Assembly (NCBI RefSeq): GCF_005576615.1
Contig: NZ_CP040330.1
Span: 1,426,001 to 1,490,000 of the forward strand
DNA from: Natrinema versiforme
GTDB lineage: Archaea; Halobacteriota; Halobacteria; Halobacteriales; Natrialbaceae
Direction: 5' to 3'
Length of the DNA: 64,000 nt
Below are positions 1 to 64,000 of the stretch, piece by piece (positions within the stretch are counted from its first letter, which is position 1; every line of letters starts with the position of its first letter). Under the pieces are notes generated by a model. It made no database searches. It was not told the DNA's origin and saw only the letters and a list, made by a program, of their open reading frames with translations. The position numbers and the translations under genes were made by a program.

Positions 1-470
1 AATCGCTGCTTCACGGAGTAAATCCGTCGTTCGGCTGTGAACTGTCGTTCGACTTTATCTTGGTCGGTTCGAACGTTCGGTACCAGTGCCGTGTTTGGAA
101 CCAGTCCGCCGGGCCGCACCAACGTCGGGTTCCGCCGCCGACGGGGCGTCCGTACGCCGCCGATATACGCCCGCAATCAGTCGATACCGATCGGCTTCGA
201 CGGCGGCCGGAATCGCCCGTCCCAGCGGCGGTCAGGCGTCGCGACGGCACCCTCCCGAAGTCGTTCCGTACCTCCTTTGCAGACGGTGCGAAACGTGGCT
301 GTGCTTAAGAGTATCTCTGTTGGTGTTCAACTTGGTGTGTCAATCGTGATTTCGACCCGCCGTTCGAACGTACAGCGGTCGCCGGCGAGCCGACGCTTCG
401 GGACGACGAAGCCTCGGCGTCAGGGGACCCGCAGCTCGAATGGAGTCTATACAGCCGGAGGGACGGCCTA
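1..470. other. Left-edge region without a recognisable gene
   Basis: No open frame here has the acidic composition or the codon pattern of the neighbouring genes, and I recognise no protein family on either strand. Just before the gene at 471 there is a purine-rich Shine-Dalgarno-like stretch (GGAGGGA, 457-463) seven bases from its ATG, and a TATA-like TCTATACA about 25 bases upstream. The first bases could belong to something that starts outside the window. Confidence 0.5.
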
Positions 471-1067
471 ATGTCCTCGATCGATACGTCGCTCCCGGAC
501 GAGATCGCGTCGGTCGCCGACGCCGACGAGGATGAACGGCTCTCCAAGGACGTTATTTTCGAGCTCTTAAAGAACCGCCGTCGCCGGGAAGTCCTCGCGT
601 ACTTGCTGGAAGCCGACGAAACGGTGACCCTCGGCGAACTCGCCGAACAGATCGCGGCGTGGGAAAACGATACCGAGGTCAACGCGCTCAGTTCCGACCA
701 ACGCAAACGGGTCTACGTCGCCCTCTACCAGACCCACCTGCCGAAGATGGACGACGCCGGGATCGTCGAGTACGATCAGGATCGCGGGCTGATCTCGCTC
801 GCGGACAACGCCGATCTGCTGATGATGTACCTCGATACGGACACCCATCGTCAGGACCGCTGGGATCGATGGTACGCCGGGCTCAGCGTGGTCGGTACTG
901 CCCTCCTCGGCGCAGCGGTTCTCGGCGCGCCGCTGCTGTCGACCGTGCCGCTTGCCGCCCTCGCGGGCGTCGTCGTCGCCGCTTTCCTCTGTCTCTCGAC
1001 CGCACACGTCGTCCGGAACCGGTCCCAAGAACGCAACGTCGACGGCAAACTCTCTCGGATCGAGTGA
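471..1067 (+). CDS. DUF7344 winged-helix membrane protein
   Basis: 198-residue protein of the haloarchaeal DUF7344 type. Residues 25-110 form a winged-helix-like domain with the family signature: a run of arginines (KNRRRREVL), then EQIAAWEND, then the YQTHLPK block, and a V/I-E-Y-D turn. Residues about 135-180 contain two hydrophobic segments, so the DNA-binding-like domain is probably tethered to the membrane. The ATG at 471 is supported by a GGAGGGA motif seven bases upstream. Two paralogues lie at 28786 and 32773. The family has no proven target; a regulatory role is inferred from the fold. Confidence 0.8.
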   Translation: MSSIDTSLPDEIASVADADEDERLSKDVIFELLKNRRRREVLAYLLEADETVTLGELAEQIAAWENDTEVNALSSDQRKRVYVALYQTHLPKMDDAGIVEYDQDRGLISLADNADLLMMYLDTDTHRQDRWDRWYAGLSVVGTALLGAAVLGAPLLSTVPLAALAGVVVAAFLCLSTAHVVRNRSQERNVDGKLSRIE

Positions 1068-1568
1068 TCCACCGTTCACGGCGACGGTCCGAATCGTAAC
1101 CCACGACAACCGGTCGGAGTACTTCTGTCGTTCCGCATCCACATACCAGCGCCAGCAGCTGCGGTAGCTGTCCGTTCGTCGATCGATCCCACACGGGCCG
1201 TTGTTGTCGGACCGTTGAGAAGGGTTTTTACCACCCGATTGCGTACGTTCACATGGCTCCCGACGACCGTCATCCAGTACCGGAACAGTCGCGTGCCAGC
1301 AGCTGTTCCCGGCGCGGGAGCCGCCTCTTCGAAACTACATCCTCGAGAGCCATCGCCTGACTCGAGCGCGACTCGCTCGAGCGGAGCGCAGGTCCCGTCG
1401 GATGCCGGTGTCGGCGGGTCGATCTCGGGTCTCATCGCGTCGGGCTGTCGAAAGTGATGATCGTCAGTATCAGTAACGGGTCCATACTCGGCCGGCGTGC
1501 CGAGGGATAGTTGGCGCTCGTGAAGTAATCGGACTAAAACTAATGATCGGAGTACTGTCCGCTCTGTC
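1068..1568. other. Intergenic region with promoter for 1569
   Basis: About 500 bases with no convincing coding sequence on either strand. A TATA-like ACTAAAACTA (1533-1542) lies roughly 30 bases before the ATG at 1569, the spacing expected for a leaderless or near-leaderless haloarchaeal transcript. Confidence 0.45.
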
Positions 1569-2741
1569 ATGGTCGTTCGAACCGCAGTCGTCGGCGCAGG
1601 AACGGTCTCGCGAGCGCATCTCGCGGGCGCCCAGAACAACCCTGACATGGAACTGGTCGCGGTCTGTGATCTCGACGAGGAACTGGCTCGGGAACGGGCC
1701 CGGGAGTTCGGGACGATGGCCGTCACGGACTTCACCGAACTCCTCGACGAACTCGATTGTCTCCACGTGTGTACGCCGGTCCAGACCCATTTCGAGATCG
1801 CTCGCCAGGCGATCGAGGCCGGGGTCGGCGTCATCATCGAGAAGCCCGCGACCGTCACGGCCGAGGAGGTCGAGCAGCTGCAGACCCTCTCGCGCGAACA
1901 CGACACGCCCGTCACGGTCATCCACAACCACCTGTTCTATCCGGCGGTCCGCAAGGCTCGAGAGCTAATCGACGCCGGCGAACTCGGCCACGTCAAGTCC
2001 GTGGATACGCTCTACGCGGGACTCACCCCGCCCGACCAGGTCAACCGGGGGTCGTGGGTGTTTGAGCTCCCCGGCGGCGAGTTCGAGGAGGGGCTTCCCC
2101 ACCCGATCTACTCGATTCTGGGCATCGGCGGCTGGCCCGAACGCGACGACGACATCTCCGCACAGACCGTCCTCTCAGACGACTACGAGGAGGACTTCGA
2201 ATACGATCAGGCCCAAGCACAGTACGTCTCCAAGGAGGGGGCGCTCTGTAACGTGACGATGCTCTCGGGGACGCTGCCCCAGCGCCTCCACGTGATCACG
2301 GGCTCCGAGAAGTCGCTCATCGTCGACGAGATCAATCAGTCGCTCTACGAGGTCGACGAGGACTACACCTCCTCGGTCATCGCCCGCTCGAAGAAGAGTC
2401 TCGACGTCTCCCTCGCGCAGGCCTCCAGCACGCTCGAGAACGTCAAAGCGGTCGCGACCTCGCGGTTCGACGACAGCTGGGAGTCGGAGACCAAGACGAA
2501 CTCCCACTGTGCGATCTTCGACGAGTTCGTCGACGCGATCGAGGGCGACGCCGAGGTCCCGGTGCCCCTCGAGCAGTCGAAGTGGACGATCCGCATCATG
2601 GAGACCATCCGCGATGCTGCCCAGCCGAGCCGAGAGGAGAGTGCGGCAGAGACGGCGGACCCGTCGGAAGCGGCCGACGCCACGCCGGCGGAGGAGCCCG
2701 CCACGCCCGACGACGAGGAGTCCGTTCCGGCCGACCTGTAG
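1569..2741 (+). CDS. Gfo/Idh/MocA family sugar oxidoreductase
   Basis: 390-residue NAD(P)-dependent oxidoreductase. The N-terminal Rossmann fold opens with a glycine-rich GAGTVS loop (residues 8-13) and continues to the family EKPAT motif at about residue 96, where the lysine is the usual catalytic/substrate residue. The C-terminal half is the alpha/beta substrate domain. The last ~50 residues are a low-complexity Glu/Ala/Pro tail, typical of haloarchaeal extensions. It is followed after 34 bases by a flippase, so the two are probably co-transcribed and act on an activated sugar for surface-glycan assembly. The substrate cannot be read from the sequence. Confidence 0.88.
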   Translation: MVVRTAVVGAGTVSRAHLAGAQNNPDMELVAVCDLDEELARERAREFGTMAVTDFTELLDELDCLHVCTPVQTHFEIARQAIEAGVGVIIEKPATVTAEEVEQLQTLSREHDTPVTVIHNHLFYPAVRKARELIDAGELGHVKSVDTLYAGLTPPDQVNRGSWVFELPGGEFEEGLPHPIYSILGIGGWPERDDDISAQTVLSDDYEEDFEYDQAQAQYVSKEGALCNVTMLSGTLPQRLHVITGSEKSLIVDEINQSLYEVDEDYTSSVIARSKKSLDVSLAQASSTLENVKAVATSRFDDSWESETKTNSHCAIFDEFVDAIEGDAEVPVPLEQSKWTIRIMETIRDAAQPSREESAAETADPSEAADATPAEEPATPDDEESVPADL

Positions 2742-2775
2742 CGACCGGCGATAGCCGCCCAGTTCCTCGTTTCCA

Positions 2776-4239
2776 ATGTCACTCTCACAGCGCCTCGTCC
2801 GCGGAGTCAAGGCCACGTTCGGTGCCGAACTGCTTCGACTCGGCGCACAAGGGGCGATCACTCTGTTGCTCACGCGGGTCTTCCTCTCGCCCGACGAGTA
2901 CGGACTGATCTTCCTCGCCATCGCCGTCTTTTCGATCGGGACCCTGTTCGGAACCCTCGGAATCCCGAAGTCGATGGCGAAGTTCGTCACCGAGTATCGA
3001 AACACCGACGAGTCCCAGATCCGCCACATCGTCCGCTCATCGATCGCGTTCAACGTCCTCACCGTGGCGGTCGTCTGCGTCCTGTTCTTCCTCTTCCGGG
3101 ACGCGATCGCCGCCGCCTACGGCGAGCCGGGGCTGGTACCGCTACTGGCGCTCGGTGTTATCTACATCGTCGTCAAGGTCGCACACGGCTACCTGCTGAT
3201 CGCGTTCCAGGGCTTCGGCAAAGTCACTTTGACCGCGGCGACCAGTACGGTCTCGAGCGTCGGGCGACTCGGCTTCATCGTCCTCTTCGTGGTCGCCGGC
3301 TTCGGCGCGTACGGCGCGCTGGCCGGCTTCATCGCCGGCTATCTGGTGGCCGTACTCGTCGGAAGCTACTTCCTCTATCAAATCCTCGCGTCGTATCCGA
3401 CGACCGATGTCGGCGAGCCCGGCCTCCCGAAACGCATCGTCAGGTACAGCCTGCCACTGACGGCCTCACAGGGTGCGAACACGTTATACAAACGCGTCGA
3501 CACGCTGATGGTCGGCTTCTTCCTGACCCCGGTCGCCGTCGGCTTCTACGAACTCGCCAAGCAGGTCTCGACGTTCGTGATCGCGCCCGCGGACTCGCTG
3601 GGCTTTACCGTCGCGCCGACGTTCGGCGAGCACAAGTCGTCCGAACAACTCGAGCGGGCCGCCCGCGTCTACGAGCAGTCCCTCGAGTACGTCCTCCTGT
3701 TGTACCTGCCGGCGGTCGCCGGGATCGTCCTCCTCGCGGACCCCGGAATCCGGTTCGTCTTCGGCGAGGAGTTCGCCGGCGCTGCGCCGGTCTTACAGGT
3801 GTTCAGCGTCTTCGTCCTCTTTCAGGCGGTCGACAAGATCACCAACGATAGCCTCGATTACCTCGGCCGGGCGACCGAACGCGCGGTCGGGAAAGGGATC
3901 ACCGGCGGGTTGAACTTCGGGTTGAACCTCGTCTTGATCCCGGCGATCGGCGTCGTCGGCGCGGCGACATCGACGGCGCTCTGTTACGGGCTCATGGTGG
4001 TGTACAACGTCTATCTCATCGACCGCGAACTCGACCTTCACTGGCGGCGACTCGGGAAGTCGATCGGCGCCGCCGGCGGCGTGACCGTCGCGATGACCGC
4101 CGCCGTCGTCGCCTTACAGCCGTTCGTCACCGGGATCGCGACCCTGCTCGCCGTCATCGCCGCCGGCGTCGCGGTCTGGGCGGTGCTGTCCGTCGCGAGC
4201 GGGCTCGTCGACGTCTACGAGATCAAAGCCCACATCTGA
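2776..4239 (+). CDS. Polysaccharide/oligosaccharide flippase (Wzx/AglR-like)
   Basis: 487-residue polytopic membrane protein with about 14 hydrophobic segments spread over the whole length, the layout of the polysaccharide biosynthesis (MOP/Wzx) superfamily. The N-terminus (VRGVKATFGAELLRLGAQG) and the cytoplasmic motifs with conserved Arg/Lys (YKRVDTLMVGFFL near residue 235) are typical of haloarchaeal AglR-type flippases, which move lipid-linked glycans across the membrane. It follows the Gfo/Idh gene on the same strand. The glycan carried is unknown. Confidence 0.88.
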   Translation: MSLSQRLVRGVKATFGAELLRLGAQGAITLLLTRVFLSPDEYGLIFLAIAVFSIGTLFGTLGIPKSMAKFVTEYRNTDESQIRHIVRSSIAFNVLTVAVVCVLFFLFRDAIAAAYGEPGLVPLLALGVIYIVVKVAHGYLLIAFQGFGKVTLTAATSTVSSVGRLGFIVLFVVAGFGAYGALAGFIAGYLVAVLVGSYFLYQILASYPTTDVGEPGLPKRIVRYSLPLTASQGANTLYKRVDTLMVGFFLTPVAVGFYELAKQVSTFVIAPADSLGFTVAPTFGEHKSSEQLERAARVYEQSLEYVLLLYLPAVAGIVLLADPGIRFVFGEEFAGAAPVLQVFSVFVLFQAVDKITNDSLDYLGRATERAVGKGITGGLNFGLNLVLIPAIGVVGAATSTALCYGLMVVYNVYLIDRELDLHWRRLGKSIGAAGGVTVAMTAAVVALQPFVTGIATLLAVIAAGVAVWAVLSVASGLVDVYEIKAHI

Positions 4240-4562
4240 CCGACCGCAGGCTATCGCGGTGACGCGCCGCGTTCACCGCGTCGGCGGCCGCGTCACTCGA
4301 GTCGCCCGCTCCCGTTGCCCGAGCGAGTCGCCGCTCGAGGCGGTCCGTCGGAACCCGCGGTCGCCGCGCTCCGTTGGGCCGCCGCTCCGCCGTCCGAGAG
4401 CCGCGAGTTCCAGCCCCGAACGTATCTCGTTCCCAGAACGGCAGTGCGAACGGACCGGACCGTCGTCGGTTGCCGCGATCGGCGTTCAGTCTGCGTTCCA
4501 TTCTGTCTGTCCTTTGTAACTTATCGCCGGTGTTGACGGTCCGAATAGCCGGACGAAACGGC

Positions 4563-4579
4563 GGTAATAGCGTATTACC
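4563..4579. promoter_or_regulatory. Inverted repeat GTAAT-N5-ATTAC upstream of beta-helix gene
   Basis: A perfect 17-base inverted repeat, GGTAATAGCGTATTACC. The same GTAAT-N5-ATTAC arrangement recurs at 4802-4816 inside this gene and at 8758-8772 and (one mismatch) 8399-8413 around the paralogous gene on the other strand. It is a candidate operator. Confidence 0.5.
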
Positions 4580-4611
4580 CCGGTGCCGTCTGTCGATTCC
4601 AATATAAAACA

Positions 4612-4629
4612 ATTGTACTCTAGTACAAT
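4612..4629. promoter_or_regulatory. 18-bp inverted repeat in AT-rich leader
   Basis: ATTGTACTCTAGTACAAT: two perfect 8-base arms (4612-4619 and 4622-4629) around a CT centre, in an AT-rich stretch (about 4600-4700) unlike the surrounding GC-rich DNA. It lies about 70-85 bases before the TATA element of the beta-helix gene, so an activator or repressor site is plausible. Confidence 0.4.
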
Positions 4630-4686
4630 ATATTAAACAAGAAATAGCAATGAATCTCTGATAGTCTGTTTATTTTATACAGAATT

Positions 4687-4702
4687 AAGGAGAAAGTTTA
4701 TG
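4687..4702 (+). promoter_or_regulatory. Core promoter shared with the paralogue at 8465
   Basis: AAGGAGAAAGTTTATG ends with the TTTATG element at 4697-4702, whose first T is exactly 32 bases before the ATG at 4729. The paralogue on the minus strand has AAGGA-AAAGTTTATG with the same 32-base spacing. I read it as a BRE/TATA-like core giving a short-leader or leaderless transcript. Confidence 0.55.
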
Positions 4703-4728
4703 GTGGCATACTATCGTTACCCGAACGC

Positions 4729-6795
4729 ATGGCACGCGACAATTCGGTATTGAATGACGGCGAATCTGCGGATAGCGGCCCCGAGAGCGGTGATACGGGC
4801 GGTAATAATAGATTACTGGACCGTCGCTCGTACCTGAAGCTAACGGGTGCGGCATCCGTGATCGGCGGCGGACTGGCGACCGGCAGCGCGGCCGCCGCCG
4901 AGGACTACGAGGTCATCGAGGCCTCCAACGAGTGGTACAACATCGACGACGGCGAGGTCTTCGAGAACAAGATCATCGACTTCTCGAACGGCAACTGGTT
5001 CGGGCTCTACGCTCGAGAGTCGACGAACTGGACGATCCGGAACGTCGGCTTCGTCGGGACCCACCGACACGACAGGCACGCGATCGCGGTCGCCGACGTC
5101 GACGGCAACACGTCGACGATCGAAAACGTCTACATGGGAGACGGCTGTCTCCGGCCGAGCAGCTACAGTTCCCACGGACAGTGTGGTATCTGGGTCGCCC
5201 CGGAACACAGCGGTCACATCGACATCCGAAACTGTAACGTTCAGGACTGGCCCAACAACGGGATCTACGCGTCCGCCCCCGGCTACAACGGCAACGGCGG
5301 CACCGTCCACATCGATAACTGCTACGCGGCGAACAACTACGTCTCGAGCTACCGGCTGAGCTCCAACGGCTCGAAGTGTACGAACTCCGTGGCGTACAAC
5401 GACAGTAACGGTCGGTACAACGGCCGCTGTTTCTGGGGCTGGAACCCCGGACGGATGGAGGTCTCGAACTGCCACTTCAGTTCCGGGTCCTACACCAACG
5501 CGATCCACCTCGGCCGAAACGGCAAGACGACACGGATCAGCATCGATAACACGCAGTTCGATGGGATCAGTCAGCGCGGGAACATCCAACTCTCCCGCGG
5601 GAGCGGGCTCGGATCCAACCCCGATCTCTCGATTCCCGACGGCGTCCCGACCTCGGCCGAAGAAGCTGCAAGCGGTGGCTCGTCCGAGCCGTCGCCCAGC
5701 CCCGAGCCGGGACAAGACCCGAGCGAATCGTCGCTGGCGAACACGATCGTCTTCGACGGGAACGGCACGTCGGATTCCACGAGCTACGAGTTCGTCGTCA
5801 GCGACGCGGTCGAGGCGAGCACCGACGAAAACGCGACGATCGACCAAGCAGCGTCGGTCGACGGCAAACGCGCCAGCGGCACCGTCGCCGACTACCTCGA
5901 CGCGTTCCGGTTCGACGGCCAGATCGAGCGCCTGTCGGTCGACGGTAACGCGACCGTCCGCGTCAACGGCGTCGAGATCGACCCCGCCGACATCGACGAT
6001 GTCCTGCAGAACATCATCCTCATCAACGGGAGCGACGAGGACTCAACTCGCTACGAATTCTCCGTCAGCGGCGAGGTCGAACGGAGCAGCTACGACGGCG
6101 CGTCGATCGACGACGAGGACGCCATCGAGGGCGGTACCGTCTACGGCGGCGTCGCCGACTGGAAGGACGCCTTCAAATTCAGCGGCGAGATCGAAGAACT
6201 GACTGTCGACGGCCCCGGAACGGTCTCCGTCAACGGCGAGCGGGTCCATCCCTCGGACTTCGGCGACGACCTCCCCCACGTCCTCGAGGTACAGGGACCC
6301 GGCGTCCCCGTCGGATTCGAGATCACGGTCGACGGTGAGATCGAGTTCGCGGGCGAGGACGATCCGGAGGACGAAGCGACCACGATCTCGGGCTCGACGG
6401 TCCAGAGCACCGTCACCAGCGACAATCTCCGCTTCCGTTTCTCAGGGACGCTGACCGATGTCACGATGACCGGCGGCAAGGCAACGATCACGGTCGACGG
6501 CGAGGAGATCGACCTCGAGGAGTACGGCGACCCCGAGCTCCTCCCGCACGCGATCGTCTTCGACGGCACCGGCGCTTCCAAGCCGAGTACGTACTCGTTC
6601 CGCGCAACCGGCAAAGTCATCAAGGCTCAGTACCGGGACGCGACGATCGACGACGACGATATCGTCGAGGACACGACGGTCCGCGGCGGCGTCGCCGGCT
6701 GGCTCGACGCCTACTGGTTCGACGGCGACATCGAGGACTTCAAAATCCTCGGCGACGCGACGGTCGACGTCCAGTACAACGCACGTAAACAGTAA
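4729..6795 (+). CDS. Tat-exported right-handed beta-helix protein with C-terminal repeats
   Basis: 688-residue secreted protein. Residues 28-62 look like a Tat signal (LDRRSYLKLTGAASVIGGG followed by an Ala-rich end). Residues about 65-310 are built of short Asn/Gly/Val-rich strands (NVGFVG, ENVYMGDG, DIRNCNVQDW, IDNCYAANNY), typical of right-handed parallel beta-helices that bind or cleave polysaccharide. After an Ala/Ser/Pro/Glu linker, residues 338-688 hold four copies of an ~85-90 residue beta-rich module starting near 338, 428, 517 and 607 (core patterns TVxGGVADWxDAFxFSGEIE and TVxVNGExxxP). The helix part is paralogous to the protein encoded at 7512-8465. No catalytic residues can be assigned. 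Confidence 0.8.
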   Translation: MARDNSVLNDGESADSGPESGDTGGNNRLLDRRSYLKLTGAASVIGGGLATGSAAAAEDYEVIEASNEWYNIDDGEVFENKIIDFSNGNWFGLYARESTNWTIRNVGFVGTHRHDRHAIAVADVDGNTSTIENVYMGDGCLRPSSYSSHGQCGIWVAPEHSGHIDIRNCNVQDWPNNGIYASAPGYNGNGGTVHIDNCYAANNYVSSYRLSSNGSKCTNSVAYNDSNGRYNGRCFWGWNPGRMEVSNCHFSSGSYTNAIHLGRNGKTTRISIDNTQFDGISQRGNIQLSRGSGLGSNPDLSIPDGVPTSAEEAASGGSSEPSPSPEPGQDPSESSLANTIVFDGNGTSDSTSYEFVVSDAVEASTDENATIDQAASVDGKRASGTVADYLDAFRFDGQIERLSVDGNATVRVNGVEIDPADIDDVLQNIILINGSDEDSTRYEFSVSGEVERSSYDGASIDDEDAIEGGTVYGGVADWKDAFKFSGEIEELTVDGPGTVSVNGERVHPSDFGDDLPHVLEVQGPGVPVGFEITVDGEIEFAGEDDPEDEATTISGSTVQSTVTSDNLRFRFSGTLTDVTMTGGKATITVDGEEIDLEEYGDPELLPHAIVFDGTGASKPSTYSFRATGKVIKAQYRDATIDDDDIVEDTTVRGGVAGWLDAYWFDGDIEDFKILGDATVDVQYNARKQ
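4802..4816. promoter_or_regulatory. Second GTAAT-N5-ATTAC site, intragenic
   Basis: GTAAT (4802-4806) and ATTAC (4812-4816) with five bases between, early in the coding sequence of the beta-helix gene and 238 bases from the upstream copy. The paralogous gene carries a near copy at the equivalent early-coding position (8399-8413). Confidence 0.4.
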
Positions 6796-7380
6796 TTCCG
6801 TCGCGGTTTCGGTGACGATTTCGGATCGGCTCGGTCGATTTCGGCTCTTCCTCTCGATTCCCGGCCCGTGAGAACCTGATACGTCACGATTCCTGACTCG
6901 AATAAACGGTTTCGGCCCGTTCACTCGCCGGGCGATGGGCAATGCTCTCCGACTGTCGATACCGTCACAACCTCCCATCTCGGCTCCGATTTCCAAACTG
7001 GTCCGTTTCTTACTGTGGCTCGAGTAGTGGGTTGCAGACACTGGGAGACCGTTCTGTATCGCGCCACCGCCGACAGTTCGCCCGGCTGTCGGTGCGATTT
7101 TTGGCTGTCACGATACTCGAACGAACGCGATAGCTCGCCGTCTTGGCTACCTCGAGTGGAGCGACGGGCTTCGGCCGCTCGGACTCGAGGGCTGCAATCG
7201 ACTGCAGGGCCACGGGTTCCGCTCTGTACGTCGGGTCGATACCGTGACCGACGACGAACTCGAGATGGAGTCGTCGCCCTCCTCGGTGGCTATCGGCAAT
7301 CCGGTCGAACGAAGCGAAGCAGTACGGAAAACGAGTCAGCAATCGCGCGCGGTGAAGCCGCGTGCACATCATCACGCGGC
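6796..7380. other. Intergenic region, no gene recognised
   Basis: The two beta-helix genes converge on this stretch. Open frames exist on both strands but show arginine/serine-rich translations without family resemblance, the usual look of non-coding GC-rich haloarchaeal DNA. Nothing functional is evident before the tandem repeat that starts at 7381. Confidence 0.5.
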
Positions 7381-7493
7381 GGAGGGTGCGTCAGCGGGGG
7401 ACTGCGTGAAGTGGAGGGGTGCGTCAGCGGGGTGGAGAGGGGTTCGTCAGCGGGGAGGGCGTCAGCGGTTCGGTGGAGGGGTGCGTCAGCGGG
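7381..7493. repeat. Imperfect tandem repeat of a GTGCGTCAGCGGGG unit
   Basis: Five degenerate copies, each containing GCGTCAGCGG or TCGTCAGCGG preceded by a GGAGGG-like run, at about 7381-7400, 7411-7432, 7432-7455, 7456-7471 and 7472-7493. The array begins about 20 bases beyond the stop codon of the minus-strand beta-helix gene, so it lies in that gene's 3' region. Confidence 0.7.
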
Positions 7494-7511
7494 ATCGCGG
7501 CGACGATCGCG

Positions 7512-8465
7512 TTAGTTCTGGGAGCCCGAGGCCGCTTCTTCGGGGCTGGTCGGCACGCCGTCGGGGATGAACGCGCTGGGGTCGGTTCCGACGCTGTCGC
7601 CGACTTGGACGCTCGAGCCGGCCTCTTCGGAAATCCCGGCCTGTTCGTCGTAGTCGGTTTCCGCGACGGTGACCTCCGTCGGGTTGCCGTTCGCACCGGC
7701 GACGATGGCGTTGTTCTGGCCGTTCATCTCGATCTGGCAGCCTTCGACCTCGACCGTGCCGGGGGCCCACGCCCAGATACCGCGGCCGACGTAGCCCTCA
7801 CTGCCGTCGACGTAGACGCTCGAGTTGGTGACCTTGCTGCCCTCGGTGCCGAGTCGGAAGTGCGAGACGTAACAGTTCGCGGCGAAGCTGCTGTCGATGT
7901 GGATCGTGCCGCCGCCCTTGTTGCCGGGGGCGGAGCCGTAGATCGCGTTGTCCGAGAAGTTCTGGATGTTGACGTTCTCGAAGTCGATATGGCCGTTGTG
8001 ATCCGGGGCGACCCAGAAGGCGGTCTGTCCGTGGCCGTTCGGATTGGTGTTGCCCGTGCTCGCGCCGTCGCCCAGGTAGACGTTCTCGACGGTGGACGTG
8101 CCGCCGCTCGTATCGGAGATGCCGAACGTGGCGGACCCGGTGCCGGAGGTGTTCTCGCCCTTGAAGCCGACGTTTCGAATCGTCCAGTCGCTGCTGTGGG
8201 CGGTGACGATGATGTCCTGACCGGTGGTCATGTCGATGAGTTTGTTCTCCCAGGTCTCACCGGCGTCGATGGTGATCGTCTGTCCCTGGGCTTCGATGAC
8301 CTCGTAGTCGTCCTCGGCAGCGGCCGCGGCGCCGGCTCCGCCGATCGCGGTTGCTGCGGTCGCCACCGCGGCCAGCGAGCGAACGTAGTTACGGCGTGTT
8401 AATCCGCTATTACGGCCTGCAGTCGGAGTAGGTTCCGTCTCGGACGTACGGGGGTTCTGCGCCAT
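7512..8465 (-). CDS. Tat-exported right-handed beta-helix protein
   Basis: 317-residue secreted protein. The ATG at 8465 (giving MAQNPRTSETE) is chosen because it sits 32 bases after the promoter block shared with the paralogue at 4729; a TTG six codons upstream is less likely. A Tat signal (LTRRNYVRSLAAVATAATA) is followed by EDDYEVIEAQGQ and then beta-helix coils with Asn/Gly ladders (NVGFKGENTSG, ENVYLGDGAS, FENVNIQNFSDN). It matches residues 1 to about 315 of the 688-residue paralogue and stops at the same PDGVPTSxEEAASG segment, lacking the C-terminal repeats. Probably a surface-glycan binding or processing protein. Confidence 0.8.
   Translation of the reverse strand: MAQNPRTSETEPTPTAGRNSGLTRRNYVRSLAAVATAATAIGGAGAAAAAEDDYEVIEAQGQTITIDAGETWENKLIDMTTGQDIIVTAHSSDWTIRNVGFKGENTSGTGSATFGISDTSGGTSTVENVYLGDGASTGNTNPNGHGQTAFWVAPDHNGHIDFENVNIQNFSDNAIYGSAPGNKGGGTIHIDSSFAANCYVSHFRLGTEGSKVTNSSVYVDGSEGYVGRGIWAWAPGTVEVEGCQIEMNGQNNAIVAGANGNPTEVTVAETDYDEQAGISEEAGSSVQVGDSVGTDPSAFIPDGVPTSPEEAASGSQN
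8399..8413. promoter_or_regulatory. Intragenic GTAAT-N5-ATTAC-like site
   Basis: Plus-strand TTAAT-N5-ATTAC, that is GTAAT-N5-ATTAA on the coding strand, about 50 bases inside the minus-strand beta-helix gene. One mismatch from the perfect repeat at 8758-8772. Confidence 0.35.
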
Positions 8466-8491
8466 ACAATTCCGTAACACCAACTTACACT

Positions 8492-8508
8492 CATAAACTT
8501 TTCCTTGG
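8492..8508 (-). promoter_or_regulatory. Core promoter of the minus-strand beta-helix gene
   Basis: On the minus strand AAGGAAAAGTTTATG, with TTTATG at 8497-8492 and its first T 32 bases before the ATG at 8465. This equals the spacing in the paralogue at 4729. Confidence 0.55.
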
Positions 8509-9023
8509 CGCTATGGCTTAAATTTACAGACTATATTTCTAACGTTGTAGAATACCGAAGAATCTACCGACATTTAGTCACGAAGATACGAACGAATTGC
8601 TGACTGAGATTCGTCCCGTAACAGCGTCTTTTCCGAGGAAATATCGGAATATCGCGCGCAGAATCGAATCTGACGCCGTATTCGACAGTGACGGAGCGAT
8701 TGGACCAACTGGTCGCGACGGGCCGTTTCGATCGGGCAGTATCGTATTTCTCGAGTCGTAATAGTCTATTACCGCCCGATTTGCGCCCGTTGATCGATCC
8801 ACGACTAGTAGGGACGAGGCCTCGAGCGGAACGAGTGGTAACTGATACCGTGATCCATTCGAGAACTACCCGTTCACCCGTCGCGGTCCGAGTCGTCACG
8901 AACTGGCGGCCGGTGCCCCTCGAGTGCAGTGTGGTCCACTGATCGGTTCGACGCTGCGGCTCGAGCCGCGACGGTGTCGACGGCGCCGACGGCGGGTCGC
9001 GTGGCCTCGACCGAGCGACGACC
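8509..9023. other. Upstream region of the minus-strand beta-helix gene
   Basis: About 515 bases between the promoter of the beta-helix gene and the stop codon of the membrane-protein gene at 9024. I see no convincing gene. It contains the inverted repeat at 8758-8772 and an AT-rich part at about 8515-8580. Confidence 0.45.
8758..8772. promoter_or_regulatory. Inverted repeat GTAAT-N5-ATTAC upstream of beta-helix gene
   Basis: GTAATAGTCTATTAC, perfect 6-base arms around a 3-base centre, about 260 bases upstream of the TATA element at 8492-8497. It matches the repeat at 4564-4578 in both arms and spacing. Confidence 0.5.
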
Positions 9024-10817
9024 CTACGGCTCGCTGCTGACGGCGTACATCTCGAACTCGTCGTTCGAGATGACCTTGTTCGCACCCGGCTCGGTATCGA
9101 GTCCCTCGAGTGCGGCGTTGCGGTAGTTGAGTTCGTCGTAGACGGCAATCTCTTTCGTTCTGTCCCACTCCGTGACGGTGAAGTAGTACTCGTCGGTCGG
9201 GTAGGCCCCGCTGTAGTTGCCCTGAGAGAACACGGTGGCGTTGACGGAGCCGGTGGCCGCCGACGCGCCGCCGATCCTGTCGCCGCCGCCGGAGATGCCG
9301 TTGATCCCGTGATCGTACCGGTAGGGATCGTACCCCATGCCGGCGTAGGGGACGTCCTCGGCCCCGTGGTCTAACCCGCTTTCGTACCCGCTCGCCATTT
9401 CGGGGGTCACGTGCTGGCCCGGATTGTAGATCAGCGGCGATGCGAACACCGTCATCAGCCCGAGCACGAGACAGGTACCGAGTACCAACGCCGTGACCGC
9501 GTTCGCTCCCGGCCGCGAAATCACGCCCGAGAGCCCGCCGACGAACTGTGCCAGCGCGATCCCGGCGAGGATCGTCAGGAGCACGTAGATGAAGCCGACC
9601 TGTCGGAACGCCATCGTCGGGGTCCCGACGAAGTAGACGGCGAACAGCCCGCCGAGCGGGACGAGCGCGAGCGCGACGTAGTTGACGAGCGATTTCGTCT
9701 CGCCGTCGAGTCGCGTCCGGCCGAGCCAGACGGCCAACACGAACAGGCCGACGATGAGGCCGATGATCGCCGCGTCGAGGAAGAGCTTCACGAACAGTTC
9801 GGCGAGACTGCCGCCGATCTCGGTGAGCGATCCGCCCCGCTGGTCGACTTCGGCTCCGGCACCGATATCTTGCATCAACAGGCCGGAGATGAGCCCGGTC
9901 GCGGCGCTCCTGAACCGCTCGTTGCCCAGCGCCCAGAGCCCGAACATCCCCCCGAGGGTGATCGTGTGTGCGTACGTCGTTGGATGCTCGAGCATCGGGT
10001 GATCGTCGAACCGTCGTCGGGCGAGATACTGGACGCCACTGATCGCGCCGACGAGGATGACGATATTGAACATCTGCTGGGGGTGGACCAACAGGAGTGC
10101 GAGGGCGGTCAGATATACGAGCGCGCTGAACGGCGACAGTCCCAAGGGGAGCCGCTCGAGCGTCGACCGCCGCCGGAGGTAGGCGACGACCGCGAAGACG
10201 ACGGGCGGGACGAGAAACAGCGCGTTCGAGTTGGTGTGGACGCCCATGAACGTCGCGATGTTGTTGACCGGGAGCACCATCCAGGAGACGATCGCGGCGA
10301 GACCGACCGCCAGTCCGTTGCCGGCCATGCCGCGGACGGCGAGCGGGACGAAGACGACGAACGGGACGAACAGGACGACGATACCGATCTGGAGCCCGCG
10401 TTCGATCGGGACGCCGCCGACGAAGTACAGCACCGTCGCGATGGCGTGGAGCCCGGGATAAAACAGCTCGTGCGGTGCGGTCCCGCCGTTGATGATGTCC
10501 CGCGTCCAGCCCAGATGCGTGAGCGCGTCGCCCATGCCGGCGAAGTAGTAGTTCCGGATCACGGGGAGGCTCACGATGGCCGTCACCGTCGTCGCGCCGA
10601 GTGCGATTCCGAACCCTTGCTGGCGACCGCGACACGAGAGGGTCGTCCCGACCGCGATGGCGAGCGCGAGCGCGAACCCGGCCCAGACGATCGTCGGCGG
10701 TCCCGCGTAGACCGAGGACTCGTAGGCCGTCGCGGGGTTCGCTCTCGATACGAGAATCCCCATCGCGACCGCCAGAAACCCGACCGCGACCGTCACGTTG
10801 AGCGTCGACCGTCTCAT
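9024..10817 (-). CDS. Large polytopic membrane protein, GT-C/polymerase-like
   Basis: 597-residue protein with roughly 12-13 hydrophobic helices over residues 1-490, then an extracytoplasmic C-terminal domain of about 110 residues rich in Gly/Tyr/Asn (YESGLDHGAEDVPYAG onwards). The arrangement of many helices plus a globular outer domain resembles archaeal membrane glycosyltransferases or glycan polymerases, which fits its place among glycan genes, but I see no diagnostic motif. A GGTGA/GAGAGG stretch just before the ATG looks like a Shine-Dalgarno element, so the transcript is probably leadered. An ATAACAAA element lies about 71 bases upstream. Confidence 0.65.
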   Translation of the reverse strand: MRRSTLNVTVAVGFLAVAMGILVSRANPATAYESSVYAGPPTIVWAGFALALAIAVGTTLSCRGRQQGFGIALGATTVTAIVSLPVIRNYYFAGMGDALTHLGWTRDIINGGTAPHELFYPGLHAIATVLYFVGGVPIERGLQIGIVVLFVPFVVFVPLAVRGMAGNGLAVGLAAIVSWMVLPVNNIATFMGVHTNSNALFLVPPVVFAVVAYLRRRSTLERLPLGLSPFSALVYLTALALLLVHPQQMFNIVILVGAISGVQYLARRRFDDHPMLEHPTTYAHTITLGGMFGLWALGNERFRSAATGLISGLLMQDIGAGAEVDQRGGSLTEIGGSLAELFVKLFLDAAIIGLIVGLFVLAVWLGRTRLDGETKSLVNYVALALVPLGGLFAVYFVGTPTMAFRQVGFIYVLLTILAGIALAQFVGGLSGVISRPGANAVTALVLGTCLVLGLMTVFASPLIYNPGQHVTPEMASGYESGLDHGAEDVPYAGMGYDPYRYDHGINGISGGGDRIGGASAATGSVNATVFSQGNYSGAYPTDEYYFTVTEWDRTKEIAVYDELNYRNAALEGLDTEPGANKVISNDEFEMYAVSSEP

Positions 10818-10887
10818 ACCCTCTCACCGTGCTCGTCGGGGCCAGTCTCGAGATACATCGTTGCCCGTGAGGTCGGCGCTGACGTGG

Positions 10888-10895
10888 TTTGTTAT
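10888..10895 (-). promoter_or_regulatory. ATAACAAA element, copy 1
   Basis: TTTGTTAT on the plus strand, ATAACAAA reading toward the membrane-protein gene that starts at 10817. One of eight exact, co-oriented copies in the glycan region. Confidence 0.5.
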
Positions 10896-11200
10896 ACGTC
10901 TCCTACCGTCGAAATCACTGGCCGGCAGCGGGCCCGCGAGTACGGAGTCGACCGACAAAGCGGGTTCGTCTCCGCGAATTCCGAGACTCGAGCGGGCGAT
11001 TCGTTCCGCAATCGGGAGCGATCTGCCCCGAAATCGGGACCGAACTGCCGTCACTCTCCGCCCAATCGGAGTATGTCGCACCTATCGATTTCGAACAGTC
11101 GTCTATGGATTGCTTTCTCGATTTCGGACCGATCAACGGTTCTGGTGGTTTTTGTAGCCGGTCGTGATCCACTCACTCGAGAGCTACACGCCTTTCACCT

Positions 11201-12508
11201 ATGTCATCGATTATCATCGATCGGATCACCGCCGACGACGGGACCCTCGAGTGTTCGGTTCGTTCCTCGGCCGACCTCGAGCGGTTCTTCAGCGACGAAC
11301 CGTTCCGGACCAGCTACGACGTGTCGATCGAGGACGTCCCCGAGGGCGTGCTCGCGATCCCGGTCCTCGCACAGATCTGCCCGGTCGCGTGGGCCAACGG
11401 GGCGGACGTCTACGTCGACGAGGTCGACGCGACGTTCGCCCGGGCGCTCGAGGAGGTCAAGGAGTCGCTGTGCGAGATGCACGACTTCCTCGAGGGCGGA
11501 ACTCTCTATGCCCGGCGGACGATCGAGCCGGAGCCGGCGACGGGCAACGAGAGCGGCCTGCTCTTTACCGGCGGCGTCGACTCGACGTGTTCGTACGTCC
11601 GCCACCGCGAGGAATCGCCGACGCTGGTCAGTATCCGGGGCTGGACGATCACTCCCGATTCCGCGGACGACGAGAAGTGGGACGCCCTGCGATCGCGCGT
11701 CTCGAGCTTCGCCGACGACCACGACTGCGAGACCGCGTTCGTCGAATCGAACATGCTCTCCTTTCTCGACCATCCCATGCTGTTGGCCCACTACAAGCGC
11801 CACGTCGACGGCGGTTGGTACAGCTCCGTCGGCCACGGGCTCGGGCTGCTCGGCCTCTGTGCGCCGATGGCCTACGCACGCGGGATGGAGGACCTCTACG
11901 TCGCCGCGACCCACTGGGACGGGATCGACCTCGAGTGGGGGTCCCGACCCGACATCGACGAGCGCGTCCGGTGGGCCGGCACGCAGTGTCATCACGACGC
12001 CTACGAACTCACCCGACAGGAACGGCTCGATGTCATCGCTGACTACGTCCGCACCGAGGATCCCGACCTCCAACTCCAGACCTGCAACGACCAGATGGCG
12101 GGCAACTGCGGCGAGTGTGAAAAGTGCTATCGCACCGCCGTCGGGCTCCGTCTCTCCGGGCTCGAGCCGGCCGATCACGGCTACCCGTTCGCCGACACGG
12201 ACTACCACCAACTCCGCCGGTCCCTCGAGCGCGGCGACTGGGTGCTCGGCGAGGACGAGCGACACATGTGGGCGGACATCCGCGATCGCGCCCGCGAGAC
12301 GGAGCCCGCGACGCCGGCCGAACGGACCTTCTTCGAGTGGCTCGAGACCGCCGAACTGGCCGAACTGATCTCGGCGTCGGAGCCGCCGCTCTCCCATCGA
12401 CTGCTTCGAGCGGGTGCGAGGAACGCCCCCAGTACCGTCTACAACACCGTCTATCCGGCATGGATCATGGCGAAGGCCGGACTTCGACGCGTCCGATCGG
12501 ATCGGTGA
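11201..12508 (+). CDS. PP-loop ATPase family protein with CxxCxxC cluster
   Basis: 435-residue cytosolic protein. LLFTGGVDSTCSYV near residue 124 is a PP-loop (SGGxDS-type) nucleotide-binding motif as in QueC/ExsB and other adenylating enzymes. A cysteine cluster in GNCGECEKCYRT near residue 307 is the position where relatives bind zinc. It is single-copy, sits between a membrane glycan protein and a histidine kinase, and has no queuosine/archaeosine neighbours. It is therefore more likely a dedicated enzyme for the glycan (for example amide, amidine or thio chemistry on a sugar) than tRNA-base synthesis. The reaction is not determinable from sequence. Confidence 0.7.
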   Translation: MSSIIIDRITADDGTLECSVRSSADLERFFSDEPFRTSYDVSIEDVPEGVLAIPVLAQICPVAWANGADVYVDEVDATFARALEEVKESLCEMHDFLEGGTLYARRTIEPEPATGNESGLLFTGGVDSTCSYVRHREESPTLVSIRGWTITPDSADDEKWDALRSRVSSFADDHDCETAFVESNMLSFLDHPMLLAHYKRHVDGGWYSSVGHGLGLLGLCAPMAYARGMEDLYVAATHWDGIDLEWGSRPDIDERVRWAGTQCHHDAYELTRQERLDVIADYVRTEDPDLQLQTCNDQMAGNCGECEKCYRTAVGLRLSGLEPADHGYPFADTDYHQLRRSLERGDWVLGEDERHMWADIRDRARETEPATPAERTFFEWLETAELAELISASEPPLSHRLLRAGARNAPSTVYNTVYPAWIMAKAGLRRVRSDR

Positions 12509-12697
12509 CCGCCCGGTCCCATCGGTGACTCGTCCGACGTGATCGGTAACTCGTCCGATATCGCCGTTTCGCGGCCCGCGACGCTCTTCTGATCGGTACG
12601 TGTCGGCCGGCCGAACGATTGTTTCCGCCGGTTCAGCTCCGTATCCGTCCCACCACGTTTTTCTTTGCTCCGTGAGAACTCACTGCACAGTAGGGCA

Positions 12698-14095
12698 ATG
12701 GACGTGGATATCGGCGATCTGGCCTCGATCTTGCTCGAGCACGCCCAGGACAAACTCGCCGTTGTCGACGAGTCGGGGCGGTATCTCTACGTCAACGACG
12801 CGAGCGAGTCTATTCTCGGCTACGAACCGGCACAACTCGTCGGCGAACAGTCCCGAGAGTACGTCCATCCGGACGACAGGCAGACGGTCGCGGATCGGTT
12901 CGAGCGGGTCAGCGCGACGGGCGACCGGTCGGCGACGGTTCGGTATCGCCACGCGACCCGGAGCGGCGAGTGGGTGTGGCTGGAGAGTCGCTTTACCGAC
13001 CTGCCAGACGATGCCCTCGAGGGCTACGTCGTCAGTTCGCGCGATATATCCGATCAGATCGCCGCGGAGCGAGACCGCCGAGACGCCGAAAGCCGGCTCC
13101 GAACGATCGCCGGCACCGTCGGCGACGTGCTCTGGATGTTCGACGGCGACTGGTCCGAGGTCCTGTTCGTCAACCCGGCCTACGAGGACGTCTTCGGCCA
13201 GTCCGTCGCGGACCTCGAGGCGGACCCACAGCAGTTTCTCGAGGTCGTCCACCCCGACGACGTTCCCTGCGTTCGCGAGGCGATGCGCCGCGCCTCGAGC
13301 GGCGAGTCGGTCGACGTCGAGTATCGCGTCAACCCGACCACCGACTACGGCCGCTGGGTCTGGGTGCGCTCCGAACCGATCATCGAAGAGGGGGAGGTCG
13401 TCCGGATCGTCGGCTTCTCTCGGGACATTACCGATCGGCGGCGGCGGGAGCGCCAGTTGGCCGTCATGGACAACCTCCTCCGGCACAACCTGCGGAACGA
13501 TCTGTCGGTCATCCTCGGCAACGCCGAGTGTATCGCCCGCGAGGCCGAGGAGCCGTCTCGCGGGCGCGCGGAGATCATTCGACAGCAGGGAGCGGACCTC
13601 CTCGAGAGCGCCGACAAACAACGCGAAATCATCGAGCTGCTCACGGCGCAGTCGGTCCCGGACACGATCGATCTCGTCCCCGTCGTCGCCGACGCGGTCG
13701 AACCGATACGCGAGCGGTATCCGGACGCGATGATCCGAACGGCGCTCCCGGACGCGGCGACCGCGAACGCACTGTACGAGATCCAACTGGCCGTGACGGA
13801 ACTGCTCGAGAACGCCGTCGACCACGCGCCAGACAAGTCGCCTGACATCTCGGTTACCGTTCGATCTCGGCCTGAGACGGTCGATATCGAGATTCAGGAC
13901 AGTTGCCCGCCGATTCCGGAAGTCGAGTTTCGCGTCCTGACCGGCGACTGGGAGATGGACGATGTCTATCACACGTCCGGACTGGGACTGTGGCTCGTCT
14001 ACTGGGTCGTCGATCTCTCGGACGGCCACATCGCGTTCGAGCGCACCGAGACGGGAAACGCGATCACCGTGACGCTGCCGCGCGGACAGCTGTAG
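12698..14095 (+). CDS. PAS-domain sensor histidine kinase
   Basis: 465-residue soluble kinase. PAS domain 1 (about 8-120) contains VNDASESILGYEPAQLVGE and YVHPDD. PAS domain 2 (about 130-250) contains FVNPAYEDVFG and VVHPDDVP. The phosphoacceptor helix is DNLLRHNLRNDLSVILGNAE, with the His at about 262. The ATPase domain has an N-box (LLENAVDHAP) and a G-box (SGLGLWLVYWVV). A TTG eleven codons upstream is possible, but the ATG is preferred. No response regulator is adjacent, as is common in haloarchaea. It may sense a soluble or redox signal; the partner is unknown. Confidence 0.88.
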   Translation: MDVDIGDLASILLEHAQDKLAVVDESGRYLYVNDASESILGYEPAQLVGEQSREYVHPDDRQTVADRFERVSATGDRSATVRYRHATRSGEWVWLESRFTDLPDDALEGYVVSSRDISDQIAAERDRRDAESRLRTIAGTVGDVLWMFDGDWSEVLFVNPAYEDVFGQSVADLEADPQQFLEVVHPDDVPCVREAMRRASSGESVDVEYRVNPTTDYGRWVWVRSEPIIEEGEVVRIVGFSRDITDRRRRERQLAVMDNLLRHNLRNDLSVILGNAECIAREAEEPSRGRAEIIRQQGADLLESADKQREIIELLTAQSVPDTIDLVPVVADAVEPIRERYPDAMIRTALPDAATANALYEIQLAVTELLENAVDHAPDKSPDISVTVRSRPETVDIEIQDSCPPIPEVEFRVLTGDWEMDDVYHTSGLGLWLVYWVVDLSDGHIAFERTETGNAITVTLPRGQL

Positions 14096-14191
14096 TCTGC
14101 AGTGTGGCCCACGGCTAACTGAGTATCCGGACGCGAGACCCCCACAGCGGGGCTGTAGAACAGTGCTCGGAACGGTCTCCGATCGGCCGCG

Positions 14192-15784
14192 TTATTCCAT
14201 GTAGCCGAGGCCCTTCAGCCGATCCTCGACGTCGTCGAAGTCCTCGTCGACCTCCTCGTCGCTCTCGATTCGCGTCAGCGTCGTGCGCTCGACTTTGGTC
14301 TTCGCGGGCGTGCCCGCCTCGTCGAACGCGTCGAACAGCACCCGTCCGTCGGAGTTCTCCGGGACCGGTTCGCCGATCCCGTGGAGCAGGGTCGGAGCGA
14401 CATCGACCACTCGAGCCCCGCGGAGTTCCGCGCCGGGAGCGATCGAGGGGCCGCGACAGAGGACGATCCCCTCGCTGCGGTGGCTCGCGTCGTAGGTCCC
14501 CGTGTCGCCGAGGACCTCGTCTGCCATCCCGCTGCGGGACTCGTAGACGCCGCGGCCGCCGACCACCAGATCCGGCGAGTCCTCGTCCGTCGGGAACAGT
14601 TCGTCACCGTCGTGGACCTCGAGTAGTGCCTCGCCGTCGTCGTCGGTCGCCGACTCGAAGGCGGCCCGGATGTCGGCTTTCACCTGCGGCACCTCGCTCG
14701 GCGAGACGACGCCGCTGTCGAAGCGCTCGGTGTCGTTGATGTAGCAGTTGCCCGTGTCGTGGACGAACGCGACGGTCCGCTCGTAGTCGACGTCGTAGAG
14801 CGCGTGATCGCCGGGGATCTGTTCGGCGACGGAGTCGACCAGCCGCCGGGGCAGCGACTGGACGAGCGTCTCCTCGGTGATCCCGACCCGATTGAGCGCG
14901 CCCGTGATCGCGTCCCGGGAGATGCCGAGGCTCGCGAGCGCGCCGCGGGTCCCGTCGTCCTCGCGCCGGAACAGGTAGCCCTCCTGTTCTAAGATGCGGT
15001 TGACGTAGACGAGGTCCTCGATCGGACCGAAGCCGTGGTCGGAGACGACGTAGAGGTCCGCGTCGTGGTCGTCCGTGTAGTCCATGACCTCGCCGAGGAC
15101 CTCGTCGAGTTTCTTGTAGTGGGCGAGCAGCCGGTCCATGTCCCAGATGAGGTGCTGGAACCGGTCCGGTGCGGTGTACACGAAGAAGAACAGTTGCCAG
15201 TCGTCGCCCGCGCGGTCCATCTGGGTCTGCATCAGTTCGCGGCGCTTCGCGAGCATGTCGTCGACGGCGACCTCGAAGTCGTCCAGTCGGTCGGCGTACT
15301 CGGGATAGTCGAGGCTGATCTCGTAGTTCGGAATGCGGGAGTCGATCTCGTCTTGCAGGTCGGGCGGATGCGCGAACTCCTGGTCCGTCGAGGGCGTCAT
15401 CATCCCCGTGACCATGGTGCCGTCGATCTCGCGGGCCGGATATGTCATCGGGACGTTCCCGACGTGGGCTGGCCCGAGCTGGTCCCAGAGGGCCGGCTGT
15501 GCCAGATCCTGGCTCGTATACATCTCGTGGCTATACTCCGACGAGAGGTTCTGGAAGCCGTATATCCCGTGTTTATCCGGCCAGACCCCCGTGGCGATCG
15601 ACGGCCACGCGAGCGGCGTCGTCGGTGGGCGAGTGCTATCGAGCGTTCCGGACGCGCCTTCCTCGCGCATCCGGGCGAAGTTGGGGAGTTCCCCCTCGTC
15701 GCTCCATCGCTCGATGAGTCTCCACGGCACGCCGTCGAGTCCGAGCACGAACGCTCGCTCGGAGGGAGTCGTAGATCCGCTCAT
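14192..15784 (-). CDS. Alkaline phosphatase superfamily phosphodiesterase/nucleotide pyrophosphatase-like enzyme
   Basis: 530-residue enzyme of the type I phosphodiesterase/nucleotide pyrophosphatase group. Metal-binding LGLDGVPW opens the fold, PTTPLAWPSIATG carries the likely Thr nucleophile region, YVVSDHGFGP the Asp-His pair, and YDASHRSEGIVL the distal His. The ATG at 15784 is chosen because the longer frame runs back through the ATAACAAA element at 15842-15849. No signal peptide, so it appears cytoplasmic. Such genes are frequent in haloarchaeal glycan clusters, where they may hydrolyse nucleotide sugars or transfer phosphate groups; the substrate is unknown. Confidence 0.82.
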   Translation of the reverse strand: MSGSTTPSERAFVLGLDGVPWRLIERWSDEGELPNFARMREEGASGTLDSTRPPTTPLAWPSIATGVWPDKHGIYGFQNLSSEYSHEMYTSQDLAQPALWDQLGPAHVGNVPMTYPAREIDGTMVTGMMTPSTDQEFAHPPDLQDEIDSRIPNYEISLDYPEYADRLDDFEVAVDDMLAKRRELMQTQMDRAGDDWQLFFFVYTAPDRFQHLIWDMDRLLAHYKKLDEVLGEVMDYTDDHDADLYVVSDHGFGPIEDLVYVNRILEQEGYLFRREDDGTRGALASLGISRDAITGALNRVGITEETLVQSLPRRLVDSVAEQIPGDHALYDVDYERTVAFVHDTGNCYINDTERFDSGVVSPSEVPQVKADIRAAFESATDDDGEALLEVHDGDELFPTDEDSPDLVVGGRGVYESRSGMADEVLGDTGTYDASHRSEGIVLCRGPSIAPGAELRGARVVDVAPTLLHGIGEPVPENSDGRVLFDAFDEAGTPAKTKVERTTLTRIESDEEVDEDFDDVEDRLKGLGYME

Positions 15785-15841
15785 GATTATTGTATGAGAC
15801 GTCGAAGACGCCTGCTGTCCTGTGAGTCGCCCGATGAGCGC

Positions 15842-15849
15842 TTTGTTAT
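15842..15849 (-). promoter_or_regulatory. ATAACAAA element, copy 2
   Basis: TTTGTTAT on the plus strand, oriented toward the phosphodiesterase gene starting at 15784 (58 bases away). It is one half of a divergent promoter region whose other half carries the copy at 15992-15999. Confidence 0.5.
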
Positions 15850-15991
15850 AGAGAGGTTTCAGGGACCGCTCCGCTCGAGGCAACGCTGTTCGGTGACGTT
15901 ACCACATCGGTCGGCGCTCGTCCGTCTGCCGGCGCTCACTGGACGGCTCACGCGCCCAGTGGTGTCCGGTCGCGGGCTCGACAAGACCTCC

Positions 15992-15999
15992 ATAACAAA
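15992..15999 (+). promoter_or_regulatory. ATAACAAA element, copy 3
   Basis: ATAACAAAGCC oriented toward the polysaccharide deacetylase gene. It lies 25 bases before an ATG at 16024 that opens a 14-codon frame (MKRVQSWWDQWAAS) overlapping the start of that gene, and 55 bases before the GTG at 16054. Confidence 0.5.
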
Positions 16000-16053
16000 G
16001 CCATCCAAACGCGACCGTCCGGATATGAAACGCGTTCAATCGTGGTGGGATCA

Positions 16054-16986
16054 GTGGGCAGCGTCGTAATCTCCCTCGACGCCGAACTCGGCTGGGGATT
16101 TCACGACCTCGCCGAACCGCCGAGCGACCGCGTCGACGCCGGCCGGCGGGGCTGGTCGGTCATGGTCGAGTTGTTAGCGGAGTTCGACGTGCCCGCGACG
16201 TGGGCCGTCGTCGGCCACCTCATGCTCGACTCCTGTGACGGCAGCCACGCCGACCATCCGGCCCCCGACGGGTGGTTCGAGCACGAGCGAGCCGACTGGG
16301 CGAATCGCGAGGAGCTTCGATTCGGTCCCGACCTCGTTGACGACATGCTCGAGTCCGATGTCGATCACGAGTTCGCCAGCCACTCCTTTTCCCACGTCCT
16401 GTTCGGCCGGCCGGAGACGGACCGCGATCTCGCCGTCGCCGAACTCGAGCGCAGCCGTGAGATCGCGGCCGACTGGAACCAGTCGATCGACTCGTTCATT
16501 TATCCGCGCAACGATATCGGCCACCGCGACGTGCTGGCCGAGCAAGGCGTCACGGCCTACCGCGGCAAATCGCCGACTCGAGACGGCGTTCGGGGCGTCT
16601 TCGACTCGACGATCCGGGATCAGTCGATGTTGGTCGAGCCGGTCGTCGACGAGCACGGCCTGGTCAACGTCCCCGCGTCGATGTTCCTGTTCGGGTTCGA
16701 GGGGCCGGCGCGAACGGTCGCGGAATCGATCTGGGAAGACCCCATGGTCGCGCTGGCTCGCCGCGGGATCGACGAGGCCGCACGCACTGACGGCCTCTTT
16801 CACATGTGGCTCCACCCGAACAACCTGACCCGCGAGCGAGACGACAAGCGGATGCGAGCGATCCTCTCCCACCTCGAGCGCCAGCGGTCCGCGACCGATC
16901 TCACCGTCGAGACGCTGGCCGATGTCGCCGATCGGATCGTGAGTCCCTCGGGGTTTGACGAGCAGGCGACGGCGAGCTGGAACTGA
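16054..16986 (+). CDS. Polysaccharide deacetylase family protein
   Basis: 310-residue protein with a NodB-type fold. VVISLDAELGWGFHD near the N-terminus carries the catalytic/metal Asp, ATWAVVGHLM the following strand, and FASHSFSHVLF the HxxxH-type metal-binding histidines. No signal peptide, so it probably acts on a cytoplasmic, lipid-linked or nucleotide-linked glycan precursor. The GTG at 16054 gives MGSVVISLDAE, which starts directly at the first strand; GTGs at 16042 and 16045 are alternatives. It is divergent from the phosphodiesterase gene, and each side has its own ATAACAAA element. Confidence 0.8.
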   Translation: MGSVVISLDAELGWGFHDLAEPPSDRVDAGRRGWSVMVELLAEFDVPATWAVVGHLMLDSCDGSHADHPAPDGWFEHERADWANREELRFGPDLVDDMLESDVDHEFASHSFSHVLFGRPETDRDLAVAELERSREIAADWNQSIDSFIYPRNDIGHRDVLAEQGVTAYRGKSPTRDGVRGVFDSTIRDQSMLVEPVVDEHGLVNVPASMFLFGFEGPARTVAESIWEDPMVALARRGIDEAARTDGLFHMWLHPNNLTRERDDKRMRAILSHLERQRSATDLTVETLADVADRIVSPSGFDEQATASWN

Positions 16987-17072
16987 CCACCGACCGCTGA
17001 CCGCAGACCGCCGATCGCCGACCGGCGGTCGAATGGAGGCGCTACTCCCCGTCGCGGACGGGTATGACGACG

Positions 17073-17080
17073 ATAACAAA
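17073..17080 (+). promoter_or_regulatory. ATAACAAA element, copy 4
   Basis: ATAACAAAGCC ending 28 bases before the ATG at 17108, the distance expected of a core promoter element for a leaderless transcript. Confidence 0.55.
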
Positions 17081-17107
17081 GCCCGCAGCCGACCCGTTTT
17101 CGGGCAG

Positions 17108-18217
17108 ATGGCACCACCGCTTCTGAATCGATGGACCGACTCGAGTGCACTGTCCCTCGGGATACTCGGCGTCGGCAACATCGGTCTGGTACACTTGAAG
17201 TCCGCAGTCGCGATGCCCGACGTCGAGGTCGTCGCGGCCGCCGACGCCGTTCCCGGGAACCGCGACCGAGCCGAACGCGCCGGCGTGTCTCGAACGTACG
17301 ACGACTACGCGACGCTGCTCGAGTCCGAGGAGCTAGACGCGGCGGTCGTCGCACTGCCGCCGTTCCTCCACGCCGAGGCCGTCGAACGGGCCGCCGAGGC
17401 CGGCGTCGACGTCTTCGTCGAGAAACCGCTCGCTCGCTCGACCGAGGAGGCCGACGAGATGCTCGAGACCGCCCACGAGGCGGGCATCGCCGTCGGCGTC
17501 GATCACACGCTGCGCTACCAGCCCGACATGGCTGGCGTCAAGGAGGCCTACGACGAGGGCAGCGTCGGCCACGTCCCCTACGCCTCGATCACGCGGCTCA
17601 ACGACCACCCGCTGGGGAAGCCGCCCGCCGACGAGGCACCGCCGGAGTGGCCGATGGACCCCGACGCCGCCGGCGGCGGCTCCCTCGTCGAACTCGGCGT
17701 CCACTGTTTCGACCTCCTCGAGTGGCTGTTCGGCGACCTCAAGGTCGAAGACGCGTCGATGGGACGAACGCTCGAGACCGAAGCCGAGGACGCCGCGACC
17801 GTGCTCATGGCGGCCCCGGAGACGGGAACGACGATCACGCTCCACTGTGGCACCTACCAGTGGGAGCAACTCCCGGAGGTCAACACCCGGCTGCGCCTCG
17901 AGGGCGTGACGGGGACGATCAGCAACCAGGAGCACCTGCCCGAGAACTTCTACGCCGGCGCTGCAAAGTCCGCCCTATCGAACGTCGCCGGCCGGTTCAC
18001 GAACGACGAGCCGGATGTCTTCGGGCCGACCTTCTACCTGCAGGCCCACTACGACGCGCTGGCGGACTTCTGTGAGGCGATCCGCGAGGGCGAGCGGCCG
18101 CCAGTCGACGGGGCCGACGGTCGGCGAACCCTCGAACTCGCCGAAACGGCCTACGAGCTGGCCGCCGAGAGCGACGACGAGACGGCCGAACCCGAGACGC
18201 CGGAGGTGACCCTATGA
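17108..18217 (+). CDS. Gfo/Idh/MocA family oxidoreductase
   Basis: 369-residue NAD(P)-dependent dehydrogenase. GILGVGNIGLVHL near residue 18 is the dinucleotide loop, and VFVEKPLARS near residue 104 is the family EKP motif. The C-terminal half contains the HCFDLLEWLFGD helix typical of the substrate domain. The ATG at 17108 is preferred because it lies 28 bases after an ATAACAAA element, while the longer frame upstream translates intergenic DNA. It overlaps the DUF362 gene by four bases (ATGA), which in turn overlaps an epimerase, so the three form one operon and probably successive steps on one nucleotide sugar. Confidence 0.87.
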   Translation: MAPPLLNRWTDSSALSLGILGVGNIGLVHLKSAVAMPDVEVVAAADAVPGNRDRAERAGVSRTYDDYATLLESEELDAAVVALPPFLHAEAVERAAEAGVDVFVEKPLARSTEEADEMLETAHEAGIAVGVDHTLRYQPDMAGVKEAYDEGSVGHVPYASITRLNDHPLGKPPADEAPPEWPMDPDAAGGGSLVELGVHCFDLLEWLFGDLKVEDASMGRTLETEAEDAATVLMAAPETGTTITLHCGTYQWEQLPEVNTRLRLEGVTGTISNQEHLPENFYAGAAKSALSNVAGRFTNDEPDVFGPTFYLQAHYDALADFCEAIREGERPPVDGADGRRTLELAETAYELAAESDDETAEPETPEVTL

Positions 18218-19143
18218 GCGCGACGCCGGTCCGCGCGACCGCAGTCGACGCCGACGACCGCCGCGGTAGCTGGATTCCCGATGTCGATGCCCGGATGGCG
18301 GCCCTCGAGTCGCCCGTTCGGAACCTCCTCGAGCCCGCCCTCGAGACGCTGGCCGACGCCGACCGGATCACGCTCGTCCCGGACGCCCACTACCCGTTCC
18401 ACCCCTCCTCGGGCATGGTCACCGACCCCGCCGTGATCGGGGCGATCGTCGCCCGCCTCGAGGGGCGGACGGACGCCGAAATCGCCGTCGCCGGCGCGAG
18501 CGACGATCGGATCGCCTTCGATCGGACCGCCGAGTACCTCGGCTACGCGAGCCTGCTCGAGCGCTTCGACGCGGATCTCGTCGATCTGGCGGACGACCGC
18601 CACGTGGACGACATCTGTGAAGTCGACGGGAGCCCGACCGCGGTCTCGGTCCCGAGCCGGCTCGCCGAGAGCACCGCGGTCGTCGTCCCGTCGCTGCGGC
18701 CGTCCGAGGACGGGCCGGTCGCGGGCGCGATGCGAACGCTCGCCGGAACCGTCGACTGCTCGGCCGATCCCGCGCGGGTGCCGGTCGCGGCGACCCGCGC
18801 CGTCGACCCCGCCCTCGCCGTGTTGGACGCGACGACCGTCTACGGCGACGCACCCGCCGCGGGCGATACCCTGTTTGCCGGTTCTCCCGTCGATATCGAC
18901 GCGACCGCGACCGCACTGCTCGGCCGCTCGCTCGAGACCGACGCGGCCCTCGAGACGGCTCGCGGGGACGACGGACCGGTCTCCGTCGAGGGCGACGTCG
19001 ACTTCGACCGGCTCCGAGAACGGGTTTCCGACGGCGAGTTGCCGCCGCCGGACGAGACCCACCCCGCCGTCTCGACCGCCTACCGCGTCTACGCGGCGGT
19101 GTCCGGCGACGCCGTCCCGCCGCAACTCGAGGGCGGTCGATGA
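18214..19143 (+). CDS. DUF362 domain protein
   Basis: 309-residue protein of the DUF362 type, without the ferredoxin-like cysteine motifs found in some members. Recognisable parts are the early VPDAHYPFHPSSGMVTDP segment, an alpha/beta region with IAVAGASDDRIAFDRTAEYLGY, and VVVPSLRPSEDGPVAGAMRTL. It starts in an ATGA overlap with the oxidoreductase and ends in another with the epimerase, so translation is coupled. Its biochemical role is unknown. The placement suggests a role in making or modifying a sugar nucleotide. Confidence 0.72.
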   Translation: MSATPVRATAVDADDRRGSWIPDVDARMAALESPVRNLLEPALETLADADRITLVPDAHYPFHPSSGMVTDPAVIGAIVARLEGRTDAEIAVAGASDDRIAFDRTAEYLGYASLLERFDADLVDLADDRHVDDICEVDGSPTAVSVPSRLAESTAVVVPSLRPSEDGPVAGAMRTLAGTVDCSADPARVPVAATRAVDPALAVLDATTVYGDAPAAGDTLFAGSPVDIDATATALLGRSLETDAALETARGDDGPVSVEGDVDFDRLRERVSDGELPPPDETHPAVSTAYRVYAAVSGDAVPPQLEGGR

Positions 19144-20117
19144 CCGCGATGACCGACTCGCGCACGGCCGCGGTCACCGGTGCCACCGGCTTCCTCGGCT
19201 CGCGGCTCTGTGACCGCCTGCTCGCGGAGGGCTGGACCGTCCGCGGGCTCAGCCGCCCGACCTCGGACCGGGGCGACCTCGAGGGCGTCGAGTGGTACGT
19301 CGGCGACCTCTCCGACGGCGAGACGCTGCGCGACCTCGTCGACGGAGCCGACGCCGTCTTCCACCTCGCGGGGATCGGCCTCTGGAGCGCCGGCCCCGAG
19401 ACCGTCTGGGAGGTCAATCGCGACGGGACCGAGCGCGTGCTCGAGGCCTGTCGCGACGGCGACGCGGGCCGCGTCGTCTTCACCAGTACCGCCGGCACGC
19501 GCCGTCCGCCGGCGGACGCCGACCTCGCCGACGAGACGGACGTGGCCGAACCGATCGGTGCCTATCAGGCGTCGAAGGCCGAGGCGGAGGACCTCGTCGA
19601 TCAGTACGCCGAAACGGACGACGCCGTCACGGTCCATCCGACCTCGATCTTCGGCCCCGGCGACGAGGAGTTCACCGCCCAACTGCTCTCGATGGGCGTC
19701 GATCGGACGATGCCCGCCCACCTCCCGGGCGGCCTGAGCATCGTCGGCGTCTCGGACGTCATCGACGGCATTCTGGCGGCCTACGAGCACGGCTCCAGCG
19801 GGGAACACTACATCCTCGGCGGCGAGAACCTCTCCTACGAGTGCGCCGTCTCCCGGATCGCCAACGCCGCCGGCGGCTCGCCCGCCCGGATCCGCGTCCC
19901 GGCGACCGCGATTCAGGCCGCCGGCCCCGTCGCCGAGGTCGTCGACGCCGTCGCCGACCGCCGGATGTTCCCCTTCGACCGGCAGATGGCCAATCTCGCG
20001 ACCCAACGGCTCTTCTATAGCTCGCGGAAAGCGAGCGAGGAACTGGGTTACGAGTACCGGCCGATCGAGGACCACGTTCCGGAGGCGATGGAGTGGTATC
20101 GGACGGAAATGCGGTAG
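19140..20117 (+). CDS. NAD-dependent epimerase/dehydratase (extended SDR)
   Basis: 325-residue extended short-chain dehydrogenase. VTGATGFLGSRL is the GxxGxxG cofactor loop, VEWYVGDLSD the Asp-containing strand, VFHLAGIG the next motif, and GAYQASKAEAEDL the YxxxK catalytic pair. An internal ATG three codons later could also start the protein. It is the last gene of the oxidoreductase-DUF362-epimerase operon. It probably acts as a nucleotide-sugar epimerase, dehydratase or reductase; the exact activity cannot be assigned. Confidence 0.85.
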   Translation: MTAMTDSRTAAVTGATGFLGSRLCDRLLAEGWTVRGLSRPTSDRGDLEGVEWYVGDLSDGETLRDLVDGADAVFHLAGIGLWSAGPETVWEVNRDGTERVLEACRDGDAGRVVFTSTAGTRRPPADADLADETDVAEPIGAYQASKAEAEDLVDQYAETDDAVTVHPTSIFGPGDEEFTAQLLSMGVDRTMPAHLPGGLSIVGVSDVIDGILAAYEHGSSGEHYILGGENLSYECAVSRIANAAGGSPARIRVPATAIQAAGPVAEVVDAVADRRMFPFDRQMANLATQRLFYSSRKASEELGYEYRPIEDHVPEAMEWYRTEMR

Positions 20118-20212
20118 TCGTCGCTCCTTGCTTCGGAAATCGACGCGAGAGAAGCCCTATTTGTCTGGAATCGGTCCTCCGCAGAAGTTGTAACCTGTCG
20201 TGACTGCGAGGC

Positions 20213-21202
20213 TCACTCGAGCCCGGCCGCGCCCTGAACCCGCTTTCGCTCGCTGCTGGCTTCGGTCTCGATCACCGTCCCGGCGACCCGCTCGTAGACC
20301 GCGAGCATCCGCTCGGCCGTCCGCTCGATGCTGACCTCGCTGGCGGCCTCGCGGCCGTTCGACCGCTCGTCGCGCTCGAGGACATCGATCAGTCCGCGAA
20401 CGAGGTCCTCGTCGCTCGTTGCGACGTGGGAGGGGTTGACGCCGGCCAGTCGCTCCCGAACGTCGCCGACATCGGCGGCGACGACGGGGAGGTTGCAAGC
20501 AAGCGCCTCCTTGACCGAGTTGGGCGACCCCTCGCTGTCGGAGGTCAGGACGAGCGCGTCGGCCGCGTTCATGTAGTCCGCGACGGCGTCGTGGTCGACG
20601 CCGTAGACGGTTCGGAGCCGGACCGGTCGCTCGAGGAGGTTGTCGACGACGCTCACGACGCGTTCGGCCCGCGGATAATTCTTCACCCCGCGTGCGGGCG
20701 AGTACGGGAATAACACGTTGTATGCCGATTCGTCGTCGTCCCAGCCCACGGTTGCCTTCGCTTGCTCCTGTGGCTCCGGCCGGAACAGCTCCAGGTCGAC
20801 TCCGTCGGGGATCACCGTACAGTCGCGGCCGAGCACCTCCCGCATCTCCTCGGACATGACGATGACCTCGTCACAGAACGGCGCGGAGGCCCGGCTGACG
20901 GGGGCGATGGGACCGTGGACGTCCGACCCCCACAGCGAGAGGACGACCGGCTTGCGGAGCTGTGCGAGCGCCATCGGTGCCGTCAGCCCGTAGTGGGCGT
21001 GGATCAGATCGTAGCCGTTTCCGGCCTCCTTGATGACTTCCGGCACCGTCCGGATGTAATCCGCCGGACTCCGGTCGGTGTCGGCGTCGACCTCGCCGGC
21101 CACCGGCACCGTGGTAAAGGAGACGCCTCGATCCTCGAGCGCGGCCATCTGCTGATTCATGAAGGGAGCGTCGGCGTTCGCGGTGAGCGTGAGGACGTGC
21201 AT
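20213..21202 (-). CDS. Glycosyltransferase family 4 protein
   Basis: 329-residue GT-B glycosyltransferase. The N-terminal acceptor domain includes DLIHAHYGLTAPMAL, the central part VVLSLWGSDVHG, the linker VIPDGVDLELF, and the donor domain SDSEGSPNSVKEALACNLP, the usual E-x7-E-type nucleotide-sugar site. No membrane segment is evident. It is divergent from the DUF354 gene at 21366, and an ATAACAAA element is 32 bases upstream. It likely adds one sugar to the lipid-linked glycan on the cytoplasmic face. Confidence 0.88.
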   Translation of the reverse strand: MHVLTLTANADAPFMNQQMAALEDRGVSFTTVPVAGEVDADTDRSPADYIRTVPEVIKEAGNGYDLIHAHYGLTAPMALAQLRKPVVLSLWGSDVHGPIAPVSRASAPFCDEVIVMSEEMREVLGRDCTVIPDGVDLELFRPEPQEQAKATVGWDDDESAYNVLFPYSPARGVKNYPRAERVVSVVDNLLERPVRLRTVYGVDHDAVADYMNAADALVLTSDSEGSPNSVKEALACNLPVVAADVGDVRERLAGVNPSHVATSDEDLVRGLIDVLERDERSNGREAASEVSIERTAERMLAVYERVAGTVIETEASSERKRVQGAAGLE

Positions 21203-21233
21203 CTCGGTGGGGAAAGGGACGGCCTCGCAGCGT

Positions 21234-21241
21234 TTTGTTAT
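21234..21241 (-). promoter_or_regulatory. ATAACAAA element, copy 5
   Basis: TTTGTTAT on the plus strand, oriented toward the GT4 gene, 32 bases from its ATG at 21202. Confidence 0.5.
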
Positions 21242-21331
21242 CCGCAGGGCCCGCTCGAGTTTTCTTCACGTACACCTAGACGTGCGGGCCGTATCCGGTG
21301 ACTTCCGTGCGAGGCCCCCCGTAGCGATGGT

Positions 21332-21339
21332 ATTACAAA
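21332..21339 (+). promoter_or_regulatory. ATTACAAA, near-copy of the ATAACAAA element
   Basis: One mismatch from the other copies, ending 27 bases before the ATG at 21366. This almost equals the 28-base spacing at 17108. Confidence 0.4.
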
Positions 21340-21365
21340 GGGTCGACGACGGGTAGCTATCCTCG

Positions 21366-22466
21366 ATGCGGATCCTCGTCTTGGCGAATACGCCAGCACA
21401 CGTCCACCTGTATCGACACGCCGTCGACCGCCTCGAGCGAGCGGGACACGACGTGCTCGTGCTGACCCGGGAGTACGCCTGTACGACCGACCTACTCGAC
21501 TATTTCGACATGCCCTACCGAGTGTACGGTGACCACGAAACGGAGGGCTACTCGAGGCTCGGGTTCGCTCGCGAACTCGGCGGCCAGTTCCTCACCATCG
21601 GGACCGAAGCGGTCCGGTTCGATCCCGACGTGATCTTCGGTCGGGGCCCCTACGCGGCCTACGCCGGCACGCTCTCGCGGACGCCGGTCGTGCTCGTCCT
21701 CGACGACGAGCCGGGCGACTTCAACCACACCGTCTCGCGCCCCTTCGCCGACTGTATCCTCTCCCCGGAAGTCACCCGCCGCGATCTCGGCGACGCCCAC
21801 TACACCTTCGACGGCTTCAAGGAGTGTGCCTATCTCCACCCCGAGGTCTTCGAGGCCGACAGCGACGTTCGGGAGTACCTCGACGTCGAACCCGACGAGC
21901 CGTACGTCCTCGTCCGATTCAACGCCCTCGACGCCCTCCACGACGCGGACCTCGAGGGGTTCCGCCCCGAACAGCGACGGGACCTGATCGAGCGTCTGAG
22001 CGAGGACGCGACGGTCTTCGTCTCCGACGAGGGCGGCGAGATGGACCTTCGGGACCTCCCCGCGCGGTCCTACGACCTCCATCCCGCGCTGATCCACGAC
22101 GCCATGGCCGAGGCCTCGCTGCTGGTCGCCGACACCGGCACGATGGCCACCGAGGCCGCGCTGCTCGGCACGCCCGCCTTCCGCTATCGGGGCACCGACG
22201 ACCACGAGTACGGCGAGTTCCGGGAACTCGAGCGCGCCGGGCTGGCCGAGCAGTTCGATTCGTACGACGCGGTCTGCGATCGCTCCCTCGAGATCCTCGC
22301 CGACGACGAGGCGAACGCTCGGTGGCAAGAACAGCGACGGGAGTACGTCGGCGACCTCGTGAACCTCACCGACCTGCTCGTCGACGTGGCCACGTCCCGC
22401 GGCGAACTCGAGCGCCTCGAGCGATCGACGAAGCGAGTGCTGCAACCGCGATCGCGGTCGATGTAG
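21366..22466 (+). CDS. DUF354 family protein (GT-B/UDP-sugar 2-epimerase-like)
   Basis: 366-residue protein of the DUF354 group, a GT-B fold related to nucleotide-sugar 2-epimerases and glycosyltransferases. The N-terminus MRILVLANTPAHVHLYRH, the FGRGPYAAYAG and VLVLDDEPGDFNH segments, and the C-terminal LLVADTGTMATEAALLGTPAF block are family-typical. It is divergent from the GT4 gene. It may be a glycosyltransferase, or the missing 2-epimerase for the diacetamido-sugar pathway encoded downstream; sequence alone does not decide. Confidence 0.8.
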   Translation: MRILVLANTPAHVHLYRHAVDRLERAGHDVLVLTREYACTTDLLDYFDMPYRVYGDHETEGYSRLGFARELGGQFLTIGTEAVRFDPDVIFGRGPYAAYAGTLSRTPVVLVLDDEPGDFNHTVSRPFADCILSPEVTRRDLGDAHYTFDGFKECAYLHPEVFEADSDVREYLDVEPDEPYVLVRFNALDALHDADLEGFRPEQRRDLIERLSEDATVFVSDEGGEMDLRDLPARSYDLHPALIHDAMAEASLLVADTGTMATEAALLGTPAFRYRGTDDHEYGEFRELERAGLAEQFDSYDAVCDRSLEILADDEANARWQEQRREYVGDLVNLTDLLVDVATSRGELERLERSTKRVLQPRSRSM

Positions 22467-22571
22467 CGGTGCTCGGCGGGCTCTCGCGGCGATATCGCCG
22501 ATTCCGTCGGTTCGGCGGTCACGAAACACTTTTGGTCATCTCCGGAAAAGAGCCGACTAGTCCCCCGTTCT

Positions 22572-22778
22572 ATGAGTCTCTCTACACTCCTCAGTGAGCT
22601 GTTCTCCGGCGGTGAGACAGCCGCTGAATCACCCGACACAGCCCCGGAGGGCGGCGAGAACGTGCCCTCGGTCACGGTCGTCCACGAGTGCCGAAACTGT
22701 GGGACGAACGTCTCGGCCGGCACGACTCAGTGTCCCGCCTGTGAGGGAGAGGACATCGTGACGTACTCGATCGAGTGA
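22572..22778 (+). CDS. Small zinc-ribbon protein
   Basis: 68-residue protein with a Ser/Glu/Pro-rich N-terminal half and a C-terminal zinc ribbon: HECRNCGTNVSAGTTQCPACEGE, where four cysteines in two CxxC pairs about 12 residues apart would bind one zinc. The ribbon resembles those of the many haloarchaeal zinc microproteins. It is monocistronic, just before the convergent glycan operon. The function is unknown. Confidence 0.75.
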   Translation: MSLSTLLSELFSGGETAAESPDTAPEGGENVPSVTVVHECRNCGTNVSAGTTQCPACEGEDIVTYSIE

Positions 22779-22926
22779 CCGACATCGACGACACGAGATC
22801 GGTCCGTCAGTAGAGAGATCGTTCGTCGTTCGACCGATCGGCAGAAATTCTCCTCGTCGCTCGCAACCGTCCGAAACTCGAACGACGCACTCTCGTTCGA
22901 CTATCGCGCCCGCTCGAGAGAGCCCG

Positions 22927-24021
22927 TTACCGCGGTTCGCTCCGTGCCGGGGCTCGCTCGTCGCGATCCCCGTCGGCTCCGTCGCGTCGCTCCTGTTCCG
23001 TCGCGTCGGCACACGGGACCTCGAGGTCCTCGTTGGCCTCGGCGTCGAGCCTGATCGCGGTGCCGAGCGAGACGAGCCCGAGCAGGCCGGCGACGAACGA
23101 GGCGAGGCCGGCCGTGAACCCGTCGTTTCCGTCGATCGCTCGAGCGGCCGAGCCGAGAACGCCCGCCGCGCCGCCGGCCAGCCCCGCGGTCCCGGCAGCG
23201 TAGTAGACGACGGCCGGGTTGAACGACCGGACCACGTACCGCGTCTTCAGCCGCCAGCAGAAGCTCCGGAGCAACAGCAGCGAGACGAACCGGACGAACG
23301 GCACGTACTTGATGCTGCTCTCTTCGTCGCCGTAGACCGCGGACATGGGCACGTCAGCGACCCGACAGCCCGCTACGTTGAGGTGGGTCAGGAGGTGATT
23401 GAGGAAGCCGTACTGGTCGGTGATCGACTCGAGGTCGAGTTCCTCGATCGCCTCCCGCGAGATGGCCGTGTAGCCGTTCTGCGGGTCGCCGATCGACCAG
23501 TAGCCCGAGGCGAACTTCGAGAGGCCGGTGAGCATCGCGTTCCCGACGAAGCGGAACGTCGACATCTCCGCGCGGTCCTCGGCGCTGCGCAGCCGGTTGC
23601 CCTTGGCGTAGTCGGCCTCGCCGGTGACGACCGGGTCGATGATCCGGTCGAGGATGGCGGGATCCATCTGCCCGTCGCCGTTCATCACCGCGACGATGTC
23701 GATCCCGTCCTCGGCGGCGCGCCGGTAGCCGGTCTTGACCGCCGCGCCGTAGCCGTGGTTCTCCTCGTGGCGGATCGGAACGACGCGGCGACCGTCGCCG
23801 CCGTCGGCCACCGCGAGCTCCGAGTCGGCGGTCTCGTCGTCCGCCTCCTCGTTGAGTTGGTCGGCGACCCGCTGGATCACGTCCCAGCTCTCGTCCGGCG
23901 ACCTGTCGTCGATTGCGTAGATTCGGTCGACAAAGTCCGGAACGGTTTCGATGACGCGGCCGACGAAGGCCGCTTCGTCGTAGGCCGTCACGACGACGCC
24001 GATCTGTTTGCCCTTATACAT
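22927..24021 (-). CDS. Glycosyltransferase family 2 with C-terminal membrane segments
   Basis: 364-residue GT-A glycosyltransferase. IGVVVTAYDEAAFVG opens the fold, IYAIDDRSPDES contains the first Asp motif, VAVMNGDGQMDP is the DxD-like metal site, and NGYTAISREAIEEL follows. Residues about 255-340 contain hydrophobic segments that would anchor it, as in dolichyl-phosphate sugar synthases and AglJ-type enzymes. It overlaps the preceding dehydrogenase gene by eight bases and ends the five-gene diacetamido-uronic-acid operon. It probably transfers that sugar, or the first sugar, to a lipid carrier. Confidence 0.86.
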   Translation of the reverse strand: MYKGKQIGVVVTAYDEAAFVGRVIETVPDFVDRIYAIDDRSPDESWDVIQRVADQLNEEADDETADSELAVADGGDGRRVVPIRHEENHGYGAAVKTGYRRAAEDGIDIVAVMNGDGQMDPAILDRIIDPVVTGEADYAKGNRLRSAEDRAEMSTFRFVGNAMLTGLSKFASGYWSIGDPQNGYTAISREAIEELDLESITDQYGFLNHLLTHLNVAGCRVADVPMSAVYGDEESSIKYVPFVRFVSLLLLRSFCWRLKTRYVVRSFNPAVVYYAAGTAGLAGGAAGVLGSAARAIDGNDGFTAGLASFVAGLLGLVSLGTAIRLDAEANEDLEVPCADATEQERRDGADGDRDERAPARSEPR

Positions 24022-25495
24022 CGTTCCCTCCGTCCGTGCGGTGGGCCGCCGGTTCGCCGTCGGCGGCGGCCGCTCGCTCGTTCGTCTCTGTCGACCCGGC
24101 GTCGCCCTCGCGAGCGGGCGACCCCCGCGGGGGTCGGCCGTCGCTCGAGCCGCCGAGGTCGTACTCGCGGTGAGCCGTGGCCGAGAGGTCGACTGCGTCC
24201 CGGCCGTCGAGGACCACCATCGGCTCGAGGCCGGGCCAGTCGATCCGGTCGAAGTCCGCGTGCGGGGTGACGATCACGGCGGCGTCGAAGGCCTCCTCGG
24301 CCAACGCGTCGATTCCCACGGCTCGAGCGCCGTAGTCGGTCGGATCGACGAGCGGGTCGACGCCCGCGACCTCGGCCCCTCGCTCGCGCAGGCCGTCGAT
24401 GACTCCCAGCGCGGGCGACGCGCGGGTCTCCTCGACGCCCGGCCGATACGTTATTCCGAGGACGACGACCGAGGCGTCCGCGAGGTCGGTGCCGGTCGCC
24501 GCGAGTTCCCGCTCGAGGCGGTCGACGACGACCGCGGGCATCTCGTCGTTGACCCGGCGCGCCGTCTCGGTCACGGCCATCGGCTCGTCGGTTCGGCCGA
24601 GCAGGAAGTGCGGGTAGTACGGAATGCAGTGGCCGCCGACGCCCGGGCCGGGGTCGTGGAGCTGACACATCGGCAGATCGTTGGCCGTGTCGATCGCCTC
24701 GCGAACGGAGACGTCGAGTTCGTCCGCGAGTCGACCCAACTCGTTCGCCAGCCCGATGTTCACGTCGCGGTAGATCCCCTCGAACACCTTGACGGACTCC
24801 GCGGTCGTCGCGTCCGTGACCGGGTGGACGTCGTTGTCCGAGAGCTCGTCGTAGACGACCGCCGCCGCGCGCGTGCTCTCGTCGTCGACGCCGCCGACGA
24901 CCTTGGGATACTGGCCGCGGATATCCCGCAGCGCCGTCCCCGAGGACGTGCGCTCCGGACAGAACGCGAGCCCGAACTCGTCGGGCTCGAGGCCGCTCTC
25001 GCTCGCGAGGTGGGGCCGAAGGACGTCTCGACAGGTCCCCGGCGGGAGCGTCGACTCGGCGATCACCAGATCGCCGGGTTCGAGGCCGGCCGCGATGTCG
25101 CCGGCGACCGATTCGACCGTCGCGAGGTTCGGCTCGTTCTCGTCGTCCAGCAGCGTCGGGACGATGATGACGTGGATCCGCGCCGCGTCTGCGGCCGCCG
25201 ACCCGTCGGTCGTCGCCGTAAGGCGACCGGCGTCGACCTGCTCGGCGACCAGGTCGTCGAGGCCGGGTTCGCCGACGACGTGGCTCTCGCCGTCGGTAAT
25301 CGTCTCGACGACGGTCGGATCGACGTCGACGCCGGTGACGTTCCCCGTCGTCTCGGCGTAGACCGCCGCGAGCGGGAGCCCCATCTTGCCGAGCCCGTAG
25401 ACGGCGACCGGAACCTCGCCGCTTGTTACCCGGTCGCGCTGTCGGTTCGGCGACTGGCTCGAGCCGTAGAGCCCGTCGGTCGAAGACTCCGCCAT
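24014..25495 (-). CDS. UDP-N-acetylglucosamine 6-dehydrogenase-like (WbpA-type)
   Basis: 493-residue nucleotide-sugar dehydrogenase (UDP-glucose/GDP-mannose dehydrogenase superfamily). VAVYGLGKMGLPLA near residue 30 is the NAD loop, AESTLPPGTC lies in the first domain, and GPGVGGHCIPYYPHFL holds the catalytic cysteine in the form seen in WbpA/WecC-type HexNAc dehydrogenases. The C-terminal UDP-binding domain includes VVLGITYRPGVEETR. A ~28-residue polar N-terminal extension is typical of haloarchaea. It overlaps both neighbours. The likely step is oxidation of UDP-GlcNAc to the uronic acid, the first step of the route completed by the next three genes. Confidence 0.88.
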   Translation of the reverse strand: MAESSTDGLYGSSQSPNRQRDRVTSGEVPVAVYGLGKMGLPLAAVYAETTGNVTGVDVDPTVVETITDGESHVVGEPGLDDLVAEQVDAGRLTATTDGSAAADAARIHVIIVPTLLDDENEPNLATVESVAGDIAAGLEPGDLVIAESTLPPGTCRDVLRPHLASESGLEPDEFGLAFCPERTSSGTALRDIRGQYPKVVGGVDDESTRAAAVVYDELSDNDVHPVTDATTAESVKVFEGIYRDVNIGLANELGRLADELDVSVREAIDTANDLPMCQLHDPGPGVGGHCIPYYPHFLLGRTDEPMAVTETARRVNDEMPAVVVDRLERELAATGTDLADASVVVLGITYRPGVEETRASPALGVIDGLRERGAEVAGVDPLVDPTDYGARAVGIDALAEEAFDAAVIVTPHADFDRIDWPGLEPMVVLDGRDAVDLSATAHREYDLGGSSDGRPPRGSPAREGDAGSTETNERAAAADGEPAAHRTDGGNDV

Positions 25496-26520
25496 CAGGC
25501 CTCCACCTCCGGCTCTCGGCGCTTTTCGTCGTCGGTTTCGTCTTCCGGCCCCGTCGCGAGCCGGTCGATCAACTGGACCGTCTCGAGGGCCGCGATGCCG
25601 TCCTCGGCGGTGACCGCCGGTTCAGAGCCGTCTCGAGCGGTCGCGACGAACGACTCGAGTTCGTTCCGGAGCGGCTCGCCCGTGTCGACCCGGGGCCGCT
25701 CGACGACGCTCTCGTGGCGGTACCGGGACTGCCCGTCGTCCGTGAGGTACTCGGGGTAGGAGTCGCGGTGGATCAACACCGACTGCTCGAGGTAGTCGAC
25801 CTCGACGAGACACTCGCGGGCGGTGACGGTGAGTTTGCGCACCTTCTTCTGGGTGACGCGGCTCGCCGTTACCGTCGCGACGACGTCGTCGTACTCGATG
25901 GTCGCGGTGGCGTACTGGCCGTTTTCGGTCCCCATCGCGGTGACCGAGTGAGGTCGTTCGTCGAGGATCGAACCGACGATGTCGACGTCGTGGACCATCA
26001 GGTCGAAGATGACATTGCCCGGCGCGGTCCGATCGATCGGCGGCCCGAGTCGCTCGGCTTCGACGCTGATCACGTCCAGATCGTCGATCAGGTCCGCGAC
26101 CGTCTGGACCGCCGGATTGAATCGCTCGATGTGGCCGACCTGTAAGACCAGTCCCGCCTCGCGGGCCTGCTCGGCCAGTTGCTGGCCCTGTTCGACGGTC
26201 TCCGCGATCGGCTTCTCAACGAGCACGTCGACGCCCGCCTCGAGACAGGTCGAGACCGTCTCGTAGTGGGCGTGCGTCGGGACGGCGACCGTCACGACAT
26301 CGCAGCGCTCGAGGAGCGTCTCGAGGGCGACCGGTTCGGTTCCGTACTCGGCGGCGACCCGCCGGGCGATCTCCTCGTCGCGGTCGGTGATGCCGACGAG
26401 TTCGACCGCCGGCAGTTCGTCGTAGACGCGCGCGTGGTTTTCGCCCATCGAGCCGACGCCGATGACGCCGGCTCGGATCGGTTCGTCGGTCGTCTCGTCC
26501 GTCCGTCTGGTGGTGCTCAT
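25495..26520 (-). CDS. Gfo/Idh/MocA dehydrogenase, WbpB-like (nucleotide-sugar 3-dehydrogenase)
   Basis: 341-residue oxidoreductase. AGVIGVGSMGENHARVYDE near residue 18 is the NAD loop, VLVEKPIAET near residue 100 the EKP motif, and GHIERFNPAVQ is characteristic of the WbpB/WlbA branch that oxidises the 3-position of UDP-GlcNAc uronate. It overlaps the aminotransferase gene by four bases and the 6-dehydrogenase by one. The product would be a 3-keto sugar, the substrate of the adjacent aminotransferase. Confidence 0.86.
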   Translation of the reverse strand: MSTTRRTDETTDEPIRAGVIGVGSMGENHARVYDELPAVELVGITDRDEEIARRVAAEYGTEPVALETLLERCDVVTVAVPTHAHYETVSTCLEAGVDVLVEKPIAETVEQGQQLAEQAREAGLVLQVGHIERFNPAVQTVADLIDDLDVISVEAERLGPPIDRTAPGNVIFDLMVHDVDIVGSILDERPHSVTAMGTENGQYATATIEYDDVVATVTASRVTQKKVRKLTVTARECLVEVDYLEQSVLIHRDSYPEYLTDDGQSRYRHESVVERPRVDTGEPLRNELESFVATARDGSEPAVTAEDGIAALETVQLIDRLATGPEDETDDEKRREPEVEA

Positions 26521-27734
26521 TGGGTAGTGAAGTGATCGCGAACTGCTTCGACGACGGTCCGTCGGTCGCGCTCCGAGAGGCCGGGATGGACCGGCAGCGA
26601 GAGTACCTCGTCGCCCGCCCGTTCGGCCGCCGGGAGCGACGCCGCCGCCGTGCTGACCGTCTCGTAGGCCGGCTGGCGGTGGATCGGCGTCTCGTAGTAG
26701 ATGCCGGTCCCGACGTCGCGCTCGGAGAGCGTCTCCTTGAGGGCGTCCCGGTCGTCGGTTCGAACGGTGTACTGGTGGTAGACGTGCCGGGAGCCGGTCG
26801 GCTCCGTCGGCGTCTCGAGCGGGAGGTCGGCGAGCCGTTCGTCGTAGAAGGCGGCGTTCTCGCGGCGCGCGCGGTTGAATTCGGCGATCCGCTCGAGTTG
26901 GACGCGGCCGATCGCCGCCGCAACGCTCGTCATGCGGTAGTTGTGGCCGAGGTCGACGTGGTCGTAACCGCCGGTACCGCTCATATCCCGGCCGTGGTTG
27001 ACGTAGCTCGCGGCGCGGTCGGCGATGTCGTCGCGGTCGGTGACGATCATCCCGCCCTCGCCGGTGGTCATGTTCTTCGTCGGATAGAACGAGAAGCAGG
27101 CGGCGTCGCCGAACTCGCCGACTCGCTGCCCACCGATCTTCGCCCCGTGGGCCTGACAGGCGTCCTCGATGACGAACAGGTCATGTGCTTCGGCGATGTC
27201 ACACAGCGCCGGCATGTCGGCCGGCAGGCCGTAGAGGTGAACCGGGAGGATGCCGACGATGTCGTCCCGCTCGTCGAGTACCCGTTCGACGTCGGCCGGG
27301 TCCAGCGTGTACGTCTCGGGGTCGATATCGGCGAAGACCGGTTTCCCGCCCGCCAGCCGGATCGCGTTCGCGCTCGCGACGAACGAAAACGGCGAGGTGA
27401 TAACCGCCTCTCCCTCCTCGAGTCCGACGGCCTCGAGCGCGGCGTGGAGCGCGGTCGTCCCGTTGGCCGTCGCGACGCCCGTCTCGGTCCCGCAGTAGGC
27501 CGCGAATTCCTCCTCGAACGCCCTGACTTCCGGGCCGTCGGCGAGCCGGCCGTCCTCGAGAATCGATTCGACGCGCTGCACGGCGTCGGTGCTGAGTTCG
27601 GGATCGGCGATCGGGACCGGCGTCGCGCCCTGTTCGGGGTCGATCTCGGCCTCGGTCGTGTCCGCTCCCGCGCCGGTACCGGTGCCAGCGTCGATGCTCG
27701 TCTCCGTCTCGGGATTCGTCTCGGTGTCGGTCAT
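26517..27734 (-). CDS. DegT/DnrJ/EryC1 aminotransferase, WbpE-like
   Basis: 405-residue PLP aminotransferase. VPIADPELSTDAVQRVESIL and GVATANGTTALHAAL begin the fold, FVIEDACQAHGAK holds the PLP-binding Asp, and SFYPTKNMTTGEGGM the Schiff-base lysine. An acidic ~40-residue N-terminal tail precedes it. The ATG at 27734 is chosen because it forms an ATGA overlap with the acetyltransferase stop; the longer frame reads through that gene. It would transfer an amino group to C3 of the 3-keto sugar, as WbpE does. Confidence 0.88.
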   Translation of the reverse strand: MTDTETNPETETSIDAGTGTGAGADTTEAEIDPEQGATPVPIADPELSTDAVQRVESILEDGRLADGPEVRAFEEEFAAYCGTETGVATANGTTALHAALEAVGLEEGEAVITSPFSFVASANAIRLAGGKPVFADIDPETYTLDPADVERVLDERDDIVGILPVHLYGLPADMPALCDIAEAHDLFVIEDACQAHGAKIGGQRVGEFGDAACFSFYPTKNMTTGEGGMIVTDRDDIADRAASYVNHGRDMSGTGGYDHVDLGHNYRMTSVAAAIGRVQLERIAEFNRARRENAAFYDERLADLPLETPTEPTGSRHVYHQYTVRTDDRDALKETLSERDVGTGIYYETPIHRQPAYETVSTAAASLPAAERAGDEVLSLPVHPGLSERDRRTVVEAVRDHFTTQ

Positions 27735-28318
27735 GCGAGCTGGTTCGCCCCCTCCAGTTGCTCCGGTAAGTCCCGAATAGTCGCCGGCGATCCGACGGCC
27801 ATGCTGTCGGCCGGCACGTCCTCCGTGACGACGGCCCCGGCCGCGACGAACGCGTTCTCGCCGATCGTGACGCCGGGTAACAGTGTCGCGTTCGCGCCGA
27901 TCGACGCGCCGTTCTCGATCGTCGGCCCCTCGAGTCCGTCGTCGGTCCGGACGGGGTACTGGTCGTTCGTCAGCACGGCTCCCGGCCCGATGAAGACGTT
28001 GTCGCCGATCGTCGTCTGGGTCGGGACGTAGACGTTCGTCTGGAGGCTGACGTGCGAGCCGATCGTCGTCTGCCCGTCGATGACCGTCTTGGTGCCGACG
28101 AGCACGTCGTCGCCGATCGTCGTCCCCTCGCGGACGAGAACGTCGTGTCCCGTCGCGAACCCGTCGCCGATCGTCACGTCGCCGTAGACGATCGAACCGG
28201 CCCTGATCGTCGCGTCGTCGCCGATCCGCGTCGGCTCGTCGAACTCGCCGTAGCCGACCGTCGCGTCCTCGATCGTACAGTCGTCGCCGCGGACGACGTC
28301 GCGAATCGCCTCGCTCAT
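27731..28318 (-). CDS. Left-handed beta-helix acetyltransferase, WbpD-like
   Basis: 195-residue protein made almost entirely of hexapeptide repeats (VTIGDGFATG, TTIGDDVLVG, TTIGSHVSL, TTIGDNVFIGPG, VTIGENAFVAAGAVV), the left-handed beta-helix of trimeric acyl-CoA transferases. The insertion FIGPGAVLTNDQYPV and the final ADSMAVGSPATIRD are typical of WbpD/WlbB N-acetyltransferases acting on the 3-amino group of nucleotide uronates. It is the first recognised gene of the operon and overlaps the aminotransferase (ATGA). Confidence 0.88.
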   Translation of the reverse strand: MSEAIRDVVRGDDCTIEDATVGYGEFDEPTRIGDDATIRAGSIVYGDVTIGDGFATGHDVLVREGTTIGDDVLVGTKTVIDGQTTIGSHVSLQTNVYVPTQTTIGDNVFIGPGAVLTNDQYPVRTDDGLEGPTIENGASIGANATLLPGVTIGENAFVAAGAVVTEDVPADSMAVGSPATIRDLPEQLEGANQLA

Positions 28319-28440
28319 CGCGAATCACCGCCGTCGTCACGGGGGTCGTTCCGGGTCTCGCTCGAGCGAACGCGACACCGCGTCGTCCCGTCCGTTCGGA
28401 CCGCTAATCGGCATCGTGGTCGGTCGCGTATTCGTTTCAT
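28315..28440 (-). CDS. Possible small leader ORF of the diacetamido-sugar operon
   Basis: A 41-codon frame beginning ATGAAACG at 28440 and ending in an ATGA overlap with the acetyltransferase start. It lies between the ATAACAAA element (53 bases upstream) and the first enzyme gene, which would otherwise have a leader of about 150 bases. The product is arginine-rich and basic, unlike normal haloarchaeal proteins, so it may be a leader peptide or just a chance frame. No homology is recognised. Confidence 0.3.
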   Translation of the reverse strand: MKRIRDRPRCRLAVRTDGTTRCRVRSSETRNDPRDDGGDSR

Positions 28441-28492
28441 AGTGAATCGATACCCGCGTGGGCAATCGTGCTCAAACAGCCGGTAACGAGGC

Positions 28493-28500
28493 TTTGTTAT
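28493..28500 (-). promoter_or_regulatory. ATAACAAA element, copy 6
   Basis: TTTGTTAT on the plus strand (ATAACAAAGCC on the minus), oriented toward the five-gene operon that begins at 28318, 175 bases from the acetyltransferase ATG and 53 from the small ORF start. Confidence 0.5.
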
Positions 28501-28785
28501 CCCCGGCCTGAGCGTCCCGTAGCCGCGAACTACAGCCTCGCCGAGGGGGTGTGACCGCGATCGCCGCGAGCCGCCCGCGCGTGGCCGCGATCGTGCGTTG
28601 GCACCCGCCTCGAGCGCTGAAACATCGGCGTAGGAGTCAGTCATCGCCGCTAACTGGTACAATTCCCTTTCGCAGGGGTAGCCGAGTGATAGTAAAGTGT
28701 CACAGGCTGGCACCCGGTACTGTGAGGAATCCGACTACACCCGTCAGACGGGAACGGGATCCGATCCGAGACGACGAGGACACAC

Positions 28786-29322
28786 ATGTCTGACAGCGAA
28801 CTCACACAGGCCAAACTGTTCGACGTATTCAGCAACGCGCGCAGGCGGCGCACGGTCCAGTTCCTGAAACGACAGGGCGGTTCCTGCGATCTCGCACCGC
28901 TCGTCGAGCAGGTCGCCGCCTGGGAGAACGACACCGCTCCCGACGACGTGACCCGGACCCAGCGCCGGCGGGTCTACATCTCGCTGTACCAGACCCACCT
29001 GCCGATGCTCGAGGACCACGGGATCGTCGACTGGGACCCGGACGGACACGAGATCGAGCTCCTGCCGAGCGAGGACCGCTTCGAGCCGTACCTCGATCGT
29101 CACCTCGAGGACCGGCGACAGTGGCACCGGCTCTACGCCGCCGTGACCGCGATCGGCGTCGTCGCGTTCGGGCTCTCGGCGCTCGCGATCGGCCCGCTGA
29201 CGACGGCCGCCGCGCCGGTCGTCGCTCTGGTGCTCTGTCTCGCCGTCCTCGTTCTCTCGGTCGCACAGCACGTCTCGCGTCGTCCGGGACTCGCCCTCCC
29301 GTTCGGACGTGCGAGTCGATAA
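28786..29322 (+). CDS. DUF7344 winged-helix membrane protein
   Basis: 178-residue paralogue of the proteins at 471 and 32773. NARRRRTVQFLKRQGGSCDL starts the winged-helix-like domain, EQVAAWENDTAP and YQTHLPMLEDHGIV follow, and two hydrophobic segments occur near residues 118-165. It starts right after the glycan cluster on the opposite strand. Probably a membrane-tethered regulator; the target is unknown. Confidence 0.8.
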   Translation: MSDSELTQAKLFDVFSNARRRRTVQFLKRQGGSCDLAPLVEQVAAWENDTAPDDVTRTQRRRVYISLYQTHLPMLEDHGIVDWDPDGHEIELLPSEDRFEPYLDRHLEDRRQWHRLYAAVTAIGVVAFGLSALAIGPLTTAAAPVVALVLCLAVLVLSVAQHVSRRPGLALPFGRASR

Positions 29323-29635
29323 TCACCGGTCGTGTTACTGCGGTCCCCGTCGCACTCACACGCAGCTGTTCCTGTCCACCCGTCTTCCGAAACTGCCCAG
29401 CGTCGGTGCTCGAGACGGCGACGGCCGTGGCAGCCACGGTGCCCGTGACTGATTGTTCTGTGCCGTTCGCTGACGAGGTCGTCGTCTCGTCCGTACGCCT
29501 CTCCGTCGAACGACCGAGAACCATCCAGTCGCCGCTCTCGTCGGAGACCAGTAAAATCGAACTCGAATCCCAACCGTCGCCCGGCGACGGACGACGCTTC
29601 GATCGTCGATCGCTTCTCGAGCCGTCGGCAGCGCG
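29323..29635. other. Intergenic region between convergent genes
   Basis: About 310 bases between two converging genes. No family-like open frame and no clear terminator hairpin were seen. Confidence 0.4.
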
Positions 29636-30625
29636 TTACTCGCCGGTGACCGTTACCCAGAAGTGGGTCTCCTCGTCCGCGTTCTCGTTCGTCGGCGACG
29701 CCGGCGGCTCGCCCTCGTAGAGCAACACGCTGATCCGAACCGTTTCGCCCGACTCCGCCGTCGGCGTCACCGACCGCTCCCCGGTCCCGGTCGCGCCGTC
29801 CGAGACGCTCGCCTCGATCCGCCGTAACTCCGCTCTGTCGACGACCTCACCGTCCTCGAGGCGCTGTTCCTGGACGATGGCCGTATACTCCTGATCGCTC
29901 CCTTCCTGATTCTCGATCGTGATCGTCAGCGGGATCGATTCGCCCGACTCGACCTCGCTGGGCAGTTCACCGGCGACGATTTCCCCGTCTTCGTCTTCGC
30001 TATAGAGGGCGAGTTCGGTGAACCCGCCCGCCGACGCGGGGAGCAGAAACGCCACGAACAGCGCACTGACCGCCGTCCCGACCGCCAATACGAGCAGTAT
30101 CGACGAGGCCGTCGCGAGCGCCGTATCGCCGCGTCCGAGCGACCCGAGACTCGCGATGGGCGAGACGGAAAACCGCTCACCGGCCGGCGTTCGGAGCCGT
30201 CGCAGGACACCGACCTGCGCGGTGACGACCGTAACGACGACGAGAGCGGCGGCGATCGACGTCGCGGTCAACGACAATCCGACGAGCGGCAACAGCAAGA
30301 CGACGAGCGGGGCGATCGCCAGCGATAGAACGAAGGCGAGTCCCGCGCGTTCGGTGGCGTCGATTCCGCGGGGGCGGCTCTCGGCGGCCGTCGACGCCGT
30401 CTCCCGTGCGTCTCGTTCACCGGCCGGGAACAGGATCGAAACGAGCGCGTAGCCCGGGAGAAAGAGGGCGAGCGGAAACGTCACGGCCAACCGCAGGGTG
30501 CTCTCGCTCGCGAACGATGTCACGACGAGATATGCGAACACTGCGCCGATCGAGACCGCCGCGAGGTCGAACGGGTAGCGACGAACGAATTCGAACCGCG
30601 TCCAGGTACTCGTCCGATGACTCAT
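29636..30625 (-). CDS. DUF1616 domain membrane protein
   Basis: 329-residue protein. Four or five hydrophobic segments in residues 20-205 are followed by an extracytoplasmic domain (about 210-329) with ALYSEDEDGEIVAGELPSEV and IPLTITIENQEG, the DUF1616 layout. These proteins are common next to archaeal glycosylation genes, but their function is not established. An ATAACAAA element lies 92 bases upstream, linking it to the glycan units. Confidence 0.8.
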   Translation of the reverse strand: MSHRTSTWTRFEFVRRYPFDLAAVSIGAVFAYLVVTSFASESTLRLAVTFPLALFLPGYALVSILFPAGERDARETASTAAESRPRGIDATERAGLAFVLSLAIAPLVVLLLPLVGLSLTATSIAAALVVVTVVTAQVGVLRRLRTPAGERFSVSPIASLGSLGRGDTALATASSILLVLAVGTAVSALFVAFLLPASAGGFTELALYSEDEDGEIVAGELPSEVESGESIPLTITIENQEGSDQEYTAIVQEQRLEDGEVVDRAELRRIEASVSDGATGTGERSVTPTAESGETVRISVLLYEGEPPASPTNENADEETHFWVTVTGE

Positions 30626-30716
30626 CGACGATACACCGGCGTTCGCCGTTCGGCGTTCGATCTACGTACTGACCATACGAATGCCATTCTCGTGGCATCG
30701 CTCCACGTTTCGGTTC

Positions 30717-30724
30717 TTTGTTAT
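30717..30724 (-). promoter_or_regulatory. ATAACAAA element, copy 7
   Basis: TTTGTTAT on the plus strand, oriented toward the DUF1616 gene at 30625. Confidence 0.45.
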
Positions 30725-30821
30725 GGCCGAGTTACCGATACAAACCGGCTGCTGACCGGCTCAGAACGCGATAGAGAACACTCATCGGGAGTCCGGTCTC
30801 CGTCCCGATCGGCGCTCGCCC

Positions 30822-31097
30822 CTAGAAGTCGACGTACTGTGCCTCCCATTCCCGGCGCTCTTCGATCCGCTGTCGACCGGCGTCTGTGATCGCGTAGTAA
30901 TTCGTTCGCCTGTCGAGTTGCCCCTTCTCGACCAGTTCCTTATTGACGAGGGTGTCCAGGTTCGGATACAGCCGCCCGTGATTGATCTCCGAACTATAGT
31001 ACTTCTCGACTTCGTCCTTGACGGTCTGCCCCGACGGTCGGTCAGCACCTGCGATCACGTACAACAGATCACGCTGGAAGCCGGTCAGATCGTGCAT
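30822..31097 (-). CDS. PadR family transcriptional regulator
   Basis: 91-residue winged-helix protein. LTGFQRDLLYVIAGADRPSG, INHGRLYPNLDTLVNKELV and NYYAITDAGRQRIEER are the PadR signature: helix-turn-helix, the GxLYxxLxxL recognition region and the wing. It is short, like other haloarchaeal PadR proteins. Its own promoter has an ATAACAAA element 36 bases upstream, the same element found before the glycan units. It is therefore a candidate regulator of that set, including itself, though PadR sites are often longer palindromes. Confidence 0.85.
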   Translation of the reverse strand: MHDLTGFQRDLLYVIAGADRPSGQTVKDEVEKYYSSEINHGRLYPNLDTLVNKELVEKGQLDRRTNYYAITDAGRQRIEERREWEAQYVDF

Positions 31098-31132
31098 TGC
31101 TCAATCACACTGACCGTTCTACTGAATAGATA

Positions 31133-31140
31133 TTTGTTAT
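31133..31140 (-). promoter_or_regulatory. ATAACAAA element, copy 8
   Basis: TTTGTTAT on the plus strand, oriented toward the PadR gene, 36 bases from its ATG at 31097. Confidence 0.5.
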
Positions 31141-31327
31141 CCGTCTCATACAGATCCCGTTTGTCCCATTTAAATGGAATTACTCGATCGAAACTGACTA
31201 TTCCGCAACCGGTTTCCGGTTTCGGGCGCGAAATCGTCTCCGCGCTCGAGTCGGCCAACACGTGGCAGTGCCGGTAGGATTCGTAGAGAGACGCCGAGTG
31301 GTCAGTGCTCGAGACGTTCGAGGGCGA

Positions 31328-31660
31328 TTAGTCCTCGGTATCCGAAACTGCGACATCGATCCCGTCCGCGTCGATCCGAACGCGGAGGACATCGACGGTC
31401 GCCTCGTAGGCAGTCGTGTGCGACCCGTCGTCGTCGAACCGCACGCACTCCGCGACGAGATCGCTCTCGAGGAGGTTGTTGATTCGTCGGTAGACGGTCG
31501 CCGACGAACTATCCGTCCGTTTGGTCAGTTCCTTTGCCGTCTTCGGGCCGTCGCTCGTCGCCATGAGGATCGTCCGGGCACAGTCGTCCCCGAGGACATC
31601 GAGCTGGGCCGATGGATTGGCAGTCGACTCCGATCGCGTGTTACTCGCTTGCGTTGACAT
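31328..31660 (-). CDS. Winged-helix (ArsR-like) transcriptional regulator
   Basis: 110-residue protein. LDVLGDDCARTILMATSDGPK, then ELTKRTDSSSATVYRRINNL form the helix-turn-helix, and the wing and a short C-terminal beta segment follow. It resembles the regulator at 58316 in length and order. The ATG at 31660 is preferred to the GTG four codons upstream. No operon partner; likely an independent or autoregulated regulator. Confidence 0.75.
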   Translation of the reverse strand: MSTQASNTRSESTANPSAQLDVLGDDCARTILMATSDGPKTAKELTKRTDSSSATVYRRINNLLESDLVAECVRFDDDGSHTTAYEATVDVLRVRIDADGIDVAVSDTED

Positions 31661-32221
31661 AGTCGTGGTCACCCGTTGATGACGGGCAGGATCCGTTCGC
31701 TCTCCGTGAGAGGTGACGATTCGAGACAGTCGGCAGTTGGCCCACCACTGTCGGGGGTTCCACCATTACATTCCAGCACAAAAATCGGTAAGCGATAGTG
31801 GTATTTTATAACGATGTACCTTATTGTCCGGCGCAATTTCGTTGCGCGACGTAAGATCGTATTTCGATCCGGAAACAACAGCTTTCGGTCCATTTTCGAT
31901 CCGATCAACTCAGTGTTTGACCGCCCAATACGGCTGAATTCGGATTGAGGTCGATCGAGCGCGTATTCCGTATTCTGCAGTTTTAAAACGTCTCGCGGCG
32001 CATATCGGACGGAAAGTAGGTGTTTCCCGGTTCTCACGCCACCGCCTCGAGTGAACGGTCAACGTCCTTTATTCGCGTTTGCTCCCCTCGATACGATGAT
32101 GCCCGGACGGGTATCGCGGGAGATCGGCGGTACCGCCGCCGAACCGAGTCCGCCACGGTCGGGACGACCGCTTCGGCCGACGGCGAATTCGGGATACGCG
32201 TCCGAGTACACCCCCCAAACC
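31661..32221. other. AT-richer regulatory region between divergent genes
   Basis: About 560 bases between the minus-strand regulator and the plus-strand zinc microprotein. Parts (31780-31990) are AT-rich, with TATTTTATAA at about 31801-31810 as a possible TATA box. A short inverted repeat GCGCAA-N5-TTGCGC lies near 31836-31852. Open frames here lack family resemblance. Confidence 0.4.
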
Positions 32222-32413
32222 ATGAACTCCACACAACACGATTGGAAGCCCATGGAATCGTCGACAGCCGGTGCTCGGTGTCGAAACTGCGGGACGCACG
32301 TGACACAGCAGTTCGCTCGCGTCTTCGGAGATAACGGCGACATCGTTCACGGCTGTCCGTCCTGTACGACCTATCGGGAGATGCAATCCGGCGGTCATCT
32401 CCCCGGAGACTGA
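32222..32413 (+). CDS. Zinc-finger microprotein (DUF7563-like)
   Basis: 63-residue protein with one zinc-binding unit: ARCRNCGTHVTQQFARVFGD followed by HGCPSCTTYREM, two CxxC pairs about 20 residues apart. This matches the small haloarchaeal zinc-finger family I know as DUF7563. The ATG at 32222 is the first reasonable start; one ten codons later is also possible. No conserved neighbour indicates a function. Confidence 0.7.
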   Translation: MNSTQHDWKPMESSTAGARCRNCGTHVTQQFARVFGDNGDIVHGCPSCTTYREMQSGGHLPGD

Positions 32414-32772
32414 GCCCTCCGTTTTCTCATTTCCCACTGTCAGTCACGCTCGATACCCGAGCCGCCGCTGCGCTGAAGCAGACAGAGACCGGCTCGAGAC
32501 CGCACGCCGGCTCGGTCCGCTCTTCGGACCGGCACCCGTCGTCTTCATCCCGGCACTCACCATCGACTGTCGGAGAGATTCGACCGACTGAACCGACGGC
32601 ATGGACGCCCGTATTCGCTTCCTACTGTCGTTCGCGAAACACTCGCGTTCGCGGTTGGAATCGAACGATGGCGTAACCTGCAAAAGTTAAAGTTAGTGGT
32701 GAGTGAAGTGGGGATACATGGTCACTGGTGGTGGATTGTCCCTCGAGATTCCGTCCCCCTTCTCTCTGATCG
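32414..32772. other. Intergenic region
   Basis: About 360 bases with no gene recognised. CAAAAGTTAAAGTTAG near 32682-32697 may be a promoter for the DUF7344 gene at 32773, with a leader of roughly 50 bases. Confidence 0.35.
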
Positions 32773-33276
32773 ATGTCAGTTCAAACGGACAGGACTGAAC
32801 CGCTCGCGGAGAGTGAGGTGTTTCATATCCTCGGCAACGATAGACGGCGGGCTATCGTTCAGTTGCTCGCGGAGGAGGGCGGACAGATCGATGTCTCCGA
32901 CGTGGCGACCGAGATCGCCGCGACCGAGTCCGAGACGACGCCCGTCCCGAACAACCTCTACAAGAGCGTCTACGTCTCGCTCCAGCAGACGCATCTCCCC
33001 CAACTCGAGGAAGACGCCGTGATCGAGTACGACTCCGACGCGAAGACGATCCAATCCGGCCGTCACTTCGACGAGGTGCTCCAGTACGTCGACGGCCACG
33101 CCGACGATCACTCGCAGGTCTTACGGCTCCACCTCGGCCTCTGCATCCTCGGCCTCGCCGTCATCGCGTTGGCCGGACTCGATCTGCCGCTCGCCTCGAG
33201 CATCGATCCGGTGCTCTCGAGCGTGCTCGTGTTCCTCGCGGTCGCGGCGAGCAGCCTCTATCGGCTACTCGGGTAG
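32773..33276 (+). CDS. DUF7344 winged-helix membrane protein
   Basis: 167-residue paralogue of those at 471 and 28786. VFHILGNDRRRAIVQLLAEEG starts the winged-helix-like domain, then VATEIAATESET and LQQTHLPQLEEDAVIEYD. Here the AAWEND signature is changed to AATESE and YQTHLP to QQTHLP, so it is the most divergent of the three. Two hydrophobic segments near residues 119-165 suggest a membrane anchor. Confidence 0.78.
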   Translation: MSVQTDRTEPLAESEVFHILGNDRRRAIVQLLAEEGGQIDVSDVATEIAATESETTPVPNNLYKSVYVSLQQTHLPQLEEDAVIEYDSDAKTIQSGRHFDEVLQYVDGHADDHSQVLRLHLGLCILGLAVIALAGLDLPLASSIDPVLSSVLVFLAVAASSLYRLLG

Positions 33277-33463
33277 CGACCACAGCAGACCCTCCGTGTT
33301 TCTCTCGACGAACCGGTCGGTCGATGTTCCGTGATACCAGTCCGTCGACACCGACCGCCCTCTCGGGGCCAATGGCGGCGGCAGCGTCGTTGAAAAATCG
33401 AGTACCGTCGCCGTCGTCACCGCAACGGCGCGAAAAGACGCGCTGTCCGTTGGGTCTCTCCGC

Positions 33464-35758
33464 TTAGGCTACGACGAATCCGATCGCGGCGGAGTCGTCG
33501 GTCGTCACGCCGTCAGTCTCGTTGTCGGCGTCGAGACCGTCGTCGGTCTCGTTCGTTTCGTTCTCATCGTCTCCGAGTTCGGTGTCGTTCGACTCGGTGT
33601 CGTCGACGCCGGTCTCGGTCTCCTCGGTCAGCTCGATCATCGCGACTTCGCCGGACTGGTCGGTCAGCACCATGTGGACGTAGCTGCCGGCCTCGATATC
33701 GTTCGTTTCGACCTCGAATTCGACGGTATCGTTCTCGCCGCCCTCGAGCGTCACGTTCTGCTCGGCGACGAGGTCACCGTCGAGGCGGAACTGGGTCCGC
33801 TCGGTGCGTTCCTCCTCGGTCGGGTTCTCGACCGTCGCCGTCACCGTGAGCGTGTCGCCGACCGCGGCGCTCTCGGGTGCCTCGAGATCAGCGACCTCGA
33901 ACGAATCGGCCGTCACTTCTTCGTCAATGGGCTCCTCGTCGACTGGGGTTTCGTTGTCGACGGGTTCCTCGTCGGTCTCGTTATCGACGGGCTCTTCGTC
34001 GACTGGAGCCTCGTCAGTTTCGTTATCGACGGGTTCCTCATCGACTGGAGCTTCGTCGGTTTCGTTGTCAACGGGCTCCTCGTCGACTGGAGTTTCGTTG
34101 TCAACGGGTTCCTCGTCGGTCTCGTTATCGACGGGCTCCTCATCGACTGGAGTTTCGTTGTCGACGGGTTCCTCGTCGGTCTCGTTATCGACGGGCTCCT
34201 CATCAACCGGAGCCTCGTCAGTTTCGTTATCGACAGGTTCCTCGTCGGTTTCGTTGTCAACGGGCTCCTCATCGACTGGAGCTTCGTCGGTCTCGTTGTC
34301 AACTGGCTCCTCGTCTACCGGCTCTTCGTCGGTTTCGTTGTCAACGGGTTCCTCATCTACCGGCTCTTCGTCGGTTTCGTTGTCAACGGGTTCCTCATCT
34401 ACCGGCTCTTCGTCGGTTTCGTTGTCAACGGGTTCCTCATCTACCGGCTCTTCGTCGGTTTCGTTGTCGTCAACCGGTTCTTCTTCGACGGGTTCCTCGT
34501 CGACAGGTTCCTCATCTACCGGAGCTTCGTCAGTTTCGTTGTCGACGGGTTCCTCATCGACTGGAACTTCGTCGGTTTCGTTGTCAACGGGCTCCTCGTC
34601 GGTGATGTTGTCGATGTCGTCCGGGAGTTCGTCAGCGCTGATATCCTCGCCGACGACAAGAACATACACGCTCGCGTTTTCGACGTTCAGGTTTTCGACA
34701 GTGAGATCCTCGACCGTGACGAAGATCGGACGGTTGTCAGCGTCGATCGGCATCTCGTCCATCGGTTCTTCGTCAACGGGTGCTTCGTCGGTTTCGTTGT
34801 CGTCGATCGGCTCTTCATCGACTGGAGCCTCGTCGGTTTCGTTATCATCAACAGGCTCCTCATCGACCGGTTCGTCATCGATATCGGTCTCGTTGTCATC
34901 GACCGGTTCGTCGTCGATGTCTGTCTCGTTATCATCTATCGGCTCGTCACCGACATCGGTTTCGTTGTCGTCAACCGGCTCGTCACCGATGTCGGTCTCG
35001 TTATCGTCGACCGGTTCGTCACCGATGTCAGTTTCGTTGTCGTCGATCGGGTCGTCACCGACGTCAGTTTCGTTGTCATCGACAACGGTCTCGTTGTCGT
35101 CGACCGGAGCCTCGTCGTCTTCCCCGTCGATGGTGACCGTCGCGTCGTCGGTCACGGGCTCGTCCTCGGGCGTGACGAACGGTCCATCAGCCTGGCCCTC
35201 GGTCTCGACGAAATCGTACTGCTGGTTGTCGTTCGTATCGCGGTGCGGCATCGCGATCAGCGTCTCGTCTTCCTCGAGCGACTCGTTGAGCGTGATCTCG
35301 ACGCTCTCGTGCGTGCCCGCCTCGAGATACGCTGACGTGCCGATGACGCTCTCGAAGACGTTGCCTACGAGGAGGCTGCTGTCGTGGATCGTCACGAAGC
35401 CGCCGCTCGCGAGCGAGACGTTCTCGACGACGACCGTGTCGTTCTCGGCCGTCTGTTCGTTAAACGTCACGTACGCGCCTTGTTGACCGTCCGACTCGTT
35501 CTCCAGACCGGTATCGGCGTCGTCGGACTCGGTATCGATCGGTGTCGTCTCGCCCTCGTCGAGTCCGGTCGCCGTGTCCGCGCTGTCCTCGTCGGCTACT
35601 GATTCGTTCGTCGGTTCAGCGTCTGTGCCGTCGTATTCGTCCTCACTGACATCGCTGCTCTGGGCCCCACCGGTCGCGGCCGCTGCGACCATCGCTCCGC
35701 TCGAGCAGATGAGCATCAGTGCGGTAAGTACGACGAGTAACTGATTTCGTGCGTTCAT
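33464..35758 (-). CDS. Exported hyperacidic repeat protein with DUF7282-like domain
   Basis: 764-residue secreted protein. A Sec-type signal (LLVVLTALMLICSSGAMVAAAA) is followed by an acidic linker and a DUF7282-like beta domain (ASGGFVTIHDSSLL, IGTSAYLEAGTHESV, IAMPHRDTNDNQQYDF). Then come two long blocks of Asp/Glu/Pro/Val/Asn/Thr repeats (units such as DDNETDIGDEPV and DNETDEEPVDEEPV), separated by a short VENASVYVLVVGED domain. A CARDB-like beta domain (VGDTLTVTATVENPTEEE) and another acidic tail follow. It ends at AAIGFVVA, where a longer hydrophobic C-terminal anchor might be expected. Probably a cell-surface or extracellular protein; the function is unknown. Confidence 0.8.
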   Translation of the reverse strand: MNARNQLLVVLTALMLICSSGAMVAAAATGGAQSSDVSEDEYDGTDAEPTNESVADEDSADTATGLDEGETTPIDTESDDADTGLENESDGQQGAYVTFNEQTAENDTVVVENVSLASGGFVTIHDSSLLVGNVFESVIGTSAYLEAGTHESVEITLNESLEEDETLIAMPHRDTNDNQQYDFVETEGQADGPFVTPEDEPVTDDATVTIDGEDDEAPVDDNETVVDDNETDVGDDPIDDNETDIGDEPVDDNETDIGDEPVDDNETDVGDEPIDDNETDIDDEPVDDNETDIDDEPVDEEPVDDNETDEAPVDEEPIDDNETDEAPVDEEPMDEMPIDADNRPIFVTVEDLTVENLNVENASVYVLVVGEDISADELPDDIDNITDEEPVDNETDEVPVDEEPVDNETDEAPVDEEPVDEEPVEEEPVDDNETDEEPVDEEPVDNETDEEPVDEEPVDNETDEEPVDEEPVDNETDEEPVDEEPVDNETDEAPVDEEPVDNETDEEPVDNETDEAPVDEEPVDNETDEEPVDNETPVDEEPVDNETDEEPVDNETPVDEEPVDNETDEAPVDEEPVDNETDEAPVDEEPVDNETDEEPVDNETPVDEEPIDEEVTADSFEVADLEAPESAAVGDTLTVTATVENPTEEERTERTQFRLDGDLVAEQNVTLEGGENDTVEFEVETNDIEAGSYVHMVLTDQSGEVAMIELTEETETGVDDTESNDTELGDDENETNETDDGLDADNETDGVTTDDSAAIGFVVA
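33922..34605 (-). repeat. Coding tandem repeats, DNETDEEPVDEEPV type
   Basis: Dozens of 15-45 base units encoding permutations of EEPVD, NETDE and APVDEEPVD. Some longer blocks, such as the four near-identical units at about 34302-34455, are almost exact at the DNA level, indicating recent copy-number change. Confidence 0.8.
34760..35105 (-). repeat. Coding tandem repeats, DDNETDIGDEPV type
   Basis: About eight units of roughly 36 bases encoding DDNETD(I/V)(G/D)DEP(V/I), the second acidic block of the same protein. Units differ at synonymous sites more than those of the first block. Confidence 0.75.
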
Positions 35759-35912
35759 GGTTGCCGTGAAGGCATCCATTTCGTCGTTGGTTTGGCGGAT
35801 AAACCGGCAGAACCATTACGCTGAGAAATCGGATACTACGGCCAGACAGTGGGGATTCAGTGGCTCGGCCGCCGACGGAAAACAACGATTGCTGATAGGA
35901 ACGACCGACCGC

Positions 35913-36404
35913 TTAGTCGTCGTTCGCCTGTTCGGGTGACTTCGACGCCGTCGGCTCGTGTCCCGGCAGGCAGACGAGGTTCTCGCGTCCGAGCCGCAGT
36001 TTGGTGATCTGATCGTCGTCCTCGAGGTCGGCGAGCAATCGGCTGACTTTCGCTTTCGACCAGTCGACGGAGTCGACGATGTTCGATTGCTTCATCCGTC
36101 CCCCGTTTTCCCTGAGGAGCTGGCGCACTCGTTCCCGATCGGTCACGAACTCCTCGTGGTCCGACTCCGCCTCGTTCGCGAGCGAAGCCGGCTCTTCGTA
36201 TCGGTTGCGAGCGACGAGTATCCCACCGAGCAGCGCGAGCGCGGCCATTCCGGCGAGGGCCGCGAGATGGGCGCCTCCCTCCAGTTGGAGCGGCCGGGCA
36301 AATCCCGGGACGTACTCGGACCACGTGGAACTGACCGACGCGACTGCACCACCGATCGACGACCCGCGCGAGTCGAGGCGAGTGGAAACCCGTCGGATGC
36401 TCAT
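35913..36404 (-). CDS. Membrane-anchored helix-turn-helix regulator (DUF7343-like)
   Basis: 163-residue protein. One hydrophobic segment (HLAALAGMAALALLGGILVA, about 45-64) is followed by a cytoplasmic winged-helix domain: TDRERVRQLLRENGGRMKQ, then IVDSVDWSKAKVSRLLADLEDDDQI and KLRLGRENLVCLPG. This is the haloarchaeal DUF7343/HTH arrangement with an N-terminal membrane part. An 11-codon frame (start 36434) ends in an ATGA overlap with this start. It is on the same strand as, and upstream of, the acidic repeat protein, with a 154-base gap. Confidence 0.78.
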   Translation of the reverse strand: MSIRRVSTRLDSRGSSIGGAVASVSSTWSEYVPGFARPLQLEGGAHLAALAGMAALALLGGILVARNRYEEPASLANEAESDHEEFVTDRERVRQLLRENGGRMKQSNIVDSVDWSKAKVSRLLADLEDDDQITKLRLGRENLVCLPGHEPTASKSPEQANDD

Positions 36405-36884
36405 GGCTTCGGATGGTCTGTAGTCGCGTGATTCATGTCCTGTACCGTCGTGATCGGTCTACAAATCGGTTTTTATAACTCATATTCTGTTACTACCTCG
36501 GAAGTATATCACGACGAATGATGACAACTGTGGCGTCGACGCAGGGAAGCTCTCGGTCGTCGCAGGTGTCGACGGACGGCCGGTGTCTGATGGTGGGGGG
36601 ATCGGAGCGGCACAATTCGTGAGCGCGCTGCTGGAACACTCGTCAGTCATGGTATAGGCTGGCTTTGCTCGACGGATTGAATAAACTCGACCGGACGTTT
36701 GGAACGGCTAGCGCGGATTCACTCCGGATTCAGCCGGTAAGACAATGTTGGCGTGATTCTCCGTCGATCGAACACGAGTGTGTCTCTCCCCCTCGAGGAC
36801 CGTCTGTGCCGGTTTCGCTCGAGCCCGACGGTTCGACGCGACCGCAGCCGTGGGGTGAGTGTCAGCCGCTCGCTTCGAGCCGAA
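36405..36884. other. Intergenic region
   Basis: About 480 bases without a recognisable gene. A minus-strand TATA-like TTATAAAAAC near 36468-36477 could drive the regulator at 36404 with a leader of roughly 40 bases. Confidence 0.4.
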
Positions 36885-37874
36885 TTAGCTGTACGAACCG
36901 CCTTCTCGGTTCGGCTCGAGCGTGGTCCCGGCGTCCATCTCGGCCGCTTCGGACTGCCCGTCGCCGACTAGCGACCGAATACCCGACTTGAGGCCGAGAC
37001 GCGCCTCGAACCCGAGGTCGTGGGCCGCCTTCGACGTGTCCGCGCCGCTGTGTCTGATATCACCGGAACGGGGGTCGCGGTTGACGATCGTCGATGACGA
37101 ACCGGTCGCGTCGCGGACCGTTTCGGCGAGTTCCCGAATCGTCGTGCGCTGGCCCGTGCCGATGTTGTACGCCTCGCCGACCGCGTCCGTCGTCGCCGCC
37201 CGCAGATTCGCCCGGACGACGTCGCTGACGTGGACGAAATCGCGGCTCTGCTGGCCGTCGCCCTGAATCGTGATCGGCTCGTCCGCCCGCGCCTGCTCGA
37301 GGAACGTCGAGATGACGCCGCTGTAGGGCCCCTGCTGGCGTGGACCGTAGACGTTGAAGTACCGCAGGACCACGGTCGGAAGGTCGTACAGCTCCTCGTA
37401 GAGCCGAGCGTACTGGTCGAGCGCGAGCTTCTGGACGCCGTAGGGCGAGGTCGGATTCGTCGGCGCCGTCTCCGACACCGGCAGCTCCTCGGGGTGGCCG
37501 TAGACGGCCGCGCTCGAGGCGACGACGACCCGGGCGTCCTCCTGACGGGCCTGCTCGAGGACGAGGAGGCTCGCCTCGAGGTTCGTCCGGTTGCTCTGCC
37601 GGGGTTCGTCGACGCTCTGGGTGACGCTGACGACGGCGGCGTGGTGGAAGATCACGTCGACGCCGCGGGCCGCCTTCTGGAGCGCGATCGGATCGCGAAC
37701 GTCGCCCTCGATCACCGTCACCTCGTCGGGGACGTGAGCCCGGTCGCCGGTCGTGAAGTTGTCGAGGATCCTGACCTCGTTGTGCGGCGTCAGCGCGTCG
37801 ACGAGGTGGCTGCCGATGAAGCCCGCACCGCCGGTCACGAGTATCGTCTTGTCGCGGATCGCTGGCGAGTCCAT
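36885..37874 (-). CDS. NAD-dependent epimerase, UDP-glucose 4-epimerase-like
   Basis: 329-residue extended SDR. ILVTGGAGFIGSHLVDAL is the GGxGFIG loop, VTVIEGDVRD and VIFHHAAVVSV are the next motifs, SPYGVQKLALDQYA the YxxxK catalytic pair, and VLRYFNVYGPRQ the substrate motif. These match GalE-type 4-epimerases of archaea. It is separated from the main glycan cluster by the regulator-rich stretch but probably supplies a UDP-hexose for the same surface glycans. A trailing polar tail of ~20 residues is present. Confidence 0.87.
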   Translation of the reverse strand: MDSPAIRDKTILVTGGAGFIGSHLVDALTPHNEVRILDNFTTGDRAHVPDEVTVIEGDVRDPIALQKAARGVDVIFHHAAVVSVTQSVDEPRQSNRTNLEASLLVLEQARQEDARVVVASSAAVYGHPEELPVSETAPTNPTSPYGVQKLALDQYARLYEELYDLPTVVLRYFNVYGPRQQGPYSGVISTFLEQARADEPITIQGDGQQSRDFVHVSDVVRANLRAATTDAVGEAYNIGTGQRTTIRELAETVRDATGSSSTIVNRDPRSGDIRHSGADTSKAAHDLGFEARLGLKSGIRSLVGDGQSEAAEMDAGTTLEPNREGGSYS

Positions 37875-38065
37875 TTCCTGGGACGACCAGTTCCTCGCTG
37901 TTTAGTATCACATTCGTACCCCCGTTGATCTCGCGGTTGTGTACGCGTAGGCCGTGCTTACGGTCTCCCTTATTCGCGGCTCTGTCCCGACTGTCGGGAT
38001 CGATCGCGGCAAGCTATCAGGCGACCAGTCTGACTTAAAACTAGTCAGTTTGAGTGACTATCGGC

Positions 38066-38785
38066 TCACTCGTCGCTCGAGGACCGGACGTTACTCGCCG
38101 CACTCGCGGCTTTCGAGCTGAACGACTTCCCGGCGCTCGAACTGGCCTTCGCGGTCGCTTTCGTCGCGTGCCACGTCGTATGCAGCGACTCGAGCGTGTG
38201 GAAACCGATTAACACGCCGCCGATGAACAGGACCATCGACGCGTCGACGCCGCTCTGGATAACCCACGGGATCGGGAGTTCGATGCCGAGGAAATTCAGA
38301 ACCAGCCCGAAGGTGCCACCAATAGAGACGCCGCCGTAGCGCATCGCCTTTTCCTGTGCGGTGAGCACGGTCCAGACCATGCCGAACAGCCCGATGATCG
38401 CTGCAACTGCGTCGTATATTTTCGTCGCCGTACTCTCACCACTCCCGTCGCCGACGACCCGTTTCATGAACTGACGGCCGGCGTTCTGTGCGAGCACGAT
38501 CGCACCACTGACGAGTCCGAGCGAGAGCAAGACGGCATACGGCGATTCGGCGTAGCCGGCCGGGAGAATCTCGGTCGCGTAGATCAACCCCGCAAGTCCG
38601 AGACAGTAGGCAGTCCCGGTCGCGGCGTAGTATTTCCGCCCACCGCGGCGGACGACGAGTAGCGAGGCTGTGGCAACCGAACCAACACCGATCGCGAGCG
38701 CCGGCCACACAAGCGGCTGCCCGGCGACGGCGGCTGTAATAGCGATACCAACGACGGCTGTGACGGCCCAATTTAAGATTCGCAT
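38066..38785 (-). CDS. Polytopic membrane protein of unknown function
   Basis: 239-residue protein with about six hydrophobic segments (for example LNWAVTAVVGIAITAAVAG and SVATASLLVV) and a Ser/Ala/Lys-rich cytoplasmic tail (KASSSAGKSFSSKAASAASN). A minus-strand TATA box GTTTATAAG at 38808-38816 lies about 30 bases before the ATG, so the transcript is probably leaderless. It belongs to an AT-richer patch with the PIN/antitoxin pair. I do not recognise the family. Confidence 0.6.
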   Translation of the reverse strand: MRILNWAVTAVVGIAITAAVAGQPLVWPALAIGVGSVATASLLVVRRGGRKYYAATGTAYCLGLAGLIYATEILPAGYAESPYAVLLSLGLVSGAIVLAQNAGRQFMKRVVGDGSGESTATKIYDAVAAIIGLFGMVWTVLTAQEKAMRYGGVSIGGTFGLVLNFLGIELPIPWVIQSGVDASMVLFIGGVLIGFHTLESLHTTWHATKATAKASSSAGKSFSSKAASAASNVRSSSDE

Positions 38786-38816
38786 ACAGTCACGACTAGA
38801 GACATATCTTATAAAC

Positions 38817-38990
38817 CTAGTCCACTCTGTTGATATGTTCCGCTAAATCGCTAAGGGACAGCCGGTGTTGGGCTTGGTCGGTGGGACAGACTCGTCCATC
38901 GATCTGTTTCACGGCTGATTCTCGAGCGAGACGCCCATACTCGAGGGATATCGGAGTAAGCGACCGAGGCCTATTCGGCCGGCTGTTCGA
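38817..38990 (-). pseudogene. Possible C-terminal remnant of an unidentified gene
   Basis: An open minus-strand frame of about 55 codons with coding-like content (SLEYGRLARESAVKQIDGR, then QHRLSLSDLAEHINRVD, stop at 38817-38819) but no in-frame ATG. A GTG at about 38905 would give only ~30 residues. It begins inside the end of the PIN gene in another frame. I read it as a truncated relic, with modest confidence. Confidence 0.3.
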
Positions 38991-39468
38991 CACGGTCCCA
39001 ACTCACACTCACATGCTCAATCGAAATCTCATCCAGTCCGTACTCGGACGGTGAAAACTCAGCAAACGACTCATCGTCAGTACAGACTGTCGGCTGTTGA
39101 TCTTTGGTCTGGTATGCCAAGGTAAAAATCGGCACGTCTTTCGGTTGAATCTTTGCAAGATCGCCGATCGCCTTGTTATAGCTTTCTGCTCGCTCGGCCT
39201 CGAGATCCATGTCTCGAATTTCTGCTTGCGGACAGGATCGGATCGCACGGCAGTTGTAGAGGAGTGCGGAGAACCGCTGAATCGCGTCGTCACGAGTCTC
39301 ACTTTCGATTGTAGTATCCGAGTCGATGTTTTGAGCCACTTCGGAGAAAATATAGGCGCTGACCGCACTCAACTCACGTTCGTTCCGAAACCGCTCGATG
39401 CATTCATCGGGATACCCGCCACCGACGGTGAGCGCATGAATCCAGAGGTTACTGTCCAAAATCAGCAT
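38971..39468 (-). CDS. PIN-domain ribonuclease toxin
   Basis: 165-residue protein beginning MLILDSNLWIHAL, the PIN-domain first strand with the metal-binding Asp. Further acidic positions (ERAESYNKAIGDLA; TVCTDDESFAEF) correspond to the later catalytic carboxylates and the family 'D-x-x-F' end. Fourteen bases separate it from the small gene upstream on the same strand, the usual antitoxin-toxin order. Expected role: metal-dependent RNA cleavage held in check by the partner. Confidence 0.82.
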   Translation of the reverse strand: MLILDSNLWIHALTVGGGYPDECIERFRNERELSAVSAYIFSEVAQNIDSDTTIESETRDDAIQRFSALLYNCRAIRSCPQAEIRDMDLEAERAESYNKAIGDLAKIQPKDVPIFTLAYQTKDQQPTVCTDDESFAEFSPSEYGLDEISIEHVSVSWDRVEQPAE

Positions 39469-39482
39469 TCAGCGAGACCAAC

Positions 39483-39665
39483 TTAGTCGTCGCTCGCCGC
39501 GGTCTGGAACCGAAACTGCTCCCCCGAGGAACCACTGTCAACGCGAACCGCGTCGGTATCCCAATCAACCTGTTCGCGTGCATCTTTGATATCGGACCAT
39601 GCGTCTTCGGCACTGTCGTACTGTTCGACGCCGGCAGCGAACAAGTCTGCATATCGGTCGGTCAT
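39483..39665 (-). CDS. Putative antitoxin of the PIN toxin
   Basis: 60-residue acidic protein (MTDRYADLFAAGVEQYDSAE to the C-terminal QTAASDD). No clear ribbon-helix-helix or AbrB motif is visible, so the assignment rests on size, position and strand. The ATG at 39665 is preferred to one eight codons upstream because it lies about 28 bases after a TATATAAA box. That box is embedded in an inverted repeat, suggesting autoregulation by the pair. Confidence 0.65.
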   Translation of the reverse strand: MTDRYADLFAAGVEQYDSAEDAWSDIKDAREQVDWDTDAVRVDSGSSGEQFRFQTAASDD

Positions 39666-39684
39666 ATGGTGTTCACCTTTGGGC

Positions 39685-39728
39685 GACATTCTATATAAAC
39701 AGAATGTCTATCTAACCTATTCATTCTG
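39685..39728 (-). promoter_or_regulatory. Palindromic operator over the antitoxin promoter
   Basis: GACATTCT (39685-39692) and AGAATGTC (39701-39708) are perfect 8-base inverted arms around an 8-base spacer that contains the TATA sequence. A third half-site, CATTCTG, follows at 39722-39728 and pairs with CAGAATG at 39700-39706. This is a typical layout for autoregulation of a toxin-antitoxin operon. Confidence 0.6.
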
Positions 39729-39776
39729 CCATCCACATATAAATCCACTGTATCGTTCGACCATCTTCGTTAGAGA

Positions 39777-39968
39777 CGGGTTACCGATCTCTTCTGGCTG
39801 CACCGGACATGGGACCGGATTGACCCGACCGATTCGAAACTGATCGCCGCAGGACTACTCGCGTTCCTCCTCGTTGTGACGGCGATCGCGGAACACCGGG
39901 AGTATCAGGTCCCGCAGTCGGTCGAAACGACCTATCGGGAGTATCTGAACGTCGAGTCTGGAGAGTGA
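39777..39968 (+). pseudogene. Start-less remnant of a small membrane protein
   Basis: A frame of about 63 codons ending at 39966-39968 with coding-like content: RRVTDLFWLHRTWDRIDP, a hydrophobic helix LIAAGLLAFLLVVTAIA, and EYQVPQSVETTYREYLNVE. A stop (TAG) lies directly upstream at 39771-39773 and there is no ATG or GTG before the conserved-looking part. A TATA-like CATATAAATCC at about 39737-39747 is present. Either the 5' end was lost when the adjacent patch was inserted, or it uses an unusual start codon. Confidence 0.4.
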
Positions 39969-40091
39969 GCCGCCGACCGCGATTCTGCGTCTCCAGTTCG
40001 CTCGGCTCCATCGGGTGAGTCGCCGGAGGTCGCGGCCGGGCCGGACCCGTTTGGGGAAGCTATATGCGCGGCCCTCGGCAATCCCACGCCA

Positions 40092-41459
40092 ATGACCGTC
40101 GATCTCGTCGTGTGCAACTGTACCGTCGTCACGTCCGCGGGTCGCTCGGCCGACTCGGGGGTCGCCGTCGAAGACGGGCAAATCGTCGCCGTCGGCCGGA
40201 GCGACCGGCTCCCCGACGCTGACCGCGTCCTCGATGCCGACGGTAACGTGCTGGTTCCCGGTATCGTCGACTGTCACATTCACAACCGCGAGCCCGGGCT
40301 CGAGTACAAGGAAGACTGGGAGTCCGCGACTCGAGCGGCCGCGGCCGGCGGCGTGACGACCGTCGTCGGAATGCCGAATACGGACCCGGTCATCGACCGG
40401 CCCGAGCACCTCGAGCTCAAGTTCGAGCGCGGCGAGGCGTCGGCCCACGTCGACTTCCAGAGCTACGCGGTCGTCACGAGCGAGAACCTCGATCTGATCC
40501 CCGAGATCGACGAGACCGGCGCGCTCGGATTCAAGGTCTTCCTCGGCTCGACGGTCGGGGACGTGCCGCCGCCGAGCGACGGCGAGATCCTCGAGGCGAT
40601 GGAGAAGATCCGGGAGACGGGCAAGCGACTCGGCTTCCACGAGGAAAACGGCGAGATCATCGACCACTACACGGAGCGGTTCAAAGCTGAGGGGCGAAAC
40701 GAGCCGATCGACCACTCTCACTCCCGCCCCGTTATCGCCGAGCAAGAGGCCGTCGAGCGGATGATCACCTTCGCCGAGGAAACCGGCGCGAAGATCCACA
40801 TGTTCCACGTCTCGTCGGGGTCGGCCGCCGAGGCCGTCGCGCGGGGGAAGGACTGCGGCGTCGACGTGACCGCGGAGACGACCCCTCACTACCTCTGGTT
40901 CACCGAGGATGTCATGCGCGAGAAGGGCAATGTCGCTCGAGTGCAACCGCCGATCCGGGACGCCGCGGAACGCGACGAACTCTGGCGCGTCGGCATCGAC
41001 GACGGCGCGATCGACTGCATCGCCACCGACCACGCGCCCCACACCCCCGAGGAGAAGAAAGTCGACGACCCGTTCGGCAACACGTGGGACGCGATTTCGG
41101 GCTTCGTCGGCCTCGAGACCGAAGTCCCGGCCATGCTCAGCTTCGTCGATCGGGGGCGGTTCACGCTCGAGGGGTGGGTCCGCCGGCACTCCACCCGTCC
41201 GGCACAGGTCTGGGGGATGTACCCGCAGAAGGGGTCGCTGCAGGTCGGCACCGACGCGGACTTCACGATTGTCGACCCGGACCGCGAGTGGACGCTCGAG
41301 GATCGACGGGACCTCCACTCGAAGAACTGCGTGACGCCGTTCGAGGGCGAATCCTTTACCGGGAAGGCGGTCGCGACGGTCGTCCGCGGCGAGCCCGTTT
41401 TCGAAGACGGAGCCGTCGTCGGCGAGTCGGGGTACGGGACCCGCGTCGATGTCGAGTGA
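40092..41459 (+). CDS. Dihydroorotase-type cyclic amidohydrolase
   Basis: 455-residue metal-dependent amidohydrolase. VDCHIHNREPG carries the HxH metal site and the Arg of dihydroorotases (allantoinases usually have FNEPG). GFKVFLG holds the probable carboxylated lysine, MFHVSSG a metal His, and ATDHAPHT the final Asp/His motif. It is longer than many PyrC proteins, and the HNREPG form differs from the HFRQPG form I associate with other haloarchaeal dihydroorotases, so another cyclic amide is possible. Dihydroorotate dehydrogenase lies 0.4 kb away, convergent, which supports a pyrimidine role. Confidence 0.78.
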   Translation: MTVDLVVCNCTVVTSAGRSADSGVAVEDGQIVAVGRSDRLPDADRVLDADGNVLVPGIVDCHIHNREPGLEYKEDWESATRAAAAGGVTTVVGMPNTDPVIDRPEHLELKFERGEASAHVDFQSYAVVTSENLDLIPEIDETGALGFKVFLGSTVGDVPPPSDGEILEAMEKIRETGKRLGFHEENGEIIDHYTERFKAEGRNEPIDHSHSRPVIAEQEAVERMITFAEETGAKIHMFHVSSGSAAEAVARGKDCGVDVTAETTPHYLWFTEDVMREKGNVARVQPPIRDAAERDELWRVGIDDGAIDCIATDHAPHTPEEKKVDDPFGNTWDAISGFVGLETEVPAMLSFVDRGRFTLEGWVRRHSTRPAQVWGMYPQKGSLQVGTDADFTIVDPDREWTLEDRRDLHSKNCVTPFEGESFTGKAVATVVRGEPVFEDGAVVGESGYGTRVDVE

Positions 41460-41621
41460 TACTGTCGAACGAAACAACGCACAAGCCCACATCGCCGCTC
41501 CGAGACGCCACGTTGCTTGCGACCGTTCGTGTATTGTTCGCGCGACAGTTCTCAGTTCGTGAAAGCGGCGGTCGGTTTATATTTACACTCCGTCCGTCGG
41601 CCGCAATGAAGATCGCCCGCC

Positions 41622-41870
41622 ATGACTGATGGAGCACCCGAGGCAGCCGACCGAGACGAACCGGACGAGACGACCGAGACGGATAAGACCGAACAGCTCA
41701 GGTCGGTGTACCTCTCCGTGACCGACGGCGACGCGGAGCCGGTCGTCGAGTCCCAACGGGAGGAGTCCCGGACGCGAGAGATACGCGAGGAACGGAGCGA
41801 CGAGGTCGTCGGCCCCGCCGAACACCACGGACTCGAGGACGCGCTCGACGATCCGGAGCCCGCCGACTGA
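41622..41870 (+). CDS. Small acidic hypothetical protein
   Basis: 82-residue, strongly acidic soluble protein. Residues about 24-75 (TEQLRSVYLSVTDGDAEPV, then EESRTREIREERSDEVVGP) look structured and conserved rather than random, and codon use fits the neighbours. It is convergent with the dihydroorotate dehydrogenase gene, 13 bases apart. The function is unknown. Confidence 0.6.
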   Translation: MTDGAPEAADRDEPDETTETDKTEQLRSVYLSVTDGDAEPVVESQREESRTREIREERSDEVVGPAEHHGLEDALDDPEPAD

Positions 41871-41883
41871 TCGCCGGCCCCGC

Positions 41884-42954
41884 TCACTCGAGGTCCGCGC
41901 CCACCGCGTCTTCGACCGACGAGAAGCCGTCGCGCTCGAGCAGTTTCGAGAGCCCCCGATTGATCTGTTTTGCAGTCGACGGCCCCTCGTAGACGAACCC
42001 GGTGTACAACTGGACGAGCGAGGCACCGGCGCGGATCTTCGCGTAGGCGCTTTCGGCCGAGTCGACGCCGCCGACGCCGACGATCGGGAGTTCGCCGTCC
42101 GTGTACTCCGCGAGCGAGCGGATGACGGCCGTCGAGCGATCCTCGAGCGGCTTGCCGCTGAGTCCGCCCCACTCCTCTCGTCGGGGCGAGTCGAGTCCCT
42201 CGCGGCTCGTCGAGGTGTTCGTCGCGACGATGCCGTCGAGGTCGAACTCCCGAACGATGTCGACGAGATCGAAGACGGATGCCTCGGGTTCGTCGGGCCC
42301 GATCTTCACGAGTATCGGCATGTCGCGGTCGTTTTCGGCCTCGAGCGTCTCGAAAATCGCTCGCAGGTGCTCGGGCGAGCCCTCGTCGAACTCGTCGGGC
42401 GTGTTCGGGCAGGAGACGTTCACCACGACGTAATCGGCGAACGGCGAGAGCCGATCGAAGACCCGCCGGTAGTCCTCGATCGCCTCGCGCTCGTTCGAGG
42501 AGTTCATCTTGCCGACGTTGACCCCGAGCGGGATAGAGGGGGTGCCGTCGTCCTCGAGTCGCGATTTGACCCGTTCCATTCCCTGCCCGTTGAACCCCAT
42601 CCGGTTGACCATCGCCTCGTCCTCGCGCAGGCGGAAGAGCCTGGGTCGGTCGTTGCCCGCCTGCGGATAGGGCGTGACGGTTCCGATTTCGACGAAGCCG
42701 AAACCCAATGCCTCGAGCGCGTGGGTCACTTCGGCGTTCTTGTCGAAGCCGGCGGCGACGCCGACCGGGTTCGGAAACGTGGTATCGAACAGGTCGACTT
42801 CGAGGGCGGGATCGTCGTACCGATACGCGTAGGACAGCGCCGCCCGCGTCGGCCGCGTCGACTGGGCCGCCCGGAGCGTCCGTTTGCCGAGATCGTGGGC
42901 CGTCTCGGCCGGGAGTGTGAACGCGAGGGGGCGGATCCGCGAGTACAGCGTCAT
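41884..42954 (-). CDS. pyrD: Quinone-dependent dihydroorotate dehydrogenase
   Basis: 356-residue class 2 enzyme that oxidises dihydroorotate to orotate with a membrane quinone. An N-terminal helical region (RIRPLAFTLPAETAHDLG) for quinone/membrane contact is followed by the FMN barrel: NPVGVAAGFDKNAE, GFGFVEIGTVTPYPQAGN, VNVSCPNTPD with the class 2 catalytic serine region, ATNTSTSREG, and IVGVGGVDSAESAYAKI near the FMN phosphate. The ATG at 42954 (MTLYSRIR) is preferred to a GTG two codons earlier. Confidence 0.93.
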   Translation of the reverse strand: MTLYSRIRPLAFTLPAETAHDLGKRTLRAAQSTRPTRAALSYAYRYDDPALEVDLFDTTFPNPVGVAAGFDKNAEVTHALEALGFGFVEIGTVTPYPQAGNDRPRLFRLREDEAMVNRMGFNGQGMERVKSRLEDDGTPSIPLGVNVGKMNSSNEREAIEDYRRVFDRLSPFADYVVVNVSCPNTPDEFDEGSPEHLRAIFETLEAENDRDMPILVKIGPDEPEASVFDLVDIVREFDLDGIVATNTSTSREGLDSPRREEWGGLSGKPLEDRSTAVIRSLAEYTDGELPIVGVGGVDSAESAYAKIRAGASLVQLYTGFVYEGPSTAKQINRGLSKLLERDGFSSVEDAVGADLE

Positions 42955-43082
42955 TGCCACTACGTGGGGCTGGCCGACAGGTAAACGTCTCGAAGCGCTC
43001 GAGACCGGAGCACGTCGGCACAGTCAGCTTTCGGAGCGACTCGAGCGCGGTCGAAGTCCCCGTTTGAGTCGACTGCGCCCGG

Positions 43083-43673
43083 TCAGACGTCCTCCGGCTG
43101 CGTGCCGATTCCCTCGAGCCAACCCGGCGGTTTCGCGGCCGAGGGTTCGGCGTGCTCGCGTTTCAGCACCATCGGCGTGCGCTCGAGGCTCAGGACGAGA
43201 TCGCCGTGCTGGTTGTACGCCCGGAGTTCGGTCTCGACGATACCGACGTGATCGCGGGACTCGAGTTCCCGCTTCGAGAGGACCTCGCTTTCGGCGAAGA
43301 TGGTGTCCCCGTGGAAGACCGGGTTGTGGTGGCGGATGTCGTCGTAGCCGAGGTTCGCGGTGGCGTTGACCGAGACGTCGATGACGCTCATCCCGACGGC
43401 CAAGGCGATGACGAACGTGCCGTCGACGAGGCGCTCGCCGAACTCCGTCTCCGCGGCGTAGGCCTCGTTGAAGTGCATCGGATTGAGGTTCATCGTGATG
43501 TTTGTCATCCAGACGTTGTCCGTCTCGGTGACGGTGCGGCCGAACGGGTGCTTGTAGATGTCGCCGACCGCGAAGTCCTCGTAGTAGCGGCCGTGCCAGC
43601 CCTCCACGAGTCGTTTGTCGGGCGATTCGTCGTCGGTCTCCTCCGGGTCGGTCGCGTCGTCCGTCTCTGCCAT
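43083..43673 (-). CDS. MaoC-like hotdog-fold hydratase/dehydratase
   Basis: 196-residue MaoC family protein. After an acidic N-terminal tail, RYYEDFAVGDIYKHPFGRTV and NLNPMHFNEAYAAET contain the hydratase Asn/Asp-x4-His motif region, and VFHGDTIFAESEVLSK and VLSLERTPMVLKR complete the hotdog. Such proteins hydrate enoyl-CoA or mesaconyl-type CoA thioesters. No operon partner identifies the substrate. The ATG at 43673 is chosen because upstream sequence in this frame is intergenic. Confidence 0.82.
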   Translation of the reverse strand: MAETDDATDPEETDDESPDKRLVEGWHGRYYEDFAVGDIYKHPFGRTVTETDNVWMTNITMNLNPMHFNEAYAAETEFGERLVDGTFVIALAVGMSVIDVSVNATANLGYDDIRHHNPVFHGDTIFAESEVLSKRELESRDHVGIVETELRAYNQHGDLVLSLERTPMVLKREHAEPSAAKPPGWLEGIGTQPEDV

Positions 43674-43840
43674 GTGACTCGATCGGACCGGTAGCCAGTT
43701 AGCGGTTCGGACGAGCGCGCTCTCATCGAGATCGCCTGCATCGCACAGAAGTCGGACCGTCGGCGGATACCCATTCAGACGAGAGAAAAGCGGTGCGCCT
43801 GCTCCTGATTCCGGAACGCCGTGCCGCCGTGTCCGCCGAC

Positions 43841-44173
43841 TCAGTTCTCGTCGCGAACCGCCGCCGCGTTCGGGCCGAACTCCGACTCGAGGAGGTCGGG
43901 GACCGTCTCGGGGGTCACGTCCGAGTACCACGTGTTTCGCGGTTGAATCGAGACCGCAGTACCGTCCTCGCTGCACAGTCCCAGACAGGAGGTTTCGCTG
44001 ACCGAGACCGCAGTCCAAAAGGCGTCGCGTTCGCGGAGCCAGTCTTTGACCGCCGCCACCGTCTCCTCGGCCCCGACCGCGCCGCAACTCGCGTACTCGC
44101 CGTCACGGTCGTTGGTACAGACGAAGACGTGCGCCTCGAGGCGGTCGCGGTGTTCCGCGGTTCGGTCTTTCAT
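43841..44173 (-). CDS. [2Fe-2S] thioredoxin-like ferredoxin
   Basis: 110-residue protein with four cysteines in the (2Fe-2S) thioredoxin-like ferredoxin order: HVFVCTNDRDGEYASCG in the first half and SETSCLGLCSEDGTAV in the second. It overlaps cbtA by four bases (ATGA), forming the cbtB-cbtA-ferredoxin order found in haloarchaeal cobalamin loci. It probably supplies electrons for cobalt reduction or corrin synthesis; the exact partner is inferred from context. Confidence 0.85.
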   Translation of the reverse strand: MKDRTAEHRDRLEAHVFVCTNDRDGEYASCGAVGAEETVAAVKDWLRERDAFWTAVSVSETSCLGLCSEDGTAVSIQPRNTWYSDVTPETVPDLLESEFGPNAAAVRDEN

Positions 44174-44946
44174 GGACTCGTCAGGAGGTCGTCGCGTCGC
44201 TCGGCGGTCGAGTGCACGCCGGCCCGCGTCTGGAGCCAGCCGAAACAGCCCGCGACGAACGCCCAGAGCGCGGCCTGACTCAGCGCGGTCAGCCCGCGGA
44301 ACGCGGTCACGAGCTCGGCCGGCATCGAGCCGGACTCGACGATCGTCGGCGCCGCGATCGCGGTGACCGCCACGAGCGCGACGATCGGTATCGCGGCTGC
44401 GACCCCTCCGAGCTGTCGGCTTCGCGCCGAGACGCGGCGATAGCCGTAAATCGAGAGCGCGGCGACGAGCGCGCCGACGGCCATCAGCCCCGCGTAGATC
44501 GCGATCCGGAGCGTGGGATCGAACGCCTGCTCGGCACCCGGCGTCGTCGGCGGCAGCACCAGCCACGGCGCGACCGAGACGGTGAGGAAGCCGGCGCCGG
44601 CCAGTACGTAGGTCTTGACCCGCCCGCGGCCGGGCAGGGCCGGCTCGAGAAAGTAGAAGGCGAGCGCGAAGGCGCCGCCGAGCAGGATTCCCCAGAGGAC
44701 GCCGCTGCCGACGCTCACCGCGGCTGTCGTCGCTTCGCTCACCGCGTGAGCGTGTTCGCCGGCGGCGTGGGCATGCTCCCCGGCCTCGTGGGCGTGTTCC
44801 CCTGCTTCGTGGGCGTGATCGCCGCCCGCTGCGACCGTCTCCATGTAGCCGATCAGCGGGTTCGCAACGACCGCCATGTAGGTTCCGTATACGATTCCCG
44901 CGATCGCGCCGGCGAGCACACCCCGCTCGAGGTAGTCGACGAGCAT
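44170..44946 (-). CDS. cbtA: CbtA cobalt transporter subunit
   Basis: 258-residue membrane protein with about six helices. It starts LVDYLERGVLAGAIAGIVYG, followed by a loop with four His-rich repeats (AGEHAH type, about residues 44-66) that is a likely metal trap, then helices including VGSGVLWGILLGGAFALAFY and VAPWLVLPPTTPGAEQ, a CbtA signature. It is encoded directly after cbtB and overlaps the ferredoxin. Expected role: energy-coupled cobalt uptake for cobalamin synthesis. Confidence 0.88.
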   Translation of the reverse strand: MLVDYLERGVLAGAIAGIVYGTYMAVVANPLIGYMETVAAGGDHAHEAGEHAHEAGEHAHAAGEHAHAVSEATTAAVSVGSGVLWGILLGGAFALAFYFLEPALPGRGRVKTYVLAGAGFLTVSVAPWLVLPPTTPGAEQAFDPTLRIAIYAGLMAVGALVAALSIYGYRRVSARSRQLGGVAAAIPIVALVAVTAIAAPTIVESGSMPAELVTAFRGLTALSQAALWAFVAGCFGWLQTRAGVHSTAERRDDLLTSP

Positions 44947-44951
44947 CGGTC

Positions 44952-45137
44952 TCAGTGACAGACGACGCCGGCTGCGTGTCGGAAGTTGTGCATCGAGTCG
45001 TGGACCAGCGGTTCCTGGAGGAACAGCAACGCGAACGTCAGCGCCGCGACGAACGCGAAGACGGCCAGTAGCTGTGCTGTCGTGAGGTCGTCACGGGCGG
45101 CCCCGATTCGACCGTGAACGGTTTCGGTCGTCGTCAT
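44952..45137 (-). CDS. cbtB: CbtB-domain cobalt transporter subunit
   Basis: 61-residue protein with a single membrane helix (LLAVFAFVAALTFALLFL) and a C-terminal histidine-rich end (HDSMHNFRHAAGVVCH) that is diagnostic of CbtB and probably binds Co2+. It is the first gene of the cbtB-cbtA-ferredoxin operon. An inverted repeat (45144-45164) lies immediately upstream, inside the expected transcription start region. Confidence 0.9.
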   Translation of the reverse strand: MTTTETVHGRIGAARDDLTTAQLLAVFAFVAALTFALLFLQEPLVHDSMHNFRHAAGVVCH

Positions 45138-45143
45138 GCAAGT

Positions 45144-45164
45144 CAGTTTTCTCTACTGAAACTG
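45144..45164. promoter_or_regulatory. Inverted repeat at the cbtB promoter
   Basis: CAGTTT (45144-45149) and AAACTG (45159-45164), perfect 6-base arms nine bases apart, 7-27 bases before the cbtB ATG and next to a TATA-like TAGTTTTAC on the minus strand (45170-45178). It is positioned to block transcription, as expected for a cobalt- or cobalamin-responsive repressor. Confidence 0.45.
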
Positions 45165-45394
45165 TGGTTGTAAAACTACCGATCGTCCGGCGACGGCAAT
45201 GAATCGCGCTTGCGACGACCGTTCGACGGGGAGACGGTTCGAACGTTCAACGTCCGTCACGATCACCCCGGCCGAACACGTCGAAACCCGTGACTACCGC
45301 TGGATAACGAAATCGTTTTCCTACGGCTACCGCTTGATTCGACTAACAACGAGAGCCATGAGTACCCAATGTCGGTCCCCAGGAGGGAGATGCC

Positions 45395-46429
45395 GTGGCG
45401 GCTAACCGTCTGCTCGTCCCGTTGTCTGATACGGTAACCGTCAGGCAAACGGTCGGCTACGCCGTCCAGTCCGGGCTCGAGGCGGCCGATTCGCTCGAGT
45501 GTCATCTCGTCGTCGCGCTCCCCTACGACGCCGACGTGCCGGAGAGCGACCAGCAACACGAGGACGCCGAAGGGCTGCTCTCGCGGGCGCGAAACTGGGT
45601 CGAAGAGGACGCCGGCGACGCCGACGTGACGGTCGAGACCGCGACGCTCGGTGCCGACGAGTACCTCTTCGGGCCGCGAGACTACGCCGAAATCTTCGAC
45701 GCCTACGCCGACGAACACGGTATCGACCGGGTCGTCATCGATCCGGAGTACCAGCCCGGGGTCACCGCACAGATGCTCCAACCGCTCGAGCGCGAACTCG
45801 AGCGCGTCGGGCTGGCCTACGACGAGGCTCCGGTCGAGCGATCGGCCCGACGCGGCCGTCTCGTCAGCGGGACCGAGGACTTCGACCGACTGTTCGCGAC
45901 GTTCCTGATCTCCTACGGTTTCTATCTCGTATTGGGCGATCCGACCTACTGGTTCGATCTCGTCACCGGCGCGGCGGTCGCCGGCATCACCGCCGTCTCG
46001 CTCGCGCAGGTGACGTTTACCGTGCCGCTCGACCGCGTCCAGTCGCCGCTCCGCGTCGTTCGATTCGTGTTCTACATCCCCTATCTGCTCTGGGAGATCG
46101 TCAAGGCAAACATCGCGGTCTCGGCGGTCATCCTCCGGCCGTCGATGCCCATCGAGCCATCGCTAACGCGAGTCAACGCCCGCGTTCGAAGCGGACTGCC
46201 GCTGACCGCATTGGCAAACAGCATCACGCTCACGCCGGGCACACTGACGGTCCGGGCCAACAACCAGCAGCTGCTCGTCCACACGCTGATTCCCGCCGCA
46301 CGCGACGACCTCTTCGACGGCGGCTTAGAGAGGGGAATTCGCTTCGTCTTCTACGGCCGCGAATCGGCGGCGATCCCCTCGCCGCGCGAACGCGACGACG
46401 CCGAAATCGTCGGGGGTGACGAGCTGTGA
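45395..46429 (+). CDS. mnhE: Mrp/Mnh antiporter subunit E with Usp-like N-terminal domain
   Basis: 344 residues, GTG start. Residues 1-150 resemble a universal-stress-protein fold (NRLLVPLSDTVTVRQTVGYA, HLVVALPYDADVPES, DRVVIDPEYQPG). Residues about 160-330 are the MnhE membrane domain, with two or three helices and the ANSITLTPGTLTV signature. Bacterial MnhE is only about 160-170 residues, so the soluble half is an added module. It is the first gene of a nine-gene operon and overlaps mnhF (GTGA). Confidence 0.88.
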   Translation: MAANRLLVPLSDTVTVRQTVGYAVQSGLEAADSLECHLVVALPYDADVPESDQQHEDAEGLLSRARNWVEEDAGDADVTVETATLGADEYLFGPRDYAEIFDAYADEHGIDRVVIDPEYQPGVTAQMLQPLERELERVGLAYDEAPVERSARRGRLVSGTEDFDRLFATFLISYGFYLVLGDPTYWFDLVTGAAVAGITAVSLAQVTFTVPLDRVQSPLRVVRFVFYIPYLLWEIVKANIAVSAVILRPSMPIEPSLTRVNARVRSGLPLTALANSITLTPGTLTVRANNQQLLVHTLIPAARDDLFDGGLERGIRFVFYGRESAAIPSPRERDDAEIVGGDEL

Positions 46430-46707
46430 CGCCGGTCTCGCTCGAGAACGTCTTCCTCGTCGCGGCCGGCCTGTTCGTCGTGCTGGCGATCGCGATGTTC
46501 TATCGCGCCGTCGTCGGGCCGACGACCCAAGACCGGCTGCTGGCGGTCAACGTCCTCGGGACGAACACGGTCGTCATCCTCGCCCTGCTGGCCGCGGGGC
46601 TCGATCAGTCGTGGTTCCTCGACGTGGCGCTGATCTACGCCCTGTTGAACTTCCTGATGTCGATCGCCATCTCGAAGTTCACCGTCGAACGGGGTGGTGT
46701 GCTGTGA
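46426..46707 (+). CDS. mnhF: Mrp/Mnh antiporter subunit F
   Basis: 93-residue protein with three hydrophobic helices. VLAIAMFYRAVVGPTTQDRL is the MnhF signature loop (RxxxGPtxxDRl), and AVNVLGTNTVVILALLAAG follows. GTG start inside the stop region of mnhE, and a GTGA overlap with mnhG. Structural subunit of the cation/proton antiporter complex. Confidence 0.88.
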   Translation: MTPVSLENVFLVAAGLFVVLAIAMFYRAVVGPTTQDRLLAVNVLGTNTVVILALLAAGLDQSWFLDVALIYALLNFLMSIAISKFTVERGGVL

Positions 46708-47108
46708 TCGAGCCGATCGCGCTCCAGTCGACGGTCGGGACCGTCCGGTTCTGGACGATCGTCGTCCTGCTCGGACTCGGCGTGTTCTTCACGCTCGTCT
46801 CGACGGTCGGCGTCCTCCGGCTCCCGGACATCTACGCCCGGGCTCACACGGCCTCCCAGACGGACACGCTCGGGGCCGGCTTCGCGCTCGCCGGCGTCGC
46901 GGTCGCCTTCGGCTGGCAGCACGCGGCGGTCTACACCGTCCTCCTGCTGTTCTTCGTGTTCGTCACGAACCCGACGGCGGCCCACGCTATCGCCCGCTCG
47001 GCCGCGGAGACCGGCGTCGAGCCGGTCCTCGCCGAGGAGGACGCCGCCGAACCCGAAGCGTCCGCCGGAACCGACGTGCCGACCGAAACGGACGGTGAGG
47101 CCCGATGA
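46704..47108 (+). CDS. mnhG: Mrp/Mnh antiporter subunit G
   Basis: 134-residue protein with three helices. GVFFTLVSTVGVLRLPDIYARAHTAS contains the VGxLRxPDxYxRxHxxs signature of MnhG. An acidic tail of ~35 residues follows. GTG start overlapping mnhF and ATGA overlap with the next gene. Confidence 0.9.
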   Translation: MIEPIALQSTVGTVRFWTIVVLLGLGVFFTLVSTVGVLRLPDIYARAHTASQTDTLGAGFALAGVAVAFGWQHAAVYTVLLLFFVFVTNPTAAHAIARSAAETGVEPVLAEEDAAEPEASAGTDVPTETDGEAR

Positions 47109-47644
47109 GTCTGTTCGCGTACTCGCTCGTGATCTTCATCCTCGCGACGGCCGTCGCGACGGTGTTGTTCCGGGACGTGCTGTCGGTCATCATCGTCTTC
47201 GGCGCCTACAGCCTCGGGATGGCCATCCTCTATACGTTCCTGCTGGCACCCGACGTGGCCATGACCGAGGCCGCGATCGGTGCCGGCGTCACGACGCTGT
47301 TGCTCCTGTTGACGATCGCGCGCACGACCCGGCCCACGACCGACGCGCTCAGAGAGCGGATTCACGTGCCGGCGCTCGTCGTCGTGGGTGCGTTCGTCCT
47401 CCTGCTCTGTACCGCAGTGCTCCCCGAAATGTACACGGTCGGGAGCACGGAGACGCCGGTCTGGCAGAACCCCGAGGTGACCCAACACTACATCACGGAG
47501 ACGTACGAGCAGACGGGCGTCGAGAACGCGGTCACGTCCGTCCTCGCCGCCTACCGTGGGTTCGACACCTTCGGCGAGGCGGTCGTCGTCTTCGCAGCCG
47601 GCGTCTCAACCCTGCTCGTCTTGAAACGCGAGGTGTTCGCCTAA
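47105..47644 (+). CDS. DUF4040 protein (MrpA C-terminal/MbhD-like subunit)
   Basis: 179-residue membrane protein. DVLSVIIVFGAYSLGMAILY and LLAPDVAMTEAAIGAGVTTLL form the DUF4040 domain that in bacteria lies inside the C-terminal part of MrpA and in archaeal Mbh/Mrp complexes is a separate subunit (MbhD). A further helix pair and VVVFAAGVSTLLVLKRE complete it; these resemble the MrpA-end/MbhE segment. It overlaps both neighbours. Confidence 0.85.
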   Translation: MSLFAYSLVIFILATAVATVLFRDVLSVIIVFGAYSLGMAILYTFLLAPDVAMTEAAIGAGVTTLLLLLTIARTTRPTTDALRERIHVPALVVVGAFVLLLCTAVLPEMYTVGSTETPVWQNPEVTQHYITETYEQTGVENAVTSVLAAYRGFDTFGEAVVVFAAGVSTLLVLKREVFA

Positions 47645-48180
47645 TGTCCGGATCAGTCGACGATACCTACACCGAGAGTCAGGTGATCATGACCGCCGTC
47701 AAGATCATCGCACCGTTTACGCTCACCTACGGGCTGTTCATGACCTTCCACGGGGGCGACGCCCCCGGTGGCGGCTTCCAGGGCGGGACCATCGTCGGCG
47801 TCACCGTCCTCATGCTCGCCTTCGCGTTCGGCATCGAACCGACCCGACAGTGGCTCAGAAACTCCTTTATCACCGGTCTCGTCACCGGCGGCGTCGTCAT
47901 CTTCGGCGCGATCGGCCTCGGAATGATCGCGCTGGGTGGTAGGTTCCTCGAGTTCGATCGACTCTACGCGGTCTTCCACGTCAAACAGAAGTGGGGGCTC
48001 GAGGCCGTCGAGATCGCCGGCATCTCGCTGATCGTCTCGGGGACCATTATCAGCCTCTTCTTTACGATGGCAGCGGGCTTTTCGCCCGAGCGGCCCAGCG
48101 GGACCGGTGGCATCAGCAGTGACACCAACGCTTCCGAAGGCCCCGATTCGCCCGCCGCGGAGGTGAGCGACGATGATTGA
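47644..48180 (+). CDS. mnhB: Mrp/Mnh antiporter subunit B
   Basis: 178-residue protein with four helices. VKIIAPFTLTYGLFMTFHGG followed by APGGGFQGGTIVG is the hallmark of MnhB (GGxxPGGGFQgG). An acidic cytoplasmic tail follows. It overlaps the DUF4040 gene by one base and mnhC by eight. Confidence 0.92.
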   Translation: MSGSVDDTYTESQVIMTAVKIIAPFTLTYGLFMTFHGGDAPGGGFQGGTIVGVTVLMLAFAFGIEPTRQWLRNSFITGLVTGGVVIFGAIGLGMIALGGRFLEFDRLYAVFHVKQKWGLEAVEIAGISLIVSGTIISLFFTMAAGFSPERPSGTGGISSDTNASEGPDSPAAEVSDDD

Positions 48181-48550
48181 ACTCCTGATGGATCGCTACA
48201 CCTACGTCCTGATGTTCGTCTTGCTGGGGCTCGGCATCTACATGGTGATCGCCAGCGAGAACCTCGTGAAGAAGCTGATCGGGGTGAGCCTCTTCCAGAC
48301 GGCCATCTTCCTGTTTTTCATCTCGATGGCCTACATCGACGAACCGGGCGCGACGGCACCCATCGTCCCCCACCACGGCGAAAAGGGGGAGGTCATGGTC
48401 GCGAGCCCGCTACCGCAGGTCATCGTGCTGACCGCCATCGTCGTCGGCATCGCACTGACGGCGGTCGGACTGGCCCTGGTTATCCGCATCTACGCGGAGT
48501 ACGGGACGCTCCGCGAGGACACCCTCAGGGAGGTGCGTGCCGATGAGTAA
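48173..48550 (+). CDS. mnhC: Mrp/Mnh antiporter subunit C (NuoK-like)
   Basis: 125-residue protein with three helices in the NuoK/MnhC pattern: YTYVLMFVLLGLGIYMVIA, then NLVKKLIGVSLFQTAIFLF (membrane-embedded acidic/Lys region), and PLPQVIVLTAIVVGIALTAVG, in which the DPLPQALVLTAIVI-type motif is recognisable. Overlaps with both neighbours indicate coupled translation. Confidence 0.9.
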   Translation: MIELLMDRYTYVLMFVLLGLGIYMVIASENLVKKLIGVSLFQTAIFLFFISMAYIDEPGATAPIVPHHGEKGEVMVASPLPQVIVLTAIVVGIALTAVGLALVIRIYAEYGTLREDTLREVRADE

Positions 48551-50141
48551 CGTCGATCTGATCCTGCCGTTGCTGATCGTCGCCCCGATCCTCGCCGCGA
48601 CGCTGCCGATCGCGCTCGGCCTGTGGTTCGACCGGACGGGGTGGCCTGTCGCGGGACTCACAACGCTCGGGCTGTTCGCCGGCGCTGTGGTCCTCGCGAG
48701 CGAGGTCTACGCCGGCAACGAAGCAGTGACCCACGAACTCGGCGGCTACGAACGGACGTACGGCATCGAACTCGTCGCCGACGAGTTCTCGATGCTGATC
48801 GTCCTGCTCGTGACCGCCGTCGCCACCGGCGTCCTCGCGTACACGCGACATGGGGGCCCGCGCGGAAACACGTTCTACACCGCCTACCTGCTGTTGACCG
48901 GCGGCCTGCTCGGCATCTCGCTGACCGGCGACGTGTTCAACCTGTTCGTCTTCCTCGAGATCACGAGCCTCGCGACCTACGCGCTGGTCGCCAGCGGCGA
49001 CGGTCCCGAGTCGGCGGTCGCCTCGCTGCAGTACCTGATCTTGGGCACCGTCGCCGCCTCGATGTACCTGATCGGCGTCGCGTTCGTCTTCATGGCGACG
49101 GGGACGCTCAACATGCTCGAGTTGGCCGAGGCGATCCCGGACGCACAAGCACAAACCTTGATTCACGCCGGCTTCGCGTTCATGGTCGTCGGTTTCGCCG
49201 TCAAGGTCGCCCAGTGGCCGCTGCACACATGGCAGCCAAGCGCCTACCAGCAGGCACCCGACGGCGTGACGCCGCTGATCGCGGCGCTCGTCTCGACGGC
49301 ATCGGCCTACGCGTTCGGCCGGTTGATCGTCACCGTCTTCGAGGTCGAGTACCTCGCGACGATGCCCAACGCGGCCGCGGTCGTCCTCACGATCGGCTGT
49401 GTGAGCGTCCTCGCGGGCACGGTACTCGCCGTGATCCAGACCGAGGTCAAACGCATGCTCGCGTACTCGTCGGTCTCGCAGTTCGGGCTGGTGGTGGCCG
49501 CCTACGGGGTCGTCATCGCCGGCAACTCCGAGACGGCCTTCGTCGGTGCCGCGATCCACCTCGTCGGTCACGGACTGTTGAAAGCCGGCCTCTTCCTCGG
49601 GGCCGCACTCGTCGCGGCGAGCTACGGAGCCCGCACCGTCGACGAGTACGCCGGCCTCGCCAAGGAGCGACCGGTCATCGCCGGTTCCATGGCCGTGCTC
49701 CTGTTCGCGCTCGTCGGCGTCCCGCCGGGCGTCGGCTTCGTCGGCAAGTGGTACATCGCGCTGGGTGCCGTCGAGTCCCAGCTTTGGCCCGTCGCCGCCG
49801 TGATCTTCCTCAGTACCATGCTCACCTTAGCCTACGCCGCTCGCCTGCTCGAGAAGATGTACTTCACGCCGCCCGCTGCGGTCGACCGACCGCACGCGCA
49901 GGGAGCGGTGGCGACCGACGGCGGTGACGCCGATCGCGACGAATCCGCCGCCGCCGATCCCGAATTCGACGGGACGGGAACCGCTGCTGCCGCGATCCGC
50001 GGCGGGGAGACGCGGGACCCCGTTTCGACTGGCATGGTCGCGATCGTCGTCGTCGCCGCGCTCGGTGCCGTCGCGCTCGGGTTCGCCGGCGGCACGCTCG
50101 CCGACTTGCTCTCGCCGTTCCTCACGGAGGTGTTCAACTAA
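48543..50141 (+). CDS. mnhD: Antiporter-like subunit, MnhD type
   Basis: 532-residue proton-conducting membrane protein of the NuoL/M/N-MrpA/D superfamily with about 14 helices. FNLFVFLEITSLATYALVA carries the conserved helix-5 glutamate, and VKVAQWPLHTWQPSAYQQAPDGVTPLIAALVS the lysine-containing helix-7 and loop region. KRMLAYSSVSQFGLVVAAYG and LLKAGLFLGAAL follow. A long acidic insertion (about 450-495) precedes the last helix. The ATG at 48543 overlaps mnhC; a GTG two codons earlier is possible. Confidence 0.88.
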   Translation: MSNVDLILPLLIVAPILAATLPIALGLWFDRTGWPVAGLTTLGLFAGAVVLASEVYAGNEAVTHELGGYERTYGIELVADEFSMLIVLLVTAVATGVLAYTRHGGPRGNTFYTAYLLLTGGLLGISLTGDVFNLFVFLEITSLATYALVASGDGPESAVASLQYLILGTVAASMYLIGVAFVFMATGTLNMLELAEAIPDAQAQTLIHAGFAFMVVGFAVKVAQWPLHTWQPSAYQQAPDGVTPLIAALVSTASAYAFGRLIVTVFEVEYLATMPNAAAVVLTIGCVSVLAGTVLAVIQTEVKRMLAYSSVSQFGLVVAAYGVVIAGNSETAFVGAAIHLVGHGLLKAGLFLGAALVAASYGARTVDEYAGLAKERPVIAGSMAVLLFALVGVPPGVGFVGKWYIALGAVESQLWPVAAVIFLSTMLTLAYAARLLEKMYFTPPAAVDRPHAQGAVATDGGDADRDESAAADPEFDGTGTAAAAIRGGETRDPVSTGMVAIVVVAALGAVALGFAGGTLADLLSPFLTEVFN

Positions 50142-52075
50142 TGGTTGCAGACATTCGGCCGCTCGCCGCCGTGTTGGTGTCGGCGGTCGCCATCGTCCTG
50201 ATCGTCGCGTCGCATCGCCGACCGAACCTCCGCGAGGGCTGGTCAGTCCTGGCCGCCCTCGCGAAGTTCGCCATCGTGGCGAGCATGCTCCCCGCCGTCA
50301 TGGACGGCACCATCTTCCGGTGGAGTCTCGCGGACTCGACAGGGATCCAGTTCCTCGAGGGGATCGACTTCGCCCTGCGGGCCGACCCGCTGGGGATCTT
50401 CTTCGCCCTGCTCGCGAGCTTCCTCTGGATCTTCACGTCGTTTTACGCGACGGGGTACATGCGCGGGCTCGACGAACACTCCCAGACGCGGTTCTTCGCG
50501 TCGTTCGCGGCCAGCCTCTCCGCTGCCGTCGGGATCGCCTTCGCGGCGAATCTGGTGACGATCTTCGTCTTCTACGAACTGCTGTCGCTCGTGACCTATC
50601 CGTTGGTCGCCCACAACGAGGACAGCGAGGCCCGCATCGCCGGCCGCAAGTACCTGACCTACACGTTCTTCGGCGGCGGGGTCTTCCTGCTTGCCGGCAC
50701 CGTCCTGATCTACTGGCTGACGGGGCTGGTCGGCGGGCCGACGCTCGCCTTCGAGGCGGGCGGCATGGAGGCACTCGCCGCGGCCGCACAGGTCGAGCCA
50801 GTCTATGCGCAGGCCGCCTTTTTCCTGCTCATCGCCGGCTTCGGCGTCAAGGCCGCGCTGATGCCGATCCACTCGTGGCTCGCCGACGCGATGGTCGCGC
50901 CGACCCCCGTCTCCGGGCTACTCCACGCGGTCGCGGTCGTCAAGTCCGGTGCCTTCGGCATCGCTCGCGTCATCCTCGAGGTCTACGGCCCGGGGCTGAT
51001 CCACGATCTGCCGCTCGACGTGCCCGGAATCGGCGAGGTCGGCCTGAACATTCCGGTCGCCCTCGTCGCCGCGTTCACGCTGACCGCGGCGAGTATCATC
51101 GCGTTGCGCAAGGACCACCTTAAGCGCCGGCTCGCCTACTCGACGACGGCCCAACTCTCCTACATCGTGCTCGGGCTCTCGATGTTGCATCCCTACGCGA
51201 TGGTCGGGGCGCTGTTCCACATTCCCGCACACGCGTTCGCGAAACTCACGCTGTTCTTCTGTGCGGGTTCGATCCACGTCGAGACCCACACGGACTACAT
51301 CAGCGAGATGGCCGGCATCGGCAAGCGGATGCCGCTGACGATGACCGCATTTACCGTCGGCGCGGCCGGGATGGCCGGACTGCCGCCGCTTGCCGGCTTC
51401 GTCAGCAAGTTCTACATGCTGATCGGCGCCGGCTACATGGGCGGCGAGTACTGGCTGTTCGCCGGCGCACTGTTGCTCTCGGCCGTGCTCAACATCGGCT
51501 ACTTCTGGCCGGTCGTCTACACCGCCTTCTTCGAGAGCGAGGACCGACACAACGCCAAACCGTTCCTCGAGTTCCCGCGGGGCGGGCTGCTCCAGTCTTA
51601 CGGGAGCGAGCCGGACGAGAGCCACGTCGCCGCTGACGGGGGCGAACGCGAACGAGCCGATAGCGAGCGCGAGCGAAGCGAGACGGCCGCGGAGGCAGAC
51701 GACGCCACAGGGGACGAAACGTTCGAGTACGCCGTCGACCAGAACCCAAGCGACCACACGGTTCCCGACGGGAGCGATTCGACGGGCGAGTCCGTCGACG
51801 CCACGGATCATCACGGCGACCACGACGACCACCTCACCGGCGGGCCGCCGGCCGACGGCTGGCAACGCCGCTCGCTGTTCGCCGAGAGCACGTGGCTCAT
51901 GCTCGCGCCGATCCTGATCATCGCGACGGGGGCGATCGTCCTCGGCGTCGTCCCGGACTACGCCGTCTTCCTCGATCTGGCGACCCGGATCGTCGAGGGC
52001 GTCTTCGGCGTCGACTCCTTCGAGCAGTTGCAGGGCCTGTCCCTCGAGGAGGCCCTGGAGGTGGTCGGCGAATGA
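50141..52075 (+). CDS. Second antiporter-like subunit (MnhA/D, NuoL-like)
   Basis: 644-residue member of the same superfamily. LVTIFVFYELLSLVTYPLVA has the helix-5 glutamate, LIAGFGVKAALMPIHSWLADAMVAPTPVSGLLHAVAVVKSG the helix-7 lysine motif, and KRRLAYSTTAQLSYIVLGLS follows. A hydrophilic, highly acidic loop at about 485-575, rich in Glu/Asp/His, precedes a final helix. TAATG one-base overlap with the previous gene. Confidence 0.87.
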   Translation: MVADIRPLAAVLVSAVAIVLIVASHRRPNLREGWSVLAALAKFAIVASMLPAVMDGTIFRWSLADSTGIQFLEGIDFALRADPLGIFFALLASFLWIFTSFYATGYMRGLDEHSQTRFFASFAASLSAAVGIAFAANLVTIFVFYELLSLVTYPLVAHNEDSEARIAGRKYLTYTFFGGGVFLLAGTVLIYWLTGLVGGPTLAFEAGGMEALAAAAQVEPVYAQAAFFLLIAGFGVKAALMPIHSWLADAMVAPTPVSGLLHAVAVVKSGAFGIARVILEVYGPGLIHDLPLDVPGIGEVGLNIPVALVAAFTLTAASIIALRKDHLKRRLAYSTTAQLSYIVLGLSMLHPYAMVGALFHIPAHAFAKLTLFFCAGSIHVETHTDYISEMAGIGKRMPLTMTAFTVGAAGMAGLPPLAGFVSKFYMLIGAGYMGGEYWLFAGALLLSAVLNIGYFWPVVYTAFFESEDRHNAKPFLEFPRGGLLQSYGSEPDESHVAADGGERERADSERERSETAAEADDATGDETFEYAVDQNPSDHTVPDGSDSTGESVDATDHHGDHDDHLTGGPPADGWQRRSLFAESTWLMLAPILIIATGAIVLGVVPDYAVFLDLATRIVEGVFGVDSFEQLQGLSLEEALEVVGE

Positions 52076-53919
52076 TCCCCTCTGACCTGCTGACGGCGGC
52101 CTACCCGCCGCTTTTGGTCTTCGCGGCGGCGCTGCTCGTGCTCGTCCTGCCGCGGATCGCCGGGTTCACCGTCGGCGCGCTGAGTCTCGCGGCCGTGCTC
52201 GCGATCTCGCTGGTCGCGCCGGAGGGCCAACACCTCGCCGGGAGCTTCCTCGGGTTCGAGGTCGTCCCGTTCTACGTCGACGGCTTCTCCCGAATGGTCG
52301 GCATCGGGCTTGGCTTCCTCGGCGTCTGTAGCGTTATCTACGCCTACTCGAGCGAGGCCAGTAAGACGCTCGTCGCGTTCGCGCTCGTCTACGTCTCCTC
52401 GTCGATCGGAGCGGCCTTCGCCGGCGACTGGCTCGTGCTCCTGTTCATGTGGGAGCTGATGGCGGTGACGAGCACGCTCGTGGTCTGGCACTACGGCGGC
52501 GAGGCGGTCCGAGCCGGCTTCCGGTACGCGATCTTCCACGGCACCGGCGGCGTGCTCGTGATGCTTGCGGTCGCGGTCCACTACGTCGAGGTCGGGTCGT
52601 TCCTCTACACGGCCAGCGACGGGATCGCCACCGGAATCCCGGCGCTGCTCGCGGTGCTCGGGATGGGCGTCAACGTCGCTTTCATCGGCTTCCACACGTG
52701 GCTGCCCGACACCTACCCGCGACCGCACGTCGCGGCCTCGGTGTTCCTCTCGGTGTACACGACCAAGACGAGCGCGTTCATCCTCTACCGGGCGTTCCCG
52801 GTCGAGGGCTCCCACGACCTCTCGATATACATCGCGTACATGGGTGGGCTGATGGCCGTCTACGGCGCGACCTTCGCCCTGCTGCAACACGACATGCGGG
52901 CGCTGCTGTCCTATCACATCCAGGCCCAGCTCGGCTACATCGTCGCCGGAATCGGGATCGGATCGCAGCTGGCCGTCGCGGGCTCGATGAGCCACCTGTT
53001 CAACAACGTGCTCTTCAAGAGCCTGCTGTTCATGGCCGTCGGGGTCGTCATCTACCGGACCGGCGAGGAGGATCTCTATCACCTCGGCGGGCTCTGGCGC
53101 GAGATGCCCCTGACCGCGATCGGATTCGGGCTCGGCGCGCTCTCGATCACCGCGATTCCGGGATTCAACGGCTACGTGAGCAAGGGGATGATCTTCGACG
53201 CCGCCAATCCGGGCTACTACGGCCAACCCGAGTATCAAGCGCTGTACTGGCTGCTCTGGCTCGGCGCGATCGGGACGCTGCTGTCGTTCATCAAACTCGG
53301 CTACTACGTCTTCTTCCACGGCGAGAGCGACATCGAGGTCGCCGACGCCAAACCCGGCCAGATCGTCGCGATGCTCGGGCTGGGCGGTGCCTGTCTCCTC
53401 TTCGGCGTCTGGTGGCAGGGACTGGCCGACCTCGCGCCGACGCTCCACGGCCACGGCGGTCACTTCACGTTCTCGTACTACGGCGGCGAGAGCGAACTCC
53501 ATCCCTACAGCCTCTCCCACCTCGAGACGGCCGGTATTCTGACCGGCGTCGCCGCGGTCACGTTCGTCCTCGTCCGGAAACCCCTCTCGAAACTCGATCT
53601 GGGCGATCCGGCGATGGTCGTCTATCCGGCGACGTACTCTCTCAGCCGGTGGACGATGCTCGCGGTGACCGAAACGTACGCCGCCGTCGATAGAGCGGTC
53701 GTCGGCGGAGTCAAACGCTGCTACTGGATCGGCAACAATCCCGTCCTCGCGATCGACGCGGCCGTGGGTCGTCTTCCCGACTGGATGGTCGATGTCGACG
53801 AGCGCCAGCCGACGGACGGCGGGCGTCCGTCCACGATCCACCTCCGAACGGGCATCGGCACCACCGTCTTGCTGCTGACGCTCGTTCTGACGGCGATCCT
53901 GTGGCTCCTCGTCGTCTGA
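52072..53919 (+). CDS. Third antiporter-like subunit (MnhA/NuoL-like)
   Basis: 615-residue superfamily member with about 15 helices. DWLVLLFMWELMAVTSTLVVW has the helix-5 glutamate, GVNVAFIGFHTWLPDTYPRPHVAASVFLSVYTTKTSAFIL the helix-7 region with a substituted pattern, and MRALLSYHIQAQLGYIVAGI follows. The ATG at 52072 overlaps the preceding stop (ATGA). It ends the operon. With three large subunits, the complex has up to three proton/cation channels. Confidence 0.87.
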   Translation: MIPSDLLTAAYPPLLVFAAALLVLVLPRIAGFTVGALSLAAVLAISLVAPEGQHLAGSFLGFEVVPFYVDGFSRMVGIGLGFLGVCSVIYAYSSEASKTLVAFALVYVSSSIGAAFAGDWLVLLFMWELMAVTSTLVVWHYGGEAVRAGFRYAIFHGTGGVLVMLAVAVHYVEVGSFLYTASDGIATGIPALLAVLGMGVNVAFIGFHTWLPDTYPRPHVAASVFLSVYTTKTSAFILYRAFPVEGSHDLSIYIAYMGGLMAVYGATFALLQHDMRALLSYHIQAQLGYIVAGIGIGSQLAVAGSMSHLFNNVLFKSLLFMAVGVVIYRTGEEDLYHLGGLWREMPLTAIGFGLGALSITAIPGFNGYVSKGMIFDAANPGYYGQPEYQALYWLLWLGAIGTLLSFIKLGYYVFFHGESDIEVADAKPGQIVAMLGLGGACLLFGVWWQGLADLAPTLHGHGGHFTFSYYGGESELHPYSLSHLETAGILTGVAAVTFVLVRKPLSKLDLGDPAMVVYPATYSLSRWTMLAVTETYAAVDRAVVGGVKRCYWIGNNPVLAIDAAVGRLPDWMVDVDERQPTDGGRPSTIHLRTGIGTTVLLLTLVLTAILWLLVV

Positions 53920-53999
53920 AACCGATAGCAGCGATAGCGACTCGAGCGTCGTCCTCCCGACGCCGTCCTCCCGATTTCGATGGCCGGCCTCTTCGCGTT

Positions 54000-55127
54000 T
54001 CAATTACGGTCCGGTTGCTCGTCTCGCGACCGCCCATCGTCGTCGCCAATTGACGGCTGTTCTCCCGAAACGACGATCGACTGCTCGAGCACCGACGCCC
54101 GAAGCGTCGGTTTCGACGCCGTCGCCTCGCGGCGGTACGCGTCACCGTCGCCGTCGTGCTCGCCTCGCACGCCCCGCGGCGTCAGGTAGTTGCCGTCGAT
54201 ATCCACGCCCGCGTCCTCACAGAGTCGTTTCAGGACTGATCGCGCTCCCTCGGTGGTAATCGCCGGCAGCGCGATGGCGTGCTCTCGAGCGAGTTCGGTC
54301 GCCGTCGCGTCCTCGAACAGCGACTCGATATCGCTCTCGTCGCGCCCTCGGTCGCGAAACACCGACCGAACTCGCGCCGCGATCGACGGCGCGTGGCCCG
54401 TCGGAAACAGCGGCCAGTCGTTCGACGGCGGGTCGAGGACCACCCGATAGCGCCGCAGCGGCGTCCGTGCACGGGCGGGAAGCGGAACGTCCTCGAGGCG
54501 CTGGGACTTTCCCAGCACGCGGATCGTCCCCGTATAGAAGTCGACATCGTCCCACGTCGCACCGGTGCGCCGGTCGTCCTCCGGCACCCGGAACAATTCG
54601 GCCCCCCGGACGTTCGAGTGGGCGAGCACGGCGACCATCGCGTACTCGCGCAGCCGCGTGCGTCGCTCGCTTGTCGAGGGGGCGGCCTCGAGCGCGCGTT
54701 CGCGAACGTGGCGCTCGAGTTCGCGCCGTTGTCGTGCGGTCCACGTGTCGCTTTCCGGGCGCGTCTCGGCGGTCGGTAACGCCGCCTCCGCGCGGTCGGT
54801 CGCGGCGGGGTTGTCCGCGAGGATCCCGCCGCGGACACACCACGAGAGGAACGCCCGGACGACCGCGTAGTAGGTGCCGGCCGTCGAGGCGGTGTACTCC
54901 CCGCGGTCGGTCCGATGGCGGAGTTCCTCCGCGTACGCGCGCATCTGATCGACCTCGAGTGCGAACAGGGCGGTGAGCCCGTGTTCTCGCTCGAGCCAGT
55001 CGGCCCACCGTCGGAGGATCGATTCCGCGTTGGACGCGTAGGCCCCCGCACCCGGTCCGTCGGGATCCCCGACGGCCTTCCGCTGGAGATAGGCGTCGAC
55101 CGCGTCCGTGATCGCGACCTCGGTCAC
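54000..55127 (-). CDS. Degenerate tyrosine recombinase/integrase
   Basis: 375-residue protein with the two-domain layout of XerC/D-type recombinases. The N-terminal SAM-like core-binding domain (about 1-110) contains VRAFLSWCVRGGILADNPA. The catalytic domain retains an Arg in LAHSNVRGAELF, a Lys in RVLGKSQRLEDVPLP and an Arg in YLTPRGVRGEHD. The HxxR histidine is replaced by Arg, the usual LRH box reads TLRASV, and where the nucleophilic Tyr should follow the sequence reads QSIVVSGE. It therefore looks unable to cleave DNA and may act as a DNA-binding protein, or be a decaying gene. No attachment repeats were seen. Confidence 0.8.
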   Translation of the reverse strand: MTEVAITDAVDAYLQRKAVGDPDGPGAGAYASNAESILRRWADWLEREHGLTALFALEVDQMRAYAEELRHRTDRGEYTASTAGTYYAVVRAFLSWCVRGGILADNPAATDRAEAALPTAETRPESDTWTARQRRELERHVRERALEAAPSTSERRTRLREYAMVAVLAHSNVRGAELFRVPEDDRRTGATWDDVDFYTGTIRVLGKSQRLEDVPLPARARTPLRRYRVVLDPPSNDWPLFPTGHAPSIAARVRSVFRDRGRDESDIESLFEDATATELAREHAIALPAITTEGARSVLKRLCEDAGVDIDGNYLTPRGVRGEHDGDGDAYRREATASKPTLRASVLEQSIVVSGEQPSIGDDDGRSRDEQPDRN

Positions 55128-55371
55128 GGCACGATCACCCGCCCAGTCGCTGCGCGACGACGCGGCGCGGACCGTCGGCCCCCGTTTCGGCCGCTGTCCG
55201 GCCGCTCGAGGCGGCTCTCACCGCGGCGAGGGCGGATCGTGTCGGTGTCGCCACGGGACATCGGTTCGTCCCATACTGTTCCGTGATCCTAAATCCGTGT
55301 TTCGGTCTCACGGGGTCGGAAAAACGCGATTCGACCGGCACGGTGCGCGGCTATTCCCGACCGCGATTGAT
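55128..55371. other. Intergenic region
   Basis: About 240 bases between the recombinase start and the glycerophosphodiesterase stop; nothing recognisable. Confidence 0.35.
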
Positions 55372-56436
55372 TCAGTTCGTCGCGCCGAATCGGAGCACGT
55401 CGGCGTGATCGCTGATGATTCCGTCTACGCCGGCCGCCGCGAGCTGTTCGCCCTGGTACCACGTCTCGAGGGTGAAGACGTTCACGTCTCGACCCTCCTC
55501 GTGTGCGACTGTGAGGAGATCGGTCTCCGACCAGCCCGCGCCCTCCTCGTAGCGCTGATCGGCGTAGAACGGCGTTCCCCGAATCATGTGATAGGGCGGG
55601 TGAATCGCTTCGGCCTCGTATCGTCGCGCGATTTCGACACCGTCCGCGACGGAGCTCCAGCACAGCGGTGCGACCGGATAGTCGGACGCGTTGCGGGTCG
55701 TCGCCAGCGCCGCCTCGTAGAACGAGGAAAAGAGGTACTCGTGGTGGAACTCGTCGACGATGTCGAGCACCCGCGCGACGAACGGCTGCCAGATCTCTTT
55801 TTGCTCCTCGAGTTCGTCCCCCGGAAGCGATTCGGCGAAGGCCACGTCGAACGACCCCGGATTCTTCAGTTCGACGTTGACCCCGACTGACGGTGGAATC
55901 GCCTCGAGAACGGGCCGTAATCGGGGGACGGTTTCGCCGCTCTCGAGGACTTCGGCACTCGTCACGGTGTCCGTCTCCGTCTCCCAGACGACGCCCTCGG
56001 TGTCGGTCAGCCCGCGCTCGCCGCCGTCGCGGCTGGCGAGCCGATCGTCGTGGAAGACGACGACGTCGTTCTCGGCCGTCGGGACGACGTCGATCTCTAT
56101 CATGTCGGCACCGCGCGACGGCGCGGCGGGCGACTGCCAGCCGCGTGCCGCGGCTTCGACCGCGCCGACGGTGTTTTCGGGATACAGCCCGGCGAAGCCG
56201 CGGTGAGCGATCAGGTCCGGATCGCCGGTAGAACCGCGGAATCCGTTCGCGTTCGATTCAGCGGGATGGCGTTCGTCGGGAGCCTTCCCGTTCCCGCGAC
56301 CGGGAGTCGCACCCGCAACGCCGGCCGTTCCGGTCACTGATGCGCCCGCCGCGACGATGAACGATCGTCGTCGGAGCGCGGAACTGGACGTGTCTGGGTG
56401 GCCGGTTCGCCGTTCGTCGTCGTTCGTCTCGGACAT
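55372..56436 (-). CDS. Tat-exported glycerophosphodiester phosphodiesterase
   Basis: 354-residue secreted enzyme. The Tat signal is ALRRRSFIVAAGASVTGTAG. The GDPD barrel begins LIAHRGFAGLYPENTVGA (catalytic His, Arg, Glu-Asn), continues MIEIDVVPTAENDVVVFHDDRL (metal Glu/Asp and the second His) and VGVNVELKNPGS. It would cleave deacylated lipid head groups outside the cell. The ATG at 56436 is supported by a minus-strand CTTTTATC box at 56463-56470, about 30 bases upstream; longer starts would include that promoter. Confidence 0.9.
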   Translation of the reverse strand: MSETNDDERRTGHPDTSSSALRRRSFIVAAGASVTGTAGVAGATPGRGNGKAPDERHPAESNANGFRGSTGDPDLIAHRGFAGLYPENTVGAVEAAARGWQSPAAPSRGADMIEIDVVPTAENDVVVFHDDRLASRDGGERGLTDTEGVVWETETDTVTSAEVLESGETVPRLRPVLEAIPPSVGVNVELKNPGSFDVAFAESLPGDELEEQKEIWQPFVARVLDIVDEFHHEYLFSSFYEAALATTRNASDYPVAPLCWSSVADGVEIARRYEAEAIHPPYHMIRGTPFYADQRYEEGAGWSETDLLTVAHEEGRDVNVFTLETWYQGEQLAAAGVDGIISDHADVLRFGATN

Positions 56437-56634
56437 CTTCGGATCGGCCGACCGGACCGACAGATAAAAGATATTATAATTCTGCGATATACTGAAATAG
56501 CCGAGTACCCGTGCGAATTGATTGCAGCGGAGTTCCCGCTGCTCGCCTCGGGGTGAGGGCTGCACGCACATTGACTCGAGATCGATCCATCGAATCGCAG
56601 GGCGGACCGTTCTCGCTAACTCGAGAATCCGCGA

Positions 56635-56648
56635 TTCGATATATCGAA
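56635..56648. promoter_or_regulatory. 14-bp perfect palindrome
   Basis: TTCGATATATCGAA in the gap between the zinc microprotein stop and the phosphodiesterase start, about 165 bases upstream of the phosphodiesterase promoter. A regulatory site is possible; there is no direct evidence. Confidence 0.3.
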
Positions 56649-56701
56649 ATGTGATTTATTTCCGGCACCGGTCGCATCAGTCACGATTTCGGATCGCCGA
56701 C

Positions 56702-56866
56702 TCAGGACGGATGCTGGTGTCTGATCTTCTCGGCCGTCATCCCCGGCACCGGCGTCCCGCAGTATTTACACTTCCAGTTCGGTGTCGGCGTTCCGCGTTC
56801 CTTCTCGAGGTCCTGTTTGAACTCGAGGTGTGCGCCACACGGACAGCGATAGGTCGTGCGGGTCAT
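56702..56866 (-). CDS. 54-residue zinc-ribbon microprotein
   Basis: Short minus-strand gene read directly from the sequence: MTRTTYRCPCGAHLEF at the start and WKCKYCGTPVPGMTAEK near the end. It has a CxC pair and a CxxC pair about 25 residues apart, probably one zinc site, plus a basic C-terminus (KIRHQHPS). It is basic for a haloarchaeal protein. The GC-rich codon pattern and cysteine spacing support a real gene. Small zinc microproteins of this kind are common in haloarchaea and mostly of unknown function. Confidence 0.75.
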   Translation of the reverse strand: MTRTTYRCPCGAHLEFKQDLEKERGTPTPNWKCKYCGTPVPGMTAEKIRHQHPS

Positions 56867-57760
56867 GGGCGAACTAATCCGGCGGGAAGCGATAAACGGT
56901 TCGCCGAGCCACTGGCGTGGACTGAGCGGGTCGCTTGAGGACAGGTGCCGATCGGATGACCAGTATCTCGCAGAGAGTTGGATGGCTGCTCGTATCGCGC
57001 AGCGTTCCGCCGGACCGGGAGAGCCGGCCGCGATGAAGTCGTTTCGGTGATCGATCTGGTTACATCGCTGTATCCGTCTTCGGTCGCCTCGAGCCCGATC
57101 CGGTCAGAAACCGCTGCTCGAGGTCCCCCTCTTTGACGCCCCTCCGATCGAGCGATTGCTGGGGACCAGTCCGTCTCACGCGGCAGGAACCGAGTCTCGA
57201 GCTTCCATCGCGGCCGATGGGGCACGAGAACACTGCCCAGCAGTCATCGTTGACGGGACGACACTCGAGAGGGACCGAATTCTGATCGACGATGCGATGG
57301 TGGAGATGACAGCGACTTCGATATGGGTTCCGGAGCGGATTCGAAGACGGACTCGTCTCCTGTCACGACTACTGCAGCGACAGCGCCAGCAGTTACAGCC
57401 GATGAGATCGCGATTCGGACGAGAGCGTTGATACTACTCGGAGACTCGAAACCGAGTCCATCGAGTAATTCGCGGGCAAAATTCATCGGTTTCGGCTGTG
57501 GGAGTTCTCGAGCGACTGCTCGACTGGCTCGAGCGGGCGTTGATGGGGAGCGGACCGATGCGTCTCTCTTGGTCCCCAGACTGGCTGCGTTTCTCTTCGA
57601 CAGCGTCGATAAATCATATACCGCGATACATAATCGACGATATCAGCGATTCTCGTTCCGCAACTGGCGACCGATTACGGGAACCGAGACCAGTCGGTCG
57701 TCGATCGGCTTGGCTCGAGCGGGCGACCATCGGTCACTCGCCGAGTTCGACAGTAGCGAA
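56867..57760. other. Gene-poor stretch
   Basis: About 890 bases without a convincing gene. A minus-strand frame at 57244-57486 (80 codons) has one hydrophobic segment (ISSAVTAGAVAAVVV) and might be a small membrane protein or relic, but there is no other support. The region 57600-57640 is locally AT-rich. It adjoins the pseudogene at 57761, so it may be decaying DNA. Confidence 0.4.
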
Positions 57761-58250
57761 CTACTCGGGGTTTTGCCACGCGCTGTCGGACTCGTCGAAC
57801 CAACTGAGCTTCCGCTCCGCTCGCCGTCGTTCTTCAGGGCGATGTGGATATCCATTCCGACACGGTGACCGACGACGGGACGCACACCGTAGTTCGCCCA
57901 CGGGATCGCGAGCATCGTCCGCCACCCGTCGTCGGTCTCGACCGTTTCGACCTCGGTACCCGCAGCTATCGGAGCCGAGTTCCAGCCGGAAACTGCCGTC
58001 TCCGTGCCTCGCGGGACGAGTATCTGGCGGTCGTTTTCCCCGTCATAGGTCGTCCCGCGGCTGTTATCGGGATCGAAGTGCGTTCGATATCGGCGTCCCG
58101 CGTCCCGTCATCGGAGTCGGTGACGGCGACGAGGACGTACAGTGACTCTTCGTCCCACAGCGCCCGCCATTCGGCCGCGATATCGGGGAGGCTGTCTCCC
58201 CAGAGGAAGTTCTCGACCGTGCGGATCGGCAGTCATCTCCGATCGCGATC
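57761..58250 (-). pseudogene. Frameshifted CBM9-like sugar-binding domain gene
   Basis: On the minus strand three consecutive frames together read as one domain. DIAAEWRALWDEESLYVLV and VAVTDSDDGTRD come first (about 58250-58085); HFDPDNSRGTTYDGENDRQ, TDDGWRTMLAIPWANYG and GMDIHIALKND second (about 58080-57830); and KLSWFDESDSAWQNPE with a stop at 57761-57763 third. The order (W-rich opening strand, D-x-S-x-GTTYDG loop, MDI strand, final AWxNP) is that of CBM9-like/DOMON-type carbohydrate-binding domains. Two frameshifts and a missing N-terminus mark it as broken. Plus-strand frames over it are shadows. Confidence 0.7.
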
Positions 58251-58315
58251 GTGTTTTCTCGTTCAGAAAAACCGGACTGCTTTTCATAGTTATACCGAAA
58301 CGAACAGCTATACCA

Positions 58316-58663
58316 GTGAGTGAGGAATCTGACCTGTCTACATTGCTCGCGGTCCTCGACGACGAGTACGCACGGGATATCCTCACCCACACGAGCGTCG
58401 AACCCATGTCTGCCAGTACATTGAGCGAACGGTGTGACGCGTCCCTCCCGACGATCTACCGGCGGCTCGACCGTCTCGAGGAGTGTCACCTCGTCACCGA
58501 AGAGACGGAACTCGCACCGGACGGCAACCACTACAGCGTCTACAGTGCGAACCTCGACCGACTCGAACTGTCGCTGGAGGACGGCTCGTTCGCCCTCGAG
58601 TTGACGTACCGTGAGGAAGATGTCGCCGACAAGTTCACTCGCATGTGGGAGGGGATGCGATGA
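58316..58663 (+). CDS. Winged-helix (ArsR-like) regulator paired with DUF7521 protein
   Basis: 115-residue regulator, GTG start. LSTLLAVLDDEYARDILTHT, MSASTLSERCDASLPTIYRRLDRLEE (helix-turn-helix) and a wing GNHYSVYSANLDRLEL followed by an amphipathic end. The start is supported by a TATA box AGTTATAC (58288-58295) about 25 bases upstream, implying a leaderless GTG transcript. It overlaps the following membrane protein gene (ATGA). Probably regulates its own operon. Confidence 0.82.
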   Translation: MSEESDLSTLLAVLDDEYARDILTHTSVEPMSASTLSERCDASLPTIYRRLDRLEECHLVTEETELAPDGNHYSVYSANLDRLELSLEDGSFALELTYREEDVADKFTRMWEGMR

Positions 58664-58971
58664 GTCGGAGCGTCGTACGGGTCGACGAGGCGACGATGTT
58701 CGAGCTGTTGACCGTCGCGAGTCTGTTCCTCGTTGCCCTCTTCGGGACGGTGATCGCCTATCAGGCCTACCGCGGCTACCGACGCAACGACGCGTCGTCG
58801 ATGCTCTACCTCGCGGTCGGGCTCCTCCTGTTGACGCTGTTTCCGTTCCTCGTCAACGTCGTGGTCACCACGCTGGTCAGCCCGGAACGAATCGTCATCG
58901 CACTGCTCGAGAACGTGAGTCGACTGGTCGGTCTAGTTGCGATCACCTACTCGCTGTACGGGCAGCATTGA
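58660..58971 (+). CDS. Three-helix membrane protein (DUF7521-like)
   Basis: 103-residue protein with three hydrophobic helices (LLTVASLFLVALFGTVIAY, LAVGLLLLTLFPFLVNVVV, VSRLVGLVAITYSLYG) and a basic loop YRGYRRNDAS. This matches the haloarchaeal DUF7521 family, which commonly follows an HTH regulator gene. The ATG at 58660 overlaps the regulator stop, so translation is coupled. It may transmit a membrane signal to the regulator; this is inference from the pairing. Confidence 0.8.
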   Translation: MSRSVVRVDEATMFELLTVASLFLVALFGTVIAYQAYRGYRRNDASSMLYLAVGLLLLTLFPFLVNVVVTTLVSPERIVIALLENVSRLVGLVAITYSLYGQH

Positions 58972-59046
58972 CAGCGAGTAGTGACTGGAAACGTGTAGGG
59001 CCGAAGCGATCCCGGGACCACCGTTTCTGCTACCAGTGATAGGAAG

Positions 59047-59184
59047 GCGACGCATATGTCCCCGCGAGAGGGGGATCGCGGGGACTGGGGCAGGCGTCGC
59101 AACCCGTGGGGATGATCAGATGCGGGGAAGCATCGGGGGACCACCAAGGCGTGCAGGGCTGACCTCTCGTCCCCCGTGTGGTCC
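59047..59184 (+). ncRNA. Candidate structured RNA or leader element
   Basis: A cluster of long perfect stems with no convincing protein. GCGACGC (59047-59053) pairs with GCGTCGC (59094-59100), enclosing TCCCCGCGA (59059-59067) paired with TCGCGGGGA (59076-59084). GATGC (59119-59123) pairs with GCATC (59130-59134). GGACCAC (59138-59144) pairs with GTGGTCC (59178-59184), in competition with GGGGGA (59135-59140) pairing with TCCCCC (59170-59175). It ends about 125 bases before the Usp gene. The transcribed strand is not certain. Confidence 0.4.
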
Positions 59185-59309
59185 ATTCCGTGCCGTCCTA
59201 TTAGTGATACGAGCGCGTTTTCTGGGTCGGAAAATCCCGTGCCGTCCGTCGATATCGATTCCGATTTCGGTTCCACAGCTTTCTTCGATATCGTCGCCGT
59301 AGGACCGCT

Positions 59310-59687
59310 ATGCAATATCTCGTCGGAACCGGCTCCGTTCACACGACGGCGGCGATCTGTGACTATCTCGGCGACCGAGTCACCGACGACGATGCGGTGA
59401 TCGCAGTCGCCGTCGCCGACGACGCGACGGCACGCCGTGATGGCGAGGAGGCGTTGAACGTCGCGCCCGTTCGACTCGCGGCTGCGGGCGACGTCGAGAC
59501 GGAGCTTCGATCGGGGACCCCCGGCGAGGCGCTCCTCGAGGCGGCGGCCGAGTTCGACGCCGACGAGATCGTGATCGGCACACACAGCGGCGACCCCGAT
59601 GCGGCGCACGAACTCGGCTCGACCGCACGGCGGCTTCTCACCGATTCGAGCCGGCCAGTCGTCGTCGTTCCGATTCCGGACCTCTAG
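59310..59687 (+). CDS. Universal stress protein-like (UspA fold)
   Basis: 125-residue single-domain protein. MQYLVGTGSVHTTAAICDYL, then VIAVAVADDA, ELRSGTPGEALLEAAAEFDADEIVIGTHSG and the C-terminal LTDSSRPVVVVPIP are the USP strand-loop pattern. The ATP-binding GxxGxxxGS segment is present only in weakened form (GTHSGDPDAAHELGSTA). The upstream 330 bases contain the candidate structured element. Probable stress or nucleotide-binding role. Confidence 0.75.
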   Translation: MQYLVGTGSVHTTAAICDYLGDRVTDDDAVIAVAVADDATARRDGEEALNVAPVRLAAAGDVETELRSGTPGEALLEAAAEFDADEIVIGTHSGDPDAAHELGSTARRLLTDSSRPVVVVPIPDL

Positions 59688-59716
59688 CTCGAGCGGTGTG
59701 CTCGCGTCTCGCTCGA

Positions 59717-61726
59717 TCAGAGCTCTCCGTCGTACGCGTCGTCGATGTACTCGCCGTCGCGACGGACCCGAACTTTCAGCGGCGGATCGTCCCGCTCGAG
59801 TTCATCGATGAGCGTCACGGTATCCCCCGATGCGAACGGTCCGTCCGTCCGTTCGTCGAGCGGAACGTCGATTTCCTCATCGTCGATATGGACCTCCGCG
59901 ACGAGCCCGGAGACGGGCAGCGGCCGCCCGCCGTCGTGGACGAGCGTCACCGTCCCGTTCTCGACCGTGAGATCGAACGAGACCGACGAGTCGGCCTCCC
60001 CGCTGCCGATAGGGAGGTCGTTCGCTCCCCAGACGACACTGATAGTCGTCCCGACGGGGACCGACGCGGGCTCGAGCGTGTCGCCGTCGGACACCGTCTC
60101 GCCCTCGTCGCGCCACTGTGTGGCGGCCGGTTCGCCGTCGCGCAAGACCGTATACTCCGCGGCCGGTCTGGTCCGGTCGTCCTCGAAGGCGAGTTCGACG
60201 GTCGCCGTCTTCGTCTCGTACTCGTAGTCGACCGTAGCCTCCCCGATCGGCTGGATCCGATCGCTGGCGAGCGCCTTGGAGCGCGTGGGTTCCTTCCAGC
60301 AGACGTAGACGGCCGTTTTGGGCGCGACGTCCTCGAGCGTCGCCCCATCACCGGTCGAGAGGTCGGTGCCGGTCCACGGCCTCGTCGTCCGGACCGGCTC
60401 GGATACGATCGCCTCGGCGTCGTCAGCGTCGTACAGCGCGAGGATCACGTGATCGCCGTCGAGCGGGAACTCGTCCTCGTAGCGGACCGACAGCGTCCTC
60501 GCGTCCAGGTCGTAGTCGACGGTCCACTCGAAGTCGGCGTGCAGGGTCGTGTGGGTGGGCATGCCGCGGTCTCCCTCGTGGACGAGCGAGATCCGGAGGT
60601 ACGGCTCGGCGTCCTCGGTCGCCACGAGTAGCGTGTCTCCCCCTTCGATCTCGTCCCGACCGTCGGCCCAGATCGCCTCGTCGTAGGGCTCGCCGTCGAG
60701 TTCGAGCCTGAGTTCGTCGACCGGCGTCGGATCGCCCGCGCCGACCTCGATTTCCACGTACTGCTCGTCGGCGTCCAGTTCCCCGGCCTCGAGACGACCC
60801 GGGCTCTCGTGGCGTTCGGCGGCGAGATCGATTTCGACCGTCGCCGTCAGGAGCGAGCCGTCGACATCGGACGAGACGATCTCTCTCCCGCCACTGCGTA
60901 GCTGTGCTCGGAACCGGTCGACCAGATCGTCCGTGACGAGCGAGTCATCGACGAGCGAGAGCCCGTGGTGGATCTCGAGCGTGTCCGGTTCGGACACCGT
61001 CGCGGCGAGGATCGCGTACTCCCCGTCCTCGGGCTCGAGGGCGTCGTAGGTCCACGACCACTCGTCGTCGGTCGTGACGGTCCGGATATCGGCGTCCGCG
61101 AACGCCGCGAGCCCCTCGTCGAAGGTGGGGACCGCGTCGCGAACCGCCGGTGCGTCGCCGTCTCGAGCGGCGATCGCGGCGTCGACCGTCGACGCCGAGT
61201 CGGCGACGATGCCGACGCCGTCGAGTGCGGCGACGACGCCCGCGTCCGCGAGCGGCGCGAACTCGTAGTCGGTCCCGGTGTCGTGTTCCCGAGTCGTGAG
61301 GTCTGTCTCGAGGGCCGCGTCGATGTCGCGCGCCGGGTCGAAATCGCCGGACTCGGTCTCGAAGACCGTGACGAACGGCGACTCGAGGCCCTCGTCCATG
61401 ACGGTAACGTGGCGCGAAACGGTGCCGGTGTCGCCGGCGAACAGCTCCGCCAGTCCCGTGCCGTGTGTGATGTCGTAGGGGCCGACGAGGTCCTGTACGT
61501 CGGCGTCCCGGAGTCGCGATTCGTGTACTGCCGAGAGCGCTGCGCTCTCGTCGGCGGTGTCGGCCGGGACGGCGGCGAGCAGGTCGGCGAACGGATCGTC
61601 GGACGCGTCGGATTCCTCGCTGGGCGTTTCGTCGGTCTCGTCCAGCACCGAGAGACAGCCGGCAGCCGTGCCGACGAGCGACGCACTGATCCCACTGAGG
61701 AGGGTTCGGCGGGGACGGTCTCGCAT
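59717..61726 (-). CDS. Large Tat-dependent surface lipoprotein
   Basis: 669-residue protein. PRRTLLSGISASLVGTAAGC is a Tat signal with a lipobox, so Cys at about residue 24 would be lipidated and anchor it outside. Residues 40-330 form an alpha/beta acidic domain (ITHGTGLAELFAGDTGTVSR, VVAALDGVGIVADSASTVDA). Residues about 340-669 contain several beta-sandwich-like segments with recurring VDYDLDARTLSVRYE and VDYEYETKTATVELAFED patterns and VTLVHDGGRPLP. The ATG at 61726 is chosen because it directly precedes the signal. No enzyme motif is seen. Confidence 0.75.
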   Translation of the reverse strand: MRDRPRRTLLSGISASLVGTAAGCLSVLDETDETPSEESDASDDPFADLLAAVPADTADESAALSAVHESRLRDADVQDLVGPYDITHGTGLAELFAGDTGTVSRHVTVMDEGLESPFVTVFETESGDFDPARDIDAALETDLTTREHDTGTDYEFAPLADAGVVAALDGVGIVADSASTVDAAIAARDGDAPAVRDAVPTFDEGLAAFADADIRTVTTDDEWSWTYDALEPEDGEYAILAATVSEPDTLEIHHGLSLVDDSLVTDDLVDRFRAQLRSGGREIVSSDVDGSLLTATVEIDLAAERHESPGRLEAGELDADEQYVEIEVGAGDPTPVDELRLELDGEPYDEAIWADGRDEIEGGDTLLVATEDAEPYLRISLVHEGDRGMPTHTTLHADFEWTVDYDLDARTLSVRYEDEFPLDGDHVILALYDADDAEAIVSEPVRTTRPWTGTDLSTGDGATLEDVAPKTAVYVCWKEPTRSKALASDRIQPIGEATVDYEYETKTATVELAFEDDRTRPAAEYTVLRDGEPAATQWRDEGETVSDGDTLEPASVPVGTTISVVWGANDLPIGSGEADSSVSFDLTVENGTVTLVHDGGRPLPVSGLVAEVHIDDEEIDVPLDERTDGPFASGDTVTLIDELERDDPPLKVRVRRDGEYIDDAYDGEL

Positions 61727-61976
61727 GTGACAACGGTTCGTCACGATGGTACAAGTAGGTTCGCATATACTATCGGACTCGTGACTTTTCTCGAGATCGT
61801 TGCTCTCGCTCGCCGCCTCGTGCGGATCGACGCCGAGTCGCGCTGATTGGACTCGGGGCTGATCGCGACTGCGGTTTCAAGACAGCGCGATAGCGTTTGG
61901 TGTCACGCTCGCGGTCGGCGGTATCGGCGCGGAAAATCAGTGCAGTCCGTCTCCCGACAGCGTGGCAGTGGTCCGT
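61727..61976. other. Intergenic region
   Basis: 250 bases between the lipoprotein start and the stop of the VOC gene; no gene recognised. Confidence 0.3.
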
Positions 61977-62765
61977 TCAGAACGGGAACAGCGAGTCGGC
62001 CTCGAGGTCGCGCTCGATGAGTTCGATCTCGTGGCCGTCCTGGTCTCTCGTAAACGCGTACATGTTGTCGTTGCTCTCGGGGTCGCGGTAGTCGTCGGCA
62101 CCGCGCTCGAGGAGTTGCTCCCAGTCGTCTTGGAGGTCGTCGATACGGATACAGAGGTGGCCCCACGCGTCGCCCATGTCGTACGTGCGGCCGTCGTAGT
62201 TGTAGGTGAGTTCGACGGACATCGCTTCCTCGGCGGCGTCTCGGGGCTCGACGAAGTAGTTCGCGAAGGTGTCGGACTCCCAGCGGCCGACCTCGTCGTA
62301 CTCGAACTTGCGGGTCCAGAAGCCGAGCGCCTCGTCCGCGTCCTCGACGCGGAGCATCGTGTGATCGAGCGACCAGAGCGCGCCCTCTTCGCGCTGGACG
62401 ATCTCGATCTCGTGGCCGTCGGGGTCCTTCACGAACGCGTAGTCGCCGCCACAGGACTCCGGATCGCGGTAGTCGTCGACGCCCTCGTCCATCAGCTGCT
62501 GGTAGTAATCCTCGAGTTCGCCGTCGGGGACGCGAACGGCAATGTGGCCCCACGCGTCGCCCACCTCGAGCTCCTCGCCCTCGTTGTGGGTGATCTCGAG
62601 CATTGCGCCCTCGTCGTGCATCTCCTCGGGACCGAGATAGACGATGGTGAAGCCGTCGCCCTCGAAGCGATCCTTCTCCTCGTACTCGAGGTGGGTCTGA
62701 TACCAGTCGAGCGATTCCTCGAGGTCAGCGACGCGGATCATCGTATGATCGAGCGTTCCGTCCAT
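61977..62765 (-). CDS. Tandem two-domain VOC (glyoxalase/dioxygenase-fold) protein
   Basis: 262-residue protein of two fused vicinal-oxygen-chelate modules. Module 1 (about 1-127): LDHTMIRVADLEESLDWYQ, HIAVRVPDGELEDYY, DPDGHEIEIVQ. Module 2 (about 130-255): LDHTMLRVEDADEALGFW, HLCIRIDDLQDDWEQ, DQDGHEIELIE. Each has the first-strand His and the final Glu typical of lactoylglutathione lyase-type metal sites. In haloarchaea, which lack glutathione, a related thiol or another substrate is expected. Confidence 0.85.
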   Translation of the reverse strand: MDGTLDHTMIRVADLEESLDWYQTHLEYEEKDRFEGDGFTIVYLGPEEMHDEGAMLEITHNEGEELEVGDAWGHIAVRVPDGELEDYYQQLMDEGVDDYRDPESCGGDYAFVKDPDGHEIEIVQREEGALWSLDHTMLRVEDADEALGFWTRKFEYDEVGRWESDTFANYFVEPRDAAEEAMSVELTYNYDGRTYDMGDAWGHLCIRIDDLQDDWEQLLERGADDYRDPESNDNMYAFTRDQDGHEIELIERDLEADSLFPF

Positions 62766-62813
62766 ACGCGAAACGACGCCTGCGACTCCAAAAAACGTGG
62801 CGAAGGCGGCGGT

Positions 62814-64000
62814 CTACTCGGGTCGTTCCGTCGAATCCGAGTCGATATCGCTCTCGGGATCGGCGATGTCCGCGGCCGGGGTCGGCGCGACGGGCTCGAG
62901 GCCCTTCCGGTCGGCGTCGAACCGCGAGAGGATGTTGACGAGGCCGACGAGGGCGACGACGCCGAGCGGCAGGAAGACGATTGGCGGGACCCCGAGGTAG
63001 CCGTTGAGCAGATAGCAGGTGACGACCACGGCGAAGACGGTCAGCGCGTAGGGCAGTTGCGTGCGCACGTGGTCGATCAGATCCGCACCGCTGAACGTCG
63101 CCGAGAGCACCGTCGTGTCGGAGATCGGCGAGGCGTGGTCGCCGAAGATCGCGCCGGAGAAGACGGCACCGACGGCGACCGGAACGAGTTCGAACCCGGT
63201 TCCCAGTTCGTAGGCGACCTGTATCGCGATGGGCGTGACGAGCCCCATCGTCGCCCACGACGACCCCATCGTAAAGGCCACGAACGCCGCGGCAATCAGG
63301 ATGAGGACGGGCAGCAACTCCGCCGAGAGGTAGGGTTCGACCAGACTCGCGACGTAGTCGCCCGTGCCGAGCGTCTCCGCGACGCTGCTGATCGTCCACG
63401 CGAGCACGAGGATCGTCACCGCCGTCAGCATGATGCCGAAGCCGTCGATGACGGTGTCGACCCCGTCGCCGAGATCGAACAGGCCGTAGGCGATCCCGAT
63501 CGCGATCGCCGACACGACCATGGCGAACGAGCCCCAGGTCAGCGCCGTCGCGAAGTCGCCCGCGCCGACGATGTCGATCAGGACCTGCGTGAGCCCCACT
63601 TCGTCCGCGGCGGCACCGACCGCCGTCGGCGCTCCCACCTCGGCCTGACTCGAGAGCCACGACTGGTAGCCCGTCCAGAAGGCACCCGCCAGCGTCACCG
63701 TGATCAGGACGACGACGGGCGCGAAAAAGGTCCGGAGCATCGGCCGCTCGTCGATCGGCTCGCCCAGATCCTCCTGGACCTTCTGGAGCGGCTGTGCGCC
63801 CTCGCGGTTGACTGCACCGGTCGTTCGCGACCGATGCTCGGCGTCTAACATCTCGCCGTAGTCCCGCCCGGACACCACGACGATCCCGACCATGACGATC
63901 GCCAGCAGCGCGTAGGTGTTGTACGGGATCGAGTCCACGAACGTCTGGAACGCGCTCGGCGCGTCCGCCGCGACGCCCATGTCCTCGTAGGCGCTGCTGA
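62814..64000 (-). CDS. nhaC: NhaC family Na+/H+ antiporter, 3' part
   Basis: At least 395 residues are visible. The frame stays open to the right edge, with SSAYEDMGVAADAPSAFQ preceding an internal Met, so the N-terminal ~150 residues of this roughly 550-residue family lie outside the window. About eight helices remain. Diagnostic segments are VAFTMGSSWATMGLVTPIA and FSGAIFGDHASPISDTTVLSATFSGAD, the conserved membrane-embedded acidic/Ser-Thr motifs of NhaC. An acidic C-terminal tail follows. Role: sodium extrusion coupled to proton uptake. Confidence 0.9.
   Translation of the reverse strand, partial: SSAYEDMGVAADAPSAFQTFVDSIPYNTYALLAIVMVGIVVVSGRDYGEMLDAEHRSRTTGAVNREGAQPLQKVQEDLGEPIDERPMLRTFFAPVVVLITVTLAGAFWTGYQSWLSSQAEVGAPTAVGAAADEVGLTQVLIDIVGAGDFATALTWGSFAMVVSAIAIGIAYGLFDLGDGVDTVIDGFGIMLTAVTILVLAWTISSVAETLGTGDYVASLVEPYLSAELLPVLILIAAAFVAFTMGSSWATMGLVTPIAIQVAYELGTGFELVPVAVGAVFSGAIFGDHASPISDTTVLSATFSGADLIDHVRTQLPYALTVFAVVVTCYLLNGYLGVPPIVFLPLGVVALVGLVNILSRFDADRKGLEPVAPTPAADIADPESDIDSDSTERPE

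Follow-up and report, generated by a model that had tools for sequence, protein, structure and literature searches.

A conserved structured RNA gene predicted in Natrialbaceae shares a rare operator with a convergent HTH/DUF7521 operon

Upstream of a Usp gene of Natrinema versiforme, between positions 59047 and 59184 of a 64,000-nucleotide stretch of contig NZ_CP040330.1 (the window, that is, the whole stretch of DNA analysed here), lie several inverted repeats. They raise the question whether this region is a switch or attenuator belonging to Usp, as two mutually exclusive pairings had suggested to a reader of the sequence alone, or an independent small RNA, which the same sequence-only reading had held equally possible. 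All of the stems named there were recovered exactly where they had been placed. Read on the plus strand, an outer stem (GCGACGC at 59047, GCGTCGC at 59094) encloses an inner one (TCCCCGCGA at 59059, TCGCGGGGA at 59076), followed by a small hairpin (GATGC at 59119, GCATC at 59130) and by the competing pairings GGACCAC (59138) with GTGGTCC (59178) and GGGGGA (59135) with TCCCCC (59170). That such stems are unlikely to arise by chance did not hold for the single sequence, the folding energy of which is only mildly unusual at best: z was −1.62 for the plus strand of 59040–59190 (12 of 200 shuffles as good) and −2.65 for the minus strand (1 of 200), and for 58998–59175 it was +0.68 and −1.41, respectively. 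Across species, in contrast, the nested pair and GGGGGA(C)/(G)TCCCCC do bear the claim out. As the structural evidence within one sequence is weak, the case rests on comparison.

A DNA search matched the region in 25 of 28 further genomes from the genus; the genera sampled besides it gave no match. When RNAalifold was applied to plain MAFFT alignments, indels led to poor consensus structures on both strands; the structure was therefore written from one homologue (L003). Imposed on a sequence-only alignment of 15 homologues, which was not fitted to the structure, it left 93.3% of the cells paired; seven pairs showed two-sided changes, and none of 500 shuffles attained the observed covariation score. 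The covariance model built from this structure extended to other genera, with 39 matches over 66 loci. In the resulting alignment of 39 homologues, which was fitted to the covariance model and leans towards it, 24 of 35 pairs showed changes on both sides, again none of 500 shuffles reached any of five covariation measures, and sliding the partners by 1–3 columns lowered pairing from 90.5% to 40–52%. Covariation was thus strong for the stems of the nested pair and for GGGGGA/TCCCCC, which points to a conserved RNA structure. One match of the model (L053) lies inside a coding region and was rejected as false.

Comparison also indicates the strand. G-U and A-C cells swap between strands, and in the minus-strand reading they stood at 37:9 and 82:28 in two counts, a bias in favour of the minus strand; one pair contributes 11 of the 37 G-U cells, and the two counts are mildly biased in that the underlying structures were written for the minus strand. 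The promoter has the same polarity. In 64 loci from many Natrialbaceae genera, a palindrome of the form TTTTC-N7-GAAAA, hereafter the operator, is followed after exactly 12 nt by an ACTAATA or ACTATTA box, and the distance from this TATA-like box to the first GGG is 23 nt in 57 of the 64. In the window, the operator is the conserved TTTTCCGACCCAGAAAA (59218–59234; no strand), rare in the genome, and the box is ACTAATA (59199–59205, minus strand). Archaeal TATA boxes are expected to be centred near −27; this one is centred ∼27 nt upstream of the inferred start and therefore fits a start at 59175. Because of the G-U/A-C bias and the promoter polarity, the RNA was assigned to the minus strand, opposite to Usp. 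What comparison supports is, in sum, an RNA gene that is real, conserved, and structured and is encoded on the strand other than the one proposed, with a promoter of its own and a TATA box at the proper distance from the inferred 5′ end.

The gene, designated sRNA1, was delimited to 58998–59175 (minus strand, as are all its parts) from homologues, covariance model matches, and covariation, its 5′ end being placed at ∼59175 and its 3′ end drawn to an invariant 10-mer at ∼58998. Hairpin H1 (59135–59175), supported by folds and pair counts, pairs GGGGGAC (59169–59175) with GTCCCCC (59135–59141) and contains an inner stem (59162–59166 with 59146–59150); in distant genera, its place is taken by complementary stems of quite different sequence, such as GGGACGTGAT/ATCACGTCCC, GGGAGATCACA/TGTGATCTCCC, and TGATGAAATG/TGTTTCATCA. 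When the order was searched with a strict H1 pattern, the matches outside the family looked like chance hits. H1 is followed by a pyrimidine-rich linker, CCCCGCATCTGATCATCCCC (59104–59134), conserved in an alignment of 26 loci and a candidate segment for target pairing. Hairpin H2 (59047–59100) consists of an outer stem (GCGACGC/GCGTCGC; 59094–59100 with 59047–59053), an inner stem (GTCCCCGCGA/TCGCGGGGAC; 59076–59085 with 59058–59067), and a C-rich loop (59068–59075); in the 39 homologues, 21 of the 23 pairs of the two helices were changed on both sides. At one locus (L098, genome G105), the H2 region is present twice; an N separates the copies and may mark a join in the assembly. Close to the presumed 3′ end stands the 10-mer GCTTCGGCCC (58998–59007), which reads GGGCCGAAGC on the plus strand. 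It is identical in 26 of 26 loci of the genus, where its flanks vary, and is also found in most other genera. On the plus strand, it would fall within the 3′-UTR of a convergent operon, ∼27 nt from the stop codon of the DUF7521 gene, and could serve the RNA, this 3′-UTR, or both. A small protein as the product was rejected, as neither a reading frame nor a start is common to 27 loci and indels do not come in threes.

The Usp gene itself (59310–59687, plus strand; Pfam Usp, 1.9e-12) is divergent from the RNA. A plus-strand switch or attenuator in its mRNA leader, with GGACCAC/GTGGTCC and GGGGGA/TCCCCC as alternate states, would accord with the presence of the stems on the plus strand too and with the position of Usp downstream in most loci of the genus. 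It is nevertheless highly improbable, given that base-pair bias and promoter polarity both point to the other strand, that the plus strand of 58998–59175 folds at z +0.68, and that a Usp homologue is absent from the fetched flank in 10 of 40 homologous loci. Nor are both pairings conserved: among the 26 homologues compared, the GTGGTCC partner of GGACCAC occurs in the window genome only, where it lies upstream of the inferred RNA start, and the GATGC/GCATC hairpin is confined to that genome (L001) and its nearest relative (L002), which leaves the proposed competition without support. In an alignment inspected by eye, Usp is preceded by a conserved promoter-like element ∼25–35 nt before its ATG, and many haloarchaeal mRNAs lack a leader (72% of those of Haloferax volcanii, as quoted in PMC6560208); the region therefore probably lies outside the Usp mRNA, and Usp is not part of the system of RNA and regulator described below. 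Strand bias, an own promoter, and covariation make the independent small RNA the better of the two readings initially offered. That this RNA is a highly divergent member of a known family (SRP, RNase P, 6C, or other) is almost certainly not the case. That the RNA is conserved and structured and belongs to a haloarchaeon does invite the thought, and haloarchaeal SRP RNAs have been reported missing from Rfam (PMC7002113), but the region had no Rfam match at the gathering threshold. At a lax threshold, only 6C RNA (RF01066) appeared, with an E-value of 7.2; it resembles sRNA1 in having a hairpin with a C-rich loop and was rejected because it scored 17.3 bits against a gathering threshold of 47 and covers one hairpin only. 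Archaeal SRP RNA (RF01857) was likewise rejected, as it did not match at the locus and the SRP RNA of this genome is located at C2:2569080. No tRNA or tmRNA was found in the window. As far as the analysis shows, sRNA1 represents a new family within an already known kind of molecule, archaeal small RNA, of which sRNA132 was compared by its description.

The operon convergent with sRNA1 (58316–58971, plus strand) encodes an HTH_20/ArsR-like regulator of 115 amino acids (58316–58663; Pfam HTH_20, 6.4e-09) and a DUF7521 protein of 103 amino acids (58660–58971; Pfam PF24365, 1.5e-16) with hydrophobic segments in its hydropathy profile, likely a membrane partner. This gene order is kept across genera. 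Among the 125 genomes of the family, 86 carry a strongly conserved ortholog of the HTH protein (79–98% identity), and ortholog and RNA occur together across genera. When named genomes were searched with the HTH protein, the genus closest to the query was Natrinema, and additional relatives came from Natronorubrum, Halopiger, Natrialba, Haloterrigena, Halobiforma, Natrarchaeobius, Salinadaptatus, and other Natrialbaceae. The HTH gene is preceded by the same operator, here the conserved TTTTCTCGTTCAGAAAA (58254–58270; no strand); nearly every orthologous locus has it ∼60 nt upstream of the HTH start. Genome-wide, TTTTC-N7-GAAAA occurs in four places: one precedes the HTH gene, one the RNA, and one lies upstream of nreA, and the fourth has a different core. 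This sharing of the operator suggests that the HTH protein is most likely what binds it. Most of 40 further HTH-ortholog loci also have the operator, a TATA-like box, and an RNA-like hairpin at the equivalent place, several of them with operator variants; in three HTH-ortholog loci (L169, L188, and L189), no RNA arrangement was seen. The loci examined of HTH relatives from other families (48–62% identity) had no such RNA and, except for L124, no operator. In L124 (58% identity), TTTTC-N7-GAAAA palindromes lie nearby, at 169 and 1887, and the operator may therefore be older than the Natrialbaceae. In two genomes (G013 and G027; L287 and L289), the operator is also found before the gene of a membrane peptidase that is S49/SppA-like by motif only, in G027 ∼1 kb from the HTH gene; this arrangement was not seen within the window.

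The operator upstream of nreA, outside the window (L118; G000:C2:1529640), is followed at equal distance by a conserved hairpin, then by TGCCTCTGACA, and then by nreA, which was identified by Pfam Nre_N and Nre_C. The element consists of the hairpin GAGGTTCGG...CCGAACCTC and the invariant TGCCTCTGACA (L118, L282, L285, L286, L290, and L300–L329); in L282, the hairpin is swapped for a different complementary stem. A model of the element had matches in all of the 20 Natrinema genomes sampled, as well as in additional genera of the Natrialbaceae. By a strict pattern, the operator starts exactly at −58 in 22 of 30 loci, and the remaining ones show operator variants when inspected by eye. The element is either a separate RNA or an nreA leader. 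Divergent RNA loci beside an HTH ortholog (L186 and L187, and in part L185) carry the TGCCTCTGACA of the nreA element, which suggests a relationship between the two RNA families. In genome G113, a match of the nreA-element model (C1:3451126–3451181; E 9.2e-6) lies ∼370 nt upstream of the HTH ortholog and is divergent from, not convergent with, it. With operators before its own HTH operon and before what would be two structured RNA genes (sRNA1 and the nreA element), the system may tentatively be regarded as a conserved circuit, the odds for which we put at slightly below even: a tiny HTH regulator with its DUF7521 partner and few operators, devoted largely to RNA genes and Natrialbaceae-wide.

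The explanation that we consider probable as a whole is that sRNA1 is a structured regulatory RNA, which would be transcribed from the minus strand with a start near 59175 from a promoter carrying the operator just upstream of its TATA region. The HTH protein most likely binds the operators of this promoter and of the convergent operon, and regulator, membrane partner, and RNA would answer to one signal. Both promoters have the operator immediately in front of the TATA region, and for the haloarchaeal regulator CsmR such a position led to the inference of activation (PMC13286277); by this analogy, activation is the first guess for its effect, and repression is also possible. The RNA itself most likely acts by pairing its linker or C-rich loop with G-rich stretches of other messages. 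The exact complement of the linker, GGGATGATCGG, had 2–12 sites in each of ten genomes, with no convincing recurrence in orthologous genes; site groups common to genomes were small and corresponded to the RNA loci themselves or to coding sequence.

Instead of pairing with other messages, the RNA might act mainly in cis, as an antisense or 3′-end partner whose 3′ end overlaps that of the convergent HTH/DUF7521 mRNA at the 10-mer. The convergent order kept across genera and an invariant 10-mer this close to the DUF7521 stop codon would fit such a role, for which the 3′ overlap of hvo_1211s with cirA provides a precedent (PMC13286277). However, duplex scores of the RNA with the operon mRNA equalled those of shuffled sequences, pairing outside the overlap being no better than chance, and the elaborate hairpins and the linker would be superfluous; we regard this mode of action as unlikely. 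Somewhat more doubtful still is a sponge or scaffold that binds and controls a protein (the HTH regulator or DUF7521, for instance) without any mRNA pairing. Co-conservation with the HTH protein and the strongly conserved structure speak for it and nothing specific speaks against it, but the conserved unpaired linker suggests pairing. What makes sRNA1 interesting is its link with a small regulator and with a second RNA element, and the HTH/DUF7521 pair, the function of which has so far been unassigned, gains a candidate role.

The literature searched contained no paper on Natrialbaceae small RNAs, although such work may exist beyond it, and archaeal small RNAs with a known regulator or with conservation beyond one genus are few. 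Because sRNA1 combines family-wide conservation, strong covariation, and a short, rare operator common to an adjacent regulator, its control and function are directly testable. In outline, that is, two stems joined by a pyrimidine-rich linker, it resembles sRNA132 of H. volcanii, which was compared by description, has reported homologues in Haloferax only, and is linked to phosphate starvation; an adjacent HTH/DUF7521 operon or a shared operator is not described for it (PMC6560208). sRNA162 of Methanosarcina mazei is tied to a bicistronic regulator mRNA and works through a single-stranded linker, but it targets this mRNA in trans by base pairing (PMC3510493), whereas the operon of sRNA1 is convergent and has a common operator, and no pairing with its mRNA was found. 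The regulator-linked hvo_1211s of H. volcanii, controlled by RosR, differs from sRNA1 in its length of 420 nt, in being antisense to almost half of cirA, in that its regulator is encoded elsewhere, and in that no conserved structure is described for it; what it has in common with sRNA1 is that it, too, is convergent with a regulatory gene (PMC13286277).
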